The notes beneath the pieces were generated by a model. That model was not told the origin of the DNA. It worked only from the letters and a program-made list of their open reading frames with translations, and searched no databases. Below are positions 1 through 64,000 of a stretch of DNA of 64,000 bases, piece after piece. Origin of the DNA: Noviherbaspirillum sp. L7-7A (GTDB lineage: Bacteria; Pseudomonadota; Gammaproteobacteria; Burkholderiales; Burkholderiaceae_D); contig NZ_JAHQRJ010000001.1 in NCBI RefSeq assembly GCF_019052805.1, positions 2,790,001 to 2,854,000 on the forward strand, given 5' to 3'. Both the position numbers and the translations under genes were made by a program. Position 1 is the stretch's first letter. The number at the start of each line of letters is the position of its first letter.

Positions 1-2
1 AC

Positions 3-590
3 CCGGAACTGGCGCCGACGCGCCAGGTAAGGCTGTGGCAGCACATCCTGAAAGCCTATGACTGCGACGACCTGACCCGCACCTGGTTCTCCCGACTGCT
101 GGGCGTGCCATGCCACCTGGTGCGCTTTCATCCGGACGCCCGTCACACGGTCAATCCGCAGCGCACCGGGGGCATGGAGATCGGCACCCTGTTTTCCGAC
201 GGTTATCCGCTGCTGCTGATCGGCAAGGCATCGCTGGACGAACTCAACGAGCGGCTGGTCGCGCAAGGCCGCGCAGCACTGCCCATGGACAGGTTCCGTC
301 CCAACATCGTGATCGCCGATGCGCCGGCCCATGAGGAAGACCATGCGGCCCGGCTCGTGATGGGGAACAGCGAGATCCGCCCGGTCAAGCCCTGCCCGCG
401 CTGCCCGATCCCGTCGATCAACCAGCAGACCGGCGAGCCCGGCCCGGACCCGCTCGACATCCTGCGCACCTACCGGACGGGGGTCGGCGGCATCGATGGC
501 ATTGCATTCGGGATGAACTGCATCGTCACCCGCGGCGAAGGGGAAGTGCTGCGCGTGGGACAGGAAGTGGATCTGGAACTGGCGTTCTGA
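3..590 (+). CDS. MOSC-domain protein, C-terminal part (5' end outside window)
   Basis: The reading frame is open from the first bases of the window, so the N-terminus lies upstream; the GTG at 105 is internal. The visible 195 residues end in a MOSC domain (molybdenum cofactor sulfurase C-terminal type). It shows the family's RTGG-like stretch, the RFRPN(I/L)V segment that follows the substrate loop, and a cysteine-bearing motif PCPRCPIPSINQQTG near the C-terminus. Family members of the YcbX/MARC type bind the molybdenum cofactor on that cysteine and reduce N-hydroxylated substrates. The substrate here cannot be read from the fragment. Confidence 0.85.
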   Translation, partial: PELAPTRQVRLWQHILKAYDCDDLTRTWFSRLLGVPCHLVRFHPDARHTVNPQRTGGMEIGTLFSDGYPLLLIGKASLDELNERLVAQGRAALPMDRFRPNIVIADAPAHEEDHAARLVMGNSEIRPVKPCPRCPIPSINQQTGEPGPDPLDILRTYRTGVGGIDGIAFGMNCIVTRGEGEVLRVGQEVDLELAF

Positions 591-615
591 GAAAAGGCGC
601 AGGCTGTCTGGTTCC

Positions 616-649
616 TTGCTGCAGGCGCAAGTACCTGCGTCTGCAGCAA
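616..649. terminator. Hairpin between convergent genes
   Basis: A 9-bp inverted repeat (TTGCTGCAG at 616-624, CTGCAGCAA at 641-649) encloses a second short stem (CGCA/TGCG). It lies between the convergent MOSC and ferredoxin genes. There is no clear T run, so a terminator role is inferred from position only. Confidence 0.45.
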
Positions 650-656
650 TGCGTTG

Positions 657-1439
<783 letters not shown>

Positions 1440-1465
1440 CTAAATTGAACGCGCATTATGCCTGA

Positions 1466-2104
1466 TTAAGCAGCAGGTTGAAGAGTGAAAAGATGGTAAT
1501 AGACCATGCCTGCGCGATCCGCCCGCAGTAACTGCCAGCCCTGCAGCCATTCGGGAAGCGGCTCGGCGTCGAGCGCCATCTCGGCTTCGACATACACCAG
1601 CCCGCCTGGCGTGAGCAGACGTTCGCATAGCGGCAGCATACGCTGCAGCCAATCCTGATGGTAGGGGGGGTCCAGGAAAATCAGGCCGAACCGGGCATCG
1701 GAGCGCGCCAGCGCGGCAGCGGTGGCCAGCGCATCGCCGCGCCGCACTTCCACGCCCGCGGCCTTGAGCTTGTCGCAAATGGCCTGCAACTGGCGCACCG
1801 CCGCCGGCTGCGACTCCACCATCAGCACCCGCGCTGCACCGCGGCTGGCCGCTTCCAGGCCAAGCCCGCCGCTGCCGGCAAACAGGTCCAGGCATTGCAG
1901 GGCGGGCCAGTCGCGGTCGAGCAGGTGGTCGAGCCAGTTGAACAGGGTTTCGCGCACGCGGTCGGGCGTGGGACGCAGGCCTTCGGCATCCAGCACCGGC
2001 AACGGCGTGCGTTTCCACTTGCCGCCGATGATGCGCACCTGCCGCGGCGCGTGGCGCGGCGCGGCAGGCGCAGGGCGCGATGCGCCGGTGCGATGCTGCT
2101 TCAT
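1466..2104 (-). CDS. rsmD: 16S rRNA (guanine(966)-N(2))-methyltransferase
   Basis: Methylates G966 of 16S rRNA in the assembled small subunit. The 212-residue protein shows the family start VRIIGGKWKRTPLPV, then RPTPDRVRETLFNWL, the SAM-binding loop LDLFAGSGGLGLEA and the catalytic LDPPY motif. The ATG at 2104 was chosen because the RsmD homology begins about 20 residues later and because it overlaps the stop of the upstream M16 gene as ATGA (4 bp), which implies translational coupling. A longer frame runs further upstream but is only antisense/out-of-frame sequence of the peptidase gene. Confidence 0.95.
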   Translation of the reverse strand: MKQHRTGASRPAPAAPRHAPRQVRIIGGKWKRTPLPVLDAEGLRPTPDRVRETLFNWLDHLLDRDWPALQCLDLFAGSGGLGLEAASRGAARVLMVESQPAAVRQLQAICDKLKAAGVEVRRGDALATAAALARSDARFGLIFLDPPYHQDWLQRMLPLCERLLTPGGLVYVEAEMALDAEPLPEWLQGWQLLRADRAGMVYYHLFTLQPAA

Positions 2105-3450
2105 GGCTTCTGCATGCCGACCACCACGGTGACCAGGCGATCGTCCGCGATCTTGCGGGCGAAGGCGGCGCGGATGTCGGCAATGGTGACCTTTTCCACA
2201 TTGGCGGTCCAGGTGTCGAGATAATCCAGCGGCAATCCGTAGAAGCCGATGACGGCCAGGTTGTCCAGGATCTTGCGGTTGCTGTCGATGCGCAGCGCGA
2301 AGCCGCCGACCAGGTTGTCCTTGGCCGCCTTCAGTTCGGCTGCCGTGGGTCCGCTGCGCAGGTAGTCGCCCAGCGTGTCGCGCGCCACCTTGAGCGCGGT
2401 GGCTGTTTCCGCCTTCTGGGTCTGCAGGCCGATCTGGAACGGGCCGGGCTGGGCCAGCGGGCTGAAGTAGCTGTAGACGCTGTAGGCCAGGCCGCGTTTC
2501 TCGCGCACTTCGCGCGTCAGGCGGGAAACGAAGCCGCCGCCGCCCAGAATGTAATTGCCCACGGTCAGCGCAAAGAAATCCGGGTCGCCACGCTGCAGCG
2601 AAGGCGCGCCGATCAGCACATGCGACTGCGAGGCCGGATGCGCAATCCATTCTTCCCTGGCCTGGGCCGGCGGCGTCGCCGGCAGGGGCGGCAAGGCGCT
2701 GCCCTGGGGCAGGCGGCGCGTCAGCTGCTGCGCGATCGCATCGGCCTGCGCACGCGACACATCGCCCATCAGCGCCACCACCGCATGGTTGGCCACGTAG
2801 TGGGCGGCATGGAATGCCACCAGGTCTTCACGGTTGATCGATTCGATCGATTCCACCGTTTCCTCGCGGCCGTAGGGATGCTCGCCGTAGGCGGTCCGGG
2901 AAAAGGTGCGCTGGGCGATCACTTCCGGCCGGGTCAGGCCTTCGCGTATCGACGCCGCCACGCGCGCCTTGTCGCGCTCCAGCAGGTCGGCCGGATAGCT
3001 GGGCTGGGCCAGCAGGCGCCCGAGCAGCTGCACCGCCTCGTCGCGCTCTGCCCTGGAGGACAGGGTGCGCAGCGAGGCGCCGGCACGGTCGCTGCCGCCG
3101 CCACCGCCACGCTGCGCGGCGATGTTGGCAAAGGCTTCCGATATCTGCGCCTCGCTCAGCGCCGGCTCGACCGTGCCGTCATCGAGCTTGGCCTCGCGCA
3201 GGCCGCGCGCCAGCATCGCATTGGCCAGGCCCGACACGCCGGTCTTGGCCTGGGGGTCGCGGCGTGAGCCGGCGTCGAATTCCACGCTCATGTCCACCAC
3301 CGGAATTGCATGGCTTTCGACGAAGTAGACGCGAGCGCCATTGGCCAGCGTCCAGTGCTCGATCTTCAGGGCGGCATGGGCGGCGCCGACGGCCAGGGTC
3401 AGCAGCAACGCGAGGAAAAACCTGTGCATGAAAGGGATCTTGTTTGGCAT
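2101..3450 (-). CDS. M16-family peptidase homologue lacking the zinc motif
   Basis: A 449-residue insulinase/pitrilysin (M16B) protein with an N-terminal signal peptide (hydrophobic stretch ending AAHA at about residues 24-27), so probably periplasmic. At the place where active members have HxxEH it reads GVSGLANAMLARG, so the zinc site is missing. The active-type partner is encoded 12 bp upstream. Such catalytic/non-catalytic pairs act as heterodimers in the family (as in mitochondrial processing peptidase alpha/beta). The start at 3450 is supported by a GAGGA ribosome-binding site 9 bp upstream. The substrate is unknown. Confidence 0.9.
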   Translation of the reverse strand: MPNKIPFMHRFFLALLLTLAVGAAHAALKIEHWTLANGARVYFVESHAIPVVDMSVEFDAGSRRDPQAKTGVSGLANAMLARGLREAKLDDGTVEPALSEAQISEAFANIAAQRGGGGGSDRAGASLRTLSSRAERDEAVQLLGRLLAQPSYPADLLERDKARVAASIREGLTRPEVIAQRTFSRTAYGEHPYGREETVESIESINREDLVAFHAAHYVANHAVVALMGDVSRAQADAIAQQLTRRLPQGSALPPLPATPPAQAREEWIAHPASQSHVLIGAPSLQRGDPDFFALTVGNYILGGGGFVSRLTREVREKRGLAYSVYSYFSPLAQPGPFQIGLQTQKAETATALKVARDTLGDYLRSGPTAAELKAAKDNLVGGFALRIDSNRKILDNLAVIGFYGLPLDYLDTWTANVEKVTIADIRAAFARKIADDRLVTVVVGMQKP

Positions 3451-3462
3451 GAAGTCATGTCC

Positions 3463-4830
3463 TCAGTGGCGCAGGCCGGCGGGCGGCGCTGCGGGCTTCT
3501 TGTCAGCCAGGGGCAATGGCACCAGGGTGGCCACGGTCAGCTGGTCGTCGTTGAAATACCTGGCCGCCACCGCCTGCACCTGTTGCGCCGTGACCTGGCC
3601 CAGCTTTTCGATGATGCGGTCGATCTGCCGGTGGGAAATGCCGGTCATTTCCATCACGCCGATCTCCATCGCCTGGCCGAAAATGGAGTCGCGCTTGTAG
3701 ATCTGGCTGGCGATCAGCTGGTTCTTCACCCGCCGCAGTTCATCTTCGGTGACGCCTTCCCGGGCAATGCGCTGCACCTCGGCGCGCAACAGCTTTTCCA
3801 GCTGCTCGGTACTGGTGCCAGCGGCGGGAACGCCATCGAGCACGAACAGCACCGGGCCGCGCGCATTGGCCGAATAGCTGGCGCCGACCGAGTTGGCGAC
3901 CCGCTCGGTACGCACCAGGCGCGCCGGCAGCCGGGCATTGTCGAAGCCGTCCAGCACCGCCGACAGCACGTCGAGCGCATGGACGTCGTCATCCTTTTCC
4001 ACATCGCGCAGGGTCGGAACCTTGAATGCCAGCGCCACATAGGGATTTTCCGCGGGGGCCTTGACCGTGACCCGCCGGATGCCTTCCTGCACCGGCTCTT
4101 CCTGCGGCTTGGTGACCGGGATGCGCTTGGGGGAGATCTTGCCGAAATGCTTTTCCGCCAGCGCCTTCACCTGCTGCGCATCGACGTCGCCGGTAACGAC
4201 CATGGTCGCGTTATTGGGCGCATACCAGCGATCATGCCAGGCGCGGGCGTCGTCCACGCTCATGTTGCGCAGGTCGTCCATCCAGCCGACGATGGGATTG
4301 TGATAGGGGTGGGCAATGAAGGCGGCGGCATTCAGGGCTTCGTTGAGCTTGCCCTGAGGCTGGTCCTCGGTGCGCAGGCGCCGCTCTTCCATCACTACCC
4401 GGATCTCACGCGAGAACTCTTCCTTGTCGAACGCCAGGTTGGCCATGCGATCCGCTTCCAGCGCCATCACCGCTTCCAGCCGCGACTTCTCGATCTGCTG
4501 GTAATAGCCGGTGTAATCCTTGCTGGTGAATGCATTCTCGCGTCCGCCCAGCGCGGCCACCCGCGCGCTGAACTCGCCGGGCTTCAAGCTCTTGGTGCCC
4601 TTGAACATCATGTGCTCCAGCGCATGGGCCACGCCGGTGGTGCCGTTCAGTTCGTCCATGGAGCCGATGCGGTACCAGATCATGTGGGCCGCGGTCGGGG
4701 CGCGATGATCCTCCTTGACGATGATCTTCATGCCATTGCCCAGCATGAATTCCTGCGCCGGCTCTGCCGCGGCCAGCGAGCAGATGGCCAGCATGCAGGC
4801 CGCGGCGATTGCCTTGATACGAAATTTCAT
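3463..4830 (-). CDS. M16-family zinc metallopeptidase (active subunit)
   Basis: A 455-residue M16B peptidase with a signal peptide (ending near SLAAAEP, residues 18-24). The inverted zinc motif HALEH sits in GVAHALEHMMFKGT at about residues 68-81, and the downstream glutamate of the third ligand lies in the following region. It is predicted to be periplasmic or outer-membrane associated. It precedes the zinc-less paralogue, and the pair continues into rsmD and coaD. Upstream is divergent ftsY, about 140 bp away, so a bidirectional promoter region is likely. Confidence 0.93.
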   Translation of the reverse strand: MKFRIKAIAAACMLAICSLAAAEPAQEFMLGNGMKIIVKEDHRAPTAAHMIWYRIGSMDELNGTTGVAHALEHMMFKGTKSLKPGEFSARVAALGGRENAFTSKDYTGYYQQIEKSRLEAVMALEADRMANLAFDKEEFSREIRVVMEERRLRTEDQPQGKLNEALNAAAFIAHPYHNPIVGWMDDLRNMSVDDARAWHDRWYAPNNATMVVTGDVDAQQVKALAEKHFGKISPKRIPVTKPQEEPVQEGIRRVTVKAPAENPYVALAFKVPTLRDVEKDDDVHALDVLSAVLDGFDNARLPARLVRTERVANSVGASYSANARGPVLFVLDGVPAAGTSTEQLEKLLRAEVQRIAREGVTEDELRRVKNQLIASQIYKRDSIFGQAMEIGVMEMTGISHRQIDRIIEKLGQVTAQQVQAVAARYFNDDQLTVATLVPLPLADKKPAAPPAGLRH

Positions 4831-4970
4831 AGTCTCGCTCTGCTAGAATAGGGGACCCGATTTTCCACGCCGCATGCGGCTCTGGCGTTCCGAAAAACAA
4901 GGCATTGATTGTATCCGCTTGCAGCCATCCCGGTTGCCTGGCGCCATTGACCGCAACGACTCCCGATCCG

Positions 4971-6065
4971 ATGTTCAGTTTCTTCAAGCGCAAACCCAAA
5001 GACACGCCCACCGATACCGAGACTGCGCCGCCAGCGGCCGCCCCCGCCCCGGCGCCCGCAGCCCCCGTTGCGGCAGCTGCGCCGGCCGCGGCCCCGCAGG
5101 CCATGCCCGAGCCCGCAGCGACTGCGCCTCAGGCCATTGTGGTGCCGGTGGAAACGCCTGCCGAAACGCGGCAGTCGTGGATGAAGCGCCTGAAAGCCGG
5201 CCTGTCCAAGACCTCGACCAACCTGACCACCCTGTTCGTCGGCGCCCGCATCGACGACGAGCTTTATGAAGAGCTGGAAGCGGCGCTGCTGATGGCCGAT
5301 ACCGGCGTGGAAGCGACCCAGTTCCTGCTCAATGGCTTGAAGCGCCGGGTCAAGGAACAGAAGCTGACCGACGCCTCCCAGGTCAAGACCGCGCTGCGGG
5401 CATTGATGGTGGAACTGCTGACGCCGCTGCAAAAGCCGCTGGTGCTGGGCCGCGAGCAGCCGCTGGTGCTGATGATCGCCGGCGTCAACGGCGCCGGCAA
5501 GACCACCACCATCGGCAAGCTGGCCAAGCACATGCAGGCGCATGGCCAGTCGGTGCTGCTGGCCGCCGGCGACACCTTCCGCGCGGCTGCGCGCGAACAG
5601 CTTACGGTCTGGGGCGAGCGCAACAATGTCACCGTCATCTCCCAGCAATCGGGCGACCCGGCCGCAGTCGCCTTCGACGCGGTGCATTCGGCCCAGGCCA
5701 GAAAGACCGACATAGTGATGGTCGACACCGCGGGCCGCCTGCCAACCCAGCTGCACCTGATGGATGAGCTGAAGAAGATCAAGCGCGTGATCGGCAAGGG
5801 CATGGCTTCGGCCCCGCATGAAGTGCTGCTGGTCATCGATGGCAACACCGGCCAGAACGCGCTGGCCCAGGTGCAGGCGTTCGACGACGCGCTCGGCCTG
5901 ACTGGGCTGGTCATCACCAAGCTCGACGGCACCGCCAAGGGCGGCGTGCTCGCGGCGATCGCCAAGGTGCGGCCGGTGCCGGTGTATTTCATCGGCGTGG
6001 GCGAGAAGATCGAGGACTTGCAGCCGTTTAATGCCGAAGACTTTGTCGACGCGCTGCTGAGCTGA
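4971..6065 (+). CDS. ftsY: Signal recognition particle receptor
   Basis: The SRP-receptor GTPase that docks ribosome-nascent-chain complexes to the inner membrane. The protein has 364 residues. It opens with [11 protein letters not shown], an amphipathic membrane-targeting start, followed by a short Ala/Pro-rich A domain (about residues 15-75) and the NG domain. The GTPase motifs are [15 protein letters not shown] (P-loop), DTAGR and [10 protein letters not shown]. An upstream in-frame ATG at 4905 exists, but the MFSFFKRK start fits the family. It heads the ftsY-ftsE-ftsX block. Confidence 0.96.
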
Positions 6066-6088
6066 CGCGCATCCGGGGAAGCAAACAC

Positions 6089-6777
<689 letters not shown>

Positions 6778-6781
<4 letters not shown>

Positions 6782-7704
6782 AGGTGTGGTTGCGACAGCA
6801 TGTGTTTGCCTTGAAGGGCGCGATTCCCCGTCCCGGACGCGGCTTCGGCAGCTTTGCCTTCAATGTGCTGGTGGTGGCGATTGCGCTGGCCCTGCCCTTC
6901 GCCGGCCTGACGGTGCTGGAAAACATGCGGCCGGTCTCGGCCCAGCTGGCGGTCGAACCGGAAATCAGTGTCTTCCTGTCAATGGACACGCCGCGCCAGC
7001 GGGCCTCGGCCCTGGCGCCCGAAATCCAGCGGGTGCTGCAGGCCAGCCAGACCGGCGGCACCATCGAATTCATCCCGCGGGAAAATGCATTGAGCGCGCT
7101 GAAGGAACGCAGCGCCATTGCCGACGCAGTCACTACCCTGGGCAACAATCCGCTGCCGGATGGCTATGTGCTCAAGCTGGCCGGCTTCGAGAATGCGCAG
7201 GATGCCCGCCGCGTGGATGAGATCGCGGTGCAGCTCAAGGCATTGCCTGGCGTTGAATATGTGCAGGTCGATTCCGCCTGGGTACAGCGGCTGTCGGCAT
7301 TGCTCAATGTGCTGAGGATGGCGCTGCTGTTCCTGGCCGCGACGCTGGGCGTGGTCGTGGTGGCGGTGGTATTCAATACGATACGGCTGCAGGTCATGAC
7401 GCAACGCGAGGAAATCGAGGTCTCGCGGCTGGTAGGCGCCACCGACGGCTTCATCTGCCGGCCCTTCTATTACAGCGGCGCCCTACTTGGCCTGGCCGCC
7501 GGCGCACTGGCGCTGGGCGTGGTTGCCTTGGGCATGCGTCCGTTGAATGCCGCCATTGCGGAATTTGCCCGGCTTTATGCGTCCGAATTTCAATTGCTGC
7601 CGCTGGGCTGGCTGCTGACTACAGCCTTGCTGCTGGTGAGCGCATTTTTGGGCCTGTGCGGTGCAATGCTGTCCGTCCGACGTCATCTCGGGCGGGCGAA
7701 CTGA
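6778..7704 (+). CDS. ftsX: Cell-division ABC permease FtsX
   Basis: The membrane partner of FtsE, with 308 residues. There is one membrane segment near residues 22-45, a large periplasmic domain (about 46-170) and three membrane segments in the C-terminal half (about 175-200, 225-250 and 270-295). That four-TM layout is the FtsX type. The periplasmic loop is what recruits cell-wall hydrolase activators in the family. The ftsEX-rpoH order matches that of many Proteobacteria. Confidence 0.95.
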
Positions 7705-8064
7705 ACGTTGGCGGGAACAATTGCCGAGCGAACGGGTCATAGTAACGCAATCCTTCATTAGCATTTTTCAGCCCACCAAAGTCTATTCCGCGTATCCCGT
7801 GTAAAACATTTGCTACCCGATCAACCTTGTGCGTTGATCGATTCGTCATATCCCCCTAGACAGAAGCCGGGCCGGCAAACTTTCGGCTTGGTCTGGGTTC
7901 TAAAAAAAAGTCTGTGTATCTTATTCAGGTTCCCGATAGTGTTTTCCCTATCTTGTCGGTTGGGATAGCCGATTAGCACTCCGGTTGAGGGAGTGCTAAT
8001 ATAGAACCTGCAAAAGATTTCGTTTAGTCAAGATAAATTTACGTCTAGTTAGCAAGGAGAAAGC
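7705..8064. other. ftsX-rpoH intergenic region
   Basis: 360 bp without a gene and more AT-rich than its surroundings. The 3' part holds the CIRCE operator and the presumed rpoH promoter, listed separately. No ORF, strong terminator or second operator was recognised in 7705-7970. Confidence 0.7.
7973..7999 (+). promoter_or_regulatory. CIRCE operator (HrcA site) in front of rpoH
   Basis: TTAGCACTC, a 9-nt spacer, then GAGTGCTAA: a perfect match to the CIRCE consensus bound by the repressor HrcA. It lies 65 bp upstream of the rpoH start. A TTAGCA hexamer in the left arm and TAATAT (7997-8002) overlapping the right arm are 18 bp apart and could be the -35 and -10 elements; this promoter reading is an inference. 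HrcA bound here would block transcription of sigma-32. Confidence 0.93.
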
Positions 8065-8964
8065 ATGAAAGCATCGACCTCGTCGGATGCGATAGTAGCT
8101 GCAGGCCAAAATGCACTGGCCCTGGGTTTCTCTGGCAATCTGGGCAATATCGACGCGTATATTTCCGCGGTCAACCGCCTGCCGATGTTGACGCAGGAAG
8201 AGGAAGTGTCGCTGGCCCGTCGCTGGCGCGACAGCAATGACCTCGCTGCCGCCCAGGGCCTGGTGCTGTCGCATCTGCGGCTGGTGGTATCGATTGCGCG
8301 CGGCTACCTGGGCTACGGCCTGCCGCATGCCGACCTGATCCAGGAAGGCAATATCGGCCTGATGAAGGCAGTCAAGCGTTTCGATCCGGACCAGGGCGTT
8401 CGCCTGGTGTCGTATGCGATGCACTGGATCAAGGCGGAGATGCATGAGTACATCCTGAAGAACTGGCGGCTGGTCAAGGTGGCCACCACCAAGGCGCAGC
8501 GCAAGCTGTTCTTCAATCTGCGCAGCCACAAGGAAGGCCTGGACTCGATGACGCCGGCGCAGGTGGATGCGCTGGCCAAGACGCTGAATGTGAAGCGCGA
8601 GGAAGTGATCGAGATGGAAACCAGGCTGTCCGGCCGTGACATCGCGCTGGAAGCGCCGACGGACGACGAGGACGACAAGTTCTCGCCGATCGCCTACCTG
8701 TCTTCCGACAATTCCGAGCCCAGCAAGGTGCTGGAAGCGCAGGCATTCGATCGGCTGCAGTCCGAGGGCCTGGCCAGCGCGCTGGAAAAGCTGGACCCGC
8801 GTTCGCGTCGCATCGTCGAGGCGCGCTGGCTGGCCAATGACGATGGCTCGGGCGCAACCCTGCATGAGCTGGCGGATGAGTTCGGCGTGTCGGCCGAGCG
8901 CATCAGGCAGATTGAAGCGGTGGCGCTGAAGAAGATGAAAGGCAGCCTCGCCAGCTACGTCTGA
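8065..8964 (+). CDS. rpoH: RNA polymerase heat-shock sigma factor (sigma-32)
   Basis: A 299-residue sigma-70-type factor of the RpoH subfamily, which directs transcription of chaperone and protease genes. Region 2 reads DLIQEGNIGLMKAVKRFDP, followed by WIKAEMHEYILKNWRLVKVATTK and the RpoH box QRKLFFNLR that is specific to the subfamily. Region 4 has the ATLHELADEFGVSAERIRQIE helix-turn-helix. A strong AAGGAG ribosome-binding site precedes the ATG. Upstream is a CIRCE element, so it is probably repressed by HrcA; downstream is a bidirectional terminator. Confidence 0.97.
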   Translation: MKASTSSDAIVAAGQNALALGFSGNLGNIDAYISAVNRLPMLTQEEEVSLARRWRDSNDLAAAQGLVLSHLRLVVSIARGYLGYGLPHADLIQEGNIGLMKAVKRFDPDQGVRLVSYAMHWIKAEMHEYILKNWRLVKVATTKAQRKLFFNLRSHKEGLDSMTPAQVDALAKTLNVKREEVIEMETRLSGRDIALEAPTDDEDDKFSPIAYLSSDNSEPSKVLEAQAFDRLQSEGLASALEKLDPRSRRIVEARWLANDDGSGATLHELADEFGVSAERIRQIEAVALKKMKGSLASYV

Positions 8965-8989
8965 CGTCACGTCAAGCCAGACCGCAATG

Positions 8990-9026
8990 AAAAAACGCCA
9001 TGTGCCGCAAGGCCATGGCGTTTTTT
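8990..9026. terminator. Bidirectional rho-independent terminator (rpoH / sco)
   Basis: AAAAAACGCCATG and CATGGCGTTTTTT form a stem with an A run on one side and a T run on the other. It lies between the convergent rpoH and Sco genes and can serve both. Confidence 0.9.
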
Positions 9027-9035
9027 CTTGTCGGC

Positions 9036-9656
9036 TTACTTGCCCGCGAGCAGCGCCTTCAAGTCATGCACGATGGGCTCGGGCCCCTGCCCATGCCTGA
9101 CGAACAGCCTGACCCTCCCTTGCGGATCGAAGACATAGCTGGCCGCGGTATGGTCCATGGTGTAGCTGTCGGCCGACTTCCCGGGTACTTTCTGGTAGAA
9201 CACCTTGAATTCCTTGGCTACCCTGGCAGTGGCTTCCTGGTCGCCCGAGAGGGCAATGAAGCGCGGATCGAAGGAGGGCACATACGACTTGAGCAGTTCG
9301 GGCTTGTCCCGCTCCGGATCGAGGGTGACGAAGATCACCTGGACACGAGCGGCATCCGGCCCCAGTTCCTTCATCGCCGCCGCCATTTCGGAAAGCGTGG
9401 TGGGGCACACATCCGGGCAATGGGTATAGCCGAAGAACACCACCACCGCCTTGCCCTTGAAGTCGGCCAGGGTGCGCGGCTTGCCGTTCTGGTCATTGAG
9501 GGCGAAGTCGCGGGCATAGCCGAGGCCGGTTACGTCGCTGTTCATGAAGGTCTTGCTGGCTGGCGTCAGGCTCATCTGCCCGCCTTCGCTGCCGGGCTTG
9601 TCGGAACAGCCGGCCAGCGCCGACAGCAGAAGCAGTGCAGGAAGTATCGGTCGCAT
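9036..9656 (-). CDS. SCO1/SenC-family copper chaperone lipoprotein
   Basis: Delivers copper to, or reduces the thiols of, the CuA site of cytochrome oxidase subunit II. The 206-residue protein starts with a lipoprotein signal (LLLSALAGC, lipidated Cys at about residue 17), placing it on the periplasmic side of the inner membrane. The thioredoxin-like core has the copper-binding CPDVCP motif and a later histidine in YTMDHTAASYVFDP. The start at 9656 was chosen for the signal peptide; the stop of ctaB is 1 bp upstream. It is the last gene of the oxidase assembly run. Confidence 0.94.
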   Translation of the reverse strand: MRPILPALLLLSALAGCSDKPGSEGGQMSLTPASKTFMNSDVTGLGYARDFALNDQNGKPRTLADFKGKAVVVFFGYTHCPDVCPTTLSEMAAAMKELGPDAARVQVIFVTLDPERDKPELLKSYVPSFDPRFIALSGDQEATARVAKEFKVFYQKVPGKSADSYTMDHTAASYVFDPQGRVRLFVRHGQGPEPIVHDLKALLAGK

Positions 9657-9657
9657 C

Positions 9658-10542
9658 TCAGAACGGCAGGTAGTGGTCAGCCAGCAGCGCGGCAAACAGC
9701 AGCGACAGATAGATGATGGAATAGGCAAAGGTCTTGCGGGCAACCAGGTCGCTGTAGTGGCGGTAGATGCGCCACGCATGCCACAGGAAGATCGCGCCCA
9801 GTATGGCCGCGCTGGCGAGGTAGAGCAGCCCGCTCATGCGCACCGCATAAGGCAGCATGGTGGTGGCGACCAGCGCGATGGTATAGAGCCAGATATGGAA
9901 CTGCGTGAGCTTCATGCCGTGGGTCACGGGCAGCATCGGCAAGCCGGATTTCGCATAGTCGTCGCGCCGGTAAAGGGCCAGCGCCCAGAAATGCGGCGGC
10001 GTCCAGATGAAGATGATCAGCACCAGGATCCAGGCCTGCATCGGCACATCGTTGGCAATGGCAGCCCAGCCGAGCGCCGGCGGCATTGCGCCCGACAGGC
10101 CGCCAATCACGATGTTCTGCGGCGTGGCCGGTTTCAGGATGATGGTGTAGATCACCGCATAGCCGACGAAGGTGGCGAAGGTCAGCCACATGGTCAGAGG
10201 ATTGACCAGGGTGTAGAGCACCCACATGCCGGCGCCGCCGATGATGCCCGAAAACAGCAGGGTTTGCGGCACCGTGATTTCGCCGCGGGCCATCGGCCTG
10301 CGGGCAGTGCGGGCCATGCGGGAATCGATTTCACGTTCGACCAGGCAGTTCACCGCAAATGCGGCGCCGGCCAGCAGCCAGATGCCCACCGTCGCCGCAA
10401 CGACCACGCGCCAGTCGGGCAGGCCCGGCGTGGCGAGGAACATGCCGATCACGGCGCAGAACACGGCAAGTTGCGTCACGCGCGGCTTGGTCAGCGCCCA
10501 GTACTGGGCGACGCGGTTGGGAGTTGCGGTCAGCGTAGTCAT
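9658..10542 (-). CDS. ctaB: Protoheme IX farnesyltransferase (heme O synthase)
   Basis: Attaches a farnesyl group to heme b to give heme O, the first step to heme A. It is a 294-residue polytopic membrane protein of the UbiA prenyltransferase type. The first Asp-rich region is [20 protein letters not shown], and the second conserved loop is [14 protein letters not shown]. It lies between ctaA and the Sco gene, so the three form one assembly operon. Confidence 0.95.
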
Positions 10543-10588
10543 CCTTGGAATTGGTCCGTGGAATGGGAATCGGGCGGCTTGTTGACAA

Positions 10589-11698
10589 TCAGGCAGGATA
10601 GGCGCTGCTGACAGTGCTGGCAGACCTGACTCCGGCGGAAAGAGCAGCCTTGTAGTTTAACATGACCGTCAAAACGACGAGCGTGGCCGCGCCGCCATTG
10701 TGCAACACCGCGATTGCCAGCGGCCATTTCAGAAAGACCGTGGCAATGCCGATGCAGAATTGCGCCACCACGCCAAGCAGCAGCCAGCGTCCGGCGCGTT
10801 GCAGGCCGTCGATGCGCATGGCCTTGTGGCCCAGCCAGCCGAGATAGGCCACGACGACGAAGGCAAAGCTGCGGTGGGTCCAGTGAATCGCGGTGAGCGC
10901 ATCGAACGGCAGGTAATCGCCGCCGGCGGTCATGCCGAGTTCGCGCCACAGCGTGAAACCATGCTCGAAGTCCATGCGCGGCAGCAGCGCGCCGTGACAC
11001 AGCGGAAAATCGGTGCAGGCCAGCGCCGCGTAGTTGGTGCTGACCCAGCCGCCAAGGCCGATCTGCAGCGCCAGCACTGCCAGGCCAATGGCCGCCGCGG
11101 AGCGCAAGCCAGGAGTTGTTGCAACCGGCGCATGCATGCTTTGCCGCGCCGCCAGCCAGGTCAACAGGCCCAGCAGGGTCATGCCCAGCAGCAGGTGCAT
11201 GGTCACGATGCTGGGTTGCAGTTTCATCGTGACGGTCCAGGCGCCGAAGGCGCCCTGCAGGCAGACGAAGCCGAACAGCAGTGTCGGCAGCAGCGGCGCA
11301 TATGTTGCGTCCGTGCGCCGCGATTTCAGCCAGCGCAGCCAGGCCACCACCATCATCGCCACGATCAGAACGCCCACGCCCATGGCCAGGTAGCGGTGAA
11401 TCATCTCGATCCAGGCCTTGACTACCGTGACCGGGCCATGCGGCATCGCGGCTTCGGCGGCGCTGATGCTGGAATGGGCCTGCACCGGATTGGCATGGCC
11501 ATAGCAACCGGGCCAGTCCGGGCAGCCCAGGCCGGAATCGGTCAGGCGGGTGAAGGCGCCGAACATGATCAGGTCGAAGGTCAGGAACAGCGTGACCCAG
11601 GCCAGCTTGCGGAACTTGTTGGCGTCTTTGGAGGCCCAGACCACCGCCAGCGGCAGCATGGCGGCCAGGAGGCCAAGGATGGCGAGTTGGATCAGCAT
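10589..11698 (-). CDS. ctaA: Heme A synthase
   Basis: The COX15/CtaA-family enzyme that oxidises heme O to heme A in the inner membrane. It has 369 residues and about eight membrane segments. Typical histidine-bearing motifs include [10 protein letters not shown] in one half and [10 protein letters not shown] in the other, the presumed heme ligands. [10 protein letters not shown] cysteine pair follows the first helix, as in the proteobacterial type. It starts 4 bp before the end of the Sco-like gene on the same strand. Confidence 0.95.
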
Positions 11699-11702
11699 GT
11701 GG

Positions 11703-12293
11703 CTACCCTATGCTGGAAGCGCGCAGCAGTTTGGAAATATCCTTCTTCATCTTGTTCGGATCGGGATTTTTCGGAAAGCGCATCATCAGGTTCCCCAGGG
11801 GATCGATCATGTAGACATGGTCGGCAATGCCGGCGCCCTCTTCCACCGGCAGCCATTGCCTGAGCTTTGCCGGGTCGACGCGCAATACCCGCGTGCCGTC
11901 GTATTCGCGCAGCAGCGTAGTGTCGACCGGCTTGTCGTCCGTTACCAGCCACACGCGCTCGATGCGCTCCATTTCCTTGCCGGTGGTAAGGCGCAGCTGG
12001 CGCTGCTGGAACAGCTTGGTGCGGCATTTTTCCGCGCAGTCACTGCTATCGGCCTGCAACATGATCCATTTGCCCTTGTAGGCTTCAAGTTCCGTCGGCT
12101 TGCCGTCGAGGGAAGTCGAACCCAGGCTGGGCATCGGATGGCTGCGCGGATCGATCAGCTCGCCATAATTGGTGCGGCTCTGCGGCTTGATCACGAAATA
12201 GGTGAGGTAAGACGCGATCATGGGCGAGGCGCAGATCAGCACCACCAGAAACAGCTTCCAGCGACCGGCGGCTTTCGATTTATTGGCTTCCAC
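11703..12293 (-). CDS. Sco-like membrane-anchored thioredoxin-fold protein
   Basis: A 196-residue protein with one N-terminal membrane segment (about residues 12-33) and a periplasmic thioredoxin-like domain. That domain carries a Sco-style CxxxC (DCAEKCR) at about residue 90 and DPLGNLMMRF near the end. The GTG start at 12293 was chosen because an AGGA site lies 7 bp upstream and the gene then overlaps the SURF1 stop by 14 bp. Linkage with SURF1 and ctaA is typical of Burkholderiales and points to oxidase assembly. Its exact role beside the true Sco lipoprotein is unknown. Confidence 0.85.
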   Translation of the reverse strand: MEANKSKAAGRWKLFLVVLICASPMIASYLTYFVIKPQSRTNYGELIDPRSHPMPSLGSTSLDGKPTELEAYKGKWIMLQADSSDCAEKCRTKLFQQRQLRLTTGKEMERIERVWLVTDDKPVDTTLLREYDGTRVLRVDPAKLRQWLPVEEGAGIADHVYMIDPLGNLMMRFPKNPDPNKMKKDISKLLRASSIG

Positions 12294-13002
12294 GTTTGAA
12301 TCCTGTAACGACAAAAAAAATGAAGGCGGTACCGGCCAGGGCAAACCACTGGAAGGCATAGCCCCAGTGCTTGTCCACGCCCTGCGACGGCTTGGGCCAG
12401 GCCCGGACCAGGCCATCGCCGGTGCCGCTGGTCTGCTCGACGATGAATGGCGCAAATTCCAGGCCGCTGGCCCTGGCCATGTCGGCAACATCAAGGTTCT
12501 GCACGATGGCGCCAGGCCGGATGGCAGCCGCCTGGCCCAGTTGCAGCAGCCGCCCGGCATGCTGGCGCACGACGCCGGTCAGTTCCACTACGCCGGCCGG
12601 CGTGGCAATGTCGGGAAGACGGCTGCGGTCGGCCAGATTGCGCTCCACCCAGCCGCGCGCAACCATGATATGGCGGCCGGACCCGGCAATTTTCAATGGC
12701 GTCATCACATAAAAGCCGGCCTTGCCTTCGTGAGGACGATTATCGAGGTAGATGGTCCAGCCTGGCTGGAACTCGCCCTTGATCGCGACCTGGCTGAACT
12801 CCAGCGCATCCACATCGGCCTGCTGCAATGCCCTGTCACCCAGTTGCAGGGCCGGCGCAGATTCGCGTTCGCTGATCCTGCGCTCGATCGATTCCTTTTC
12901 ATGGGCGCGGCGGACCTGCCACTGTCCCAGAGAGATACCGATGGCGACGACGACCAGCATCGCGATGAAAGGCAGCAGCCGGAAGCGAAAACTGAATGGC
13001 AT
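12280..13002 (-). CDS. SURF1-family oxidase assembly protein
   Basis: A 240-residue inner-membrane protein with a membrane segment at each end (about residues 10-28 and 213-232) enclosing a periplasmic domain, the SURF1 layout. Conserved pieces include LGQWQVRRAHEKE after the first helix, IYLDNRPHEGKAGFYVMTPL and ARGWVERN. SURF1 helps insert heme A into subunit I. The gene is divergent from the DUF2909 gene. Confidence 0.92.
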   Translation of the reverse strand: MPFSFRFRLLPFIAMLVVVAIGISLGQWQVRRAHEKESIERRISERESAPALQLGDRALQQADVDALEFSQVAIKGEFQPGWTIYLDNRPHEGKAGFYVMTPLKIAGSGRHIMVARGWVERNLADRSRLPDIATPAGVVELTGVVRQHAGRLLQLGQAAAIRPGAIVQNLDVADMARASGLEFAPFIVEQTSGTGDGLVRAWPKPSQGVDKHWGYAFQWFALAGTAFIFFVVTGFKRGSQ

Positions 13003-13071
13003 TACAATGAGTCCTGTTTGACTTTCCCCACCAGGCGCATGGGTTCCATGTGCCGCACTGCCAGCTCCATC

Positions 13072-13278
13072 ATGAAAATCATCGTTGCCATCGGCTTCAT
13101 CCTCATCATTGGCAGCCTGGGCTCCGCTCTCTTCTTTCTGATGCGGGACAAGGGCTCGACCAATCGTACAGTGCGCGCACTGGCCTTCCGGGTCGGTTTT
13201 TCAATCACGCTGTTTATCCTGCTGCTGGTAGCCCACTACCTGGGCTATATCCAGCCTACCGGCATCGGCCTGCGTTAA
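13072..13278 (+). CDS. Twin transmembrane protein (DUF2909)
   Basis: A 68-residue membrane protein with two hydrophobic helices (about residues 3-22 and 43-62) separated by a short charged loop RDKGSTNRTVRA. The pattern matches the DUF2909 twin-TM family that sits beside cytochrome oxidase genes in Betaproteobacteria. It reads opposite to its neighbours and ends at the terminator shared with coxC. Its function is unknown; the context suggests oxidase assembly or stability. The ATG at 13072 gives the compact family length. Confidence 0.85.
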   Translation: MKIIVAIGFILIIGSLGSALFFLMRDKGSTNRTVRALAFRVGFSITLFILLLVAHYLGYIQPTGIGLR

Positions 13279-13329
13279 AGCCTTCGTGGAGCGCGCGGCC
13301 TGCAATTTGCCATGACCGCAGCCCTCAGT

Positions 13330-13360
13330 AAAAAAGCCGCACCGAGGTGCGGCTTTTTTT
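13330..13360. terminator. Bidirectional terminator (DUF2909 / coxC)
   Basis: AAAAAGCCGCACC and GGTGCGGCTTTTTTT form a GC-rich stem with A and T runs, placed between the convergent DUF2909 gene and coxC. Confidence 0.92.
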
Positions 13361-13373
13361 GGCAGGACGGTCT

Positions 13374-14240
13374 TCAGAGCCAGTACACCACCACATACAG
13401 CCCCAGCCATACCACGTCGACGAAGTGCCAGTACCAGGCAGCGCCTTCGAACGCGAAGTGGTGTTCAGGCGTGAAGTGGCCCTTCATCACACGGTACAGC
13501 ACGACTGCCAGCATGATGGCGCCCATGGTCACATGGAAACCGTGGAAGCCGGTCAGCATGAAGAAGGTCGAGCCATAGATGCCCGAGGTCAGCTTCAGGT
13601 TCAGTTCGCTGTAGGCGTGCATGTATTCATAGACCTGGAAGCCCATGAAGACGGCGCCGAGCAGGATTGTGGCAGCCAGCCAGAAAGCGGTCTTGCCGCG
13701 ATGGCCTGCGCGCAGCGCATGGTGGGAAATCGTCAGGGTGACGCCGGAAGTCAGCAGCAGCGCGGTATTGATGGTCGGAATCGGGAACGGGCCCATGGTG
13801 CGGAAGCTCTCGACCGTGCCGCCAGGCCCGGCATTGCCCCACTGCGCGGAGAAATCAGGCCACAGCACCTTGTGGTCGAGGTCGGCCAGCCAGGGCATGG
13901 TGATGCTGCGGGCATAGAACAGCGCGCCGAAGAAGGCGCCGAAGAACATGACTTCGGAGAAGATGAACCAGCTCATGCTCCAGCGATAGGAAACGTCGAT
14001 GCGCTTGCTGTAGAGCCCGCCTTCGGACTCGGCGATCGCGTCGCCGAACCAGCCATACAGCACGGCCAGGAAGCCCAGGATGCCGGCGATGTTCACATAG
14101 GGCGCCCAGCTTGCGCCGTTGACCCAGCCGGACGCGCCTATCATGGTGACGAGAAGCGATATGCCTGCCAGCATGGGCCATCGGGATGGTCCTGGCACAA
14201 AATAATATGGTGCGCTACCGCCGTGTTGATGAGTACTCAT
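13374..14240 (-). CDS. coxC: Cytochrome c oxidase subunit III
   Basis: Subunit III of the aa3-type terminal oxidase, an inner-membrane protein of 288 residues with seven helices. Typical pieces are SEVMFFGAFF, LLTSGVTLTISHHAL and GFHGFHVTMGAI, with the C-terminal WYWHFVDVVWLGLY. The start at 14240 (MSTHQHGG) was chosen because a strong GGAGGGGG site lies just before it; an in-frame ATG four codons earlier would overlap that site. It follows DUF2970 on the same strand. Confidence 0.96.
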   Translation of the reverse strand: MSTHQHGGSAPYYFVPGPSRWPMLAGISLLVTMIGASGWVNGASWAPYVNIAGILGFLAVLYGWFGDAIAESEGGLYSKRIDVSYRWSMSWFIFSEVMFFGAFFGALFYARSITMPWLADLDHKVLWPDFSAQWGNAGPGGTVESFRTMGPFPIPTINTALLLTSGVTLTISHHALRAGHRGKTAFWLAATILLGAVFMGFQVYEYMHAYSELNLKLTSGIYGSTFFMLTGFHGFHVTMGAIMLAVVLYRVMKGHFTPEHHFAFEGAAWYWHFVDVVWLGLYVVVYWL

Positions 14241-14290
14241 ATCCCCCTCCAATATGCAAATTCAATTCTGCTTAGATCGTTATTCAACGC

Positions 14291-14503
14291 TTACGCCACG
14301 ACCATCCTGACGATGATGATCAGGATGGCAATGAACAGTGCCGCTCCGATCAGTCCGGCAATGATCACATGCACCGGATTGAGCTGCGCCGCGTCCTCTT
14401 CATAGTCCCGCTTCTTCCGCACGCCGAAGAAAGACCAGAAAACGGCTTTCATCGTGGCTGCAAACGATGCCTTGCGCCGCGTTACTTGTTGTTCTTCATT
14501 CAT
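14291..14503 (-). CDS. DUF2970 small membrane protein
   Basis: A 70-residue protein with a basic N-terminus, the FWSFFGVRK segment typical of DUF2970, and one hydrophobic C-terminal helix (about residues 47-68). It lies between ctaG and coxC, its usual place in Betaproteobacteria. No biochemical function is known; an accessory role in oxidase biogenesis is inferred from position. Confidence 0.88.
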   Translation of the reverse strand: MNEEQQVTRRKASFAATMKAVFWSFFGVRKKRDYEEDAAQLNPVHVIIAGLIGAALFIAILIIIVRMVVA

Positions 14504-14518
14504 GTCGTCACTGTCTCG

Positions 14519-15082
14519 TCAGCCGGCTGTCTTGGCGCTGCCGCCGATCTCGAAGAAAGTGTAGGACAAGGTAATCGTTTTTACATCCCTGGGCAGTGCC
14601 GGATCGATGTAGAACAGCACCGGCATCTGCTTTGCCTCATTCGCCTTCAGCGTCTGCTGCTGGAAGCAGAAGCATTCAACCTTCTTGAAATGCGCGCTGG
14701 CCTGCTGCGGCGCATAACTGGGAATCGCCTGCGCATCGATGCTGCGCGACTGGGTGTTGACGACTTCATACACGACCTGCGCCATTTCACCCGGATGCAC
14801 CTGCATGCTCGACACGGTGGGCCGGAAGCGCCACGGTCCCTGCGCGTTGGCATCGAATTCGATGGTGATGGTGCGGGTCTTGTCGACCTGGGTGTTGGTC
14901 GGCCGCTCGACGGTGACATCCTTGGGCGTGAGCAGGTTCACGCCGGTGAGCTCGCAGATCTGCTTGTACACCGGAATCAGCGCATATCCGAAGCCGAACA
15001 TCATGACGGCCATCACCACCAGCTTGCTCAGCGTGCTGGCATTGAGCTTTTTGGTGTAGCTGTCGTTGGTGGGCTGAGTCAT
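14519..15082 (-). CDS. ctaG: Cytochrome c oxidase copper-insertion protein (Cox11)
   Basis: Delivers copper to the CuB centre of subunit I. The 187-residue protein has one N-terminal helix (about residues 19-40) and a periplasmic Ig-like domain. The copper-binding motif ECFCFQQQ and the Cox11 signature VLFYIDPALP are present. The start at 15082 forms a 4-bp ATGA overlap with the stop of the 36-residue peptide gene, implying coupled translation. Confidence 0.95.
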   Translation of the reverse strand: MTQPTNDSYTKKLNASTLSKLVVMAVMMFGFGYALIPVYKQICELTGVNLLTPKDVTVERPTNTQVDKTRTITIEFDANAQGPWRFRPTVSSMQVHPGEMAQVVYEVVNTQSRSIDAQAIPSYAPQQASAHFKKVECFCFQQQTLKANEAKQMPVLFYIDPALPRDVKTITLSYTFFEIGGSAKTAG

Positions 15083-15189
15083 GAGACGAACCAGGCGCGC
15101 TTGACGAACACGGCGATAAAGAATCCCAGCGCGATCAGGGCGAGGATCAGTGCCGTCCTGATGTTGTTCTGCTTGTTGGGATTGGACAT
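15079..15189 (-). CDS. 36-residue cytochrome oxidase small assembly protein
   Basis: A tiny ORF reading MSNPNKQNNIRTALILALIALGFF and ending KRAWFVS. It has a polar start, a single membrane helix (about residues 12-30) and a basic end. It lies between coxA and ctaG and overlaps the ctaG start as ATGA. Small single-helix peptides at this exact place are known in Burkholderiales oxidase operons. It is too short for ordinary gene callers and easily missed. Confidence 0.85.
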   Translation of the reverse strand: MSNPNKQNNIRTALILALIALGFFIAVFVKRAWFVS

Positions 15190-15225
15190 GAGCTGAGAAA
15201 GGCGGGCTTGCGCCCGCCCTGTTCC

Positions 15226-16821
15226 TTACTTGACCAGCGGTGGTGTTTCGAAGGTGTGGAACGGCGCCGGGCTGGGCACGGTCCACTCCAGGCCTTCCGC
15301 GCCGTCCCATGGCTTGGCCGGCGCCTTTTCGCCGCCACGGATGGACGGCAGCACAACGAACAGCAGGAAATACACCTGGGCCAGGCCAAAACCGAAGGCG
15401 CCGATCGACGCGATCATGTTGAAGTCGGTGAACTGGGCCGGGTAGTCGGCATAACGACGCGGCATGCCGGCCAGTCCCAGGAAGTGCATCGGGAAGAAGG
15501 TGACGTTGAACGTTACCAGCGACACCCAGAAATGGATCTTGCCGCGGGTTTCGTTGTACATGTAGCCAGTCCACTTCGGACCCCAGTAGTAGAAACCGGC
15601 AAATAGCGCGAACAGCGAGCCGGCCACCAGCACGTAGTGGAAGTGGGCAACCACGTAGTAGGTGTCATGCACCATGATGTCGATCGGGGTGACAGCCAGG
15701 ATCAGGCCGGTGAAGCCGCCCATGGTGAACACGAAGATGAAGCCGATGGCGAACAGCATCGGGGTCTCGAAGGTCATCGAACCGCGCCACATGGTGGCAA
15801 CCCAGTTGAATATCTTCACGCCGGTCGGGACCGCGATCAGCATCGTGGCGTACATGAAGAACAGCTGCGCCGTCACCGGCATGCCGGTGGTGAACATGTG
15901 GTGCGCCCAGACGATGAAGGAAAGGATCGCGATCGATGCGGTTGCGTACACCATCGATGCGTAGCCGAACAGGGTCTTGCGGGCAAATGCCGGGATGATG
16001 TGCGAGATGATGCCGAAGGCCGGCAGAATCATGATGTACACCTCGGGGTGACCGAAGAACCAGAAGATGTGCTGGTACATCACCGGGTCACCGCCGCCAG
16101 CGGCGTTGAAGAAGGAGGTGCCGAAGTGACGGTCGGTCAGGGTCATGGTGATGGCGCCTGCCAGAACCGGCATCACAGCAATCAGCAGGTAGGCGGTGAT
16201 CAGCCAGGTCCAGCAGAACATCGGCATCTTCATCAGGGTCATGCCGGGAGCGCGCATGTTCAGGATGGTGACGATGATGTTGATCGAGCCCATGATGGAC
16301 GATGCGCCCATGATGTGCATCGCGAAGATGCCCATGTCCATGCCGACGCCCATCTGGGTCGACAGCGGCGCATACAGCGTCCAGCCGGCGGCGGTGGCGC
16401 CGCCCGGCATCAGAAAGGACGTTGCCAGCAGGATTGCGGCCGGCGGCAGCAGCCAGAACGAGAAATTGTTCATCCGGGCGAAGGCCATGTCGGATGCGCC
16501 GATCTGCAGCGGCACCATCCAGTTCGCGAAGCCCACGAAGGCCGGCATGATCGCGCCGAACACCATGATCAGGCCGTGCATCGTGGTCAGCTGGTTGAAG
16601 AACTGCGGCTCGAAGAATTGCAGGCCGGGCTGGAACAGCTCGGTGCGGATGCCCAGCGCCAGCACGCCGCCGGACAGCAGCATGATGAACGAGAACCACA
16701 GGTACAGCGTGCCGATATCCTTGTGGTTGGTTGCGAACAACCAGCGGCGCCAGCCATGCGGATGATCGTGCGCGTGGTCGTGTGAGTGATCGTGTACGTG
16801 ATCAACAACGGTTGTGCTCAT
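15226..16821 (-). CDS. coxA: Cytochrome c oxidase subunit I
   Basis: The catalytic subunit that reduces oxygen and pumps protons. The 531 residues form twelve helices. The CuB/heme a3 region is seen in [17 protein letters not shown] (with the HPEVY of the His-Tyr cross-link) and [10 protein letters not shown], and the heme ligands in [12 protein letters not shown]. The N-terminus is His/Asp rich ([15 protein letters not shown]), an uncommon extension. It follows coxB by 20 bp. Confidence 0.98.
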
Positions 16822-16841
16822 CTCAGACTCCTAGATTTCGA

Positions 16842-18002
16842 TTACTTGCGCGCAGCCACGACTTCGGCCGGTTGTACGATGTTTTCAGACGGCTTGTTGG
16901 ACCAGCTGTTACGGGTATAGGTGATCACGGCGGCGATGTCCGTATCCGACAGCACAGACTTCCATGCCGGCATTGCGTTCTTGCCGTTGAGCAGGATGTC
17001 GATCTGCGGACCCTTGGGGCCGTTCACGACCGCAGAACCGTCCAGTGCCGGGAAGGCGCCCGGCACGCCCTTGCCGTTGGCCTGGTGGCAGGCAACGCAG
17101 TTGGCTGCATAGATCTTTTCGCCACGGGTTTTCATCTCATCCACGGTCCAGGTCTTGCTCGGATCGTCGGCCAGCGCGGCCATTTCCTTTTTCTTGGTCT
17201 CGACCCACTTGGTGTAGTCGGCATCGCTCACGACATTGACCACGATGGGCATGAAGGCATGGTCCTTGCCGCACAGCTCGTAGCACTGGCCGCGGTAGAC
17301 GCCGACCTTCTCGGCGCGGAACCAGGTGTCGCGCACGAAGCCGGGGATCGCGTCCTGCTTGACGCCGAACGACGGAATGCCCCAGGCATGGATCACGTCG
17401 TTGGCGGTCGTGACAATGCGCACCTTCTTGTTGACCGGCACGACAACGGGATTGTCGACTTCGATCAGGTAGTTGTCATTGGTGATGGAGGCGGGCTTGA
17501 CGGTGTCTTCGCGCGGGGTGGCCAGGTTGGACAGGAAGGAAATGCCCTCGCCTTCGCCTTTCAGGTAGTCATAGCCCCATTTCCACTGCATGCCGGTGGC
17601 CTTGATGGTTACGTCGGCGTTGGAGGTGTCCTTCATGGCGACCACGGTGCGGGTTGCCGGCAGGGCCATCAGGATGATGATGACGAAAGGCACCACCGTC
17701 CAGCCGATCTCGACTGCCGTGCTCTCATGGAAACTGGCCGACTTGTGGCCGAGCGACTTGCGATGCTTCATGATGGAATACAGCATCACGCCAAACACGG
17801 CAATGAAGATTGCCAGGCAGATTCCCAGCATCCAGTTGTGCAGCGTGTGGATTTCCGCAGCGATCTGGGTGTTGGCTGGCTGGAACGACATCTGCCGTAC
17901 CGCCGGTCCGCCCTGGCTGTCGTTCACGGCCCATGCCGGCATACCAGCCGCCATGAACAATGCACCGAGCATCAATGATTGAAGGCGCTTCGCTTGTTTC
18001 AT
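16842..18002 (-). CDS. coxB: Cytochrome c oxidase subunit II with fused cytochrome c domain
   Basis: Accepts electrons from cytochrome c through the CuA centre. The 386-residue protein has a signal peptide, two membrane helices and a cupredoxin domain with the CuA ligands in GQCYELCGKDHAFM plus an upstream His in VIHAWGIP. After about residue 290 there is a class I cytochrome c domain with CVACH and a distal Met in KNAMPAW. The fusion makes this a caa3-like subunit II. It is preceded on the same strand by a DUF2244 gene. Confidence 0.97.
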   Translation of the reverse strand: MKQAKRLQSLMLGALFMAAGMPAWAVNDSQGGPAVRQMSFQPANTQIAAEIHTLHNWMLGICLAIFIAVFGVMLYSIMKHRKSLGHKSASFHESTAVEIGWTVVPFVIIILMALPATRTVVAMKDTSNADVTIKATGMQWKWGYDYLKGEGEGISFLSNLATPREDTVKPASITNDNYLIEVDNPVVVPVNKKVRIVTTANDVIHAWGIPSFGVKQDAIPGFVRDTWFRAEKVGVYRGQCYELCGKDHAFMPIVVNVVSDADYTKWVETKKKEMAALADDPSKTWTVDEMKTRGEKIYAANCVACHQANGKGVPGAFPALDGSAVVNGPKGPQIDILLNGKNAMPAWKSVLSDTDIAAVITYTRNSWSNKPSENIVQPAEVVAARK

Positions 18003-18020
18003 GATTTCCTCAAATGCCCT

Positions 18021-18494
18021 TTAATTAGAATTCTGTACTGCCAGGCCCGCCAGCCTCGTCTCCCGTATCGCAAGCGCCAGCTCCCGCGCAAATTCGCGCC
18101 GATGCAAACTGGTCAGATAGCGTCCGATTTCCACCCTGGTTCCAGGCATTTCCACGGCGATCAGGCCACGGTGCCTGTCCGGCGGACTGACTCTGACCGT
18201 CCGCAGGCTCAACCGGTGCTGGCTGGCTTGCTCGGCCTGGATCAGTTCTATCAGGAGGGTGTCTTCACTCAATGCGATACGTTCGCGATCCGTTGCATGG
18301 CGACCGTAATGCAGGAAAGCCAGACCTACCGCCGCCAGTTCGAGAACCGCAAAACCGAGGATGTACCAGGCGCCGTGCAGTGTAAATATCCCGGCGACCG
18401 TCAGCGAAACCAGGCACAGGGCTGCGTAGACCATCATCAATTGTCGCGGCGTGATCGAACAATTGCGTTTCAGGACCCATTCCCGGCTGCTCAT
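18021..18494 (-). CDS. DUF2244 integral membrane protein
   Basis: A 157-residue protein with two adjacent hydrophobic helices (about residues 20-38 and 42-60) followed by a cytoplasmic beta-rich domain (IEVGRYL-like segment EIGRYLTSLHRREFARELALAI). The pattern fits DUF2244. It starts the oxidase run, 18 bp ahead of coxB. The role is unknown. Confidence 0.8.
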   Translation of the reverse strand: MSSREWVLKRNCSITPRQLMMVYAALCLVSLTVAGIFTLHGAWYILGFAVLELAAVGLAFLHYGRHATDRERIALSEDTLLIELIQAEQASQHRLSLRTVRVSPPDRHRGLIAVEMPGTRVEIGRYLTSLHRREFARELALAIRETRLAGLAVQNSN

Positions 18495-18690
18495 TGCTGG
18501 CTACCCGCTCTTTCGTCGCACCCAACCCGCACTATGCAAAACCAGCGAAGTATAAGTGGAACATACAATAGCATCAAGCGAAATAACGGGCGATGAGCGG
18601 CCATGGAATTTGGCTTAATCGTGCGCATTCTGCCTTGTGCAAAATGCCCTTCCGTTGCTGCGAAACAAATATCGGCTTGCATTTCGCCAC

Positions 18691-19629
18691 CTATCGTTTC
18701 GGCCGGTCGAAACGGATGATGGACTCGCCCCCAGCGGTTTTGCGCGGCGCCGGGCGGAACGCATGCCCGTAGACCACTTCGAAGGTCAGCGGTAGCGTGC
18801 CATCGGCACGGCGGCCGGCTTCCAGCGCGTCCAGCATGCGCCGGTAGGCGGTACGGCCCAGCAGTGCGCGGCGGCGGGTGGCAAGCGGATTGCCGCCCCA
18901 GGCCCGCACGTCCTCCAGCAGCCTGAGCGGGTCGGCATAGGTCACCGTAACGGTTTCCATGTCCATGACCGGCGTGGCGAAGCCGGCGTCGACCAGCATG
19001 TCTCCGAAATCGTGCATGTCGACAAAGGGCAGCGCATGCGGCGCCGCGTCCGCCTGCTGCCAGGCCGCGCGCAACTCGCGGAACGTGTCCGGCCCGAAGC
19101 AGGAAAACATCAGCAGGCCATCGACGCGCAGCACCCTGTGCCACTCGGCGAAAACCCGGTGCGGCTGCGGATGCCAGTGCAGCGCCAGGTTGGACCAGAT
19201 CAGGTCGGCGCTTTCGGCCGCGAGCGGCAGTTCGGCAAAGTCGGCGCAGGCCAGTTCGGCGGTAATGCCGCTGGCCGCCGCAGTCCTGGGCAGCCAGCGC
19301 TGCAGCAGCCGGTTAACCGATGACTGGGCCGCCTGCTGGCTGGCGTGGGCGGCCAGCAGCATGGCGTCCGAGGCGTCGATACCCAGCAAGCGGGCGGCGC
19401 CGAAGCGCTGGCGCAGGACCGGCAGGTCCGCACCCTCGCCGCAGCCGGCGTCGACGACCATCGTTGGCGCCAGCTTGATCAGTTCCAGGCGTTCAAACAT
19501 GCGGCCGGCCACTTCGCGCCGCAGGAAGCCGGATTCAGCCACCGCGGCCGGACGGGAAAACAGGGTACGCACGCGGCGCAGGTCGATCGGGGCGCTGGCG
19601 CGCTCGGCTGGCGGAGAAGGCTGGGACAC
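18691..19629 (-). CDS. bioC: Malonyl-ACP O-methyltransferase (BioC-type)
   Basis: A class I SAM methyltransferase of 312 residues. BioC masks the malonyl carboxylate to start pimelate synthesis for biotin. The N-terminus DLRRVRTLFSRPAAVAESGFLRREVAGRM matches the BioC-type R-x-F start; the SAM motif is VVDAGCGEGADL and motif III is WSNLALHWHPQPH. No other biotin gene is nearby, so the specific function is family inference. It is divergent from comF, with a 63-bp gap. Confidence 0.8.
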   Translation of the reverse strand: MSQPSPPAERASAPIDLRRVRTLFSRPAAVAESGFLRREVAGRMFERLELIKLAPTMVVDAGCGEGADLPVLRQRFGAARLLGIDASDAMLLAAHASQQAAQSSVNRLLQRWLPRTAAASGITAELACADFAELPLAAESADLIWSNLALHWHPQPHRVFAEWHRVLRVDGLLMFSCFGPDTFRELRAAWQQADAAPHALPFVDMHDFGDMLVDAGFATPVMDMETVTVTYADPLRLLEDVRAWGGNPLATRRRALLGRTAYRRMLDALEAGRRADGTLPLTFEVVYGHAFRPAPRKTAGGESIIRFDRPKR

Positions 19630-19692
19630 GGCGGTTGGCAGTCAAATGAGATAATCCCGGCAATCTTACCCTTTCGTCGCACTTGGCGCTCC

Positions 19693-20433
19693 ATGCTACG
19701 ACTTGCCCTGATCCGTTTGCGCAACCAGGCTGCCAGGATGCTGGCCTCAGCGCCATGCTGCTGTGCCTTGTGCGGCCGCGTTGGCCGGACCGTTCTATGT
19801 ACGCCTTGCCGGGCGCGGTACCTGGCCAGCGCCCCTGCCCGTTGCGCGCAGTGCGCGATCGAGTTGCCGGCAGCGGCTGGCGTGCTACGGTGCGGCAGCT
19901 GCCTGCGGCGGCCGCCGTCGTTCGATGCCACCGTGGTCGCCGGCGATTATGCGGCGCCGCTCGACCAGTTGGTGCTGGCCCTGAAATTCGGCGGCCAGCT
20001 GGCAATGGCCCCGCTGTTCGGCCAGTTGCTGGCCGATGCGCTGCGCCGGCTGCCGCAACAGGAATGGCCTGAACTGATTACGCCGGTGCCGCTGGGACAG
20101 CGCCGGCTGGCCGAACGCGGCTTCAACCAGGCGCTGGAAATTGCGCGGCCATTGGCCCGCGGCCTGGGCCTGCCGCTGGCGGCGCGCCTCCTGGCTCGCG
20201 AGCGCGAGACGGCGCCACAAAGCCTGCTGACGCCGGGCGAGCGGCGCGCCAACCTGCGCCGCGCATTCAGCCTGCCGCAGGCCGGACCGGGCCAGGTGCG
20301 CGGGCGCCATGTCGGCGTGGTGGACGATGTACTCACCACAGGCGCGACGCTGGAAGAAATTGCCGCCACGCTCAAGCGCTGCGGCGCCGTGCGGGTGACC
20401 TGCCTGGCATTTGCCCGCACCGGGCGGCGCTAG
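19693..20433 (+). CDS. comF: ComF-family phosphoribosyltransferase-like protein
   Basis: A 246-residue ComF homologue. The N-terminal quarter has paired cysteines (CCALCG, CTPC, CAQC, CGSC), a zinc-ribbon-like arrangement. The C-terminal half is a type I PRTase fold with VVDDVLTTGATLEE. In naturally transformable bacteria ComF helps take up single-stranded DNA, but the family is found in nearly all Proteobacteria and its exact activity is unclear. The ATG at 19693 gives the normal length. Divergent from bioC. Confidence 0.9.
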   Translation: MLRLALIRLRNQAARMLASAPCCCALCGRVGRTVLCTPCRARYLASAPARCAQCAIELPAAAGVLRCGSCLRRPPSFDATVVAGDYAAPLDQLVLALKFGGQLAMAPLFGQLLADALRRLPQQEWPELITPVPLGQRRLAERGFNQALEIARPLARGLGLPLAARLLARERETAPQSLLTPGERRANLRRAFSLPQAGPGQVRGRHVGVVDDVLTTGATLEEIAATLKRCGAVRVTCLAFARTGRR

Positions 20434-20478
20434 GCAACCAGCCTGCCCCGCTCATTCGTTTCATCAAAGGAGAGTTGC

Positions 20479-20949
20479 TTGTTTCATGTCGTTCTTGTCG
20501 AGCCGGAAATCCCCCCCAATACCGGCAATATCATCCGGCTGTGCGCCAATACCGGGGCCCAGCTGCACCTGATCGAGCCGCTGGGTTTTCCGCTGGACGA
20601 TGCGCGCATGCGCCGCGCGGGGCTGGACTATCACGAATATGCAGCGATGAAAGTGCATGCCAGCTGGGATGCCTGGCTGGCCAGCGAGCAGCCGGATCCG
20701 GCGCGCATGTTCGCGCTGACCACCCATGGCGCCACGCCGTTTGCCAGCGTGGCCTTCCAGCCCGGCGACGTATTCGTGTTCGGCTCGGAAACCCGCGGGC
20801 TGGCGCCGGAACGGCGCGACAGCTTTCCGGCCAGCCAGCGCATCCGGCTGCCGATGCGGCCCGGCAACCGCAGCGTGAACCTGTCCAATACGGTGGCGGT
20901 AGTGGTATACGAAGCCTGGCGCCAGCATGGCTATGCCGGCGGCGCCTGA
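20479..20949 (+). CDS. trmL: tRNA (cytidine(34)-2'-O)-methyltransferase
   Basis: A SPOUT-family enzyme of 156 residues that 2'-O-methylates the wobble base of leucine tRNAs. The knot motifs are PNTGNIIRLCANTG, FGSETRGL and NRSVNLSNTVAVVVYE. The start is TTG, supported by an AAAGGAG site 6 bp before it and by the family N-terminus FHVVLVEPEIP beginning immediately after. It follows comF by 45 bp. Confidence 0.93.
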   Translation: MFHVVLVEPEIPPNTGNIIRLCANTGAQLHLIEPLGFPLDDARMRRAGLDYHEYAAMKVHASWDAWLASEQPDPARMFALTTHGATPFASVAFQPGDVFVFGSETRGLAPERRDSFPASQRIRLPMRPGNRSVNLSNTVAVVVYEAWRQHGYAGGA

Positions 20950-20963
20950 AGCATTGCCATGGT

Positions 20964-21039
20964 TATAATCCGGCTTCACGGCCCTCAAGCGGCTAGAGCG
21001 GATTCGGCCTGACTGGCTCAGTCGAGGCCGAATCCGCTC
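20964..21039 (+). promoter_or_regulatory. -10 element and long leader hairpin before the copper chaperone
   Basis: A perfect TATAAT (20964-20969) has no obvious -35. It is followed by a strong inverted repeat: GAGCGGATTCGGCCT (20996-21010) pairs with AGGCCGAATCCGCTC (21025-21039), and GACT/AGTC extends the stem inside. The hairpin would lie in the untranslated leader about 50 bp before the ATG. There is no T run after it. Either a leader regulatory structure or a terminator of trmL; both are inferences. Confidence 0.5.
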
Positions 21040-21087
21040 CAAGAGTTGCTAACAGTGTTGTCCTCACCAGCAGATAAAGAGAAATTC

Positions 21088-21567
21088 ATGACCTTGCGTT
21101 TCGCTTCCGCCCTATCCGTCTTTTCCGCCGCGCTGCTCCTGGCCGGCGCCGCTCATGGCCACAGTTATGAACTGGGCACGATCCGCATCGGTTATCCGCA
21201 TGCCCGTCCCACCGTGGCACAGCAGCCCAGCGGCGGCGCCTACATGACGCTGGAAAACCGCGGCAGCGCCGGCGACCGCCTGCTCGAGGTGTCCTCGCCA
21301 GTGGCGGCATCGGCACAGATTCACACCATGAGCATGGAAGGCGATGTAATGCGGATGCGGGAAGTGGGTGCGCTGGACCTCGCACCGGCGGCCAAGGTGG
21401 AAATGAAGCCGGGGGCCGGCTATCACATCATGCTGGTCGGCCTGAAGCAGCCGCTCCAGGCTGGCGACAAGTTCCCGATGACGCTCAGTTTTGAGAAGGC
21501 CGGCAAGGTCGAGGTGTCGGTCACGGTGGACAGCAAGGAAGCCAAGCCGTCCGGCCACGGGCATTGA
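21088..21567 (+). CDS. Periplasmic copper chaperone PCu(A)C
   Basis: A 159-residue secreted protein with a signal peptide ending AAHG (about residue 24). The PCu(A)C fold binds Cu(I) through His and Met. The ligand run IHTMSMEGDVMRMREV and the later YHIMLVGLKQPL fit the H-x-M family pattern. The C-terminus ends GHGH, which may add metal affinity. These proteins hand copper to Sco or the CuA site, which fits the oxidase genes 3 kb away. The ATG follows a weak AAAGAGAAA site. Confidence 0.9.
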   Translation: MTLRFASALSVFSAALLLAGAAHGHSYELGTIRIGYPHARPTVAQQPSGGAYMTLENRGSAGDRLLEVSSPVAASAQIHTMSMEGDVMRMREVGALDLAPAAKVEMKPGAGYHIMLVGLKQPLQAGDKFPMTLSFEKAGKVEVSVTVDSKEAKPSGHGH

Positions 21568-21584
21568 TGCGCCGGCAGCGTTTG

Positions 21585-21623
21585 CCGCATCCGGCCGCCG
21601 GTTTTGCCGGCCACCGGATGCGG
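21585..21623. terminator. Hairpin between copper chaperone and uvrD
   Basis: CCGCATCCGG (21585-21594) and CCGGATGCGG (21614-21623) form a GC-rich stem with a further GCCGG/CCGGC stem inside. It lies between two convergent genes and lacks a T run. Confidence 0.5.
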
Positions 21624-21640
21624 TGACTGCCCTCCTCCAC

Positions 21641-23905
21641 TTACTCCACCTTCTCCAGCTTGGCGATCGTCAGGTCGAGCAGCTTCATGCCGTTGCGGCC
21701 GAAGTTGATGCTGGCGCGGGCATTGTCCCCGCCGCCTTCGATATTGACGATCACGCCCTCGCCGAACTTCTGGTGCATCACGCTTTGCCCGATCCGCCAG
21801 CCGCAATCCTTTTGCGCACCGCCTGACCGCAACGGGGTCTCGACCCAGGCAGCCTTCTGCTGCTGGTTGGCGAACCAGTGATGCTGCACCTTGGGCGACA
21901 GCCATTTCAGCGATTCTTCCGGCAGTTCATCGAAGAAGCGTGACTTCAGGTTGAAGCGGGTCTGGCCATGCAGCATCCGGGTCTGGGAAAAGCTCATGTA
22001 GAGCCGGCGCCGGGCGCGGGTGATGGCGACATACATCAGCCGCCGTTCTTCCTCGATGCCGCCCTCCTCCTTCTCGCTGTTGTCATGCGGGAACAGTCCT
22101 TCTTCCAGGCCGGTGATGAACACCGCGTCGAATTCCAGCCCCTTGGCCGAATGCACCGTCATCAGCTGCAGCGCATCCTGGCCGGCCAGCGCCTGGTTGT
22201 CGCCGGCCTCGAGCGAGGCATGCGACAGGAAGGCCGAGAGCGGCGACATCACCGCCGCCAGCGGCGCGTCGGCGTCCAGGATCTCGATGCCGTCCTCGTT
22301 GACGATGGCCTGGCCGACCATGGCCTGCGCGCTGGGTCCCAGCAGTGCCGGGGACGTCTTGCCGAAGCCTTCCTCCGAGACGAACAGCGTCGCCGCACTG
22401 ACCAGCTGCTCCAGGTTTTCGATCCGGTCGGCGCCTTCCTTTTCGCTCTGGTAATGGGTGATCAGCCCGCTCATGTCCAGGACCACCTGCACCAGTTCCG
22501 GCAATGGCAGCAGGCTGGTGTCCTGGCGCGTCTTCTCGATCATGCGCACGAAGCCGGAGAGCAGCGTGCCGGCCTTGCCGGGCACATGGGCGGCGGCGTC
22601 ATGCAGGGACGTGTCGCGCTGCTTGGCTGCATCCTGCAGCTGCTCCAGGCTGCGCGCGCCGATGCCGCGGGTCGGGAAATTGACCACGCGCAGGAAGGCC
22701 GAGTCGTTGTGGGGATTGTCGATCAGCTGCAGGTAGGCGATCGCATGCTTGATCTCGGCGCGCTCGAAGAAGCGCTGGCCGCCGTACACCCGGTATGGAA
22801 TGCCGGCGGTGAACAGGGCATGCTCGATCACCCGCGACTGCGCATTGGAGCGGTACAGCACCGCAATCTCGCTGCGCAGCGAGCCATCGGCGATCAGGCT
22901 CTTGCTTTCCTCGATGATCCAGTTGGCTTCCTGCAGGTCGCTGCTGGCTTCATAGATGCGGATCGGCTCGCCATGGCCGGCATCGGTGCGCAGGTTCTTG
23001 CCCAGGCGCTTGGCGTTGTGGGCGATCAGCGTATTGGCTGCATCGAGGATATGGCCGTGGGAGCGGTAGTTCTGCTCCAGCTTGATCAGGTTCTGCACCT
23101 GGAACTCGCGCTCGAAGGCCGCCATGTTGCCGACGTTGGCGCCGCGGAAGGCATAGATGCTCTGGTCATCGTCGCCGACGGCGAACACGGCGTTGTCGCG
23201 CCCGGCCAGCAGCTTGAGCCAGTTGTACTGCAGGTTGTTGGTGTCCTGGAACTCGTCGACCAGGATATGGCGGAAGCGCGCCTGGTAATGCTCGCGAAGC
23301 GCCTGGTTGCGCGACAGCAGTTCATAGGTGCGCAGCAGCAGTTCGGCAAAGTCGACCACGCCCTCGCGCTGGCACTGCTGGTCGTAGAAGTCGTAGAGTT
23401 CGACGAACTTGCGGTGGTAGTCGTCATGCACTTCCACGTCCTTGGCGCGCAGGCCCTCGTCCTTGGCGCCGTTGATGAAGTACATCAGGCTGCGCGCCGG
23501 ATATTTCTCGTCGTCGATGTTGAGCGCCTTGAGCATGCGCTTGATCATCGACAGCTGGTCCTGGGTATCGAGGATCTGGAAGCTCTGCGGCAGCGCGGCG
23601 TCGCGGTAATGGGTGCGCAGCAGCCGGTTGCACAGGCCATGGAAGGTGCCTATCCACATGCCGCGGGTATTGATCGGCAGCATCGCCGACAGCCGCGTCA
23701 TCATTTCCTTGGCAGCCTTGTTGGTGAAGGTGACGGCCAGCAGGCCGGCAGGCGAAATCTGCCCGGTCTGGATCAGCCAGGCGATGCGGGTGGTCAGCAC
23801 GCGCGTCTTGCCGGAACCGGCGCCGGCCAGGATCAGGGCCGATTGCGCCGGCAGTGTCACCGCGGCAAGTTGTTCTGGATTGAGGTTGTGAAGTAGGTTT
23901 TGCAT
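21641..23905 (-). CDS. uvrD: UvrD/PcrA/Rep-type 3'-5' DNA helicase
   Basis: A superfamily 1 helicase of 754 residues. Motifs in order: NPEQLAAV (Q motif), LAGAGSGKTRVL (Walker A), VTFTNKAAKEM (Ia), LVDEFQDTN (II), VGDDDQSIYAFRGA (III), LEQNYRS (IV), LMTVHSAKGLEFDAVFI (V) and VAITRARRRLYMSFS (VI). The C-terminal tail with VIVNIEGGGDNARASINFGRNGMKLLDL is the UvrD/PcrA-type Tudor-like domain that contacts RNA polymerase in the family. That tail favours UvrD over Rep. Roles are nucleotide-excision and mismatch repair. Confidence 0.93.
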   Translation of the reverse strand: MQNLLHNLNPEQLAAVTLPAQSALILAGAGSGKTRVLTTRIAWLIQTGQISPAGLLAVTFTNKAAKEMMTRLSAMLPINTRGMWIGTFHGLCNRLLRTHYRDAALPQSFQILDTQDQLSMIKRMLKALNIDDEKYPARSLMYFINGAKDEGLRAKDVEVHDDYHRKFVELYDFYDQQCQREGVVDFAELLLRTYELLSRNQALREHYQARFRHILVDEFQDTNNLQYNWLKLLAGRDNAVFAVGDDDQSIYAFRGANVGNMAAFEREFQVQNLIKLEQNYRSHGHILDAANTLIAHNAKRLGKNLRTDAGHGEPIRIYEASSDLQEANWIIEESKSLIADGSLRSEIAVLYRSNAQSRVIEHALFTAGIPYRVYGGQRFFERAEIKHAIAYLQLIDNPHNDSAFLRVVNFPTRGIGARSLEQLQDAAKQRDTSLHDAAAHVPGKAGTLLSGFVRMIEKTRQDTSLLPLPELVQVVLDMSGLITHYQSEKEGADRIENLEQLVSAATLFVSEEGFGKTSPALLGPSAQAMVGQAIVNEDGIEILDADAPLAAVMSPLSAFLSHASLEAGDNQALAGQDALQLMTVHSAKGLEFDAVFITGLEEGLFPHDNSEKEEGGIEEERRLMYVAITRARRRLYMSFSQTRMLHGQTRFNLKSRFFDELPEESLKWLSPKVQHHWFANQQQKAAWVETPLRSGGAQKDCGWRIGQSVMHQKFGEGVIVNIEGGGDNARASINFGRNGMKLLDLTIAKLEKVE

Positions 23906-24269
23906 CCGCAGGATTATAAGCCGGTGTGTCGCCGGTCCGTAACAATCCGGCGGCGCCCGGAAGTCAGGGTAGCGACGGTTGCGGTTGCGGGGAAGCGAAA
24001 GCGGGGTGGGCGGTGCGTCGGTCGGGGAATGCGTGGGGGTTTTGAAGCTTGGAAGAATGGGCTTTTCGGCGGTTTACATAATTGTCCTGCGCGTAATGCC
24101 CCTTCGGGGTATTACGCCCTACGGGATGGGTTAGGCCTTTGTAGGATGCAATACCCGCAGGGCATTGCACGGCGTTCGCAGACCGGGATCGTTTTGTCGG
24201 CGGCCTGCATGATCGGCCTGCGCGTAATGCCCCTTCGGGGCATTACGCCCTACTTGCGACCCCGGGCCT
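23906..24269. repeat. Intergenic region with three palindromic repeats
   Basis: 364 bp without a gene. It holds GCGTAATGCC-CCTTCGGGG-type palindromes at 24091-24122 and 24222-24253, and a related unit starting GTAGGATGCAATACCC at 24141-24170. Each is a 10-12 bp stem around a CTTCGGG or CGCAGGG core. Related units occur at 36.1 and 63.2 kb. At 23970-23982 there is GTAGCGACGGTTGCGGTTGCGG, resembling the hexamer-bearing repeat at 60.9 kb. Confidence 0.85.
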
Positions 24270-24890
24270 TCAGCTGAACAGCTTGGCCAGTTCGCGTGCC
24301 GCCGCCTGCGGATCGTCGGCAAAGTAGACGCTGCTGATCACCGCCACCATGTCCGCCCCCGCCGCCACCAGCGGCGCCGAGTTCTCCCGCGTCATGCCGC
24401 CGATTACCACGTTGGGCACGGCAATGGCATCCCGCGCCCGGGTCACGATGTCGACCGGCGTGCTCACCTCGTACTTCTTGATGCGCGACGGGTAGAAGCC
24501 GCCGAAGGCCACATAGCTGGCGCCGGCCTGCTGCGCCGACTGCGCCAGCTCGAAAGTGCCGTAGCAGGAGGCGCCCACGATACGGTCCGGGCCGACCAGC
24601 GTGCGCACCGCCGCGACCGCCGCATCGGTGCCGCCGACATGCACGCCGTCGGCATCGAGCTCCACGCACAGTTCCGGATAGTCGTTGATGATGAACGGCT
24701 TGCCGTGCCGGCGGCACAAGGCCAGCAGCGCGGCAGCCTGCTCCCGCCGCTGCGCTTCACCGGCTGTCTTGTGCCGGTACTGCAGCAGCGTGGCGCCGCC
24801 GCGCAGCGCGGCGTCGCTCACTTCCACCAGTTTGGCCGTGTCGTCCCAGTCCGGCGTGACCAGGTACAGCCCCTTCAGCGTCGTCTGCAT
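24270..24890 (-). CDS. thiE: Thiamine-phosphate synthase
   Basis: Joins the pyrimidine diphosphate and thiazole phosphate moieties to give thiamine phosphate. A 206-residue TIM barrel with LLQYRHKTAG (diphosphate-binding), FIINDYPELCVELDADGVHVGGTD and the C-terminal GGMTRENSAPLVAAGADMVAVIS. The start MQTTLKGLYLVTPD at 24890 has a GAGGAGA site upstream. It is the last gene of the thiCSGE operon, 10 bp after thiG. Confidence 0.95.
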   Translation of the reverse strand: MQTTLKGLYLVTPDWDDTAKLVEVSDAALRGGATLLQYRHKTAGEAQRREQAAALLALCRRHGKPFIINDYPELCVELDADGVHVGGTDAAVAAVRTLVGPDRIVGASCYGTFELAQSAQQAGASYVAFGGFYPSRIKKYEVSTPVDIVTRARDAIAVPNVVIGGMTRENSAPLVAAGADMVAVISSVYFADDPQAAARELAKLFS

Positions 24891-24900
24891 TGTTTTCTCC

Positions 24901-25689
24901 TCATGCAATCCGGCCCGCCATCGGCGACGATGGCGAGGCGGCAAAGCGCCGCGGGATGCGTCCGGCCAGGTAGGCTTCGCGGCCGGCTTCGACCGCCAGG
25001 CGCATCGCCCGCGCCATGCGCACCGGGTCCTGCGCGCCGGCAATCGCCGTGTTCATCAGCACGCCGTCGCAGCCCAGCTCCATCGCGATCGCCGCGTCGG
25101 AAGCGGTGCCCACGCCGGCATCGACCAGCACCGGCACCCTGGCCTGCTCGATGATCAGGGACAGGTTCCACGGATTGAGGATGCCCATGCCCGAGCCGAT
25201 CAGCGAGGCCAGGGGCATCACCGCCACGCAGCCCAGGTCTTCCAGCATGCGCGCCTGGATCGGGTCGTCGCTGCAATAGACCATGACATCGAAGCCATCC
25301 TTGACCAGCCGCTCGGCTGCCTTCAGGGTTTCGGGCATGTTGGGAAACAGGGTCTTCTCGTCGCCCAGCACCTCCAGCTTGACCAGCTTGTGGCCGTTCA
25401 GGAGCTCCCGCGCCAGTTGCAGGGTGTAGACCGCGTCCTCGGCGTTGTAGCAGCCGGCGGTGTTGGGCAGGATGGTGTAGCGCGATGGCGGCACCACGTC
25501 CAGCAGGCTGGGAGCGTTCGGGTCCTGGCCGATATTGACCCGGCGGATCGCCACCGTGATGATGTCGGCGCCGCTGGCCTCGGTGGCCAGGCGGGTCTGC
25601 TCGAGGTCCTTGTACTTGCCGCTGCCTACCAGGAGGCGCGAGTTGTAGGTGGTGCCGGCAATGGTCAGGCCGTCAGTGTGCTTGCTCAT
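24901..25689 (-). CDS. thiG: Thiazole synthase
   Basis: Builds the thiazole ring from deoxyxylulose phosphate, ThiS thiocarboxylate and an imine of glycine. A 262-residue barrel with the catalytic lysine in [16 protein letters not shown] and the phosphate-binding segment [21 protein letters not shown]. An AAAGGAAAGC site precedes the start. It needs an iminoglycine source (ThiO or ThiH), which is not encoded in this window. Confidence 0.96.
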
Positions 25690-25725
25690 GCTTTCCTTTC
25701 GATGTGAGGCGGCGCGGCGGCAGGC

Positions 25726-25929
25726 TTAGCCGCCGCCGATGGCGCGCACGATGTCGACCCGGTCGCGCGGCTGCAGCTGGCGTGCCGCCCAGGACTGGCG
25801 CGGCACAACCTCGCGGTTGACCGCGATGGCCAGCGCCTTGCCGGCCAGGTCCAGGTCGGCCACCAGGTCGGCGATGCATGCACCCTGCTGCAGCGCATGC
25901 GGCGCGCCGTTGAGTTCGATCTCCATCAT
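25726..25929 (-). CDS. thiS: Sulfur carrier protein ThiS
   Basis: A 67-residue ubiquitin-like carrier. The C-terminus ends in the obligatory Gly-Gly (AIGGG) that is adenylated and thiocarboxylated to supply thiazole sulfur. It sits between thiC (10-bp gap) and thiG (36-bp gap). Two adjacent ATGs (25929 and 25926) are possible starts. Confidence 0.94.
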   Translation of the reverse strand: MMEIELNGAPHALQQGACIADLVADLDLAGKALAIAVNREVVPRQSWAARQLQPRDRVDIVRAIGGG

Positions 25930-25939
25930 GCGGCCAGCC

Positions 25940-27989
<2,050 letters not shown>

Positions 27990-28022
27990 CATTTTTTCCG
28001 CCGGTTCCCTGGCGGTCGGGCG

Positions 28023-28051
28023 ATTATAGCCCTATCAATTGCGGCTGTGCA
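28023..28051 (-). promoter_or_regulatory. Probable thi operon promoter
   Basis: On the minus strand TGCACA (28046-28051), 17 bp, then TATAAT (28023-28028). The -10 is perfect and the -35 matches TTGACA at four of six positions. It sits just ahead of the TPP aptamer and overlaps the last codons and stop of the upstream GGDEF-EAL gene. Confidence 0.5.
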
Positions 28052-29775
28052 GAGATTTCCGGCGCCATCGTTTCGGCCGATGTTTCCGGTGCAATGAACA
28101 GCGCTTCAAACCTTTCCGGCGGCAAAGGGTGTGAAAACAGGTAGCCCTGCCCGTACTGGCAGCCGGCCGCGCACAGCAGCGCCTTCTGCTCCCCCGTTTC
28201 GATGCCTTCGGCAATCACCTTGATGCCCAGCCGGCGCGCCATCAGGATGATGGTTTCCGCAATGGCACGGTCGTCCTCGTTGACCGCCATGTCGCGCACG
28301 AAGGAACGGTCGATCTTCAGGTAATCGATGGCGAACTTCTTCAGGTAGGCCATCGAGGAATAGCCGGTGCCGAAATCGTCGATGGCGATCTGGATGCCGG
28401 CATCGCGATAGTCCTGCAACTGCCGGTCGACGTCGCCCGAGGCGTTGAGCAGCACGCCTTCGGTGATTTCCACCACGATGGCCTGGCCGGGCAGGCCCAG
28501 GCCGCGCAGATGATCGGTCCAGGACAATGACTTGGGCGCGAGGAACTGGAGCGGCGACTTGTTGACGCTGACCTGGAACGTCTTTCCGGTCAGCACGCTC
28601 CAGCGGCTGGCCCAGCGCGCCGCCTCGCAGAACACCCAGTCGCCGATCTCCGCAATCAGGCCGGTTTCTTCCGCAACCTGGATGAATGCCCCCGGTCCCA
28701 CCATGCCGCGCTCCGGATGCTGCCAGCGCACCAGCGCTTCGGCCTTGAGCACGCTGCCGTCGGCCAGATCGACCACGGGCTGGAAATGCAGCCGCAATTG
28801 CTTCTTCCCGATCGCAAGGCGCAGGTCCTGCACCAGGCGCATGCGCTCCACGCTCTGCTGCTGCATGGCCGCGGTGAAATAGCAATGCCGGTTACGTCCC
28901 GCCCCCTTGGCGGCATACATCGCCTGGTCGGCATAGCGGATCAGCTCCTCCGCGCTGGACACATCCTGCGGGTAAAACGCCACGCCGATGCTGGCTGAGA
29001 CGAAGGCGGTTTCATTGACCAGCGAAAACGGCCTGGCCAGCGCCTGCAGCATGTCCTGGACCACCCGCTCGATGTCGCCGATATGGCTGAAGTCGGGCAG
29101 GATGGCGACGAACTCGTCGCCGCTCAGGCGGGCCACGATGTCGGTGGCGCGCAGGTGGGAGGCAATGCGGCGCGAGGCTTCCACCAGAAGCAGGTCGCCG
29201 ACGTTATGGCCGAACACATCGTTGACCTGCTTGAAATCATCGAGGTCGATGAACAGCGCCGCCACCGCTAGGCCGCTGCGCTCGGCCTTGCGCATTTCAT
29301 GGCCGAGCCGCTCGATCAGCAGGCGCCGGTTGGGCAGCCCGGTCAGGCTGTCGAAATTGGCCTGGCGCCAGATGGTCTCCTCGGTGCGCTTCTTTTCCGT
29401 GATGTCGGAGAACTGCGCCAGGTAACGGTGCACGCTGCCGTCGGGCGCGGCAATGGTGTTGATGGTCAGCCATTCCGGGTATTCCTCGCCGTTCTTGCGC
29501 CGGTTCCAGACCTCGCCGCACCAGGTGCCCTTGGCGAGCAGGCTGTCCCACATCTGGCGATAGAACAGCCGGTCATGCCGTCCTGAACTCATGCATTGGG
29601 GATTCCTGCCGGCCACTTCCTCGAAACCATAGCCGGTGATGCGGGTGAAAGCCGGGTTGATGGACAGGATGCGGTTGCCGGCGTCGGTCACCATCATCGC
29701 TTCGCTGCTGTGCTCGTAGACCAGCGCCGCGATGCGCAGGGCGTCGGCAGCTTCCTTTTGTTCCCGGATGTTCAT
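28024..29775 (-). CDS. PAS-GGDEF-EAL cyclic-di-GMP signalling protein
   Basis: A 583-residue cytoplasmic protein with no membrane segment. A PAS/PAC domain occupies about residues 14-130. The GGDEF domain (about 138-305) has the active-site loop SGDEF at 218-222, a tolerated variant, with an RATD inhibitory site at 209-212. The EAL domain (about 318-570) keeps EALVRW, ITEG, IDDFGTGYSS, LKIDRSF and AEGIET, so phosphodiesterase activity is plausible. It probably makes or degrades c-di-GMP in response to a PAS signal. Its ribosome-binding site is weak, so the start is uncertain. Confidence 0.92.
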   Translation of the reverse strand: MNIREQKEAADALRIAALVYEHSSEAMMVTDAGNRILSINPAFTRITGYGFEEVAGRNPQCMSSGRHDRLFYRQMWDSLLAKGTWCGEVWNRRKNGEEYPEWLTINTIAAPDGSVHRYLAQFSDITEKKRTEETIWRQANFDSLTGLPNRRLLIERLGHEMRKAERSGLAVAALFIDLDDFKQVNDVFGHNVGDLLLVEASRRIASHLRATDIVARLSGDEFVAILPDFSHIGDIERVVQDMLQALARPFSLVNETAFVSASIGVAFYPQDVSSAEELIRYADQAMYAAKGAGRNRHCYFTAAMQQQSVERMRLVQDLRLAIGKKQLRLHFQPVVDLADGSVLKAEALVRWQHPERGMVGPGAFIQVAEETGLIAEIGDWVFCEAARWASRWSVLTGKTFQVSVNKSPLQFLAPKSLSWTDHLRGLGLPGQAIVVEITEGVLLNASGDVDRQLQDYRDAGIQIAIDDFGTGYSSMAYLKKFAIDYLKIDRSFVRDMAVNEDDRAIAETIILMARRLGIKVIAEGIETGEQKALLCAAGCQYGQGYLFSHPLPPERFEALFIAPETSAETMAPEISAQPQLIGL

Positions 29776-29919
29776 GACGTGATTCAGGCGGATCAGAATG
29801 GTTTTTGAAGGACTCGATGATGGTCCGACTGAGCATTCCCTTTATTGATTCAAGTCAATTATTTCTTCATGGAAAATTGATAGCTGCGCGGCTGTGTCAT
29901 CCCCGATGCTGCCGTCCCT

Positions 29920-29925
29920 TATAAT
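29920..29925 (+). promoter_or_regulatory. -10 element of valS
   Basis: A perfect TATAAT 30 bp before the valS ATG. No convincing -35 is seen at 16-18 bp, so this is position-based support only. Confidence 0.4.
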
Positions 29926-29954
29926 CTCCGGTTTCGCCCAACCCCAATCAAATC

Positions 29955-32750
29955 ATGGAATTAGCCAAGTCCTTCGAGCCCGCCGACATAGAAAAACACT
30001 GGCGCACCGAGTGGGAGAGCCGCGGTTACTACACCGCCACCACCGACAGCAGCCGGCCCGCCTTCAGCATCCAGCTGCCGCCGCCCAACGTGACCGGCAC
30101 GCTGCACATGGGACATGGCTTCAACCAGACCATCATGGATGGCCTGACGCGCTACTACCGCATGCGCAACTACAACACCGCATGGATCCCCGGCACCGAC
30201 CACGCCGGCATTGCGACCCAGATCGTGGTGGAGCGCCAGCTCGATGCGCAGAAGATCTCCCGCCATGACCTCGGCCGCGCGGCCTTCCTGGAAAAGGTCT
30301 GGGAATGGAAGGAGAAATCCGGCTCCACCATCACCGGCCAGATGCGCCGCCTCGGCGCCTCCACCGACTGGAGCCGCGAATACTTCACCATGGACGACAA
30401 GATGTCCAAGGCGGTCACCGAGGTCTTCGTGCGGCTGTCCGAGCAGGGCCTGATCTACCGCGGCAAGCGGCTGGTCAACTGGGACCCGGTGCTGGGCACC
30501 GCGGTGTCCGACCTGGAAGTGGTGTCGGAAGAGGAAGACGGCAGCATGTGGCATATCCGCTATCCGTTCGCCGACGGCAGCGGCCACATCACGGTGGCCA
30601 CCACCCGGCCGGAAACCATGCTGGGCGACGTGGCGGTGGCGGTCGATCCGACCGACGAGCGCTATGCCCACCTGGTTGGCAAGATGCTGATGCTGCCGCT
30701 GACAGGCCGCGAGATCCCGCTGATCGCCGACGAATACGTCGACAAGGAATTCGGCACCGGCTGCGTGAAGATCACGCCGGCGCACGACTTCAACGACTAT
30801 GCGGTCGGCCAGCGCCATGACCTGGCGCCGGTCTCCATCATGACGCTGGACGCGAAGATCAACGACAACGGCGCCGCGCCCTACCGCGGCCTGGACCGGT
30901 TCGCCGCCCGCAAGCAGATCGTGGCCGACCTGGAAGCCCAGGGCCTGCTGGAATCGGTCAAGCCGCACAAGCTGATGGTGCCGCGCGGCGACCGTACCGG
31001 CGTGGTGATCGAGCCGATGCTGACCGACCAGTGGTTTGTCGCGATGAGCAAGCCGGCGCCGGAAGGCACCCATTTCCCCGGCAAGTCCATCGCCGAGGTG
31101 GCGCTGGAAAAGGTGGCCAGCGGCGAAGTGCGCTTCATCCCGGAAAACTGGACCACCACCTACAACCAGTGGCTCAACAACATCCAGGACTGGTGCATCT
31201 CGCGCCAGCTCTGGTGGGGCCACCAGATCCCGGCCTGGTATGACGAGGAAGGCAATGTCTATGTCGCCCGCAGCGAGGAGGAAGCGCGCCAGAAGGCCGG
31301 CGGCAAGGCCCTGAAACGCGACGAGGACGTGCTCGACACCTGGTTCTCCTCGGCGCTGGTGCCCTTCTCCTCGCTCGGCTGGCCGGAAAAGACGCCGGAA
31401 TACGACCTCTTCCTGCCGTCCTCGGTGCTGGTGACAGGCTTCGACATCATTTTCTTCTGGGTTGCCCGGATGGTGATGATGACCACCCACTTCACCGGGA
31501 AAGTGCCGTTCCGCGACGTGTACGTGCATGGCCTGGTGCGCGACGCCGCCGGCCAGAAGATGTCCAAGTCCAAGGGCAACACGCTGGACCCGATCGACCT
31601 GATCGACGGCATCGCGCTGGAAGACCTGGTGGCCAAGCGCACCGTCGGCCTGATGAACCCGAAGCAGGCCGACAGCATTGCCAAGGCGACCCGCAAGGAA
31701 TTCCCGAACGGCATCCCGGCCTATGGCACCGATGCGCTGCGCTTCACCATGGCCAGCTATGCCTCGCTGGGCCGCAACATCAATTTCGACCTCGGCCGCT
31801 GCGAGGGCTACCGCAACTTCTGCAACAAGCTGTGGAACGCGACCCGCTTCGTGCTGATGAATACCGAGGGCCGCGACTGCGGCATCGATGCCGACGAGTC
31901 CGCGCTCGACTATTCCGCGGCCGACCGCTGGATCGTCTCGCTGCTGCAGCGCGCCCAGGCCGAGGTGGAAAAGGGCTTTGCCGACTACCGCTTCGACAAC
32001 ATCGCCTCGGCCATCTACAAGTTCATCTGGGACGAGTACTGCGACTGGTACCTGGAAGTGGCCAAGGTGCAGGTCCAGGCCGGCACCGAAAGCCAGCAGC
32101 GCGCCACCCGGCGCACCCTGCTGACCGTGCTGGAAGCGGTGCTGCGCCTGGCGCATCCGGTGATCCCGTTCATCACCGAGGAACTGTGGCAGACGGTGGC
32201 CCCGCTGGCCGGCCGCAAGCTGGCCGCCGGCGCCGAATCCATCATGCGCCAGCCCTACCCGGTCGCCGAGGCCGGCAGGATCGACGAGCAGGCCGAGCAG
32301 TGGATGGCGCAGCTGAAGGCCATGACCGACGCCTGCCGCAACCTGCGCGGCGAGATGCAGTTGTCGCCGGCGCAGAAGGTGCCGCTGCTGCTGGAAGGCG
32401 AGCAGGCGCTCTTGCAGTCGTTCGCGCCGTATCTGCAGGCGCTGGCCAAGCTGTCGGAAGTGCAGGTGCTGGCAACGCTGCCTGACTCGCCGGCGCCGGT
32501 GTCGGTGGTGGGCAATGCCAAGCTGATGCTGAAGGTGGAGATCGACGCCGCCGCCGAGCGCGAACGGCTCACCAAGGAAATCAACCGCCTGGAAGGCGAG
32601 ATCGCCAAGGCCGGCGCCAAGCTGTCCAACGAGAGCTTCGTCGCCCGCGCGCCGGCCCAGGTGGTGGCGCAGGAAAAGGAAAGGCTGGCCAATTTCTCCG
32701 GCACGCTGGAGAAGCTGCGCGAGCAGCTGGGCAAGCTGGCGAAAGCCTGA
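29955..32750 (+). CDS. valS: Valyl-tRNA synthetase
   Basis: Charges tRNA-Val. The 931-residue class Ia enzyme has the HIGH motif as HMGHGF near residue 52, the editing (CP1) domain with [15 protein letters not shown], and KMSKSKGN at about residue 535. The C-terminal coiled coil (about residues 855-931, [19 protein letters not shown]) is the ValRS tRNA-binding arm. It stands alone between a divergent GGDEF-EAL gene and a terminator. Confidence 0.98.
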
Positions 32751-32824
32751 GTTTGGCAATACCGGTTGCGGCGCTTCGGTTGAGCGCTGCAGCCGCTTTT
32801 CGGGCTTGCAACGCAACACGCGAC

Positions 32825-32848
32825 AAACGCCGGTCTTCCGGCGTTTTT
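32825..32848 (+). terminator. valS terminator
   Basis: AAACGCCGG, a TCTT loop, CCGGCGTTT and a following T run. It is also positioned to serve the convergent hydratase gene. Confidence 0.9.
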
Positions 32849-32850
32849 CT

Positions 32851-33693
32851 TTATACGAAGGAAATATTCAGCCCAGGCAGGGTGATGCCGGAAAACGCGC
32901 TGATCCAGGTCTGCCCGGCTTCGATCGCATAGGCTTCGGTCCAGGTGCCGGTGGTAATGATCTCGCCGGCGGCCAGCGGCGGAAAGTGCGGCTGCGCCTG
33001 CAGCATGGCATGCAGGTGCCACAGCGCCTGCACCGGGCTGCCCATCACGTCGCTGCCGAAGCCGGCGCCGCGCAGGCTCATCACGCCATCCCTGCCCCAG
33101 GACATCGAAATGCTGGCCATGCCCAGCACCTCGCCCAGGTTGCGGCGGGTTTCGACCGATACGCCCTTGGGCTCGCCGACGATCAGCGCGCCATGCAGGC
33201 CGAATGCCGCCACCGCGTCGGCCGGCTCGAATTTCCAACCGGGATAGGGGCAGGTGACGATCTCGAAGCCATGCGCCATCCATTCGATGCAGTCGGCCAG
33301 TTGCTCCAGGCTGGCGTCGGGCGCGGGCGTTGCGCCCAGCTTGAATACCACTTCCGGCTCCAGCCGCGGCTGCTGGGCGCCGGCCAGGCTCTGGATGCCG
33401 TGGTTGTCCGGCGCGAAGCGCACGGTGCTGTCGAACAGCGGCGCCCAGATCGGTTCCTTCAGGGTCTCGGTCTCGGAGAGGCGCGGCCAGGCGGCGCGGT
33501 TGGTGAAGCCGATCTTGCGCCCGACCATGGTTTCGCCCTGGGCAATCCGGATATCCATGATGTTCTTGGCAACTTCATAGCCATCCGCCATCGACAGCGG
33601 GCCTTGCGACGACAGGCAGGGAATCAGTTCGGCATCGGCACGGGCTGCCAGCAGGCGATGTGCATGGCGGGCAGCTTGGGCGGACAAAAGCAT
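32851..33693 (-). CDS. 2-keto-4-pentenoate hydratase family protein
   Basis: A 280-residue member of the fumarylacetoacetate hydrolase superfamily (MhpD/HpcG/TesE type). These add water to 2-hydroxydienoates in aromatic meta-cleavage pathways, using a divalent metal. Visible motifs are VGRKIGFTN, the metal-ligand run LEPEVVFKLG, and GTWTEAYAIEAGQTW near the end. No other aromatic-degradation gene is adjacent, so the substrate is uncertain. The start MLLSAQAARHAHRLL at 33693 was chosen by family length; longer in-frame starts exist up to 33783. Confidence 0.82.
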   Translation of the reverse strand: MLLSAQAARHAHRLLAARADAELIPCLSSQGPLSMADGYEVAKNIMDIRIAQGETMVGRKIGFTNRAAWPRLSETETLKEPIWAPLFDSTVRFAPDNHGIQSLAGAQQPRLEPEVVFKLGATPAPDASLEQLADCIEWMAHGFEIVTCPYPGWKFEPADAVAAFGLHGALIVGEPKGVSVETRRNLGEVLGMASISMSWGRDGVMSLRGAGFGSDVMGSPVQALWHLHAMLQAQPHFPPLAAGEIITTGTWTEAYAIEAGQTWISAFSGITLPGLNISFV

Positions 33694-33831
33694 AGGGAAC
33701 TCGCGGCAGGAAGGATGGACGCTCCGGAAAGACATCGCATTTTCAGCGACGGACAATCTTTGCACAAGCCTTCCCGCCGCCAATTGCGTCCACGCAAGCC
33801 GCCTCGGCAGCGCCGCCGGCCAAATCCGGGG

Positions 33832-34899
33832 TCAGCCCGGGCTGGCGGCGTCCCAGAGGTCGCCGTTCGGGCTGGTGCGCGGCGCGGTGATGCCAAAGTG
33901 GCTGTAGGCCGCCGGCGTGGCGATGCGGCCGCGCGGCGTGCGCTGCAGGAAGCCCTGCTGGATCAGGTAAGGTTCCAGCACATCCTCGATGGTGTCGCGC
34001 TCCTCGCCGATGGCCGCGGCCAGGTTGTCGAGGCCGACCGGGCCGCCGCCGAATTTGAACAGCACCGCTTCTAGCAGCTTGCGGTCCATCAGGTCGAAGC
34101 CGACCGGGTCCACATCGAGCATCACCAGCGCCGCATCGGCGGTGGCCTTGGTGATGGCGCCGTTGCCCTTGACCTCGGCATAGTCGCGCACCCGGCGCAG
34201 CAGCCGGTTGGCGATACGCGGCGTGCCGCGGCTGCGGCGCGCGATTTCCAGCGCGCCTTCCTCGTCGATCGGCGCGTTGAGCAGCGCCGAACTGCGGCTG
34301 ACGATGCGCGCCAGCTGGTCCGGCGTATAGAATTCCAGCCGGCCGACGATGCCGAAACGGTCGCGCAGCGGATTGGTCAGCATGCCGGCGCGGGTGGTGG
34401 CGCCGACCAGCGTGAAGGGCTGCAGGTCCAGCCGCACCGAACGCGCTGCCGGGCCTTCGCCGATCATGATGTCGATCTGGTAATCCTCCAGCGCCGGATA
34501 CAGGATTTCCTCGACCACCGGCGACAGCCGATGGATCTCGTCGATGAACAGCACGTCGTTGGCTTCGAGGTTGGTCAGGAGCGCCGCCAGGTCGCCGGCG
34601 CGCTCCAGCACCGGGCCCGAGGTCTGGCGCAGGTTCACGCCCATTTCCCGCGCGATGATATGCGCCAGCGTGGTCTTGCCCAGGCCCGGCGGGCCGAACA
34701 GAAGGGTATGGTCGAGCGCTTCCTTCCTGTTGCGGGCGGCGGCGATGAAGATTTCGAGCTGGCCGCGCACCTTTTCCTGGCCGACGTATTCGTCGAGCTG
34801 CTTGGGCCGCAGCGCCCGTTCGATCGCTTCCTCGTTCGGCGAGGCCGGCGTCGCGGCGATGATGCGTTGTTCCGAGAAATTGTCTGTCTGAATACTCAT
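33832..34899 (-). CDS. ruvB: Holliday junction branch-migration helicase RuvB
   Basis: The AAA+ motor of the RuvAB complex. A 355-residue protein with Walker [10 protein letters not shown], Walker B DEIHRL, sensor 1 GATTRAG and the arginine-finger region GIVGRLEFY. The C-terminal winged helix ends in [16 protein letters not shown]. It follows ruvA by 43 bp. Confidence 0.98.
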
Positions 34900-34942
34900 G
34901 GCATGGGTCCTGCGCTTGTCTGTTTACAGTGCGCTGAAATCC

Positions 34943-35518
34943 TTACCCCTTGGACAGGGCTTTCAGCGCCAGCTTGATGCCTTCCGACACCCCGGTGCCG
35001 GCGGGCACCTGCTTCATTGCCAGCGTGGCTTCCTTGTCGGAATAACCGAGCGCCAGCAGGGCATTCAGGATATCGGAACTGGCGTCGCCGTGCTGCGCGC
35101 CGCCCGCGCCGATATCGGCGCCCAGCTTGCCCTTCAATTCCAGCAGCAGGCGTTCGGCGGTTTTCTTGCCGATGCCGGGAATCCTGGTCAGCCGCCCCGA
35201 TTCCTGCAGCGTGATCGCGCTGGACAATTCGCCGACCGACATGCCCGACAGGATGGACAGCGCGGTACGGGCGCCGACACCGGAGATCTTGATCAACTGC
35301 CGGAACACTTCGCGTTCCTCGGCATTGCCGAAGCCGTACAATAAATGCGCATCCTCGCGCACCGCCAGATGGGTCAGCAGCACCACCTTTTCACCCAGTC
35401 CCGGCAGGTTATAGAACGTGCTCATCGGGACGCTGACTTCGTAGCCGACACCACCGCAATCGATTAGCAGTTGCGGTGGATTTTTTTCAAGCAAAGTTCC
35501 GGAAAGTCGGCCTATCAT
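34943..35518 (-). CDS. ruvA: Holliday junction branch-migration protein RuvA
   Basis: Binds four-way junctions and loads RuvB. The 191 residues comprise an OB fold ([15 protein letters not shown]...), two helix-hairpin-helix motifs ([37 protein letters not shown]) and the C-terminal RuvB-binding helix bundle with [12 protein letters not shown]. Divergent from the HELAH membrane protein gene, with 54 bp between. Confidence 0.97.
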
Positions 35519-35572
35519 CTGGTTAAGCTTTCATATAAGTGTTGGAATCATACAGGACTACAGGACACCGCC

Positions 35573-36049
35573 ATGGTTGATGCCGGAGACGACCTTATTG
35601 TGATCCCGCCCCGCCCCTCGGCGCTGCAAAAGCTGCTGCGCATGCTGGCCTTGCTGGCCGGCATTGTGTGGGCGTTGCCGCTGACGCTGGTCGGGCTGCT
35701 GCTGGCCTTGCCGGTCGTCGCCTGTCGCGGCGAGGTTCGGCTGGTGCGCTCGGGTCGGGTGCCGGCCCTGCTGTTCAGCGGCCGGGCGGCGGACTACATG
35801 CTGGAGCGGCATCCGTTCGGCGCGATGTGCGCAATGGCGATCGGCCATGTGGTCATTGCCGAGCGCAGCAGCCTGACCCGCCGCATCCTGACCCATGAAC
35901 TGGCGCATGTGCGCCAGGCCGCCTGCTGGGGCATCCTGTTTCCCTTCGTTTATCTGGGAGCCAGCGCCTGGGCAATGCTGCGCGGCCAGGATGCCTACTG
36001 GAATAATGTGTTTGAGATCGCCGCCCGCAAGGCCGAGCGGCATGCCTGA
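35573..36049 (+). CDS. Small membrane protein with a HELAH (HExxH-like) motif
   Basis: A 158-residue protein of unknown function. It has one strong hydrophobic region (residues about 24-50), a second (about 118-136), and between them the sequence ILTHELAHVRQA. HELAH at 108-112 matches the HExxH zinc-binding motif, and GHVVIAE precedes it. A third ligand could be E148 in NNVFEIAARKAERHA (inference). It sits in reverse orientation between ruvA and ruvC, which are normally adjacent. It could be a membrane metallopeptidase or an inactive relative. Confidence 0.75.
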   Translation: MVDAGDDLIVIPPRPSALQKLLRMLALLAGIVWALPLTLVGLLLALPVVACRGEVRLVRSGRVPALLFSGRAADYMLERHPFGAMCAMAIGHVVIAERSSLTRRILTHELAHVRQAACWGILFPFVYLGASAWAMLRGQDAYWNNVFEIAARKAERHA

Positions 36050-36077
36050 GGCGGTTGGGAGCGACGGACCAGCTGGC

Positions 36078-36186
36078 GTAGGGCGTCATACCCCGCAGGG
36101 GCATTGCGCGGCGGTCAATCACCTATATCGCCAATCGAAACCATGCCGGCCCGCGACGACGGTGCCCTTCGGGTATGGCACCCTAC
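36078..36186. repeat. Two palindromic repeats of the dispersed family
   Basis: GTAGGGCGTCATACCCCGCAG-type unit at 36078-36109 and GGTGCCCTTCGGGTATGGCACC with a flanking CTAC at 36161-36186. Both fold to stems with a CGCAGGG or CTTCGGG core, as at 24.1 and 63.2 kb. They lie between the convergent HELAH gene and ruvC. Confidence 0.8.
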
Positions 36187-36216
36187 GGAGCCTGCGCTGG
36201 CGGGAGCGGTCTGAAA

Positions 36217-36759
36217 TTAGCCGACCAGCCGTCCGCCACGCACCCGCAGGCCGCGGCGCGACAGGCCGGGCGCCAGGCCGTTGAGCATGGCCAGGGTTTC
36301 GCCGCTGTGGGCATGGCAGATCGCCACGCCCAGCGCGTCGGCGGCGTCGGTGCCGGGCAGGCCCGGCAACACCAGCAGGCGCTGCACCATGTCCTGCATC
36401 TGCTGCTTGGCCGCCTTGCCGTGGCCGACCACCGCCTGCTTGACCTGCAGCGCGGTGTATTCCGACACCAGCAAGTCGTTGTGCACCAGCGCGCAGATTG
36501 CCGCGCCGCGCGCCTGTCCCAGCAGCAGCGTGGACTGCGGATTGACGTTGACGAATACCTTCTCGATCGCGGCGCAGTCCGGCTGGTAGGTGCGCACCAC
36601 TTCCGACACGCCGGCCAGGATGGTCTTGAGGCGGGAAGGCAAATCGGCATCGGCGGTGCGGATGGTGCCGGAAGCGATATAGGAGAGCTTGTTGCCCTCC
36701 TTGTGGATGACGCCAAAGCCGGTCACCCGCAGGCCGGGATCGATGCCGAGTATGCGCAT
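36217..36759 (-). CDS. ruvC: Holliday junction resolvase RuvC
   Basis: The endonuclease that cuts RuvAB-bound junctions. The 180 residues show the first catalytic Asp in [15 protein letters not shown], the catalytic Glu in AAIEKVFVN, and the C-terminal Asp pair in [12 protein letters not shown]. It starts 19 bp after the purH stop, so it belongs to the dusB-fis-purH-ruvC run and not to ruvAB. Confidence 0.97.
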
Positions 36760-36778
36760 GAATGCCCGCCTCGCGGGA

Positions 36779-38344
36779 TCAGTGGCGGAAATGGCGGGTG
36801 CCGGTCAGCACCATCACCACGTCCTGCTCGTCGGCCGCGGCGATGACTTCCTGGTCGCGCATCGAGCCGCCCGGCTGGATCACCGCGGTCGCGCCGGCGG
36901 CCACCACCACGTCCAGGCCGTCGCGGAACGGGAAGAAGGCATCCGAGGCCACGGCCGAGCCGGCCAGCGACAGGCCGGCATTCTGCGCCTTGATCGATGC
37001 GATGCGGGCCGAATCGACCCGGCTCATCTGGCCGGCGCCCACGCCCAGCGTCATGCCATTGCCGCAGAAGACGATGGCGTTGGACTTGACGAACTTGGCC
37101 ACGCGCCAGGCGAACATCAGGTCCTGCATCTGCTGCGGCGTCGGCTGGCGCTTGCTGACCACCTTCAGCTCGGCCACCTGCACATTCTTCGCATCCGGCG
37201 ACTGCACCAGCAGGCCGCCGCCGACGCGCTTGAAGTCATGGGCATTGGTGCCATTGCCTAGCGGGATTTCGAGCAGCCGCACGTTCTGCTTGGCGGCGAA
37301 CACCTTGCGCGCCTCGTCGGTGAAGGACGGTGCGATCAGCACTTCGACGAACTGCCTGGCGACCGCTTCGGCCGCCGCGCCGTCGAGCGCCTGGTTGAAG
37401 GCGATGATGCCGCCGAAGGCCGAGGTCGGATCGGTCTGCAGCGCCTTGCTGTAGGCTTCCAGCGCATTGGCGCCAACCGCCACGCCGCAGGGATTGGCAT
37501 GCTTGATGATCACGCAGGCGCTGCCTTCGAAGGTCTTCACGCATTCCCAGGCGGCGTCGGCGTCGGCGATGTTGTTGTAGGACAGCTCCTTGCCCTGCAG
37601 CTGGCGGTAGTTGGCCAGCGCACCGGCCGGCACCGCCAGGTCGCGGTAGAAGGCGGCCGACTGGTGCGGATTCTCGCCGTAGCGCATTTCCTGCACCTTT
37701 TCGAAATGCAGGTTCAGCGTCTCCGGATAGGCGCTGCGGCTGGCGTGGGCCAAGTCGTCGCCCAGGGAGGTGAAGTAGTTCGTGATCGCGCTGTCGTACT
37801 GCGCGGTATGGGCAAACACCTTCTTGGCCAGCGCGAAGCGGGTGGCATAGCCGACCTCGCCGGAGCCGGACTGCAGCTGGGCCAGCACCGGCGCATAGTC
37901 GGACGGGTCGCACAGCACGATCACGTCCTTGTGGTTCTTGGCCGAGGAACGCAGCATCGCCGGGCCGCCGATGTCGATATTCTCGATCGCGTCCTCCAGC
38001 GCGCACTCCTCGCGCGACACCGTCTGCACGAAGGGATAGAGATTGACCACCACCATGTCGATGGTCGGGATGCCATGCTGCTCCAGGGCCGCGGCATGCT
38101 CCGGGAAGTCGCGCCGCGCCAGGATGCCGCCGTGCACTTTCGGATGCAGGGTCTTGACCCGGCCATCCAGCATTTCCGGGAAGCCGGTGTAATCGGCCAC
38201 TTCCGTCACCGGCACGCCATTGTCGGCCAGCAGCTTCGCGGTGCCGCCGGTGGACAGGATGTTGACACCCATGGCCGACAGCGCGCGGGCAAAGTCGAGC
38301 ACGCCGGTCTTGTCGGAAACGGAGATGAGGGCTTGTTTGATCAT
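36779..38344 (-). CDS. purH: Bifunctional AICAR formyltransferase / IMP cyclohydrolase
   Basis: Catalyses the last two steps of IMP synthesis. The 521 residues start with the cyclohydrolase domain ([20 protein letters not shown], then [11 protein letters not shown]). The formyltransferase domain begins near residue 200 and has [24 protein letters not shown] and the C-terminal [12 protein letters not shown]. The start at 38344 matches the family N-terminus; the frame extends further upstream without homology. Confidence 0.98.
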
Positions 38345-38462
38345 GATGGAAATAGCCAGAGTGATTGATGTGGTGAAAGCCGCGACGGTTTGCCATGGCG
38401 GACGTGCCGCCCTGCGCGGCACGGCCGGAGGCATCCGACGCGACGGAGCAGGCCGGCAGGCG

Positions 38463-38696
38463 TCAGATCAGGCCGTGCTGCTGCAGCTTCTTGCGCAAGG
38501 TATTGCGGTTGATGCCCAGCATTTCGGCGGCATGCGACTGGTTGCCTTCCGCCCGCGCCATGACTGCTTCCAGAATAGGTTTTTCAACGGTGAATACCAC
38601 CATTTCATAGACATTCGAGGGCTGCTGCTCGCCCAGGTCCTTGAAATACTTTTCCAGACTCTTCTTGACGACGTCCTGGATGTTGTCTTTGCTCAT
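38463..38696 (-). CDS. fis: DNA-binding protein Fis
   Basis: The 77-residue betaproteobacterial form of the nucleoid protein Fis, which bends DNA and regulates rRNA and recombination. Its C-terminal helix-turn-helix is [21 protein letters not shown]. The N-terminal beta-hairpin is shorter than in E. coli Fis (98 residues). It is 30 bp downstream of dusB, the conserved dusB-fis operon. Confidence 0.96.
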
Positions 38697-38726
38697 ATTC
38701 GATAGTTGAGTGTTTTTATTATGGAT

Positions 38727-39743
38727 TCAGGCTGCGAGCCTGTCGTCCGCCAGGCCATACCGCAGCCGCTCGCCGTAGGCGTGCTGGGCCCGGAAAAAGT
38801 CCCTGACGGCCGCGAGTTGCGCGTCGCAGTCCTCCAACAGATTCATTGCCTGGCGAAAAGCCTCGCCGCCGGGCAGCGCCCTTACGTACCAGCCTATGTG
38901 CTTGCGCGCGGTGCGCACGCCCAGATAGGCGCCATAAAACCCATAATGGGCAAGCAGGTGTTCTTCCATCAGCGCCGCGACCTCGTCCACCAGCGGCGCC
39001 GGGAGATGGGTGCCGGTGCGCAGGAAATGGTCGATCTCGCGGAAGATCCAGGGCCGGCCCTGCGCCGCGCGGCCAACCATCACCGCATCGGCGCCAGTAG
39101 CCTGCAGCACCGCCCTGGCCTTTTCCGGCGAGGTGATGTCGCCATTGGCCACGACCGGAATGCCAACGCTGGCCTTGACCGCGGCAATGGTGTCGTACTC
39201 GGCTTCGCCGGCATAGCCGTCGGCCCGGGTGCGGCCATGCAGCGTCAGCATGGCAATGCCGCTGGCTTCGGCGATGGCGGCGATCTTCAGTGCGTTCTTG
39301 TGCTGGCGGTCCCAGCCGGTGCGGAATTTCAGCGTCACCGGCACATCCACCGCGCCGGCCACGGCCTCAAGGATGGATGCCACCAGCGCCTCGTCCTGCA
39401 GCAGGGCCGAACCGCACCAGCTGTTGCAGACCTTCTTCACCGGGCAACCCATGTTGATGTCGATGATCTGGGCGCCGCGCTCGACATTGAAGCGGGCGCA
39501 ATTGGCCAGCATCTGCGGGTCGGCGCCGGCGATCTGCACGGCACGCGGTTCCATCTCGCCGTCGTGGTTGATGCGGCGCGACGTCTTTTCACTGGCCCAC
39601 AGGCGCGGATCGGACGCCGCCATCTCGGACACCGCATAACCGGCGCCGAGCTGCTTGCAGAGTTGCCGGAACGGACGATCGGTCACCCCTGCCATCGGAG
39701 CGACAAATACGTTGTTGCGCAACTGATAAGGTCCGATGTGCAC
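38727..39743 (-). CDS. dusB: tRNA-dihydrouridine synthase B
   Basis: An FMN enzyme that reduces uridine in the tRNA D loop. The 338 residues include VAPMAGVTDRPFRQL at the N-terminus, DINMGCPVKKVCNSWCGSALL with the catalytic Cys, VTLKFRTGW, LHGRTRADGYAG and VVANGDITSPEKA. First gene of the dusB-fis pair. Confidence 0.96.
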   Translation of the reverse strand: MHIGPYQLRNNVFVAPMAGVTDRPFRQLCKQLGAGYAVSEMAASDPRLWASEKTSRRINHDGEMEPRAVQIAGADPQMLANCARFNVERGAQIIDINMGCPVKKVCNSWCGSALLQDEALVASILEAVAGAVDVPVTLKFRTGWDRQHKNALKIAAIAEASGIAMLTLHGRTRADGYAGEAEYDTIAAVKASVGIPVVANGDITSPEKARAVLQATGADAVMVGRAAQGRPWIFREIDHFLRTGTHLPAPLVDEVAALMEEHLLAHYGFYGAYLGVRTARKHIGWYVRALPGGEAFRQAMNLLEDCDAQLAAVRDFFRAQHAYGERLRYGLADDRLAA

Positions 39744-39849
39744 GAGCGAGCCAAAAAACGAAAAGCGCTATTTTAGCCTCAATCGCCCCCCGCTCCGGAC
39801 CGTATACGCACTTCTGATGCAACGAGGCAACTAAATTGCCGTTGCTACC

Positions 39850-40491
39850 TCAGTTGCCCAGTTCGTCCAGGGCAGTTGCCAGATGCGCATTGTCGGACCA
39901 GCGCAACACCTGCAGCCTTTCGCCGTCCCAGCACAGGTGATTGATCGCCGCATTGAGCACGTCGAAATTGCGCGGCGCGCGGATATCCATGCCGTGCGCG
40001 GCGCGGTAGACGCAGTCCAGCACGCCGCCGTGGCTGAACAGCGCGATCCGCTGGCCCCGGTGCGCCTCGGCGATCCGGATCACCGCCTCGACTGAGCGCT
40101 GCGCGAATTCGGCAAAGGTTTCTGCCCGCCGCTCGCCATCCGGATAGCGGGCATGCGGATCGCGCGCCCGCCACTGGGCATGGGCCTCCGGAAAACGCGC
40201 CTCCAGTTCCTCGTACAGCAGGCCTTCGAAGGCACCGAAGCAGCGCTCCCGCAGCGCCGGGTCGGTCGAGAGCGTCATGCCCTGGGCCGAGGCCACCGCC
40301 TGCGCCGTGCTGCGGGCGCGGCCGAGGTCGCTGCTGATGATGGCGTCGAACTTTTCATCAGCCAGCGCCCGGGCCAGCGCGGCCGCCTGGCGCTCGCCTT
40401 CGGCATTGAGAGGAATGTCCAGGTGGCCCTGCAGCCGCCTCTCGGCGTTCCAGGCGGTTTCGCCGTGGCGGATCAGGAAAATTTCGGTCAT
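39850..40491 (-). CDS. Histidine phosphatase family protein
   Basis: A 213-residue branch 1 histidine phosphatase (phosphoglycerate mutase-like). The catalytic LIRHGETAWN is at residues 6-15 (His9), the second conserved Arg lies in SSDLGRARSTAQ, and the second His in ALFSHGGVLD. Substrates in this family range from sugar phosphates to cofactor intermediates (GpmB, CobC), so no exact reaction is assigned. It starts 12 bp after dtd. Confidence 0.88.
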   Translation of the reverse strand: MTEIFLIRHGETAWNAERRLQGHLDIPLNAEGERQAAALARALADEKFDAIISSDLGRARSTAQAVASAQGMTLSTDPALRERCFGAFEGLLYEELEARFPEAHAQWRARDPHARYPDGERRAETFAEFAQRSVEAVIRIAEAHRGQRIALFSHGGVLDCVYRAAHGMDIRAPRNFDVLNAAINHLCWDGERLQVLRWSDNAHLATALDELGN

Positions 40492-40503
40492 GCGGATCTC
40501 TTT

Positions 40504-40968
40504 TCAGTGTGTGCGGGCGGGCTGTGGTGGCTTGACCTGCAGCCAGAAGGTCACCGGCCCGTCATTGGTCAGGCTGACCTTCATGTCGGCGCCGAACACG
40601 CCGGTGGCCACCACCGGATGCCGCTGGCGCGCGGCCGCCACGAAGTGGTCGAACAGGCGGCGGCCCTGTTCGGGCGGCGCGGCCGGGGTGAATGAGGGCC
40701 GGGTGCCGGAACGGGTGTCCGCCGCCAGCGTGAACTGCGGCACCAGCAGCAGGCCGCCGCCGACATCGGCCACGCTGCGGTTCATCTTGCCCGCCTCGTC
40801 GGAAAACACCCGGTAGGCCAGGAGCTTGGCCAGCAGGGCGTCGGCTTCGCGCTCGCTGTCGCCACGTTCGGCGCAGACCAGCACCATCAGGCCGGCGTCG
40901 ATGGCGCCCACCAGCGCGCCGTCGACCACCACGCCGGCGCTGCTGACCCGCTGCAAGAGCGCGATCAC
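40504..40968 (-). CDS. dtd: D-aminoacyl-tRNA deacylase
   Basis: Hydrolyses D-amino acids from mischarged tRNA. The 154-residue protein has the VPQFTLAAD motif (SQxTL in many members; P replaces S here) and the NDGPVTF cis-Gly-Pro motif. It begins with GTG at 40968, overlapping the tyrS stop as GTGA (4 bp). TyrRS is a main source of D-Tyr-tRNA, so the coupling is functionally sensible. Confidence 0.95.
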
Positions 40969-42227
40969 GCCAGGGTCACCCTGGCGAACTTGCGCTTGCC
41001 GACCTGCAGCACGAAGCTGCCGGCCTCGACCTTCATCGCCTTGTCGGCAATCACCGCGCCGTCGATGCGCACGCCGCCCTGCTCCACCATGCGCAGCGCC
41101 TCGGAGGTCGAGGCGCACAGGCCGGCCTGCTTGAGCAGCTGGCCGATGCCCAGCGGCGCGCCGGCCACGGCGATTTCGGCGATGTCGTCCGGGATGCCGC
41201 CGCGGGCGCGGTTGTCGAAGTCGGCCAGCGCCGCCTCGGCCGCCGCGCGCGAATGGAAGCGCTCGACGATTTCCTGCGCCAGCAAGACCTTGATGTCGCG
41301 CGGATTGCGGCCGCCCTCGACATCGGCGCGGAACTGCGCGATCTCGGCCAGAGAGCGGAAGGACAGCAGCTCCAGGTAGCGCCACATCATCGGGTCGGAA
41401 ATGCTCATGATCTTGGCGAACATGGTGTTGGCCGGCTCGGTGATGGCGATGTAGTTGCCCTTGGACTTGGACATCTTGTCGACGCCGTCCGTGCCTTCCA
41501 GGAGCGGCATGGTCAGGATGCACTGCGGCTCCTGCCCATAGTGCTTCTGCAGCTCGCGCCCCACCAGCAGGTTGAACTTCTGGTCGGTGCCGCCCAGTTC
41601 GAGGTCGGACTTCAGCGCCACCGAGTCATAGCCCTGCATCAGCGGGTACAGCAGCTCATGGACCGAGATCGGCGTGCCTTCCTTGAACCGCTTGGTGAAG
41701 TCCTCGCGCTCCAGGATGCGGGCGACGGTATAGCGCGACGACAGCTCGATCATGCCGCGCGCGCCGAGCTGGTCGCACCATTCGGAGTTGTAGCGGATCT
41801 CAGTCCTGGCCGGGTCCAGCACCAAGCTGGCCTGGGCGAAGTAGGTCTTGGCGTTTTCCTCGATCTGCGCGCGCGTCAGCGGCGGCCGGGTCACGTTGCG
41901 GCCCGACGGGTCGCCGATCATCGAGGTGAAATCGCCGATCAGGAAAATGACCGTGTGGCCCAGATCTTGCAATTGCCGCATCTTGTTGAGTACGACGGTA
42001 TGGCCCAGGTGCAGGTCGGGCGCCGTTGGATCGAGACCCAGCTTGATGCGCAGCGGCTTGCCGTTTTTTTCTGCGCATAGCAACTTTTGCACCAGTTCAG
42101 ACTCCACCAGCAGCTCATCGATACCGCGCTTGATGATATCGAGTGCATTTTGCACGCTTTCGGTGAGCGGCAATGACTCTGCGGCCGGCGGCGTAAGGCT
42201 TTGTTTCTCTTGAGAATGGTTGGTCAT
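40965..42227 (-). CDS. tyrS: Tyrosyl-tRNA synthetase
   Basis: The 420-residue class Ic enzyme that charges tRNA-Tyr. HIGH appears as [11 protein letters not shown] and the second signature as [10 protein letters not shown], which is the TyrZ-like type. The C-terminal S4-like RNA-binding domain begins near residue 355 ([19 protein letters not shown]). The start MTNHSQEK at 42227 fits the family. Confidence 0.97.
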
Positions 42228-42273
42228 AACACTGATCAAAATGACATTTTTGAGGGAAATCGACAATTTACGT

Positions 42274-42282
42274 TGTTATAAT
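42274..42282 (+). promoter_or_regulatory. Extended -10 promoter of the M23 peptidase gene
   Basis: TGTTATAAT is a perfect extended -10 (TGnTATAAT). No good -35 is present, as expected of extended -10 promoters. Transcription would start near 42289, which rules out the in-frame start at 42281. Confidence 0.6.
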
Positions 42283-42331
42283 GCCGGCTTTCTTTAACCT
42301 TGCTCGATATCAACACGGCAATTTTTCGCCG

Positions 42332-43735
42332 ATGTTGACGACAAAACGGCAGATTTTAACTGATCGAATGGTCGCTATAGATAAATTACTGAGCATGGGA
42401 GCGCGCAGCGCACGGTTTGTCGGATCGTCACGAAAGCACCGGATCATATCCGCATCGGCAATCTTCCTGGCCATGTGCGCCTTTGGCGCGGCCGGCGTTG
42501 CCCCGATGGCGCCTGACGCCTCCGACCTGCCTGTGCAGTCCATCGTCGAGGAACTGGCCCTGCCCACGCTGGCGGAACAGGTTGCCGGCCTGACGCCTGC
42601 CGCCCAAACCTTCATCAACGAGGAACGCGTCCGTCCGGGCGACACCCTGGCCGCCCTGGCGCAGCGCCTGGGCATCGACGACGATGACGCCATCGCCTTC
42701 ATCAAGACCGATCCGATTGCACGCGGCATGCTGCAGCTCAAGACCGGCCGGCGGGTACAGGCGCAAACCAGCGCCGACGGCCAGCTGCTGTGGATGAGCG
42801 CGGCCGATAACGACAGCCGCGACAATGCGCCGGTAAGAAACCTGCTCGTCAAGCGCGACGGCGAAAGCTTCAAGGCCTCCGTCGTCGCGGCGGCGCTGGA
42901 AAAGCGGATGGAAATGCGTTCCGGCGAAATCCGTTCCTCCCTGTTTGCCGCCACCGACGTGGCGCAGATTCCGGATGCGATCGCCAGCCAGATCGTCGAC
43001 ATGTTTTCCACCAACATCGACTTCCGCACCGACCTGCGTCGCGGCGACCGCTTCAATGTGATCTATGAAACCTTCTGGCAGGATGGCGAATACGTTCGTT
43101 CCGGACGCATCCTGGCGGCCGAGTTCCGCAACGGCGGTTCGACCTACCAGACCGTCTGGTTCGAGGAGCCGGGCAAGGCCGGCGGCTATTTCGGCTTCGA
43201 CGGCAAGTCCCTGAAGAAGGCCTTCTTGAAGTCGCCGCTGGAATTTTCCCGCGTTTCCTCCGGCTTCTCGATGCGCGTGCATCCGATCTCGGGACACTGG
43301 CGCCAGCACAAGGGCGTCGACTTCGCCGCCGCCACCGGCACGCCGATCCGGGCGTCGGGCGATGGCGTGGTGGAATTCTCGGGCACGCAGAATGGTTACG
43401 GCAACATCGTGGTGATCAAGCACTGGTCGAATTACTCCACGGCCTATGCCCACATGAGCCGCTTCGCCAGCGGCCTGCAGAAGGGCCAGAAAGTCAGCCA
43501 GGGCGATGTGATCGGCTATGTCGGCTCCACCGGCTGGTCTACCGGACCGCACCTGCACTATGAATTCCGGGTCAACAACGAGCCGCGCGACCCGCTGAGC
43601 ATCGAGCTGCCCAATGTGGCGCCGCTGGCGGGCGCCGAACTGCAGCGTTTCCGCAGGGTGGCCGGCGACATGACCCATCGTTTTGCACTGATGATGCCGC
43701 AGGAAGATGCTGCGGTACGGGTAGCGTCCAACTAG
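42332..43735 (+). CDS. M23-family murein endopeptidase
   Basis: A LytM-type peptidase that cuts peptidoglycan cross-links in the periplasm (MepM-like). About 467 residues. There is one N-terminal membrane anchor (about residues 35-58), an OapA/LysM-like module with VRPGDTLAALAQRLGI, and the M23 domain with zinc ligands in HKGVDFAAATGTPI and GPHLHYEF. The start at 42332 was chosen because the promoter excludes the earlier one; a later ATG at 42368 is possible. anmK follows 106 bp downstream. Confidence 0.92.
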   Translation: MLTTKRQILTDRMVAIDKLLSMGARSARFVGSSRKHRIISASAIFLAMCAFGAAGVAPMAPDASDLPVQSIVEELALPTLAEQVAGLTPAAQTFINEERVRPGDTLAALAQRLGIDDDDAIAFIKTDPIARGMLQLKTGRRVQAQTSADGQLLWMSAADNDSRDNAPVRNLLVKRDGESFKASVVAAALEKRMEMRSGEIRSSLFAATDVAQIPDAIASQIVDMFSTNIDFRTDLRRGDRFNVIYETFWQDGEYVRSGRILAAEFRNGGSTYQTVWFEEPGKAGGYFGFDGKSLKKAFLKSPLEFSRVSSGFSMRVHPISGHWRQHKGVDFAAATGTPIRASGDGVVEFSGTQNGYGNIVVIKHWSNYSTAYAHMSRFASGLQKGQKVSQGDVIGYVGSTGWSTGPHLHYEFRVNNEPRDPLSIELPNVAPLAGAELQRFRRVAGDMTHRFALMMPQEDAAVRVASN

Positions 43736-43745
43736 CAGTCTTCTC

Positions 43746-43764
43746 AGCCGGCGCAATGCCGGCT
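43746..43764 (+). terminator. Short hairpin after the M23 gene
   Basis: AGCCGGC, GCAAT loop, GCCGGCT followed by TCGTCC. It lacks a real T run, so it is a weak terminator candidate. Confidence 0.35.
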
Positions 43765-43841
43765 TCGTCCACTTTCATGGGACCGTTTTCCGAAACCGGC
43801 TTGTATGTCAGAGCAATCGGCCAGGGAAAGCGGTCTTTTTT

Positions 43842-44972
43842 ATGGCCCACACCACTCCCGCAATGTTTATCGGCCTGATGTCCGGCACCAGCATGGATGG
43901 CGTAGACGGCGTGCTGGCTTCCATCGGCAGCAAGCCGACGCGCATTACGACCCTGGCCGCGGTGCACCGCCCTTTCCCGCATGAGTTGCGCGCCGCGCTG
44001 ATGGCATTACAGGCTCCGGGCGAGAATGAAATCCACCGCGAGAGCCTGGCCGCCGATGCGCTCGCGCGGCTCTACGCGCAGTGCGTTGCCGACTTGCTGG
44101 AACAGGCCGGCGTGGCCGCGGAAGACGTGAGTGCCATCGGCGTGCATGGACAGACCATACGCCACCAGCCGGCCGCCGGTTACACCCGCCAGACCAACAA
44201 CCCCGCGCTGCTGGCGGAACTGAGCGGCATCGATGTGATCGCCGACTTCCGCAGCCGCGACATCGCCGCCGGCGGCCAGGGCGCGCCGCTGGTGCCGGCC
44301 TTTCATCAGGCCATGTTTGCCGATCCGGCGCAGGCCATCGTGCTTGCCAACATCGGCGGCATTGCCAATATCAGCATCCTCGATCCGTCCGGCGACGGCG
44401 CCACCGGCTTCGATACCGGCCCCGGCAATGCGTTGATGGATGGCTGGATATTCCGGCACCGCGGCTCGCATTACGACGACGGCGGCAACTGGGCTGCCAG
44501 CGGCCGGGTCGATGCCGCGCTGCTGCAGGCCCTGCTGCAGGAGCCCTACCTGGCATTGCCGCCGCCCAAGAGCACCGGGCGCGACCTGTTCCATGCCGAC
44601 TGGCTGGCCGCCCGCCTCGCGCCGTTCGGCATGCTGGCGCCGGTGGACGTGCAGGCGACCCTGGCGCGCTACACCGCGGTCACCCTGGCCGAAGCCATCC
44701 ACCGCCATTCGCCGGCGGCCAGGGCAGTGTATGTGTGCGGCGGCGGCGCTTTCAACGCCCACCTCCTTAAGGAACTCGGGGCGGCGCTGTCGCAGCTGAA
44801 CCAGCCGGTTGCGATTGCATCCACCGATGCGCTGGGCATGGCGGCGCAGCATGTGGAGGCGCTTGCCTTTGCCTGGCTCGCGCAGCGCTTCGTCGACCGC
44901 CAGCCCGGCAACCTGCCGGCTGTCACCGGCGCGCTCGGGCCGCGGATACTGGGCGCGCTCTACCCGGCCTGA
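43842..44972 (+). CDS. anmK: Anhydro-N-acetylmuramic acid kinase
   Basis: Phosphorylates 1,6-anhydroMurNAc released during cell-wall recycling. The 376 residues contain the ATP-binding start FIGLMSGTSMDGVDGVL, the catalytic region GVHGQTIRHQP, ANIGGIANISIL, and FDTGPGNALMDGWI. The neighbouring M23 endopeptidase acts on the same polymer. Reads in the same direction, but a promoter of its own is not visible. Confidence 0.97.
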   Translation: MAHTTPAMFIGLMSGTSMDGVDGVLASIGSKPTRITTLAAVHRPFPHELRAALMALQAPGENEIHRESLAADALARLYAQCVADLLEQAGVAAEDVSAIGVHGQTIRHQPAAGYTRQTNNPALLAELSGIDVIADFRSRDIAAGGQGAPLVPAFHQAMFADPAQAIVLANIGGIANISILDPSGDGATGFDTGPGNALMDGWIFRHRGSHYDDGGNWAASGRVDAALLQALLQEPYLALPPPKSTGRDLFHADWLAARLAPFGMLAPVDVQATLARYTAVTLAEAIHRHSPAARAVYVCGGGAFNAHLLKELGAALSQLNQPVAIASTDALGMAAQHVEALAFAWLAQRFVDRQPGNLPAVTGALGPRILGALYPA

Positions 44973-45110
44973 AGGCGGGAGTGGCGCCGGGATGCGGTTG
45001 CGTGATGACGCAACCGCGCTGGTCCTGGCCCCTGGCTGTTCGGCCAAGGCAGGCGCCAGGGCGGAACTGCAATTGATTTCCCCATCCTTGGCGCTGCCGC
45101 ACGGCGCGCC

Positions 45111-46073
45111 TTACTCGATTTTCATCCCGGTGCGGGCAACCACGTTCTTCGAGTCGCTGTAGTCCTTTTGCAGCAGCGCGCCAAACTGCTCCGGCGTCAT
45201 CGCCCTGGGCTCGGCGCCCTGGTCGTGGATGGCGCCCTGCATCGCCGGTGCCTGCAGCAGGCTGTTGACTTCCCTGTTGACGCGCTCGACGACATCCTTT
45301 GGCGTCTTGGCGGGCATGAAGAGGCCATACCAGGTGTTGACGTCAAAGCCCTTGTAGCCGGACTCCGCCACCGTCGGCACATCCGGCAACGAGGTGCTGC
45401 GCGCCGCCGAGGTGACTGCCAGCGCCCTGACCTTGCCGGCCTTGATCTGGCTCAGCGCCGAAGGAACGGAAGATACCGCCAGGTCGATGCTGCCGCCCAG
45501 CACGTCCATCATCGCGGCATTCGAACCCTTGTAAGGCACGTGGCGCAGCTTGATGTCGGCTACCTGGTTGAACGTTTCCGCGGCCAGGTGGATGGTGGTG
45601 CCGTTGCCCGGCGATCCGTAGGTGATGCTGTCGGGTGCGCTGCGTGCCGCCGTGACCACGTCGGCCAGCGACCTGAAGCGCGATTGCGCGCCGGTGACGA
45701 TCACCACCGGGGTATAGGCGACATGCGCCACCGGCGTGAAATCACGCACCGGCTCGTAGCTGATGTCCTTGTAGAGCCAGGGAGCAACAGCCATGTTGTC
45801 CTTCTGGCCCATCAGCAGGGTATAGCCATTGGGCGCGGCGCGGGCCGCTTCGGCCACGCCGATGGTGCCGCCGGCGCCGGGACGGTTGTCCGGCACCAGG
45901 TTCCATTTGGTCGCTTCGCCCAGCCGGTTAGCTACCAGGCGCGACAGGATGTCGGTGCCGCCACCGGGCGGAAAGGGAATCACCAGCCGGATTGGCTTGG
46001 ACGGAAAGGACTGTGCGTGGGCAACGACGGCGCCGCAGGCAAGGGCGGCGGTAATGAGGAGTTTCTTGAGCAT
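45111..46073 (-). CDS. Bug-family periplasmic solute-binding protein (TctC type)
   Basis: A 320-residue tripartite-tricarboxylate-type binding protein with a signal peptide ending AHAQ (about residues 18-21). Family motifs are SKPIRLVIPFPPGGGTD, NRPGAGGTIG and SLPDVPTVAESG. It binds a small carboxylate, but no TctA/TctB membrane partner is adjacent, the usual orphan state of Bug proteins in Burkholderiales. Ligand unknown. Confidence 0.93.
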   Translation of the reverse strand: MLKKLLITAALACGAVVAHAQSFPSKPIRLVIPFPPGGGTDILSRLVANRLGEATKWNLVPDNRPGAGGTIGVAEAARAAPNGYTLLMGQKDNMAVAPWLYKDISYEPVRDFTPVAHVAYTPVVIVTGAQSRFRSLADVVTAARSAPDSITYGSPGNGTTIHLAAETFNQVADIKLRHVPYKGSNAAMMDVLGGSIDLAVSSVPSALSQIKAGKVRALAVTSAARSTSLPDVPTVAESGYKGFDVNTWYGLFMPAKTPKDVVERVNREVNSLLQAPAMQGAIHDQGAEPRAMTPEQFGALLQKDYSDSKNVVARTGMKIE

Positions 46074-46294
46074 GGCGAGTTTTCCGCAAGGCGGCAGCGA
46101 GGCTGCTGACAGCGGGCCGCGGCGCGCCTGAGACGGAACCAGTGGGAAAAGGCGCAAGTTTAGCGGAATCGCCGCGACGCTGCGGCGGCTTTTGAGGCTG
46201 GTGCAGCGATGCCGCTGGCCATGGCCAGCGGCGACTTCCATTTGCCTGACATGGGCGCAGCGCCCGGCATGAGGGCGCTGCGCATCACAGCGCT

Positions 46295-46468
46295 CTAATG
46301 ATTGCGCTGCTGCTTCTTGCCGCCGCCGGCGCCCTCGCCCGTGGAGGCCTTGGTGTGGCTGGCGCCTTCCTTGCCGCTCTGCTTGTGCTGATGCGCCTTG
46401 GACTCGGCTTCGGTGGGCGTGTTGGCTTTCTGCTGGCGGGTCTTGTCGTTGGTTTTATCACTGCTCAT
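46295..46468 (-). CDS. 57-residue hydrophilic protein
   Basis: A small gene with a strong AAGGAG site 6 bp before its ATG. The product is very polar, rich in Lys, Gln, Thr and Ala, and begins MSSDKTNDKTRQQKANTP; a Gly-rich stretch (about 43-50) precedes the KKQQRNH end. No Trp, Cys or hydrophobic segment is present, so it is likely disordered. The composition resembles small stress-related hydrophilic proteins, but no family is recognised with certainty. Confidence 0.7.
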   Translation of the reverse strand: MSSDKTNDKTRQQKANTPTEAESKAHQHKQSGKEGASHTKASTGEGAGGGKKQQRNH

Positions 46469-46522
46469 GCTGTGCTCCTTGCATCGGTTTCATGCCACAT
46501 CGACATATCCGTCTGACAAGAA

Positions 46523-46548
46523 GCGCCGCCGAAAGATTCCGGCGGCGC
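46523..46548 (-). terminator. glgP terminator hairpin
   Basis: GCGCCGCCG (46523-46531) and CGGCGGCGC (46540-46548) flank an 8-nt loop. On the minus strand it follows the glgP stop and is trailed by TTCTTGTC, a weak T tract. Confidence 0.6.
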
Positions 46549-46560
46549 GCAGGCATCGGC

Positions 46561-49011
<2,451 letters not shown>

Positions 49012-49211
49012 GGTTGGTCGGTATCGGGACGGAATGGAATGGCAGGCTATGGACAGGACGGCGGCACCCGCGCCGGCTCGGCTGCGGTCTTCTTCAACAG
49101 CGTATGGAAAATAGCGCGGGCGGGTCGGAATCGTTGCCCGGGAACGCTAGCGTACACGAGCCGGAACGGATAGCGCAGGCGGCAAACGCCCGTGCAGTCG
49201 ATTTACAACAA

Positions 49212-49244
49212 GTTGTCAGGCTCGCCTGCTGACAGCCTGTCAAC
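49212..49244 (-). terminator. Hairpin downstream of glgA
   Basis: GTTGTCAGGCT (49212-49222) pairs with AGCCTGTCAAC (49234-49244) with one mismatch. On the minus strand it follows the glgA stop by about 25 bp and is trailed by TTGTTGT. It could terminate or attenuate transcription into glgP. Confidence 0.5.
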
Positions 49245-49269
49245 CCGGCAGCCGGTGCATGCATGCGCC

Positions 49270-50736
49270 TCACACCGGGACCGCCACCTGCTCATACAGC
49301 GCCAGGTACTGCCGGGCCGCCACGTCCCAGCTGAACTGCTGCCGCATCGCACAGCGCTGCACCTGGGCCAGGTCGGCTGGCCGGTCGAACAGGGCGAAGG
49401 CGCGCCGCATCGCCGCCTCGTAGGCATCCAGCGCAAAGCCATCGAAGGTGAAACCGGTGGCGCGGTCTTCCGCCAGGTTTTCCAGGCTGCAGTCGACCAC
49501 CGAGTCGGCCAGGCCGCCGACCCGGTGCACCAGCGGCAGCGTGCCATAGGCCAGGCCATACAGCTGGGTCAGGCCGCAGGGCTCGAAGCGGGACGGCACC
49601 AGGATCGCGTCGGCGCCGGCGATCAGGCGATGCGACAGCGCCTCGTCGTAGCCGATCTTCACCGCGATGGCGGCCGGGTTGGCGCGCGCGGCGTCGAGGA
49701 AAGCCGCTTCCATGCCGGGGTCGCCGCTGCCCAGCAGGGCCAGCTGGCCGCCGTGCGCCAGCAGCGCCGGCAGGCCGGCCAGCACCAGGTTCAGGCCCTT
49801 CTGCTCGGCCAGCCGGCTGACCACGCAGAACAGCGGCGCATCGGCACGCTGGGCCAGGCCCAGCGCCGCCTGCAGTGCGCGCTTGCAGGCGGCCTTGCCC
49901 GACAGGTCGGCGGCATCGTAATTGGCTGGCAGCAGGCGGTCCGACACCGGGTTCCAGACGGCCGGGTCGACGCCATTCATGATGCCGTGCAGGTCATGCG
50001 CGCGCGAGGCCAGCAGGCCGTCCAGGCCGCAGCCCTGCTCCGGGCGCTGGATCTCGCGGGCATAGGTGGGGCTGACGGTGGTGAGCTTGTCGGCGTAGTA
50101 CAGCCCGGCCTTCATGAAGGACACCTGGCCGTGGTACTCCAGGCCGTACAGGTTGAAGAAGTAGTCCGGCAGGCCCAGCGCGCCGAAGGACCAGTCGCTG
50201 AAGATGCCCTGGTAGGCCAGGTTATGCACGGTATAGACGGTGCCGGCCAGCCGCCGCCCGGTCTGGTGCTCGCGCGCCTTCAGGTAGGCCATCGCCAGGC
50301 CGGCATGCCAGTCATGCGCATGCACCACCCGCGGCTGCCACCAGCTGTCGCCGCCCTCGGCCAGCCAGGCCGCGACCCGGCCCAGCAGCGCGAAGCGGCG
50401 GTCATTGTCCAGATAATCCTTGCCCTCGCTGTCGTAGTAGGGATTGCCGGGCCGGTCGTAGAACTGGGGCGCGTCGATCACATACACCATCACCGCGGTG
50501 CCGGGCAGCAGGCCGCAGTACAGTCGCACCGTTTCGGGGCCGAAGCGGCCCGACAGGTCGGTGACCAGCTGCTGCTCGACGATGCCGTCGCGCAGCGCCG
50601 GAAAGCCCGGCACCAGCACCCGGGTATCGCAGCCCAGCAGCGCCAGCGTCGGCGGCAGCGCGCCGGTGACGTCGGCCAGGCCGCCGGTCTTGAGCAGCGG
50701 ATAGAGTTCGGCGCAAACCTGCAGGACCCGCATCAT
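49270..50736 (-). CDS. glgA: Glycogen synthase (ADP-glucose)
   Basis: Extends alpha-1,4-glucan from ADP-glucose. The 488-residue GT5 enzyme begins [23 protein letters not shown], with the ADP-binding KTGGLADV. It also has [11 protein letters not shown] and the C-terminal [31 protein letters not shown]-type loop. The start at 50736 overlaps the glgC stop as ATGA, so the two are coupled. Confidence 0.97.
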
Positions 50737-52028
50737 GCGGTGGGAGTGGCGCCGCCCTGGCCCAGCATGTCGGCGGTGACCAGCACCACGCCCTCTTCGG
50801 TGCGGAAGTAGCGCTGCGCATCCTGCTCGGGGTCTTCGCCGATCACGGTGCCGTCCTCGATATTGCAGCCGCGGTCGATCACCACCTTGGTCAGCCGGCA
50901 GTTCTTGCCTATCCTGCTCTGCGGCAGGATCACTGCCTGATTGATCACGCAATGGGTATCGACCGTGACGCTGGAAAACAGCACCGCGTGGCTGATATCG
51001 GAGCCACTGACGATGCAGCCGCCGGAGACCAGGGTATTGACCGCCTTGCCGGGCACGCCGCTCTCATCGGGCAGGAACTTGGCCGGCGGCAATTGCTCCT
51101 GGAAGGTCCAGATCGGCCAGTCGCGGTCGTACAGGTCCAGCTCCGGCTTGTCGGTGGCGAGGTCGAGATTGGCCGACCAGAAGGCGTCCACGGTGCCGAC
51201 GTCGCGCCAGTAGGCGATGTGCTCCGCGCTTTCCGCCGGCGGAATGCTGGACATGCTGAACGGGTGCGCCGTTGCGCTGCCGTCGCGCACCACCTTGGGG
51301 ATGATGTCCTTGCCGAAGTCATGGTTGGAGGAAGGGTCCTTCAGGTCGTCTTCCAGCAAGCGGTACAGGTAGTCGGCATTGAACACATAGATGCCCATGC
51401 TGGCCAGCGCGATGTCCGGGTTGTTGGGCATGCCGGGCGGCTGCGCCGGCTTCTCGACGAAGTCGACCACGCGCCGGTTGGTGTCGATGGCCATCACGCC
51501 GAAGGCGGTGGCTTCCATGCGCGGCACCTCGATGCAGCCGACCGTGCAGCCGGAGCCGCGCTCGACATGGTCCAGCAGCATCAGCGAGTAATCCATCTTG
51601 TAGATATGGTCGCCGGCCAGCACCACCACGTATTCCGGGGCGTAGCCGCGGATGATGTCGAGGTTCTGGTAGACCGCGTCGGCGGTGCCGCGATACCAGT
51701 GGGTTTCGCTGACCCGCTGCTGGGCCGGCAGCAGGTCGATGAATTCATTCATTTCCGGCCGCAGGAAGCTCCAGCCGCGCTGCAGGTGGCGCAGCAGCGA
51801 ATGCGACTTGTACTGCGTCACCACGCCGATGCGGCGTATGCCCGAGTTCAGGCAGTTCGACAGCGCGAAGTCGATGATGCGGAACTTGCCGCCGAAATAC
51901 ACCGCCGGCTTGGCGCGCTTGTCCGTCAGACGCTCCAGCCGCGATCCGCGGCCTCCGGCCAGCACCAGCGCCATGGTGCGCTTGGGCAGTTGCCGCGAGA
52001 CCAGAAGTTTGTCCATTGATCGTCTCAT
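50733..52028 (-). CDS. glgC: Glucose-1-phosphate adenylyltransferase
   Basis: Makes ADP-glucose, the committed step of glycogen synthesis. The 431 residues have [23 protein letters not shown] (nucleotide binding), [24 protein letters not shown] and the catalytic FVEKP. The N-terminal [17 protein letters not shown] has basic residues like those of allosteric family members. Starts at 52028 and 52016 are both possible. First gene of glgC-glgA(-glgP); no branching or debranching enzyme is present here. Confidence 0.96.
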
Positions 52029-52303
52029 TTGTCGTGTCTTTTTGATGGTTTGGTGTGGCGGGGACCCTGCATGCCTGCCGTCCGGCGTCACCTGGAAAAC
52101 GGGATTCTTGTCAAAACTATCTCTCAATCGCCGGCCGCCAGTATTGTTTCTGCGCTAGTCCGCGTTAGGAAAAACCAGCGCCGTCAGCCGCGCATGCCTT
52201 GATAGAATTGGCTGCCGCGCGCAAGTTCCATGCAATTATCGTACCTTTGAGCAAGGTTTCCTTCGGTTCTGTTTTTCCCCATCCACCACGCCTTCCACCA
52301 GCC

Positions 52304-53149
<846 letters not shown>

Positions 53150-53202
53150 GGAGAGGCGACAGGCCGCAATCAACCTGTCGTCGACATGGCTCAGCCAATC
53201 TC

Positions 53203-53244
53203 AACCGAACAAAACCGATAAAAGGATATTTGTTCGGTTTTTTT
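53203..53244 (+). terminator. thiD terminator
   Basis: AACCGAACAAA (53203-53213) and TTTGTTCGGTT (53229-53239) form a stem followed by a seven-T run, 54 bp after the thiD stop. Confidence 0.85.
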
Positions 53245-53727
53245 CTACATAAATAGGGACATGGCTTTGCCGGCGCCAGTTGATTCCCACGCTTAACGCT
53301 GATCGGTCTCCCAGGACAGGCCCGACAGTTTGTGCTATCAGGAAATTTTCCGGTCAGGCAGTCTTTGGATACCGTGAGAACCTGCAAATTCCGCCATCAG
53401 CAGGCTCGTGAATTGAATTTCACCCGAACATCGATAGACGCAAAATTATCCTCAAAATGATTCATCAGCCAAGTCGGGCTTGGAAACGGCGCTGCCATGC
53501 TGCATTCCGGGCGCGGCCCCATCCATATTGCAGCCGCTCCATTGCCCGGGGCAGGAATACCGGAGCATGACGACGGCTGATCAAGCGCGTTGCCTCACGC
53601 CGTCGAGCATCAGGTCCGCAGGCCTTGCCTGCCTGCTTCCCTTGCCGCATCAAGGCGAAAGCCGCTCGCAATCCCGCCGGGCGCGGATCGCCGGCACATC
53701 GCCTCTCATGGCGAAGCAGACAGCGCC
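53245..53727. other. Intergenic region before the SLOG-like gene
   Basis: 483 bp without a convincing gene. 53340-53470 is clearly more AT-rich than the rest of the window and may hold a promoter, but no consensus pair stands out. A short ORF at 53480-53731 has no recognisable features and is not accepted. Confidence 0.5.
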
Positions 53728-54324
53728 ATGAAATCACGCGCCCCATGGATCGTACTGTTCGCCGGCCCGATGCTGGACGCACCGCTCTGCGAGCGGGAAC
53801 GCTTCCCGGCCGACATGGCGCCGCTGGCGACTGCCGAAATCGCACTGCGCCTGGCGCTGCTGGATGCCGGTCCGGGCGACCTGGCGTTGTGCGATGGCGC
53901 CTGCGGCGGCAGCCTGCTGTTCGCCGAGGCGGCGCTGGCGCGTGGCATGCGGCTGGAACTGCGCCTGCCATTCGATGAAAAACGCTTCCTGCGGGAAGCG
54001 GTCGCCTTCGCCGGCCAGCACTGGCTGTCGCGCTACCTGCGCATCCGCAGCCATCCACGCACAGTGGCCTACTGCCTGCCCGAGCAGGCCGTGCCCGCCG
54101 CCGGCAACCCCTTCGCCGAGGCCGGTCAGTGGCAGCTCAACGCCGCCCTCTCGCATGGCAGCGACCGGGTATGGCTGATGACGCTGTCGGAAGGCCCGAA
54201 TGCTTTCGACGCCGGAAGCGGTACTGCGCAATTGGTGGAGGCCGTGCATCGCTATACTGGACAGATCATTGCCATCGATGCCGCTCATTTGCTGCGCAAG
54301 ACCAGGGAACGCCGGCGCAACTGA
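53728..54324 (+). CDS. SLOG/Rossmann-like protein paired with a TIR protein
   Basis: A 198-residue protein with no signal peptide or membrane helix. It starts with a strand-loop WIVLFAGPMLDAP. At 48-73 it has GPGDLALCDGACGGSLLFAEA-type sequence, a glycine-rich loop and helix typical of SLOG-like or LOG-type nucleotide-binding Rossmann folds, and GSGTAQLVEAV at 163-173. A similar domain occurs fused to cyclases and TPR effectors in other bacteria (family knowledge, from memory). It lies 132 bp before the TIR gene on the same strand. A nucleotide-sensing or enzymatic role is inferred. Confidence 0.65.
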   Translation: MKSRAPWIVLFAGPMLDAPLCERERFPADMAPLATAEIALRLALLDAGPGDLALCDGACGGSLLFAEAALARGMRLELRLPFDEKRFLREAVAFAGQHWLSRYLRIRSHPRTVAYCLPEQAVPAAGNPFAEAGQWQLNAALSHGSDRVWLMTLSEGPNAFDAGSGTAQLVEAVHRYTGQIIAIDAAHLLRKTRERRRN

Positions 54325-54456
54325 CGGCGCCTGACCTCATGCGCGTCGCCCTTTGCGGCCAGGCATGCCGGCGCAGACGGGCGCGCAGCATGGCAAGCCA
54401 GCGCAATAACGCCAGAGACAGTTCGTCAGGCGTTTTACCTCGATACGGAGCCTGCC

Positions 54457-55071
54457 ATGCCCGACGTTTTTCTGAGTTATGCCGAACAGGACCGCGATAC
54501 CGCGCGCCGTGTCGCCAGCCTGCTGCAGGCACAGGGCTGGAGCGTTCACCCGGAGCAGGCGCCGGCCAATGATGCCGAAGCGCGCTGCATGGTAGTACTG
54601 TGGTCGCGTCACTCCGTCAACAATGACCAGGTGGCCGCCGAGGCCGAGCAGGGGCGCGCCCGCCATGCCCTGGTGCCGGTGCTGCTGGAACAGGTCACGC
54701 CGCCGCCCGGCCTGCGCAGCATCCAGGCGGCCGACCTGTCGGGCTGGGACGGCACGGCCGCTGCGCCCGGCGCGCGCCAGCTGGTGGCCGACCTGGCCGG
54801 GCTGCTGGGCCAGCCGCTGCCATCGGGGCGGGTGATCCTGCCGCCGGTGAAGGTGGCGCCGCGCCTGCATCCGGCCTGGCTGATCCTGGTGGCGCTCGGC
54901 CTGCTGCTGGCCGCCGGCCTCGGCGCCATCACCCTGTGGCGCAACGCGCCGGCGCCAAAGCCGGCCGCAGCCGCGGCCACCCTGCTTTACGCAGCCAGCA
55001 GCGCCGCCAGCGGCGCGGTCCAGCCGACGATGCCGCCCTGGGCGCGGATCATCGCCAGCGTCGCCTCGTGA
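54457..55071 (+). CDS. TIR-domain protein with C-terminal membrane anchor
   Basis: A 204-residue protein. The TIR domain (about residues 1-118) begins [21 protein letters not shown]62 in QVAAEAEQG is at the position of the catalytic glutamate of TIR NADases, though the tryptophan usual three residues earlier is absent. A single helix at 139-161 ([16 protein letters not shown]) would anchor it in the membrane with TIR in the cytoplasm. From about residue 178 the frame is antisense to the convergent hydrolase gene, so the native C-terminus may have been lost. A GGAG site lies 6 bp before the ATG. Confidence 0.82.
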
Positions 55072-55658
55072 AAGGCCGGGAAGTAGCTGGCGGCCGCATC
55101 CTCCACCAGCAGGCATTCGTACCCGCGGTCATTGGCCTCGCGCATGGTGGTCTGCACGCAGACCTCGGTGGTCACGCCGGCCAGCAGCAGATGGCTGATG
55201 CCCCGCTTCCGCAGCACCTCGTTTAGCCCGGTGGCATGGAAGGCGCCCTTGCCGGGCTTGTCGATCACGAGCTCGCCTTCCAGCGGCGCGACCTCGGGCA
55301 GGATCTGGTTGCCCGGCTCGCCGCGCACCAGGATGCGGCCCATCGGCCCGGCGTCGCCGATGCGCAGCGTCGCATTGCCGCGCAGCCGCTTGGCCGGCGG
55401 GCAATCCGACAGGTCGGGCAGATGCGATTCCCGGGTATGCACCACCAGCAGGCCCAGCGCGCGCGCATGCGCCAGCAGCGCCGCCACGGTGGGCACGATG
55501 GATGACAGCGTGCCCACGTCATTGCCCAAGGCCGCGCCAAAGCCGCCGGGCTCGATGAAGTCGCGCTGCATGTCGATGACGATCAGCGCGGTGCGCTCCG
55601 GCGCATAGCGGTAGGCATAAGGCGCCGCATCGACCTCGCGTTCCGGACTTGCAGTCAT
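54987..55658 (-). CDS. Isochorismatase-fold hydrolase (BiuH-like)
   Basis: A 223-residue cysteine hydrolase. The catalytic triad is visible as D29 (VIDMQRDF), K134 or K137 ([10 protein letters not shown]) and C167 ([11 protein letters not shown]). The family includes biuret amidohydrolase, ureidoacrylate hydrolase and nicotinamidase. The start at 55658 was chosen because GGAGAAG lies just before it. It is the last gene of the AtzEG-ABC operon, which makes a biuret- or ureide-type substrate plausible. The 3' end overlaps the convergent TIR gene by 85 bp. Confidence 0.88.
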
Positions 55659-55677
55659 CGTCTTCTCCATGAAATGT

Positions 55678-56394
55678 TCAGCGGCGCTGGTCGCGCGCGG
55701 TATAGAGCCGGTGCAGCGTGATATTGCGCACCTTGGTCTTGCTGGCCTCGACATGCTCGCGCAGCAGCACGGCGGCCTGGTCCGCCTGCCGCGCCAGGAT
55801 GGCCCGCAGGATGGCGCCGTGCTCGTCATAGGTGCAGGCCACCCGCCCGGCGCTGGAAAAGTCGAGACGGCGCAGGATGCGGATGCGCTCGGTGACGTCG
55901 TGATGCACCCGCGCCATTTCCGGATTGGCGGCCGCGGCCACCAGCGCCATGTGGAAGGCCTCGTCCATCTCGGCCACGCGCTGTCCATCGTCCAGGCGCG
56001 CCTCCGGCGCCACCAGCCAGAAGTCACTCAGGGTGTAGAGCGCGCCATGCAGTGCGCCGTCTTCGCACAGCCGGCGCACCACGGCTGTTTCCAGCACCAG
56101 CCGCAGGTCGTACAGGTGATCGAACTGCTCGAAGTCCAGCAACCTGACCGACCAGCCGCTTTTGGCATCCATGTCCAGATAGCCTTCCCGCTGCAGCCGC
56201 GCCAGCGCCTGCCGCAGCGGCGTGCGCGACATGCCGAGCCTGGCCGCCATCGCGGTTTCGGAAAAGCGTTCGCCCGGCAGCAGGCGGAAGGCAAACAGTT
56301 CGTCCTTCAGCCGCAGGTAGGCCGCATCGCCCAGCGTGGCCGGGCTGTCGTTGGCGGCGTTGGCCGGCGCATGGCGCCATGCGTTGGCCGCCAT
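55678..56394 (-). CDS. GntR-family regulator (FadR/FCD subfamily)
   Basis: A 238-residue regulator with a winged helix (about residues 15-80: [36 protein letters not shown]) and an all-helical FCD ligand-binding domain, which has metal-type His residues ([22 protein letters not shown]). The ATG at 56394 overlaps the atzE-like stop by 1 bp (TGATG). It probably senses the operon substrate and binds the 14-bp palindrome upstream of the first gene (inference). Confidence 0.9.
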
Positions 56395-57791
56395 CAGGCA
56401 AACACTCCCGGTTCCCGCGCCATGGCCACGCCCTGCCCCGCCAGCAACCGCGCAGCCGCCAGGCACAGGTCTTCCCGCCATGGCGGCGCGATCAGCTGCA
56501 CGCCGATCGGCAGGCCGGGCTCGCCGCCGGCCGGCCAGACCGGCACGGTGCAGACCGGCAGGCCGATGCAGGAGATCGGCTGGGTCAAGAGGCCCATGCT
56601 GGCGCGCAGCGGCAAGGCGCGGCCGCCGATGTGGAGGGTGGAGGCGCCGGCCACGGTGGCCTGCACCGGCGTGGCCGGCGCGATCAGCAGGTCGAGGCCC
56701 TGGTCGGCAAACAGCGCCATCACTTCCTCATGGGCGCGGCGACGCACCCGCTGCGCCTGCGCCAGCCAGGCTGACGGCATCAGCGAGCCGGCAATCAGGC
56801 GGTCGCGCGACAGCGGCTCGTACTCTTCGTAATGGCGCATCAGGCGGGCGCGATGCAGGGCGCCGCCTTCGGAACCGGTGATCAGGAATGCGGCCGACCG
56901 CGCCGCTTCCGCGCCCTGCCATTCCACGCTGCGCGCCGCGCCCAGCGCAGCGGCAACCCGCTGCACCGCTTCCCGCGCCGCCTCACCGGCCTGGCGCTCG
57001 AACCAGCCGCCCAGCACCCCCACCCGATCGCCACGGATCGCCGTTGCGCCATGCCCGACCGGCTCGGCGGCGCGCGGCGCGCAGGCCGGGTCGCTCGCGT
57101 CCGGCCCCTGCAGCGCATCGTAGGCCGCCGCCAGGTCATCGACATCGGCCGCGAACGGGCCGAGATGATCCAGGCTGTGCACGAAGGGAAAGCTGCCGGT
57201 GCGCGGCAGGCGGCCGAAGGTGGGCTTCAGGCCAAAGATGCCGCACAGCGAGGACGGCACCCGGATCGAGCCGTTGGTGTCCGAGCCCAGCGCCAGCGGG
57301 ACCAGGCCGCCGGCCACCGCCGCCGCCGAGCCGCCGGAAGAGCCGCCGGCAATGCGGCTGGCGTCATGCGGGTTGCGCGTCACGCCATAGTGGCTGTTCT
57401 CGGTGGTGAAGCCGTAGGCATGCTCGTCCATGTTGAGCGCACCCACCAGCACCGCGCCGGCGGCGCGCATGCGGCGCACGAGTTCGGCATCGGCGGCAGC
57501 CGGCGGATTGCTCCGGTTGACCCGGCCCCCGGCGACAGTCACTTCGCCGGCGATGTCGAACAGGTTCTTGACCGCATACGGCACGCCGGCCAGCGGCGGC
57601 AGCGGCCGGCCGGCCGCGCGCAGCGCATCGACCGCGGCCGCCTCGATGCGCGCCCGCTCCAGGCACAGGCTGGTGAAGCTGTTGAGCACCGGGTCGCGCT
57701 TGCCGATCAGGGCCTCGGTGTCGGCCAGCACTTCCAGCGCGCTGGCCTTGCCCGCCCGGATCTGCGCGGCGATGTCGAGCGCGCGCCTCAT
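56394..57791 (-). CDS. AtzE-like amidase
   Basis: A 465-residue amidase-signature hydrolase. The Ser-cisSer-Lys triad is K75 (YAVKNLFDIAG), S151 (RIAGGSSGGS) and S175 (GSDTNGSIRVPSSLCG). AtzE proper is 1-carboxybiuret hydrolase of cyanuric acid catabolism and needs the small subunit AtzG, which is encoded here 4 bp upstream. No cyanuric acid hydrolase (AtzD) or allophanate hydrolase (AtzF) is in the window, so the true substrate may be a different ureide or amide. Confidence 0.88.
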   Translation of the reverse strand: MRRALDIAAQIRAGKASALEVLADTEALIGKRDPVLNSFTSLCLERARIEAAAVDALRAAGRPLPPLAGVPYAVKNLFDIAGEVTVAGGRVNRSNPPAAADAELVRRMRAAGAVLVGALNMDEHAYGFTTENSHYGVTRNPHDASRIAGGSSGGSAAAVAGGLVPLALGSDTNGSIRVPSSLCGIFGLKPTFGRLPRTGSFPFVHSLDHLGPFAADVDDLAAAYDALQGPDASDPACAPRAAEPVGHGATAIRGDRVGVLGGWFERQAGEAAREAVQRVAAALGAARSVEWQGAEAARSAAFLITGSEGGALHRARLMRHYEEYEPLSRDRLIAGSLMPSAWLAQAQRVRRRAHEEVMALFADQGLDLLIAPATPVQATVAGASTLHIGGRALPLRASMGLLTQPISCIGLPVCTVPVWPAGGEPGLPIGVQLIAPPWREDLCLAAARLLAGQGVAMAREPGVFA

Positions 57792-57967
57792 GGCAGGAAC
57801 ACCGGCGCCGGCTCCAGCGCGAATGGCAGCTCGTCCTGCATCAGCACCGCGGCGATTGCGGCAATGCCCTCGAATGCCGCCGCAACGCCGGCTTCCTGGG
57901 CCTGGCTCAGCTCATAGCCCTGCAGCCGCAGGGCCTGCGCCACATAGGCGCGGATGTCCTCTTCCAT
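57788..57967 (-). CDS. AtzG-like small subunit (DUF4089)
   Basis: A 59-residue helical protein beginning MEEDIRAYVAQALRLQGYEL and ending ALEPAPVFLP. It matches AtzG, the GatC-like stabilising subunit of AtzE. Its stop overlaps the amidase start as ATGA, so subunits would be made in equal amounts. Too short for some gene callers. Confidence 0.88.
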   Translation of the reverse strand: MEEDIRAYVAQALRLQGYELSQAQEAGVAAAFEGIAAIAAVLMQDELPFALEPAPVFLP

Positions 57968-57980
57968 GACGGCCTCCCTT

Positions 57981-58799
57981 TCAGCGCCGCACTTCGCGCT
58001 GGAAAATCTCCAGGCTCTTCTTCTTGGTCGCGATGAAGCCCGCGCCCGAGAGCGTCTCCACCGTGCGCGGCCGCGGGTCGTCGTACTGCAGGATCTCCGC
58101 AACGCGGGTCGGCCGCTTGGTCAGCAGCAGCACCTGGTCGGCCAGGTACACCGCCTCTTCCAGGTCGTGCGACACCAGCACCATGGTGGTGCCGGTCTGC
58201 ATGAAGACTTCCTGCAGCTTCTCGCGGATGAACAGCGTCATCTCGAAGTCCAGCGCCGAGAACGGCTCGTCGAGGAACAGCACTTCCGGCCGCGGCGCCA
58301 GCGCCCGCATGATGGACGCGGTCTGCTGCTGGCCGCCGGACAGCTCGTAGGGATAGCGGCGCAGGTCGAACTTCACGTCGAAGGACGCGACCAGTTCCTC
58401 CATGCGGCGGTTGATCTCGGCCGGTGATTTCCCTTCCAGCTTCAGCGGATAGGCGATGTTGTCGATGGTGCGCTGCCAAGGCAGCATCGCCTCGCGGTAA
58501 TTCTGGAACACATAGCCGACCTTGGTATCGGCCAGCGACTTGCCGTCGAACAGGATCTGGCCGGCGTCGACCGGGATCAGGCCCGCGATCATGTTGATCA
58601 GCGTGCTCTTGCCGCAGCCGTTGGGACCGAACACCGAGACGATGCGGCCCTTCGGTATGTCGAGGTCGAAGTTCTCGTACAGCGGCCAGCCGGCGAAGTA
58701 CTTGGTCAGGCCGCTTATGGTGATATGGGTGCCGGCCGGGCCGGGCGCAAAGCGCGGCGCGGGCGGTTCCAGTTCGGCCAGCATGGTGGCAGGTCTCAT
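57981..58799 (-). CDS. ABC transporter ATPase (NitT/TauT type)
   Basis: A 272-residue importer ATPase. Walker A is GPNGCGKST, the signature is LSGGQQQTASIMRAL (last positions differ from the usual QRVAIARAL), Walker B is VLFLDEPFSALD and the switch His is VSHDLEEAVYLAD. It follows the permease by 3 bp. Together with the permease and binding protein it forms the uptake system of this operon. Confidence 0.94.
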   Translation of the reverse strand: MRPATMLAELEPPAPRFAPGPAGTHITISGLTKYFAGWPLYENFDLDIPKGRIVSVFGPNGCGKSTLINMIAGLIPVDAGQILFDGKSLADTKVGYVFQNYREAMLPWQRTIDNIAYPLKLEGKSPAEINRRMEELVASFDVKFDLRRYPYELSGGQQQTASIMRALAPRPEVLFLDEPFSALDFEMTLFIREKLQEVFMQTGTTMVLVSHDLEEAVYLADQVLLLTKRPTRVAEILQYDDPRPRTVETLSGAGFIATKKKSLEIFQREVRR

Positions 58800-58802
58800 G
58801 GC

Positions 58803-59633
58803 TTATCTCCCGTTCCAGTGAATGATGCGGCGCTCGATGAGCAGGAACAGCACATTGAGCGCATAGCCCAGCGCGCCGGCCGCGAGTATTGCCGCGTACA
58901 TGCTCTTGACATTCAATACCTGCTGCGCATCGATGATGCGGTGGCCGATGCCGTTTTCCGAGCCGATGAACATTTCGGCGACGATCACGATCACCAGCGC
59001 CATCGACACCGCCGAGCGCAGGCCGACGAAGCTCGACTGCAGGCTTTCCCATACCAGCACGTCGCGGAAGATCTGCCAGCGCGTCGCGCCCATCACCCGC
59101 ACCGCCATGACCCGCTGCTTCCTGGCGTTCATCACGCCATAGGCGCTGTTGAAGATCACGATCAGCAGCGCGCCGAAAGCGGCGATGGCGACCTTGTTGA
59201 TATCGGACACGCCGAAGATCAGCAGGAACAGCGGTATCAGCGCCGACGACGGCGTGGAGCGGAAGAAGTCGATCAGGAACTCGATGCTGCGATAGACATT
59301 CTCGTTGCTGCCCAACAGCACGCCCAGCGGCACGCCGACCACGGCCGCGATCAGGAAGGCCTGCAGGGTGCGGCCGAAGGTCACGGCGAAGTCGGTCAGC
59401 AGCGGACCGCCGGCCATGCCGGTGACCAGCGCCTCCAGCGTGGCCGCGGGACTGGGCAGCAGGATGGCCTTGATCAGGCCGAAGCGCACCACCAGGTCCC
59501 AGACAATGAACAGCACCATCGGACCGATGAAGGGGAGCGCCTTCTTCCATGCCGGCGGCGCCGGCGCTTTGGCGGCGTCGGCATTGGCCGGCGGCGCCCA
59601 TGGCGCGGCCGGGTTGACTGCGGTCTTGTTCAT
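58803..59633 (-). CDS. ABC transporter permease (NitT/TauT type)
   Basis: A 276-residue inner-membrane protein with six predicted helices. The EAA-type loop is seen around MNARKQRVMAVRVMGATRWQIFRDVLV. It lies 3 bp after the binding-protein gene and 3 bp before the ATPase gene. The family handles sulfonates, nitrate, pyrimidine precursors and related small molecules. Confidence 0.94.
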   Translation of the reverse strand: MNKTAVNPAAPWAPPANADAAKAPAPPAWKKALPFIGPMVLFIVWDLVVRFGLIKAILLPSPAATLEALVTGMAGGPLLTDFAVTFGRTLQAFLIAAVVGVPLGVLLGSNENVYRSIEFLIDFFRSTPSSALIPLFLLIFGVSDINKVAIAAFGALLIVIFNSAYGVMNARKQRVMAVRVMGATRWQIFRDVLVWESLQSSFVGLRSAVSMALVIVIVAEMFIGSENGIGHRIIDAQQVLNVKSMYAAILAAGALGYALNVLFLLIERRIIHWNGR

Positions 59634-59636
59634 GGC

Positions 59637-60680
59637 TTACCCCTTGTACAGCAGCGAGTCCACCATCACCCGCTTCTGGAAGATGCCCTTGTCGGCAAAC
59701 AGGTCATAGAACTTCTGGAAGTGGGCCACGTCGCTGGGCTTGAATTCGTTGTAGAACATGTAGTCCGACATCGGCACTTCGGCCGTCAGCGCGCCCTCGA
59801 TCGCGGTATAGCCTTTCAGGTAAGGCCGCGCCGCGTCCGGCGACTTGCGCACCAGGTCCACGCCGCGCAGATAGGCGGCCATGTACTTCTTCGCCGCCTC
59901 CGGATGCTGGCGGATGAATTCCGACGTCAGGCTGGCCGCGCCGCCATGCCAGGGCGCCATCGCATCGCCCAGGATGTACTTGGCCACCACGCCGGTTTCC
60001 AGCGTGCGGGTGGCGCCGTTCAGGCGGCCGACGGTGCCGGTGGGTTCCAGCGTGTACACCGCATCGACCTGCCCGGCCGCAAGCGCCGCCACATGCTGGC
60101 CGATCGGCAGCTCGACCACGGTCACGCCGGTGGCGCCACCGCGCTCCAGCATCACCTTGGCCAGCGTCATGTTCTGCACGCCCGGTCCGCAGCCGATGCG
60201 CTTGCCTTTCAGATCGGCGATGCTCTTGACCGCACTGTCCTTGGGCACGACGAATTCATCGAGCACGAATTTGGCGTTGGTGGGGTTGGTGCAAAAGATC
60301 TTGAACAGGCCGGGCTGCGCGATCTCGCCGATGGCCAGCACGGCCGATGCGGTGCCATTGCTGCTGCCTTCTGCGCGGCCGGCCAGCATTGCTTCCATCA
60401 CCTGCTGCGCGCTGGCGAACTTCTGCGCCTCGACATCGAGTCCCGCCTCCTTGAAATAGCCCTTTTCCACCGCGGCGAAAAACGGCAGGCCTGATGCGAC
60501 CGGCCAGTAGCCGATGCGTATCTTGGGCGAAGCCTGCGCGCGCACGATGGCAGGCGCGCCAAGCGCCGCCAGCGCGCCGCCGGCAAGCGCCGCGCGCAGC
60601 ACGCGGCGGCGGCTGGGCGAACGCGGTGCGGCGTGCTCCGACTGAGTGGCGATGGCGAATGCGGGGCTGATGTCTTTCAT
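59637..60680 (-). CDS. ABC transporter substrate-binding protein (NMT1/THI5-like)
   Basis: A 347-residue periplasmic protein and first gene of the operon. A Tat-like signal (SRRRVLRAALAGGALAALG, cleavage near VRAQA) is at about residues 25-53. The mature part opens KIRIGYWPVASGLPFFAAVEKGYF, the NMT1/THI5 family pattern. The ATG at 60680 has a GGAG site 5 bp before it; the frame continues 174 bp upstream without homology. The Tat signal suggests export in folded form. Confidence 0.9.
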   Translation of the reverse strand: MKDISPAFAIATQSEHAAPRSPSRRRVLRAALAGGALAALGAPAIVRAQASPKIRIGYWPVASGLPFFAAVEKGYFKEAGLDVEAQKFASAQQVMEAMLAGRAEGSSNGTASAVLAIGEIAQPGLFKIFCTNPTNAKFVLDEFVVPKDSAVKSIADLKGKRIGCGPGVQNMTLAKVMLERGGATGVTVVELPIGQHVAALAAGQVDAVYTLEPTGTVGRLNGATRTLETGVVAKYILGDAMAPWHGGAASLTSEFIRQHPEAAKKYMAAYLRGVDLVRKSPDAARPYLKGYTAIEGALTAEVPMSDYMFYNEFKPSDVAHFQKFYDLFADKGIFQKRVMVDSLLYKG

Positions 60681-60732
60681 TGGATCTCCGGACAAGGGGT
60701 TGAACGTGAGACCGGTCTTTAGTGGTGCACCG

Positions 60733-60746
60733 GCCTGTATACAGGC
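60733..60746. promoter_or_regulatory. Candidate GntR operator (14-bp perfect palindrome)
   Basis: GCCTGTATACAGGC lies 53 bp upstream of the binding-protein ATG. FadR-type GntR regulators bind short palindromes of the TnGTnnnACnA kind, and this site has TGTATACA at its core. A TGTACA follows 4 bp later. Assignment to the operon's own GntR protein is inference. Confidence 0.55.
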
Positions 60747-60909
60747 TGGTGTACATGCAGCTTGCGTGCCAGCCTGTTTTGGTGCGGGGAGAAAGGTGGC
60801 GGGCGACGGCGCTTCGAGTCGGCTGAAAGGATGCGCAATTGCGGAACGGCGCATTGCATTAAGAGTTGCACAGGTAGCGAGGCGGTACAGCTTTGCAGGT
60901 AGGGGTGAC

Positions 60910-61014
60910 GTTGCAGTTGCTTTTGAAGTACGCGTAGCGACCGTTGCAGTTGCTTTTGAAGTACGCGTAGCGACCGTTGCAGTTGCAGTTGCAGTTGCAG
61001 TTGCAGTTGCAGTT
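60910..61014. repeat. 33-bp tandem duplication and GTTGCA hexamer tract
   Basis: Two identical 33-bp units (60910-60942 and 60943-60975, GTTGCAGTTGCTTTTGAAGT...) are followed by six exact GTTGCA hexamers (60976-61011). A short version of the hexamer tract accompanies the other copy of the adjoining repeat near 63160. No ORF is credible here. Confidence 0.9.
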
Positions 61015-61021
61015 AGGTGTG

Positions 61022-61220
61022 AAACCCCGTTGAGCGCGCCGTGTCAGCGGTGCCCGGAGCGGATAAGGTGCGGCGTCTGTCTGAGCGAAGCGCAGCGTAG
61101 CGAGTTTAGCCGCGCCCCGCTCCGGGTACCGCTGCCACGGGAACCCCGCGCAGCGGGGCGCGATCACCGGGGCCGCCTTTTTTGGTTACTTTTTTGGCGG
61201 AGCAAAAAAGTAACCCGGCC
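61022..61220. repeat. Long dispersed repeat, copy A
   Basis: Begins CCCCGTTGAGCGCGCCGTG and runs through GGATAAGGTGCGGCGTCTGT, AGCGAAGCGCAGCG and GCGCAGCGGGGCGCGATCA. It ends in the palindrome GGTTACTTTTTTGGCGGAGC / GCAAAAAAGTAACC. A diverged copy (B) lies in reverse orientation at 62979-63163. Repeats of this style are common between genes of Oxalobacteraceae and related groups (general knowledge). The following 61221-61462 holds no gene or clear signal. Confidence 0.85.
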
Positions 61221-61462
61221 GCCGGGACGGACTCCCGGCTTGTCTCCACGGCAGTGCAATCGCCTTGCGTCAACCGGCAAGGCACGGGCAGCACTGTCGT
61301 CGTTGTCTTTGACGTTTCTAAGCAAACTGCGAACTGCAAAGTCAAAAGCAACTGCTGCTTCGCCGTGACGCCTTTACGCCGGGTGAAACAACGCCACTGC
61401 ACTGCCGTCATGACCAGGCCGGGTGTTCGCCCCGGCAGGCGACCTACTTCTTTTGCTTCGCC

Positions 61463-62958
61463 GTAACTATTCAGCATCAGACTGTTAAATTCCTTCATTC
61501 AGGTGCATAGTGCGATGTCATGAAATCACGTCCCGATCTCTCCACTCTGAGCTTCGAGCAAAAGGACGAGCTGATCCTGCAACTCTGGGATCGCCTCGAC
61601 AAGCTCGAAGCGATGCTGCTTAAAAACAGCAGTAACTCCAGCAAGCCGCCTTCGTCAGACGGCTTCAAACGCAAGCCTAAATCACGCCGCGTGGCTGGCA
61701 AGGCCAGTGCGGGCGGGCAGAAGGGACATCCCGGATCGACATTGAAACGAGTCGACGTGGCTGACCAAGTGCAAGTGCATCAGCCACCGCAACGCTGCAC
61801 GGCATGTGGCAGCAAACTCGACCTGCGCACCGCCACGATCGATGTGCAAGGGCGTCAGGTCATTGACTTGCCTGCCATTCGCATGACGGTGATCGAGCAT
61901 CGCCTGCAGCGTGTGCGCTGCCGTTGCGGCCAGGCGCATACCGGATGCTATCCCGAGGGGGTGACGCAGGCGGCACAGTACGGTGCGACCATCAAGGCTG
62001 CGGTGGTTTATCTGACGCAGTATCAGCATGTGCCGATGAAGCGATGCACGCGCCTGATGCAGGACTTGTTTGGCGTGACGATGTCCCCGGCCAGCGTGCA
62101 TGCCGCCATTGCGCAGGCGCACGCCGCTGTGGCACCGGTGGTGCAGGCGCTGGGCGAGTCACTGCTGCAGGCGCCAGTAGTGCACTTCGATGAAACGGGC
62201 ATGCGCGTGGGCACCAAGCTGTACTGGATGCACAGTGCATCGACCGAGGACGCAGTGGTCTATCAGGTGCATGCGCGCCGCGGCTACCAGGCGCTGGAGG
62301 CGTTGAACCTGCTGCCGCGCTTCAAGGGTGTGGCCGTGCATGACGGCTGGCCTTCCTACTACCGTTTCAACGTACAACATGCGTTATGCAACGCGCATCA
62401 TTTGCGTGAGCTGGAGTTCGTAATCGACTCGACCGGGCAGCAATGGGCGCAAGACATGATGAGCTTGCTTGTGAAGATGAATCATGCTGTGGATGCCAGC
62501 GAGGATGGGGTGTTGAGCCAGCATGTTGCTGCAAGCTACCGTCGCCGATACCGTGAGCTCCTTGAGCAGGGTCGCCAGCATAATCCGCAAAGGCTGACTG
62601 ACCTGACCCGCAAGGACAAGCGAGGCGGCATCAAGCAAAGCACCACATACAACCTGATCAAGCGGCTGGAGCAACACGCTGATGATGTGCTGCGTTTCAT
62701 GCATGATGCACGGGTGCCGTTCACGAACAACCTTGCCGAGCGCGACCTTCGCATGCCCAAGCTCAAGCAGAAGGTATGCGGATGCTACCGCAGCTTTGCG
62801 GGCGCGCAGGCGTATTGCAGCATTCGTTCCTACATAGGGACATTGCAGAAGCAATCGAAGGATCTGATACAGGCATTGACCATGCTATTTAGCGGTCGCA
62901 TGCCTTCGACAGGTTAAGGCTGCATACGTCTTGCGTTCTATGAATGCTGAATAGTTAC
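61463..62958 (+). mobile_element. IS66-family insertion sequence (single-transposase type)
   Basis: About 1.5 kb, bounded by GTAACTATTCAGCAT at 61463-61477 and its reverse complement ending at 62958. The inverted identity in fact continues outward for 20 bp on each side (61443-61462, 62959-62978), giving 35 bp in all. The outer part resembles the host repeat, so the element end is placed at GTAA. It carries one transposase and no tnpA/tnpB accessory genes. No 8-bp direct duplication of the target is seen. Confidence 0.75.
61520..62917 (+). CDS. IS66-family transposase (TnpC type)
   Basis: A 465-residue DDE transposase that appears intact. It has an N-terminal leucine-zipper-like coil with KNSSNSSKPPSSDG (about residues 37-50), a zinc finger (CTACGSK ... 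RCRCGQ), the first Asp in VVHFDETGMRV, the second in AVHDGWPSYY, and the glutamate region NNLAERDLRMPKLKQKVCG. Codon and base composition are similar to the host. The ISBst12-like subgroup of IS66 carries only this gene. Confidence 0.93.
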   Translation: MKSRPDLSTLSFEQKDELILQLWDRLDKLEAMLLKNSSNSSKPPSSDGFKRKPKSRRVAGKASAGGQKGHPGSTLKRVDVADQVQVHQPPQRCTACGSKLDLRTATIDVQGRQVIDLPAIRMTVIEHRLQRVRCRCGQAHTGCYPEGVTQAAQYGATIKAAVVYLTQYQHVPMKRCTRLMQDLFGVTMSPASVHAAIAQAHAAVAPVVQALGESLLQAPVVHFDETGMRVGTKLYWMHSASTEDAVVYQVHARRGYQALEALNLLPRFKGVAVHDGWPSYYRFNVQHALCNAHHLRELEFVIDSTGQQWAQDMMSLLVKMNHAVDASEDGVLSQHVAASYRRRYRELLEQGRQHNPQRLTDLTRKDKRGGIKQSTTYNLIKRLEQHADDVLRFMHDARVPFTNNLAERDLRMPKLKQKVCGCYRSFAGAQAYCSIRSYIGTLQKQSKDLIQALTMLFSGRMPSTG

Positions 62959-63163
62959 GGCGAAGCAAAAGAAGTAGGCAAGAAAAGGCGACCCGATGAT
63001 CGCGCCCCGCTGCGCGGGGTCCCCGTGCCGTCGACGCCTGAAGCGGGGCGCGGCTAAACTCGCTGCGCTGCGCTTCGCTCAAACAGACGCCGCACCTTAT
63101 CCGCTTCAGGCATCGCCGTCACGGCGCGCTCAACGGGACTTGAACTGCAACGGCAACGGCAAC
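62959..63163. repeat. Long dispersed repeat, copy B (inverted)
   Basis: The reverse complement of this stretch follows copy A (61022-61220) over about 150 bp with scattered mismatches: hexamers GTTGCC/GTTGCA, then CCCGTTGAGCGCGCCGTGA, GATAAGGTGCGGCGTCTGT, GCGCAGCGGGGCGCGATCA. It directly abuts the insertion sequence. Confidence 0.85.
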
Positions 63164-63170
63164 TGCTTTC

Positions 63171-63284
63171 GTAGGATGCAATACCCGAAGGGCATTGCAC
63201 CGCCGTTAGCAAACCGGAATGGCATTGCCACCGACTTCCCTGATCAACCAATGGTGGAATGCCCCTTCGGGGCATTCCACCTAC
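63171..63284. repeat. Two palindromic repeats of the dispersed family
   Basis: GTAGGATGCAATACCCGAAG-type unit at 63171-63200 and GGTGGAATGCCCCTTCGGGG plus CATTCCACCTAC at 63253-63284. They match the units at 24.1 and 36.1 kb in stem length and in the CTTCGGG/CGAAGGG core. 63285-63348 holds nothing recognisable. Confidence 0.85.
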
Positions 63285-63348
63285 GACCGCGGCGGAAGCG
63301 GTTCCACAGGTAATTCGGCGGTACCAGTTGCCGCCTCTCCCCTGCCCC

Positions 63349-64000
63349 TTACCCCCGCTGATAAGCCTCCCCCAGATACCCCGGCGCAGTCTGCCGCCCA
63401 ATCACCCCCGCCACCGCCAGCAAGGCCAGCAGATACGGCAGCATGATCAGCAGCGCGCTCGGCACCTGCACGCCCACCGTCGGCAGGAAGAACTGCAGCG
63501 CCGTCGCCGCGCCGAACAGCAGGCAGGCCAGCAGCATGCGGCCCAGCTTCCAGTTGCCGAAGATGATGGCGGCGATTGCCAGGTAGCCGCTACCGCTGGT
63601 CATGCCCTCGGTGAAGGTGTGGATGTCGCCAATCGAAATGAAGCAGCCGGCAATCGCCGCCATCACGCCCGAGAACATCACTGCACCATAGCGCAGCCCG
63701 TTGACCGACAGGCCCGACTTGTCGACCGCGCGCGGCGCCGCGCCGGCGGCGTGCAAGGCCAGGCCAAGCGCGGTCTGGCGCATCATGAAGGCGGTGGCGG
63801 CGATGATCACAAGGCCGAGATAGAACAGCCAGACCTGCTCCAACACCACCTGCCCGACGATGGGAATGTCGCGCAGCAGCGGCGGCGCCCATTTGTCCAG
63901 GCCGGGAATCGCCGCGCTGGAGCGGCTGCCGAAGAGTTCGCGGTAGGCCAGCGTGGTGCCGCCCAGCGCCAGGATGTTGATGCCGATGCCGGTCACGATC
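63349..64000 (-). CDS. Nucleoside-type ABC transporter permease (5' end outside window)
   Basis: The frame is open to the window edge, so the N-terminus is missing; the GTG at 63996 is internal. About 217 residues are visible, with five or six membrane helices. LALHAAGAAPRAVDKSGLSVNGLRYGAVMFSGVMAAIAG is the conserved cytoplasmic loop region of BPL_transp_2 permeases (YufQ/NupQ type, COG1079), followed by SGYLAIAAIIFGNWKLG. Such permeases serve purine nucleosides or related solutes through a Bmp/YufN binding protein that would lie upstream. Confidence 0.85.
   Translation of the reverse strand, partial: IVTGIGINILALGGTTLAYRELFGSRSSAAIPGLDKWAPPLLRDIPIVGQVVLEQVWLFYLGLVIIAATAFMMRQTALGLALHAAGAAPRAVDKSGLSVNGLRYGAVMFSGVMAAIAGCFISIGDIHTFTEGMTSGSGYLAIAAIIFGNWKLGRMLLACLLFGAATALQFFLPTVGVQVPSALLIMLPYLLALLAVAGVIGRQTAPGYLGEAYQRG

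What the first reader, a model, noticed from the sequence alone, without database searches (positions are those of the whole stretch)
53728..55071. SLOG-like protein paired with a membrane-anchored TIR protein: possible NAD-linked signalling or defence pair
The two genes are adjacent on the same strand, isolated between the thiD terminator and a convergent operon. The first has a glycine-rich Rossmann/SLOG-like loop (GACGG at 57-61), the second a TIR domain with the catalytic-position Glu (E62) and one membrane helix. SLOG and TIR domains are both recurrent in bacterial nucleotide-signalling immunity. A two-gene arrangement with TIR held at the membrane, without TPR, SAVED, STING or NLR modules, is not one I can match to a named system. 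Function is inference.
Basis: partly seen in the sequence, partly recalled or inferred. Interest (0 to 1): 0.7.

Follow-up and report, generated by a model that had tools for sequence, protein, structure and literature searches.

The report
Inactive-looking TIR and SLOG protein pair
Two neighbouring genes in a soil bacterium encode relatives of bacterial immune signalling proteins, but both have lost parts that normally do the chemistry while natural selection still seems to keep them, so they probably no longer make an NAD-based signal.

Summary
Both genes are real and correctly placed. ORF1 (53728-54324) has a SLOG fold: a confident AlphaFold model whose best solved match is YpsA, then DprA. 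ORF2 (54457-55071) is a TIR protein with one membrane helix. Relatives of ORF1 sit in bacterial conflict loci (TPR-S fusions; TIR, patatin, SLATT, STAND, CHAT neighbours); 33 of 85 such loci have a TIR gene on the same strand within 4 kb, so SLOG plus TIR is a recurrent, partly known association.

The NAD-signalling reading fails on detail. The TIR lacks a BB-loop/alphaB segment kept by all 70 other TIR rows compared, the aromatic residue of its WxxxE motif is Gln, and the catalytic Glu is Gln in Noviherbaspirillum soli, the only other genome found with the pair. The SLOG departs from its family at 13 of 52 conserved positions (next worst 5), about half of them at or beside predicted pocket loops, on a very long stem branch. 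Yet dN/dS between the two species is 0.12-0.18, like thiD. The host has no TPR-S and, as far as searched, no other TIR.

Best reading: a retained, probably non-catalytic pair derived from TPR-S/TIR-type conflict modules, acting by binding. A dying remnant or chance neighbours remain possible.

The parts
53203..53245 (+). rho-independent-type terminator after thiD, upstream boundary of the pair
   Evidence: folded at -14.9 kcal/mol, z=-4.22; sequence read
53728..54324 (+). ORF1: standalone SLOG-fold protein (198 aa), divergent member of the TPR-S-associated SLOG family
53896..53913 (+). ORF1 residues 57-62 GACGGS: SLOG glycine loop; the family-conserved D62 is S
54457..55071 (+). ORF2: TIR protein with one membrane helix (204 aa)
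54544..54579 (+). ORF2 residues 30-41: site where the BB loop and alphaB of the TIR domain are missing
   Evidence: 12 well-occupied TIR columns absent; alignments; model lists no helix of 4 or more residues there
54628..54642 (+). ORF2 residues 58-62 QVAAE, in place of WxxxE; E62 is Q in N. soli
54871..54942 (+). ORF2 membrane helix, residues 139-162
   Evidence: hydropathy; helix in model
54987..55071 (.). convergent overlap of the ORF2 3' end with the hydrolase gene
   Evidence: isolated matches to ORF2 residues of about 174-204 in other genomes fit antisense hydrolase sequence
54987..55658 (-). convergent isochorismatase-type cysteine hydrolase gene, downstream boundary (start codon inferred)
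   Evidence: the family name is recalled from the sequence, not tested

Best explanation
The pair is a retained, probably non-catalytic derivative of the SLOG and TIR modules used in TPR-S-type bacterial conflict systems. Shown: SLOG and TIR folds (predicted models), a membrane helix, shared loss of pocket features in both proteins in the two host species, and a pattern of purifying selection between them. Inferred: the TIR, held at the membrane, acts as a docking or adaptor domain rather than an NADase, and the SLOG protein binds it, or a shared target, through protein contacts instead of reading an ADP-ribose signal. Its job would be to hold, sense or restrain something at the membrane. Whether that is anti-phage defence is not shown.
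For: TIR: 12 well-occupied columns covering the BB-loop Gly and alphaB are missing in the window copy (0 of 12 kept) and N. soli copy (1 of 12); the other 70 rows keep at least 8. Residue 58, aromatic (W, Y or F) in 70 of 81 rows, is Q in both, and E62 is Q in N. soli. The deletion is derived: the pair's TIR nests with full-length TIRs L093 and L152 (98/92). The model shows no alphaB helix. SLOG: 13 of 52 family-conserved positions changed in the window copy and 12 of 52 in N. soli, against at most 5 in the other 50 rows (median over all 52 rows 2); stem branch 2.1 against a median end branch of 0.28. Selection: dN/dS 0.125 (bootstrap 0.061-0.213) for SLOG, 0.181 (0.084-0.338) for TIR 1-177, 0.168 for thiD. 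[quoted passage not shown] No other TIR_2 and no ThsB_TIR, SIR2_2 or TPR-S match in the window's genome.
Against: No binding or co-expression data. The window copy still has E62. A BB-loop deletion made ThsB autoactive rather than dead (PMC10022894, passages). The motif residue 58 is W in only 34 of 81 rows, so its loss alone is weak. dN/dS rests on one pair of species. The genes are 132 nt apart with no shown shared promoter (one search lists none on the + strand), and no host partner for an adaptor TIR was found. The Mal/TIRAP parallel is weak (see report).
Confidence: 0.45

Rival explanations
1. Decaying remnant: a former TIR/SLOG conflict locus that lost its sensor or effector and is now eroding, with truncation of the TIR and loss of SLOG pocket positions as early steps.
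For: ORF2 is shorter at its C-terminus than L093 and L152 and ends inside the neighbouring gene; internal deletion; 13 of 52 conserved SLOG positions changed; presence in only 2 of 4 genus genomes; 5 of 10 TIR-domain differences between the species cluster at the deletion scar (p=0.00065, region chosen after looking).
Against: dN/dS 0.12-0.18 in both genes, codon-position bias as for thiD, and no stop or frameshift in either species.
Confidence: 0.25
2. Active NAD-linked signalling or defence pair: the TIR makes an ADP-ribose signal that the SLOG senses, as in Thoeris.
For: TIR+SLOG logic as in Thoeris ThsB/ThsA (PMC9503650 and PMC10022894, passages); E62 present in the window copy; BB-loop loss can be activating in ThsB; ORF1's best structural match is YpsA, whose clade is said to include cADPr sensors (PMC9503650, passages).
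Against: E62Q in N. soli, aromatic residue of WxxxE lost, alphaB and BB loop missing, conserved SLOG positions lost, no SIR2_2 or TPR-S match in the window's genome.
Confidence: 0.12
3. Chance neighbours: a solo SLOG and a solo membrane TIR, each with its own role, adjacent without functional link.
For: The TIR's nearest relatives (in L162 and L163) lie in surroundings that look like housekeeping genes, with no SLOG hit in the 9-11.5 kb read; 132-nt gap; 24 of 30 other Burkholderiales SLOG loci show no TIR within about 1.5 kb.
Against: The two gene types are both present in 2 and both absent in 2 of the 4 genus genomes; the SLOG family is otherwise rich in TIR neighbours (33 of 85); G097 carries a separate TIR-membrane/SLOG pair 154 nt apart.
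Confidence: 0.18

Closest known systems
TPR-S (PF20308) conflict systems with SLOG and TIR modules (Burroughs and Aravind 2020, recalled; paper not held)
   Same: same SLOG domain family, found at the C-terminus of TPR-S proteins or as a solo gene; TIR, patatin, SLATT, nSTAND1, CHAT and WD40 among neighbours or fusion partners
   Different: no TPR-S match in the host genome; only two genes; degenerate SLOG and TIR
Thoeris (ThsB TIR + ThsA SIR2-SLOG)
   Same: two genes, one TIR and one SLOG
   Different: no SIR2 domain in ORF1 (198 aa, one domain); TIR lacks BB loop/alphaB and the aromatic residue of WxxxE; the two SLOG subfamilies were not compared directly here
G097 TIR-membrane/SLOG pair (locus L159)
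   Same: solo SLOG and TIR, 154 nt apart; no TPR-S detected in the 14 kb read (in-house profile, which misses some)
   Different: reverse order; the TIR keeps the BB-loop/alphaB columns and the Glu (with Y for W), and the SLOG keeps the family motifs
Mal/TIRAP TIR domain
   Same: among the top Foldseek hits of the TIR model (ranks 7, 8, 12, 13 and 18); crystal structure without alphaB or BB loop, a bridging adaptor (PMC3317499, passages); membrane-anchored through phosphoinositides (PMC5796906, start of abstract)
   Different: the Mal feature has been called a crystallographic effect, with cryo-EM showing a rather typical fold (PMC7075850, passages); in ORF2 the residues are really absent; no common descent claimed

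Membership tests
SLOG superfamily | Rossmannoid fold of the YpsA/DprA/LOG type | tested here: met
   AF2 pLDDT 90.7; top Foldseek hits YpsA 2nx2 E=3.2e-6, DprA 4ljk E=4.9e-5; 4 of 52 family rows hit Pfam YAcAr SLOG at E<=0.01, P0001 does not
SLOG superfamily | residues conserved in its own SLOG subfamily, several of them at the predicted nucleotide pocket | tested here: not met
   13 of 52 conserved positions changed, including S12, H14, D62, N133, W154, G159, and (window only) G164; the glycines G57, G60, G61 are kept. The fold call stands; the intact-pocket claim does not
TIR domain superfamily | TIR sequence profile and fold | tested here: met
   TIR_2 55.3 bits against a cut-off of 28; Foldseek best E=1.2e-5, all 36 matches at E<=0.001 are TIR-containing
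catalytic TIR NADase | WxxxE with catalytic Glu | tested here: not met
   QxxxE in the window, QxxxQ in N. soli; the Glu itself is present in the window copy
catalytic TIR NADase | BB loop and alphaB over the active site | tested here: not met
   12 columns deleted; no alphaB in the model
Thoeris | SIR2 domain on the SLOG protein (ThsA) | tested here: not met
   ORF1 is a 198-aa single domain; no SIR2_2 match in the window's genome, though N. soli has one
TPR-S systems | TPR-S sensor protein in the locus | tested here: not met
   no PF20308 match in G000
TPR-S systems | SLOG domain of the TPR-S-associated family | tested here: met
   same family as the C-terminal domain of 34 long fusion proteins among L012-L091; Pfam finds TPR-S in 7 of the 7 fusions of that build that were scanned (L015, L004, L013, L090, L053, L068, L033)
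anti-phage defence | protection against phage | not testable with these tools
   best PADLOC match of either protein E=0.0055 over 28 residues; needs experiment

The most novel reading that the evidence does not exclude
A bacterial adaptor pair made of two former nucleotide-signalling domains: a membrane-anchored pseudo-TIR that has lost BB loop, alphaB and an intact WxxxE, and a pseudo-SLOG that has lost conserved pocket positions, kept under selection as a non-enzymatic signalling or inhibitory complex. This would be a bacterial counterpart of the animal adaptor TIRs, reached from an enzymatic ancestor.
Probability: 0.3. Interest if true: 0.65.

Novelty: new variant of a known kind. Interest (0 to 1): 0.42.

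Why it matters
Bacterial TIR and SLOG domains are usually taken to be NAD or nucleotide enzymes and sensors. A selected pair that lost both pockets would show that bacteria also use them as pure binding modules, as animals do with adaptor TIRs, and warns against calling defence function from domain names.

Tried and rejected
NADase signalling from E62 alone: set aside because E62 is not kept in the sister species and the segment around the active site is missing. Phage or plasmid origin: no phage record, no relative in one pattern-based viral-contig scan, 3 distant plasmid records. Recent foreign acquisition by base composition: GC of the pair is in line with its neighbours. A TAL-effector match in the PDB search of ORF2 was dropped as chance (E 0.002 at best, no stretch passing on its own). 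PADLOC hits were too weak to use. The dN/dS row for the hydrolase was out of frame and is void; the corrected value, for 215 C-terminal codons, is 0.125. My in-house TPR-S profile misses TPR-S genes that Pfam finds (L078, L067), so its count of 3 of 49 is a lower bound and is not used as evidence of absence. In one search longest-ORF gene calling hid some SLOG and TIR genes behind overlapping ORFs, so neighbour counts come from profile hits. Clean empty site: not found, because thiD is not beside the hydrolase in the two genus genomes without the pair.

Rows: A3 holds ORF1 and 51 of the 80 family stretches (29 left out by hand, by no fixed rule). A5 holds ORF2, the N. soli TIR and 28 of the 44 TIR stretches. 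One search's 85 loci are those of L003-L091 with a SLOG hit below 1e-30 (L008-L011 fall out); they count one contig twice (L004 and L039), include N. soli itself, count L007 as solo although it is fused to another domain, and some have short flanks. In one search, 75 of 81 TIR rows spanned the site, and rows of three duplicate loci (L002, L004, L092) were dropped, leaving 72, which still include several domains of single proteins and close relatives. The genome searches score only up to 7 or 8 first-look candidates per genome in the larger runs, so misses are possible. The genome-contig scan kept 80 of 314 relatives.

Full report
Observation. Neighbours: a terminator hairpin after thiD at 53203-53245 and the 3' end of a convergent hydrolase gene, which ORF2 overlaps antisense by 85 bases. 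Several isolated matches of ORF2 residues of about 174-204 in other genomes fit antisense hydrolase sequence, so its C-terminal tail is read through the opposite strand of that gene.

What ORF1 is. No Pfam or NCBIfam family reaches its cut-off. Relatives are easy to find: 314 in one scan of genome contigs, of which the best 80 loci were kept. They occur as solo genes of about 200 aa or as the C-terminal domain of longer proteins, most often about 650 aa. In the 7 fusions of that build that were scanned, Pfam finds TPR-S each time. Weak Pfam hits to the YAcAr SLOG family appear in 4 of 52 family rows, not in ORF1. The AlphaFold model of ORF1 (52-row alignment, pLDDT 90.7, pTM 0.89) has YpsA as best solved match (E=3.2e-6, TM 0.63/0.69), then DprA; only these two pass E<=0.001, and the rest of the list mixes SLOG proteins (YgdH, ShosA, LOG) with unrelated Rossmann and TIM-barrel folds. 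The SLOG call is therefore sound.

What ORF2 is. A TIR domain (TIR_2, 55.3 bits), residues 1-113 by profile, then a membrane helix at 139-162. The model matches TIR structures, with confidence falling at residues 31-40 and in the linker. Its closest relatives, L093 and L152 (55% and 52% identity), are longer TIR proteins in surroundings that look like housekeeping genes; the tree places ORF2 and its N. soli ortholog with them (98/92).

Lost chemistry. Among 72 TIR rows after removing duplicates, the window and N. soli copies keep 0 and 1 of 12 well-occupied columns that cover the BB-loop Gly and alphaB; the other 70 keep at least 8. Residue 58, the W of WxxxE, is Q in both; it is W in 34 and Y or F in 36 of 81 rows. 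The catalytic-position residue is E in 68 of 72, including the window, and Q in N. soli; the other three are Q, S and D. In most bacterial TIRs this Glu is required (PMC11374754, passages). ThsB E85Q is described as lacking catalytic activity, but a ThsB BB-loop deletion was autoactive (PMC10022894, passages), so the loop loss alone does not prove inactivity. In ORF1, 13 of 52 positions conserved in at least 90% of 50 relatives are changed (12 in N. soli; next worst row 5, median 2). About half of the 13 (S12, H14, D62, W154, G159, G164) fall at or just after strand ends in the model (strands 8-12, 52-55, 148-154), where Rossmann-type proteins bind ligands (general knowledge); G164 is changed only in the window. 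The stem branch of the two orthologs is 2.1 changes per column against a median end branch of 0.28; its exact place in the tree is not well supported.

Still selected. Between the window and N. soli, dN/dS is 0.125 for ORF1 (39.0 synonymous and 16.0 non-synonymous differences), 0.181 for ORF2 residues 1-177, 0.168 for thiD and 0.125 for the hydrolase. Differences sit mostly at third positions (38 of 55 and 33 of 48). Rapid change came first and constraint followed, which fits a new, non-catalytic use better than plain decay; but this is one species pair, and 5 of the 10 TIR-domain differences sit at the deletion scar (region chosen afterwards).

Distribution. Of 4 genus genomes the pair is in 2; the other two keep the hydrolase but have neither the pair nor thiD beside it. 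In 392 genomes of the family, close orthologs of ORF1 occur only in those 2; four more have distant relatives. In 399 genomes of the order, 31 have a match to the SLOG family at E<=1e-10, the window's included. Of the 30 other loci, 6 have a TIR hit within about 1.5 kb, one of them on the opposite strand and two of them short or cut-off ORFs. In the wider set 33 of 85 loci have a TIR on the same strand within 4 kb (18 of 49 solo, 15 of 36 fused). With one TIR_2 match in each of the four genus genomes (three over the cut-off), chance would give well under 1% at such a density (my estimate; some other genomes carry more TIRs). So SLOG and TIR are linked in the family, while this particular pair is rare. 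Other neighbours or partners are patatin, SLATT, nSTAND1, CHAT, WD40 and a weak pYEATS match, the company of conflict systems.

Host. The window's genome has no TPR-S, no other TIR_2, no ThsB_TIR and no SIR2_2 match; N. soli does have one SIR2_2 match. Other TIR families were not searched. So neither a TPR-S receiver nor a second TIR for the pair is visible in the window's genome.

Mechanism. Shown: folds (by prediction), membrane helix, loss of pocket features, constraint. Inferred: the membrane-held TIR works by binding, perhaps with ORF1. A partial precedent is animal Mal/TIRAP, whose crystal structures (3ub4, 2y92, 3ub2, 4lqd) are among the top structural matches and which was described as lacking alphaB and BB loop (PMC3317499, passages); another survey reports that this looks like a crystal effect and that cryo-EM shows a rather typical fold (PMC7075850, passages). 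I use it only as an analogy.

Known or new. TIR and SLOG coupling in anti-phage signalling is published (PMC9503650, passages; PMC10022894, passages). The TPR-S concept is, by recall, from Burroughs and Aravind 2020, which is not held but is cited in PMC8195603 for a TIR-made NAD+-derived signal (passages). A search for TPR-S with SLOG and TIR found no paper. A search for inactive TIR or pseudoenzyme terms with SLOG and anti-phage held 15 papers, of which the 8 listed show no such pair by title and start of abstract. The library holds only open-licence papers.

Odds. 

Noticed in passing
L159:6362-7969: Separate two-gene TIR-membrane/SLOG pair in another Burkholderiales family (G097), reverse order; the SLOG keeps the family motifs and the TIR its BB-loop/alphaB columns and Glu (Y for W); no TPR-S seen nearby. 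A better candidate for an active minimal TIR+SLOG system than the window's pair.
   Followed up: partly
L007:316-1731: SLOG domain of this family followed in one protein by a region that looks like a phage-type lysozyme/endolysin domain (by eye), with a TIR gene 146 nt away on the other strand.
   Followed up: no
L008, L009, L010, L011: Distant relatives of about 620-680 aa with the SLOG in the middle and, by eye, a nucleotide cyclase domain at the end; Pfam confirms TPR-S and Guanylate_cyc for L010.
   Followed up: partly
L161:6029-13001 and L048:5953-12573: Solo SLOG followed by a gene that in L161 looks caspase-like by eye (two pieces; one ORF in L048, not checked) and a long ORF of at least 1706 aa that runs off the end of both loci.
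   Followed up: no
L071:1773-5957 and L082:1767-5960: Cyanobacterial proteins of 1394 and 1397 aa with three TIR domains in a row, overlapping a solo SLOG gene by a few bases.
   Followed up: no
L144:4846-5248: In N. soli the longer gap between thiD and the SLOG gene (about 1.5 kb) holds a simple tandem repeat (repeated KKA or LAF in the ORF listing) that I did not see by eye in the window's 0.58-kb gap.
   Followed up: no
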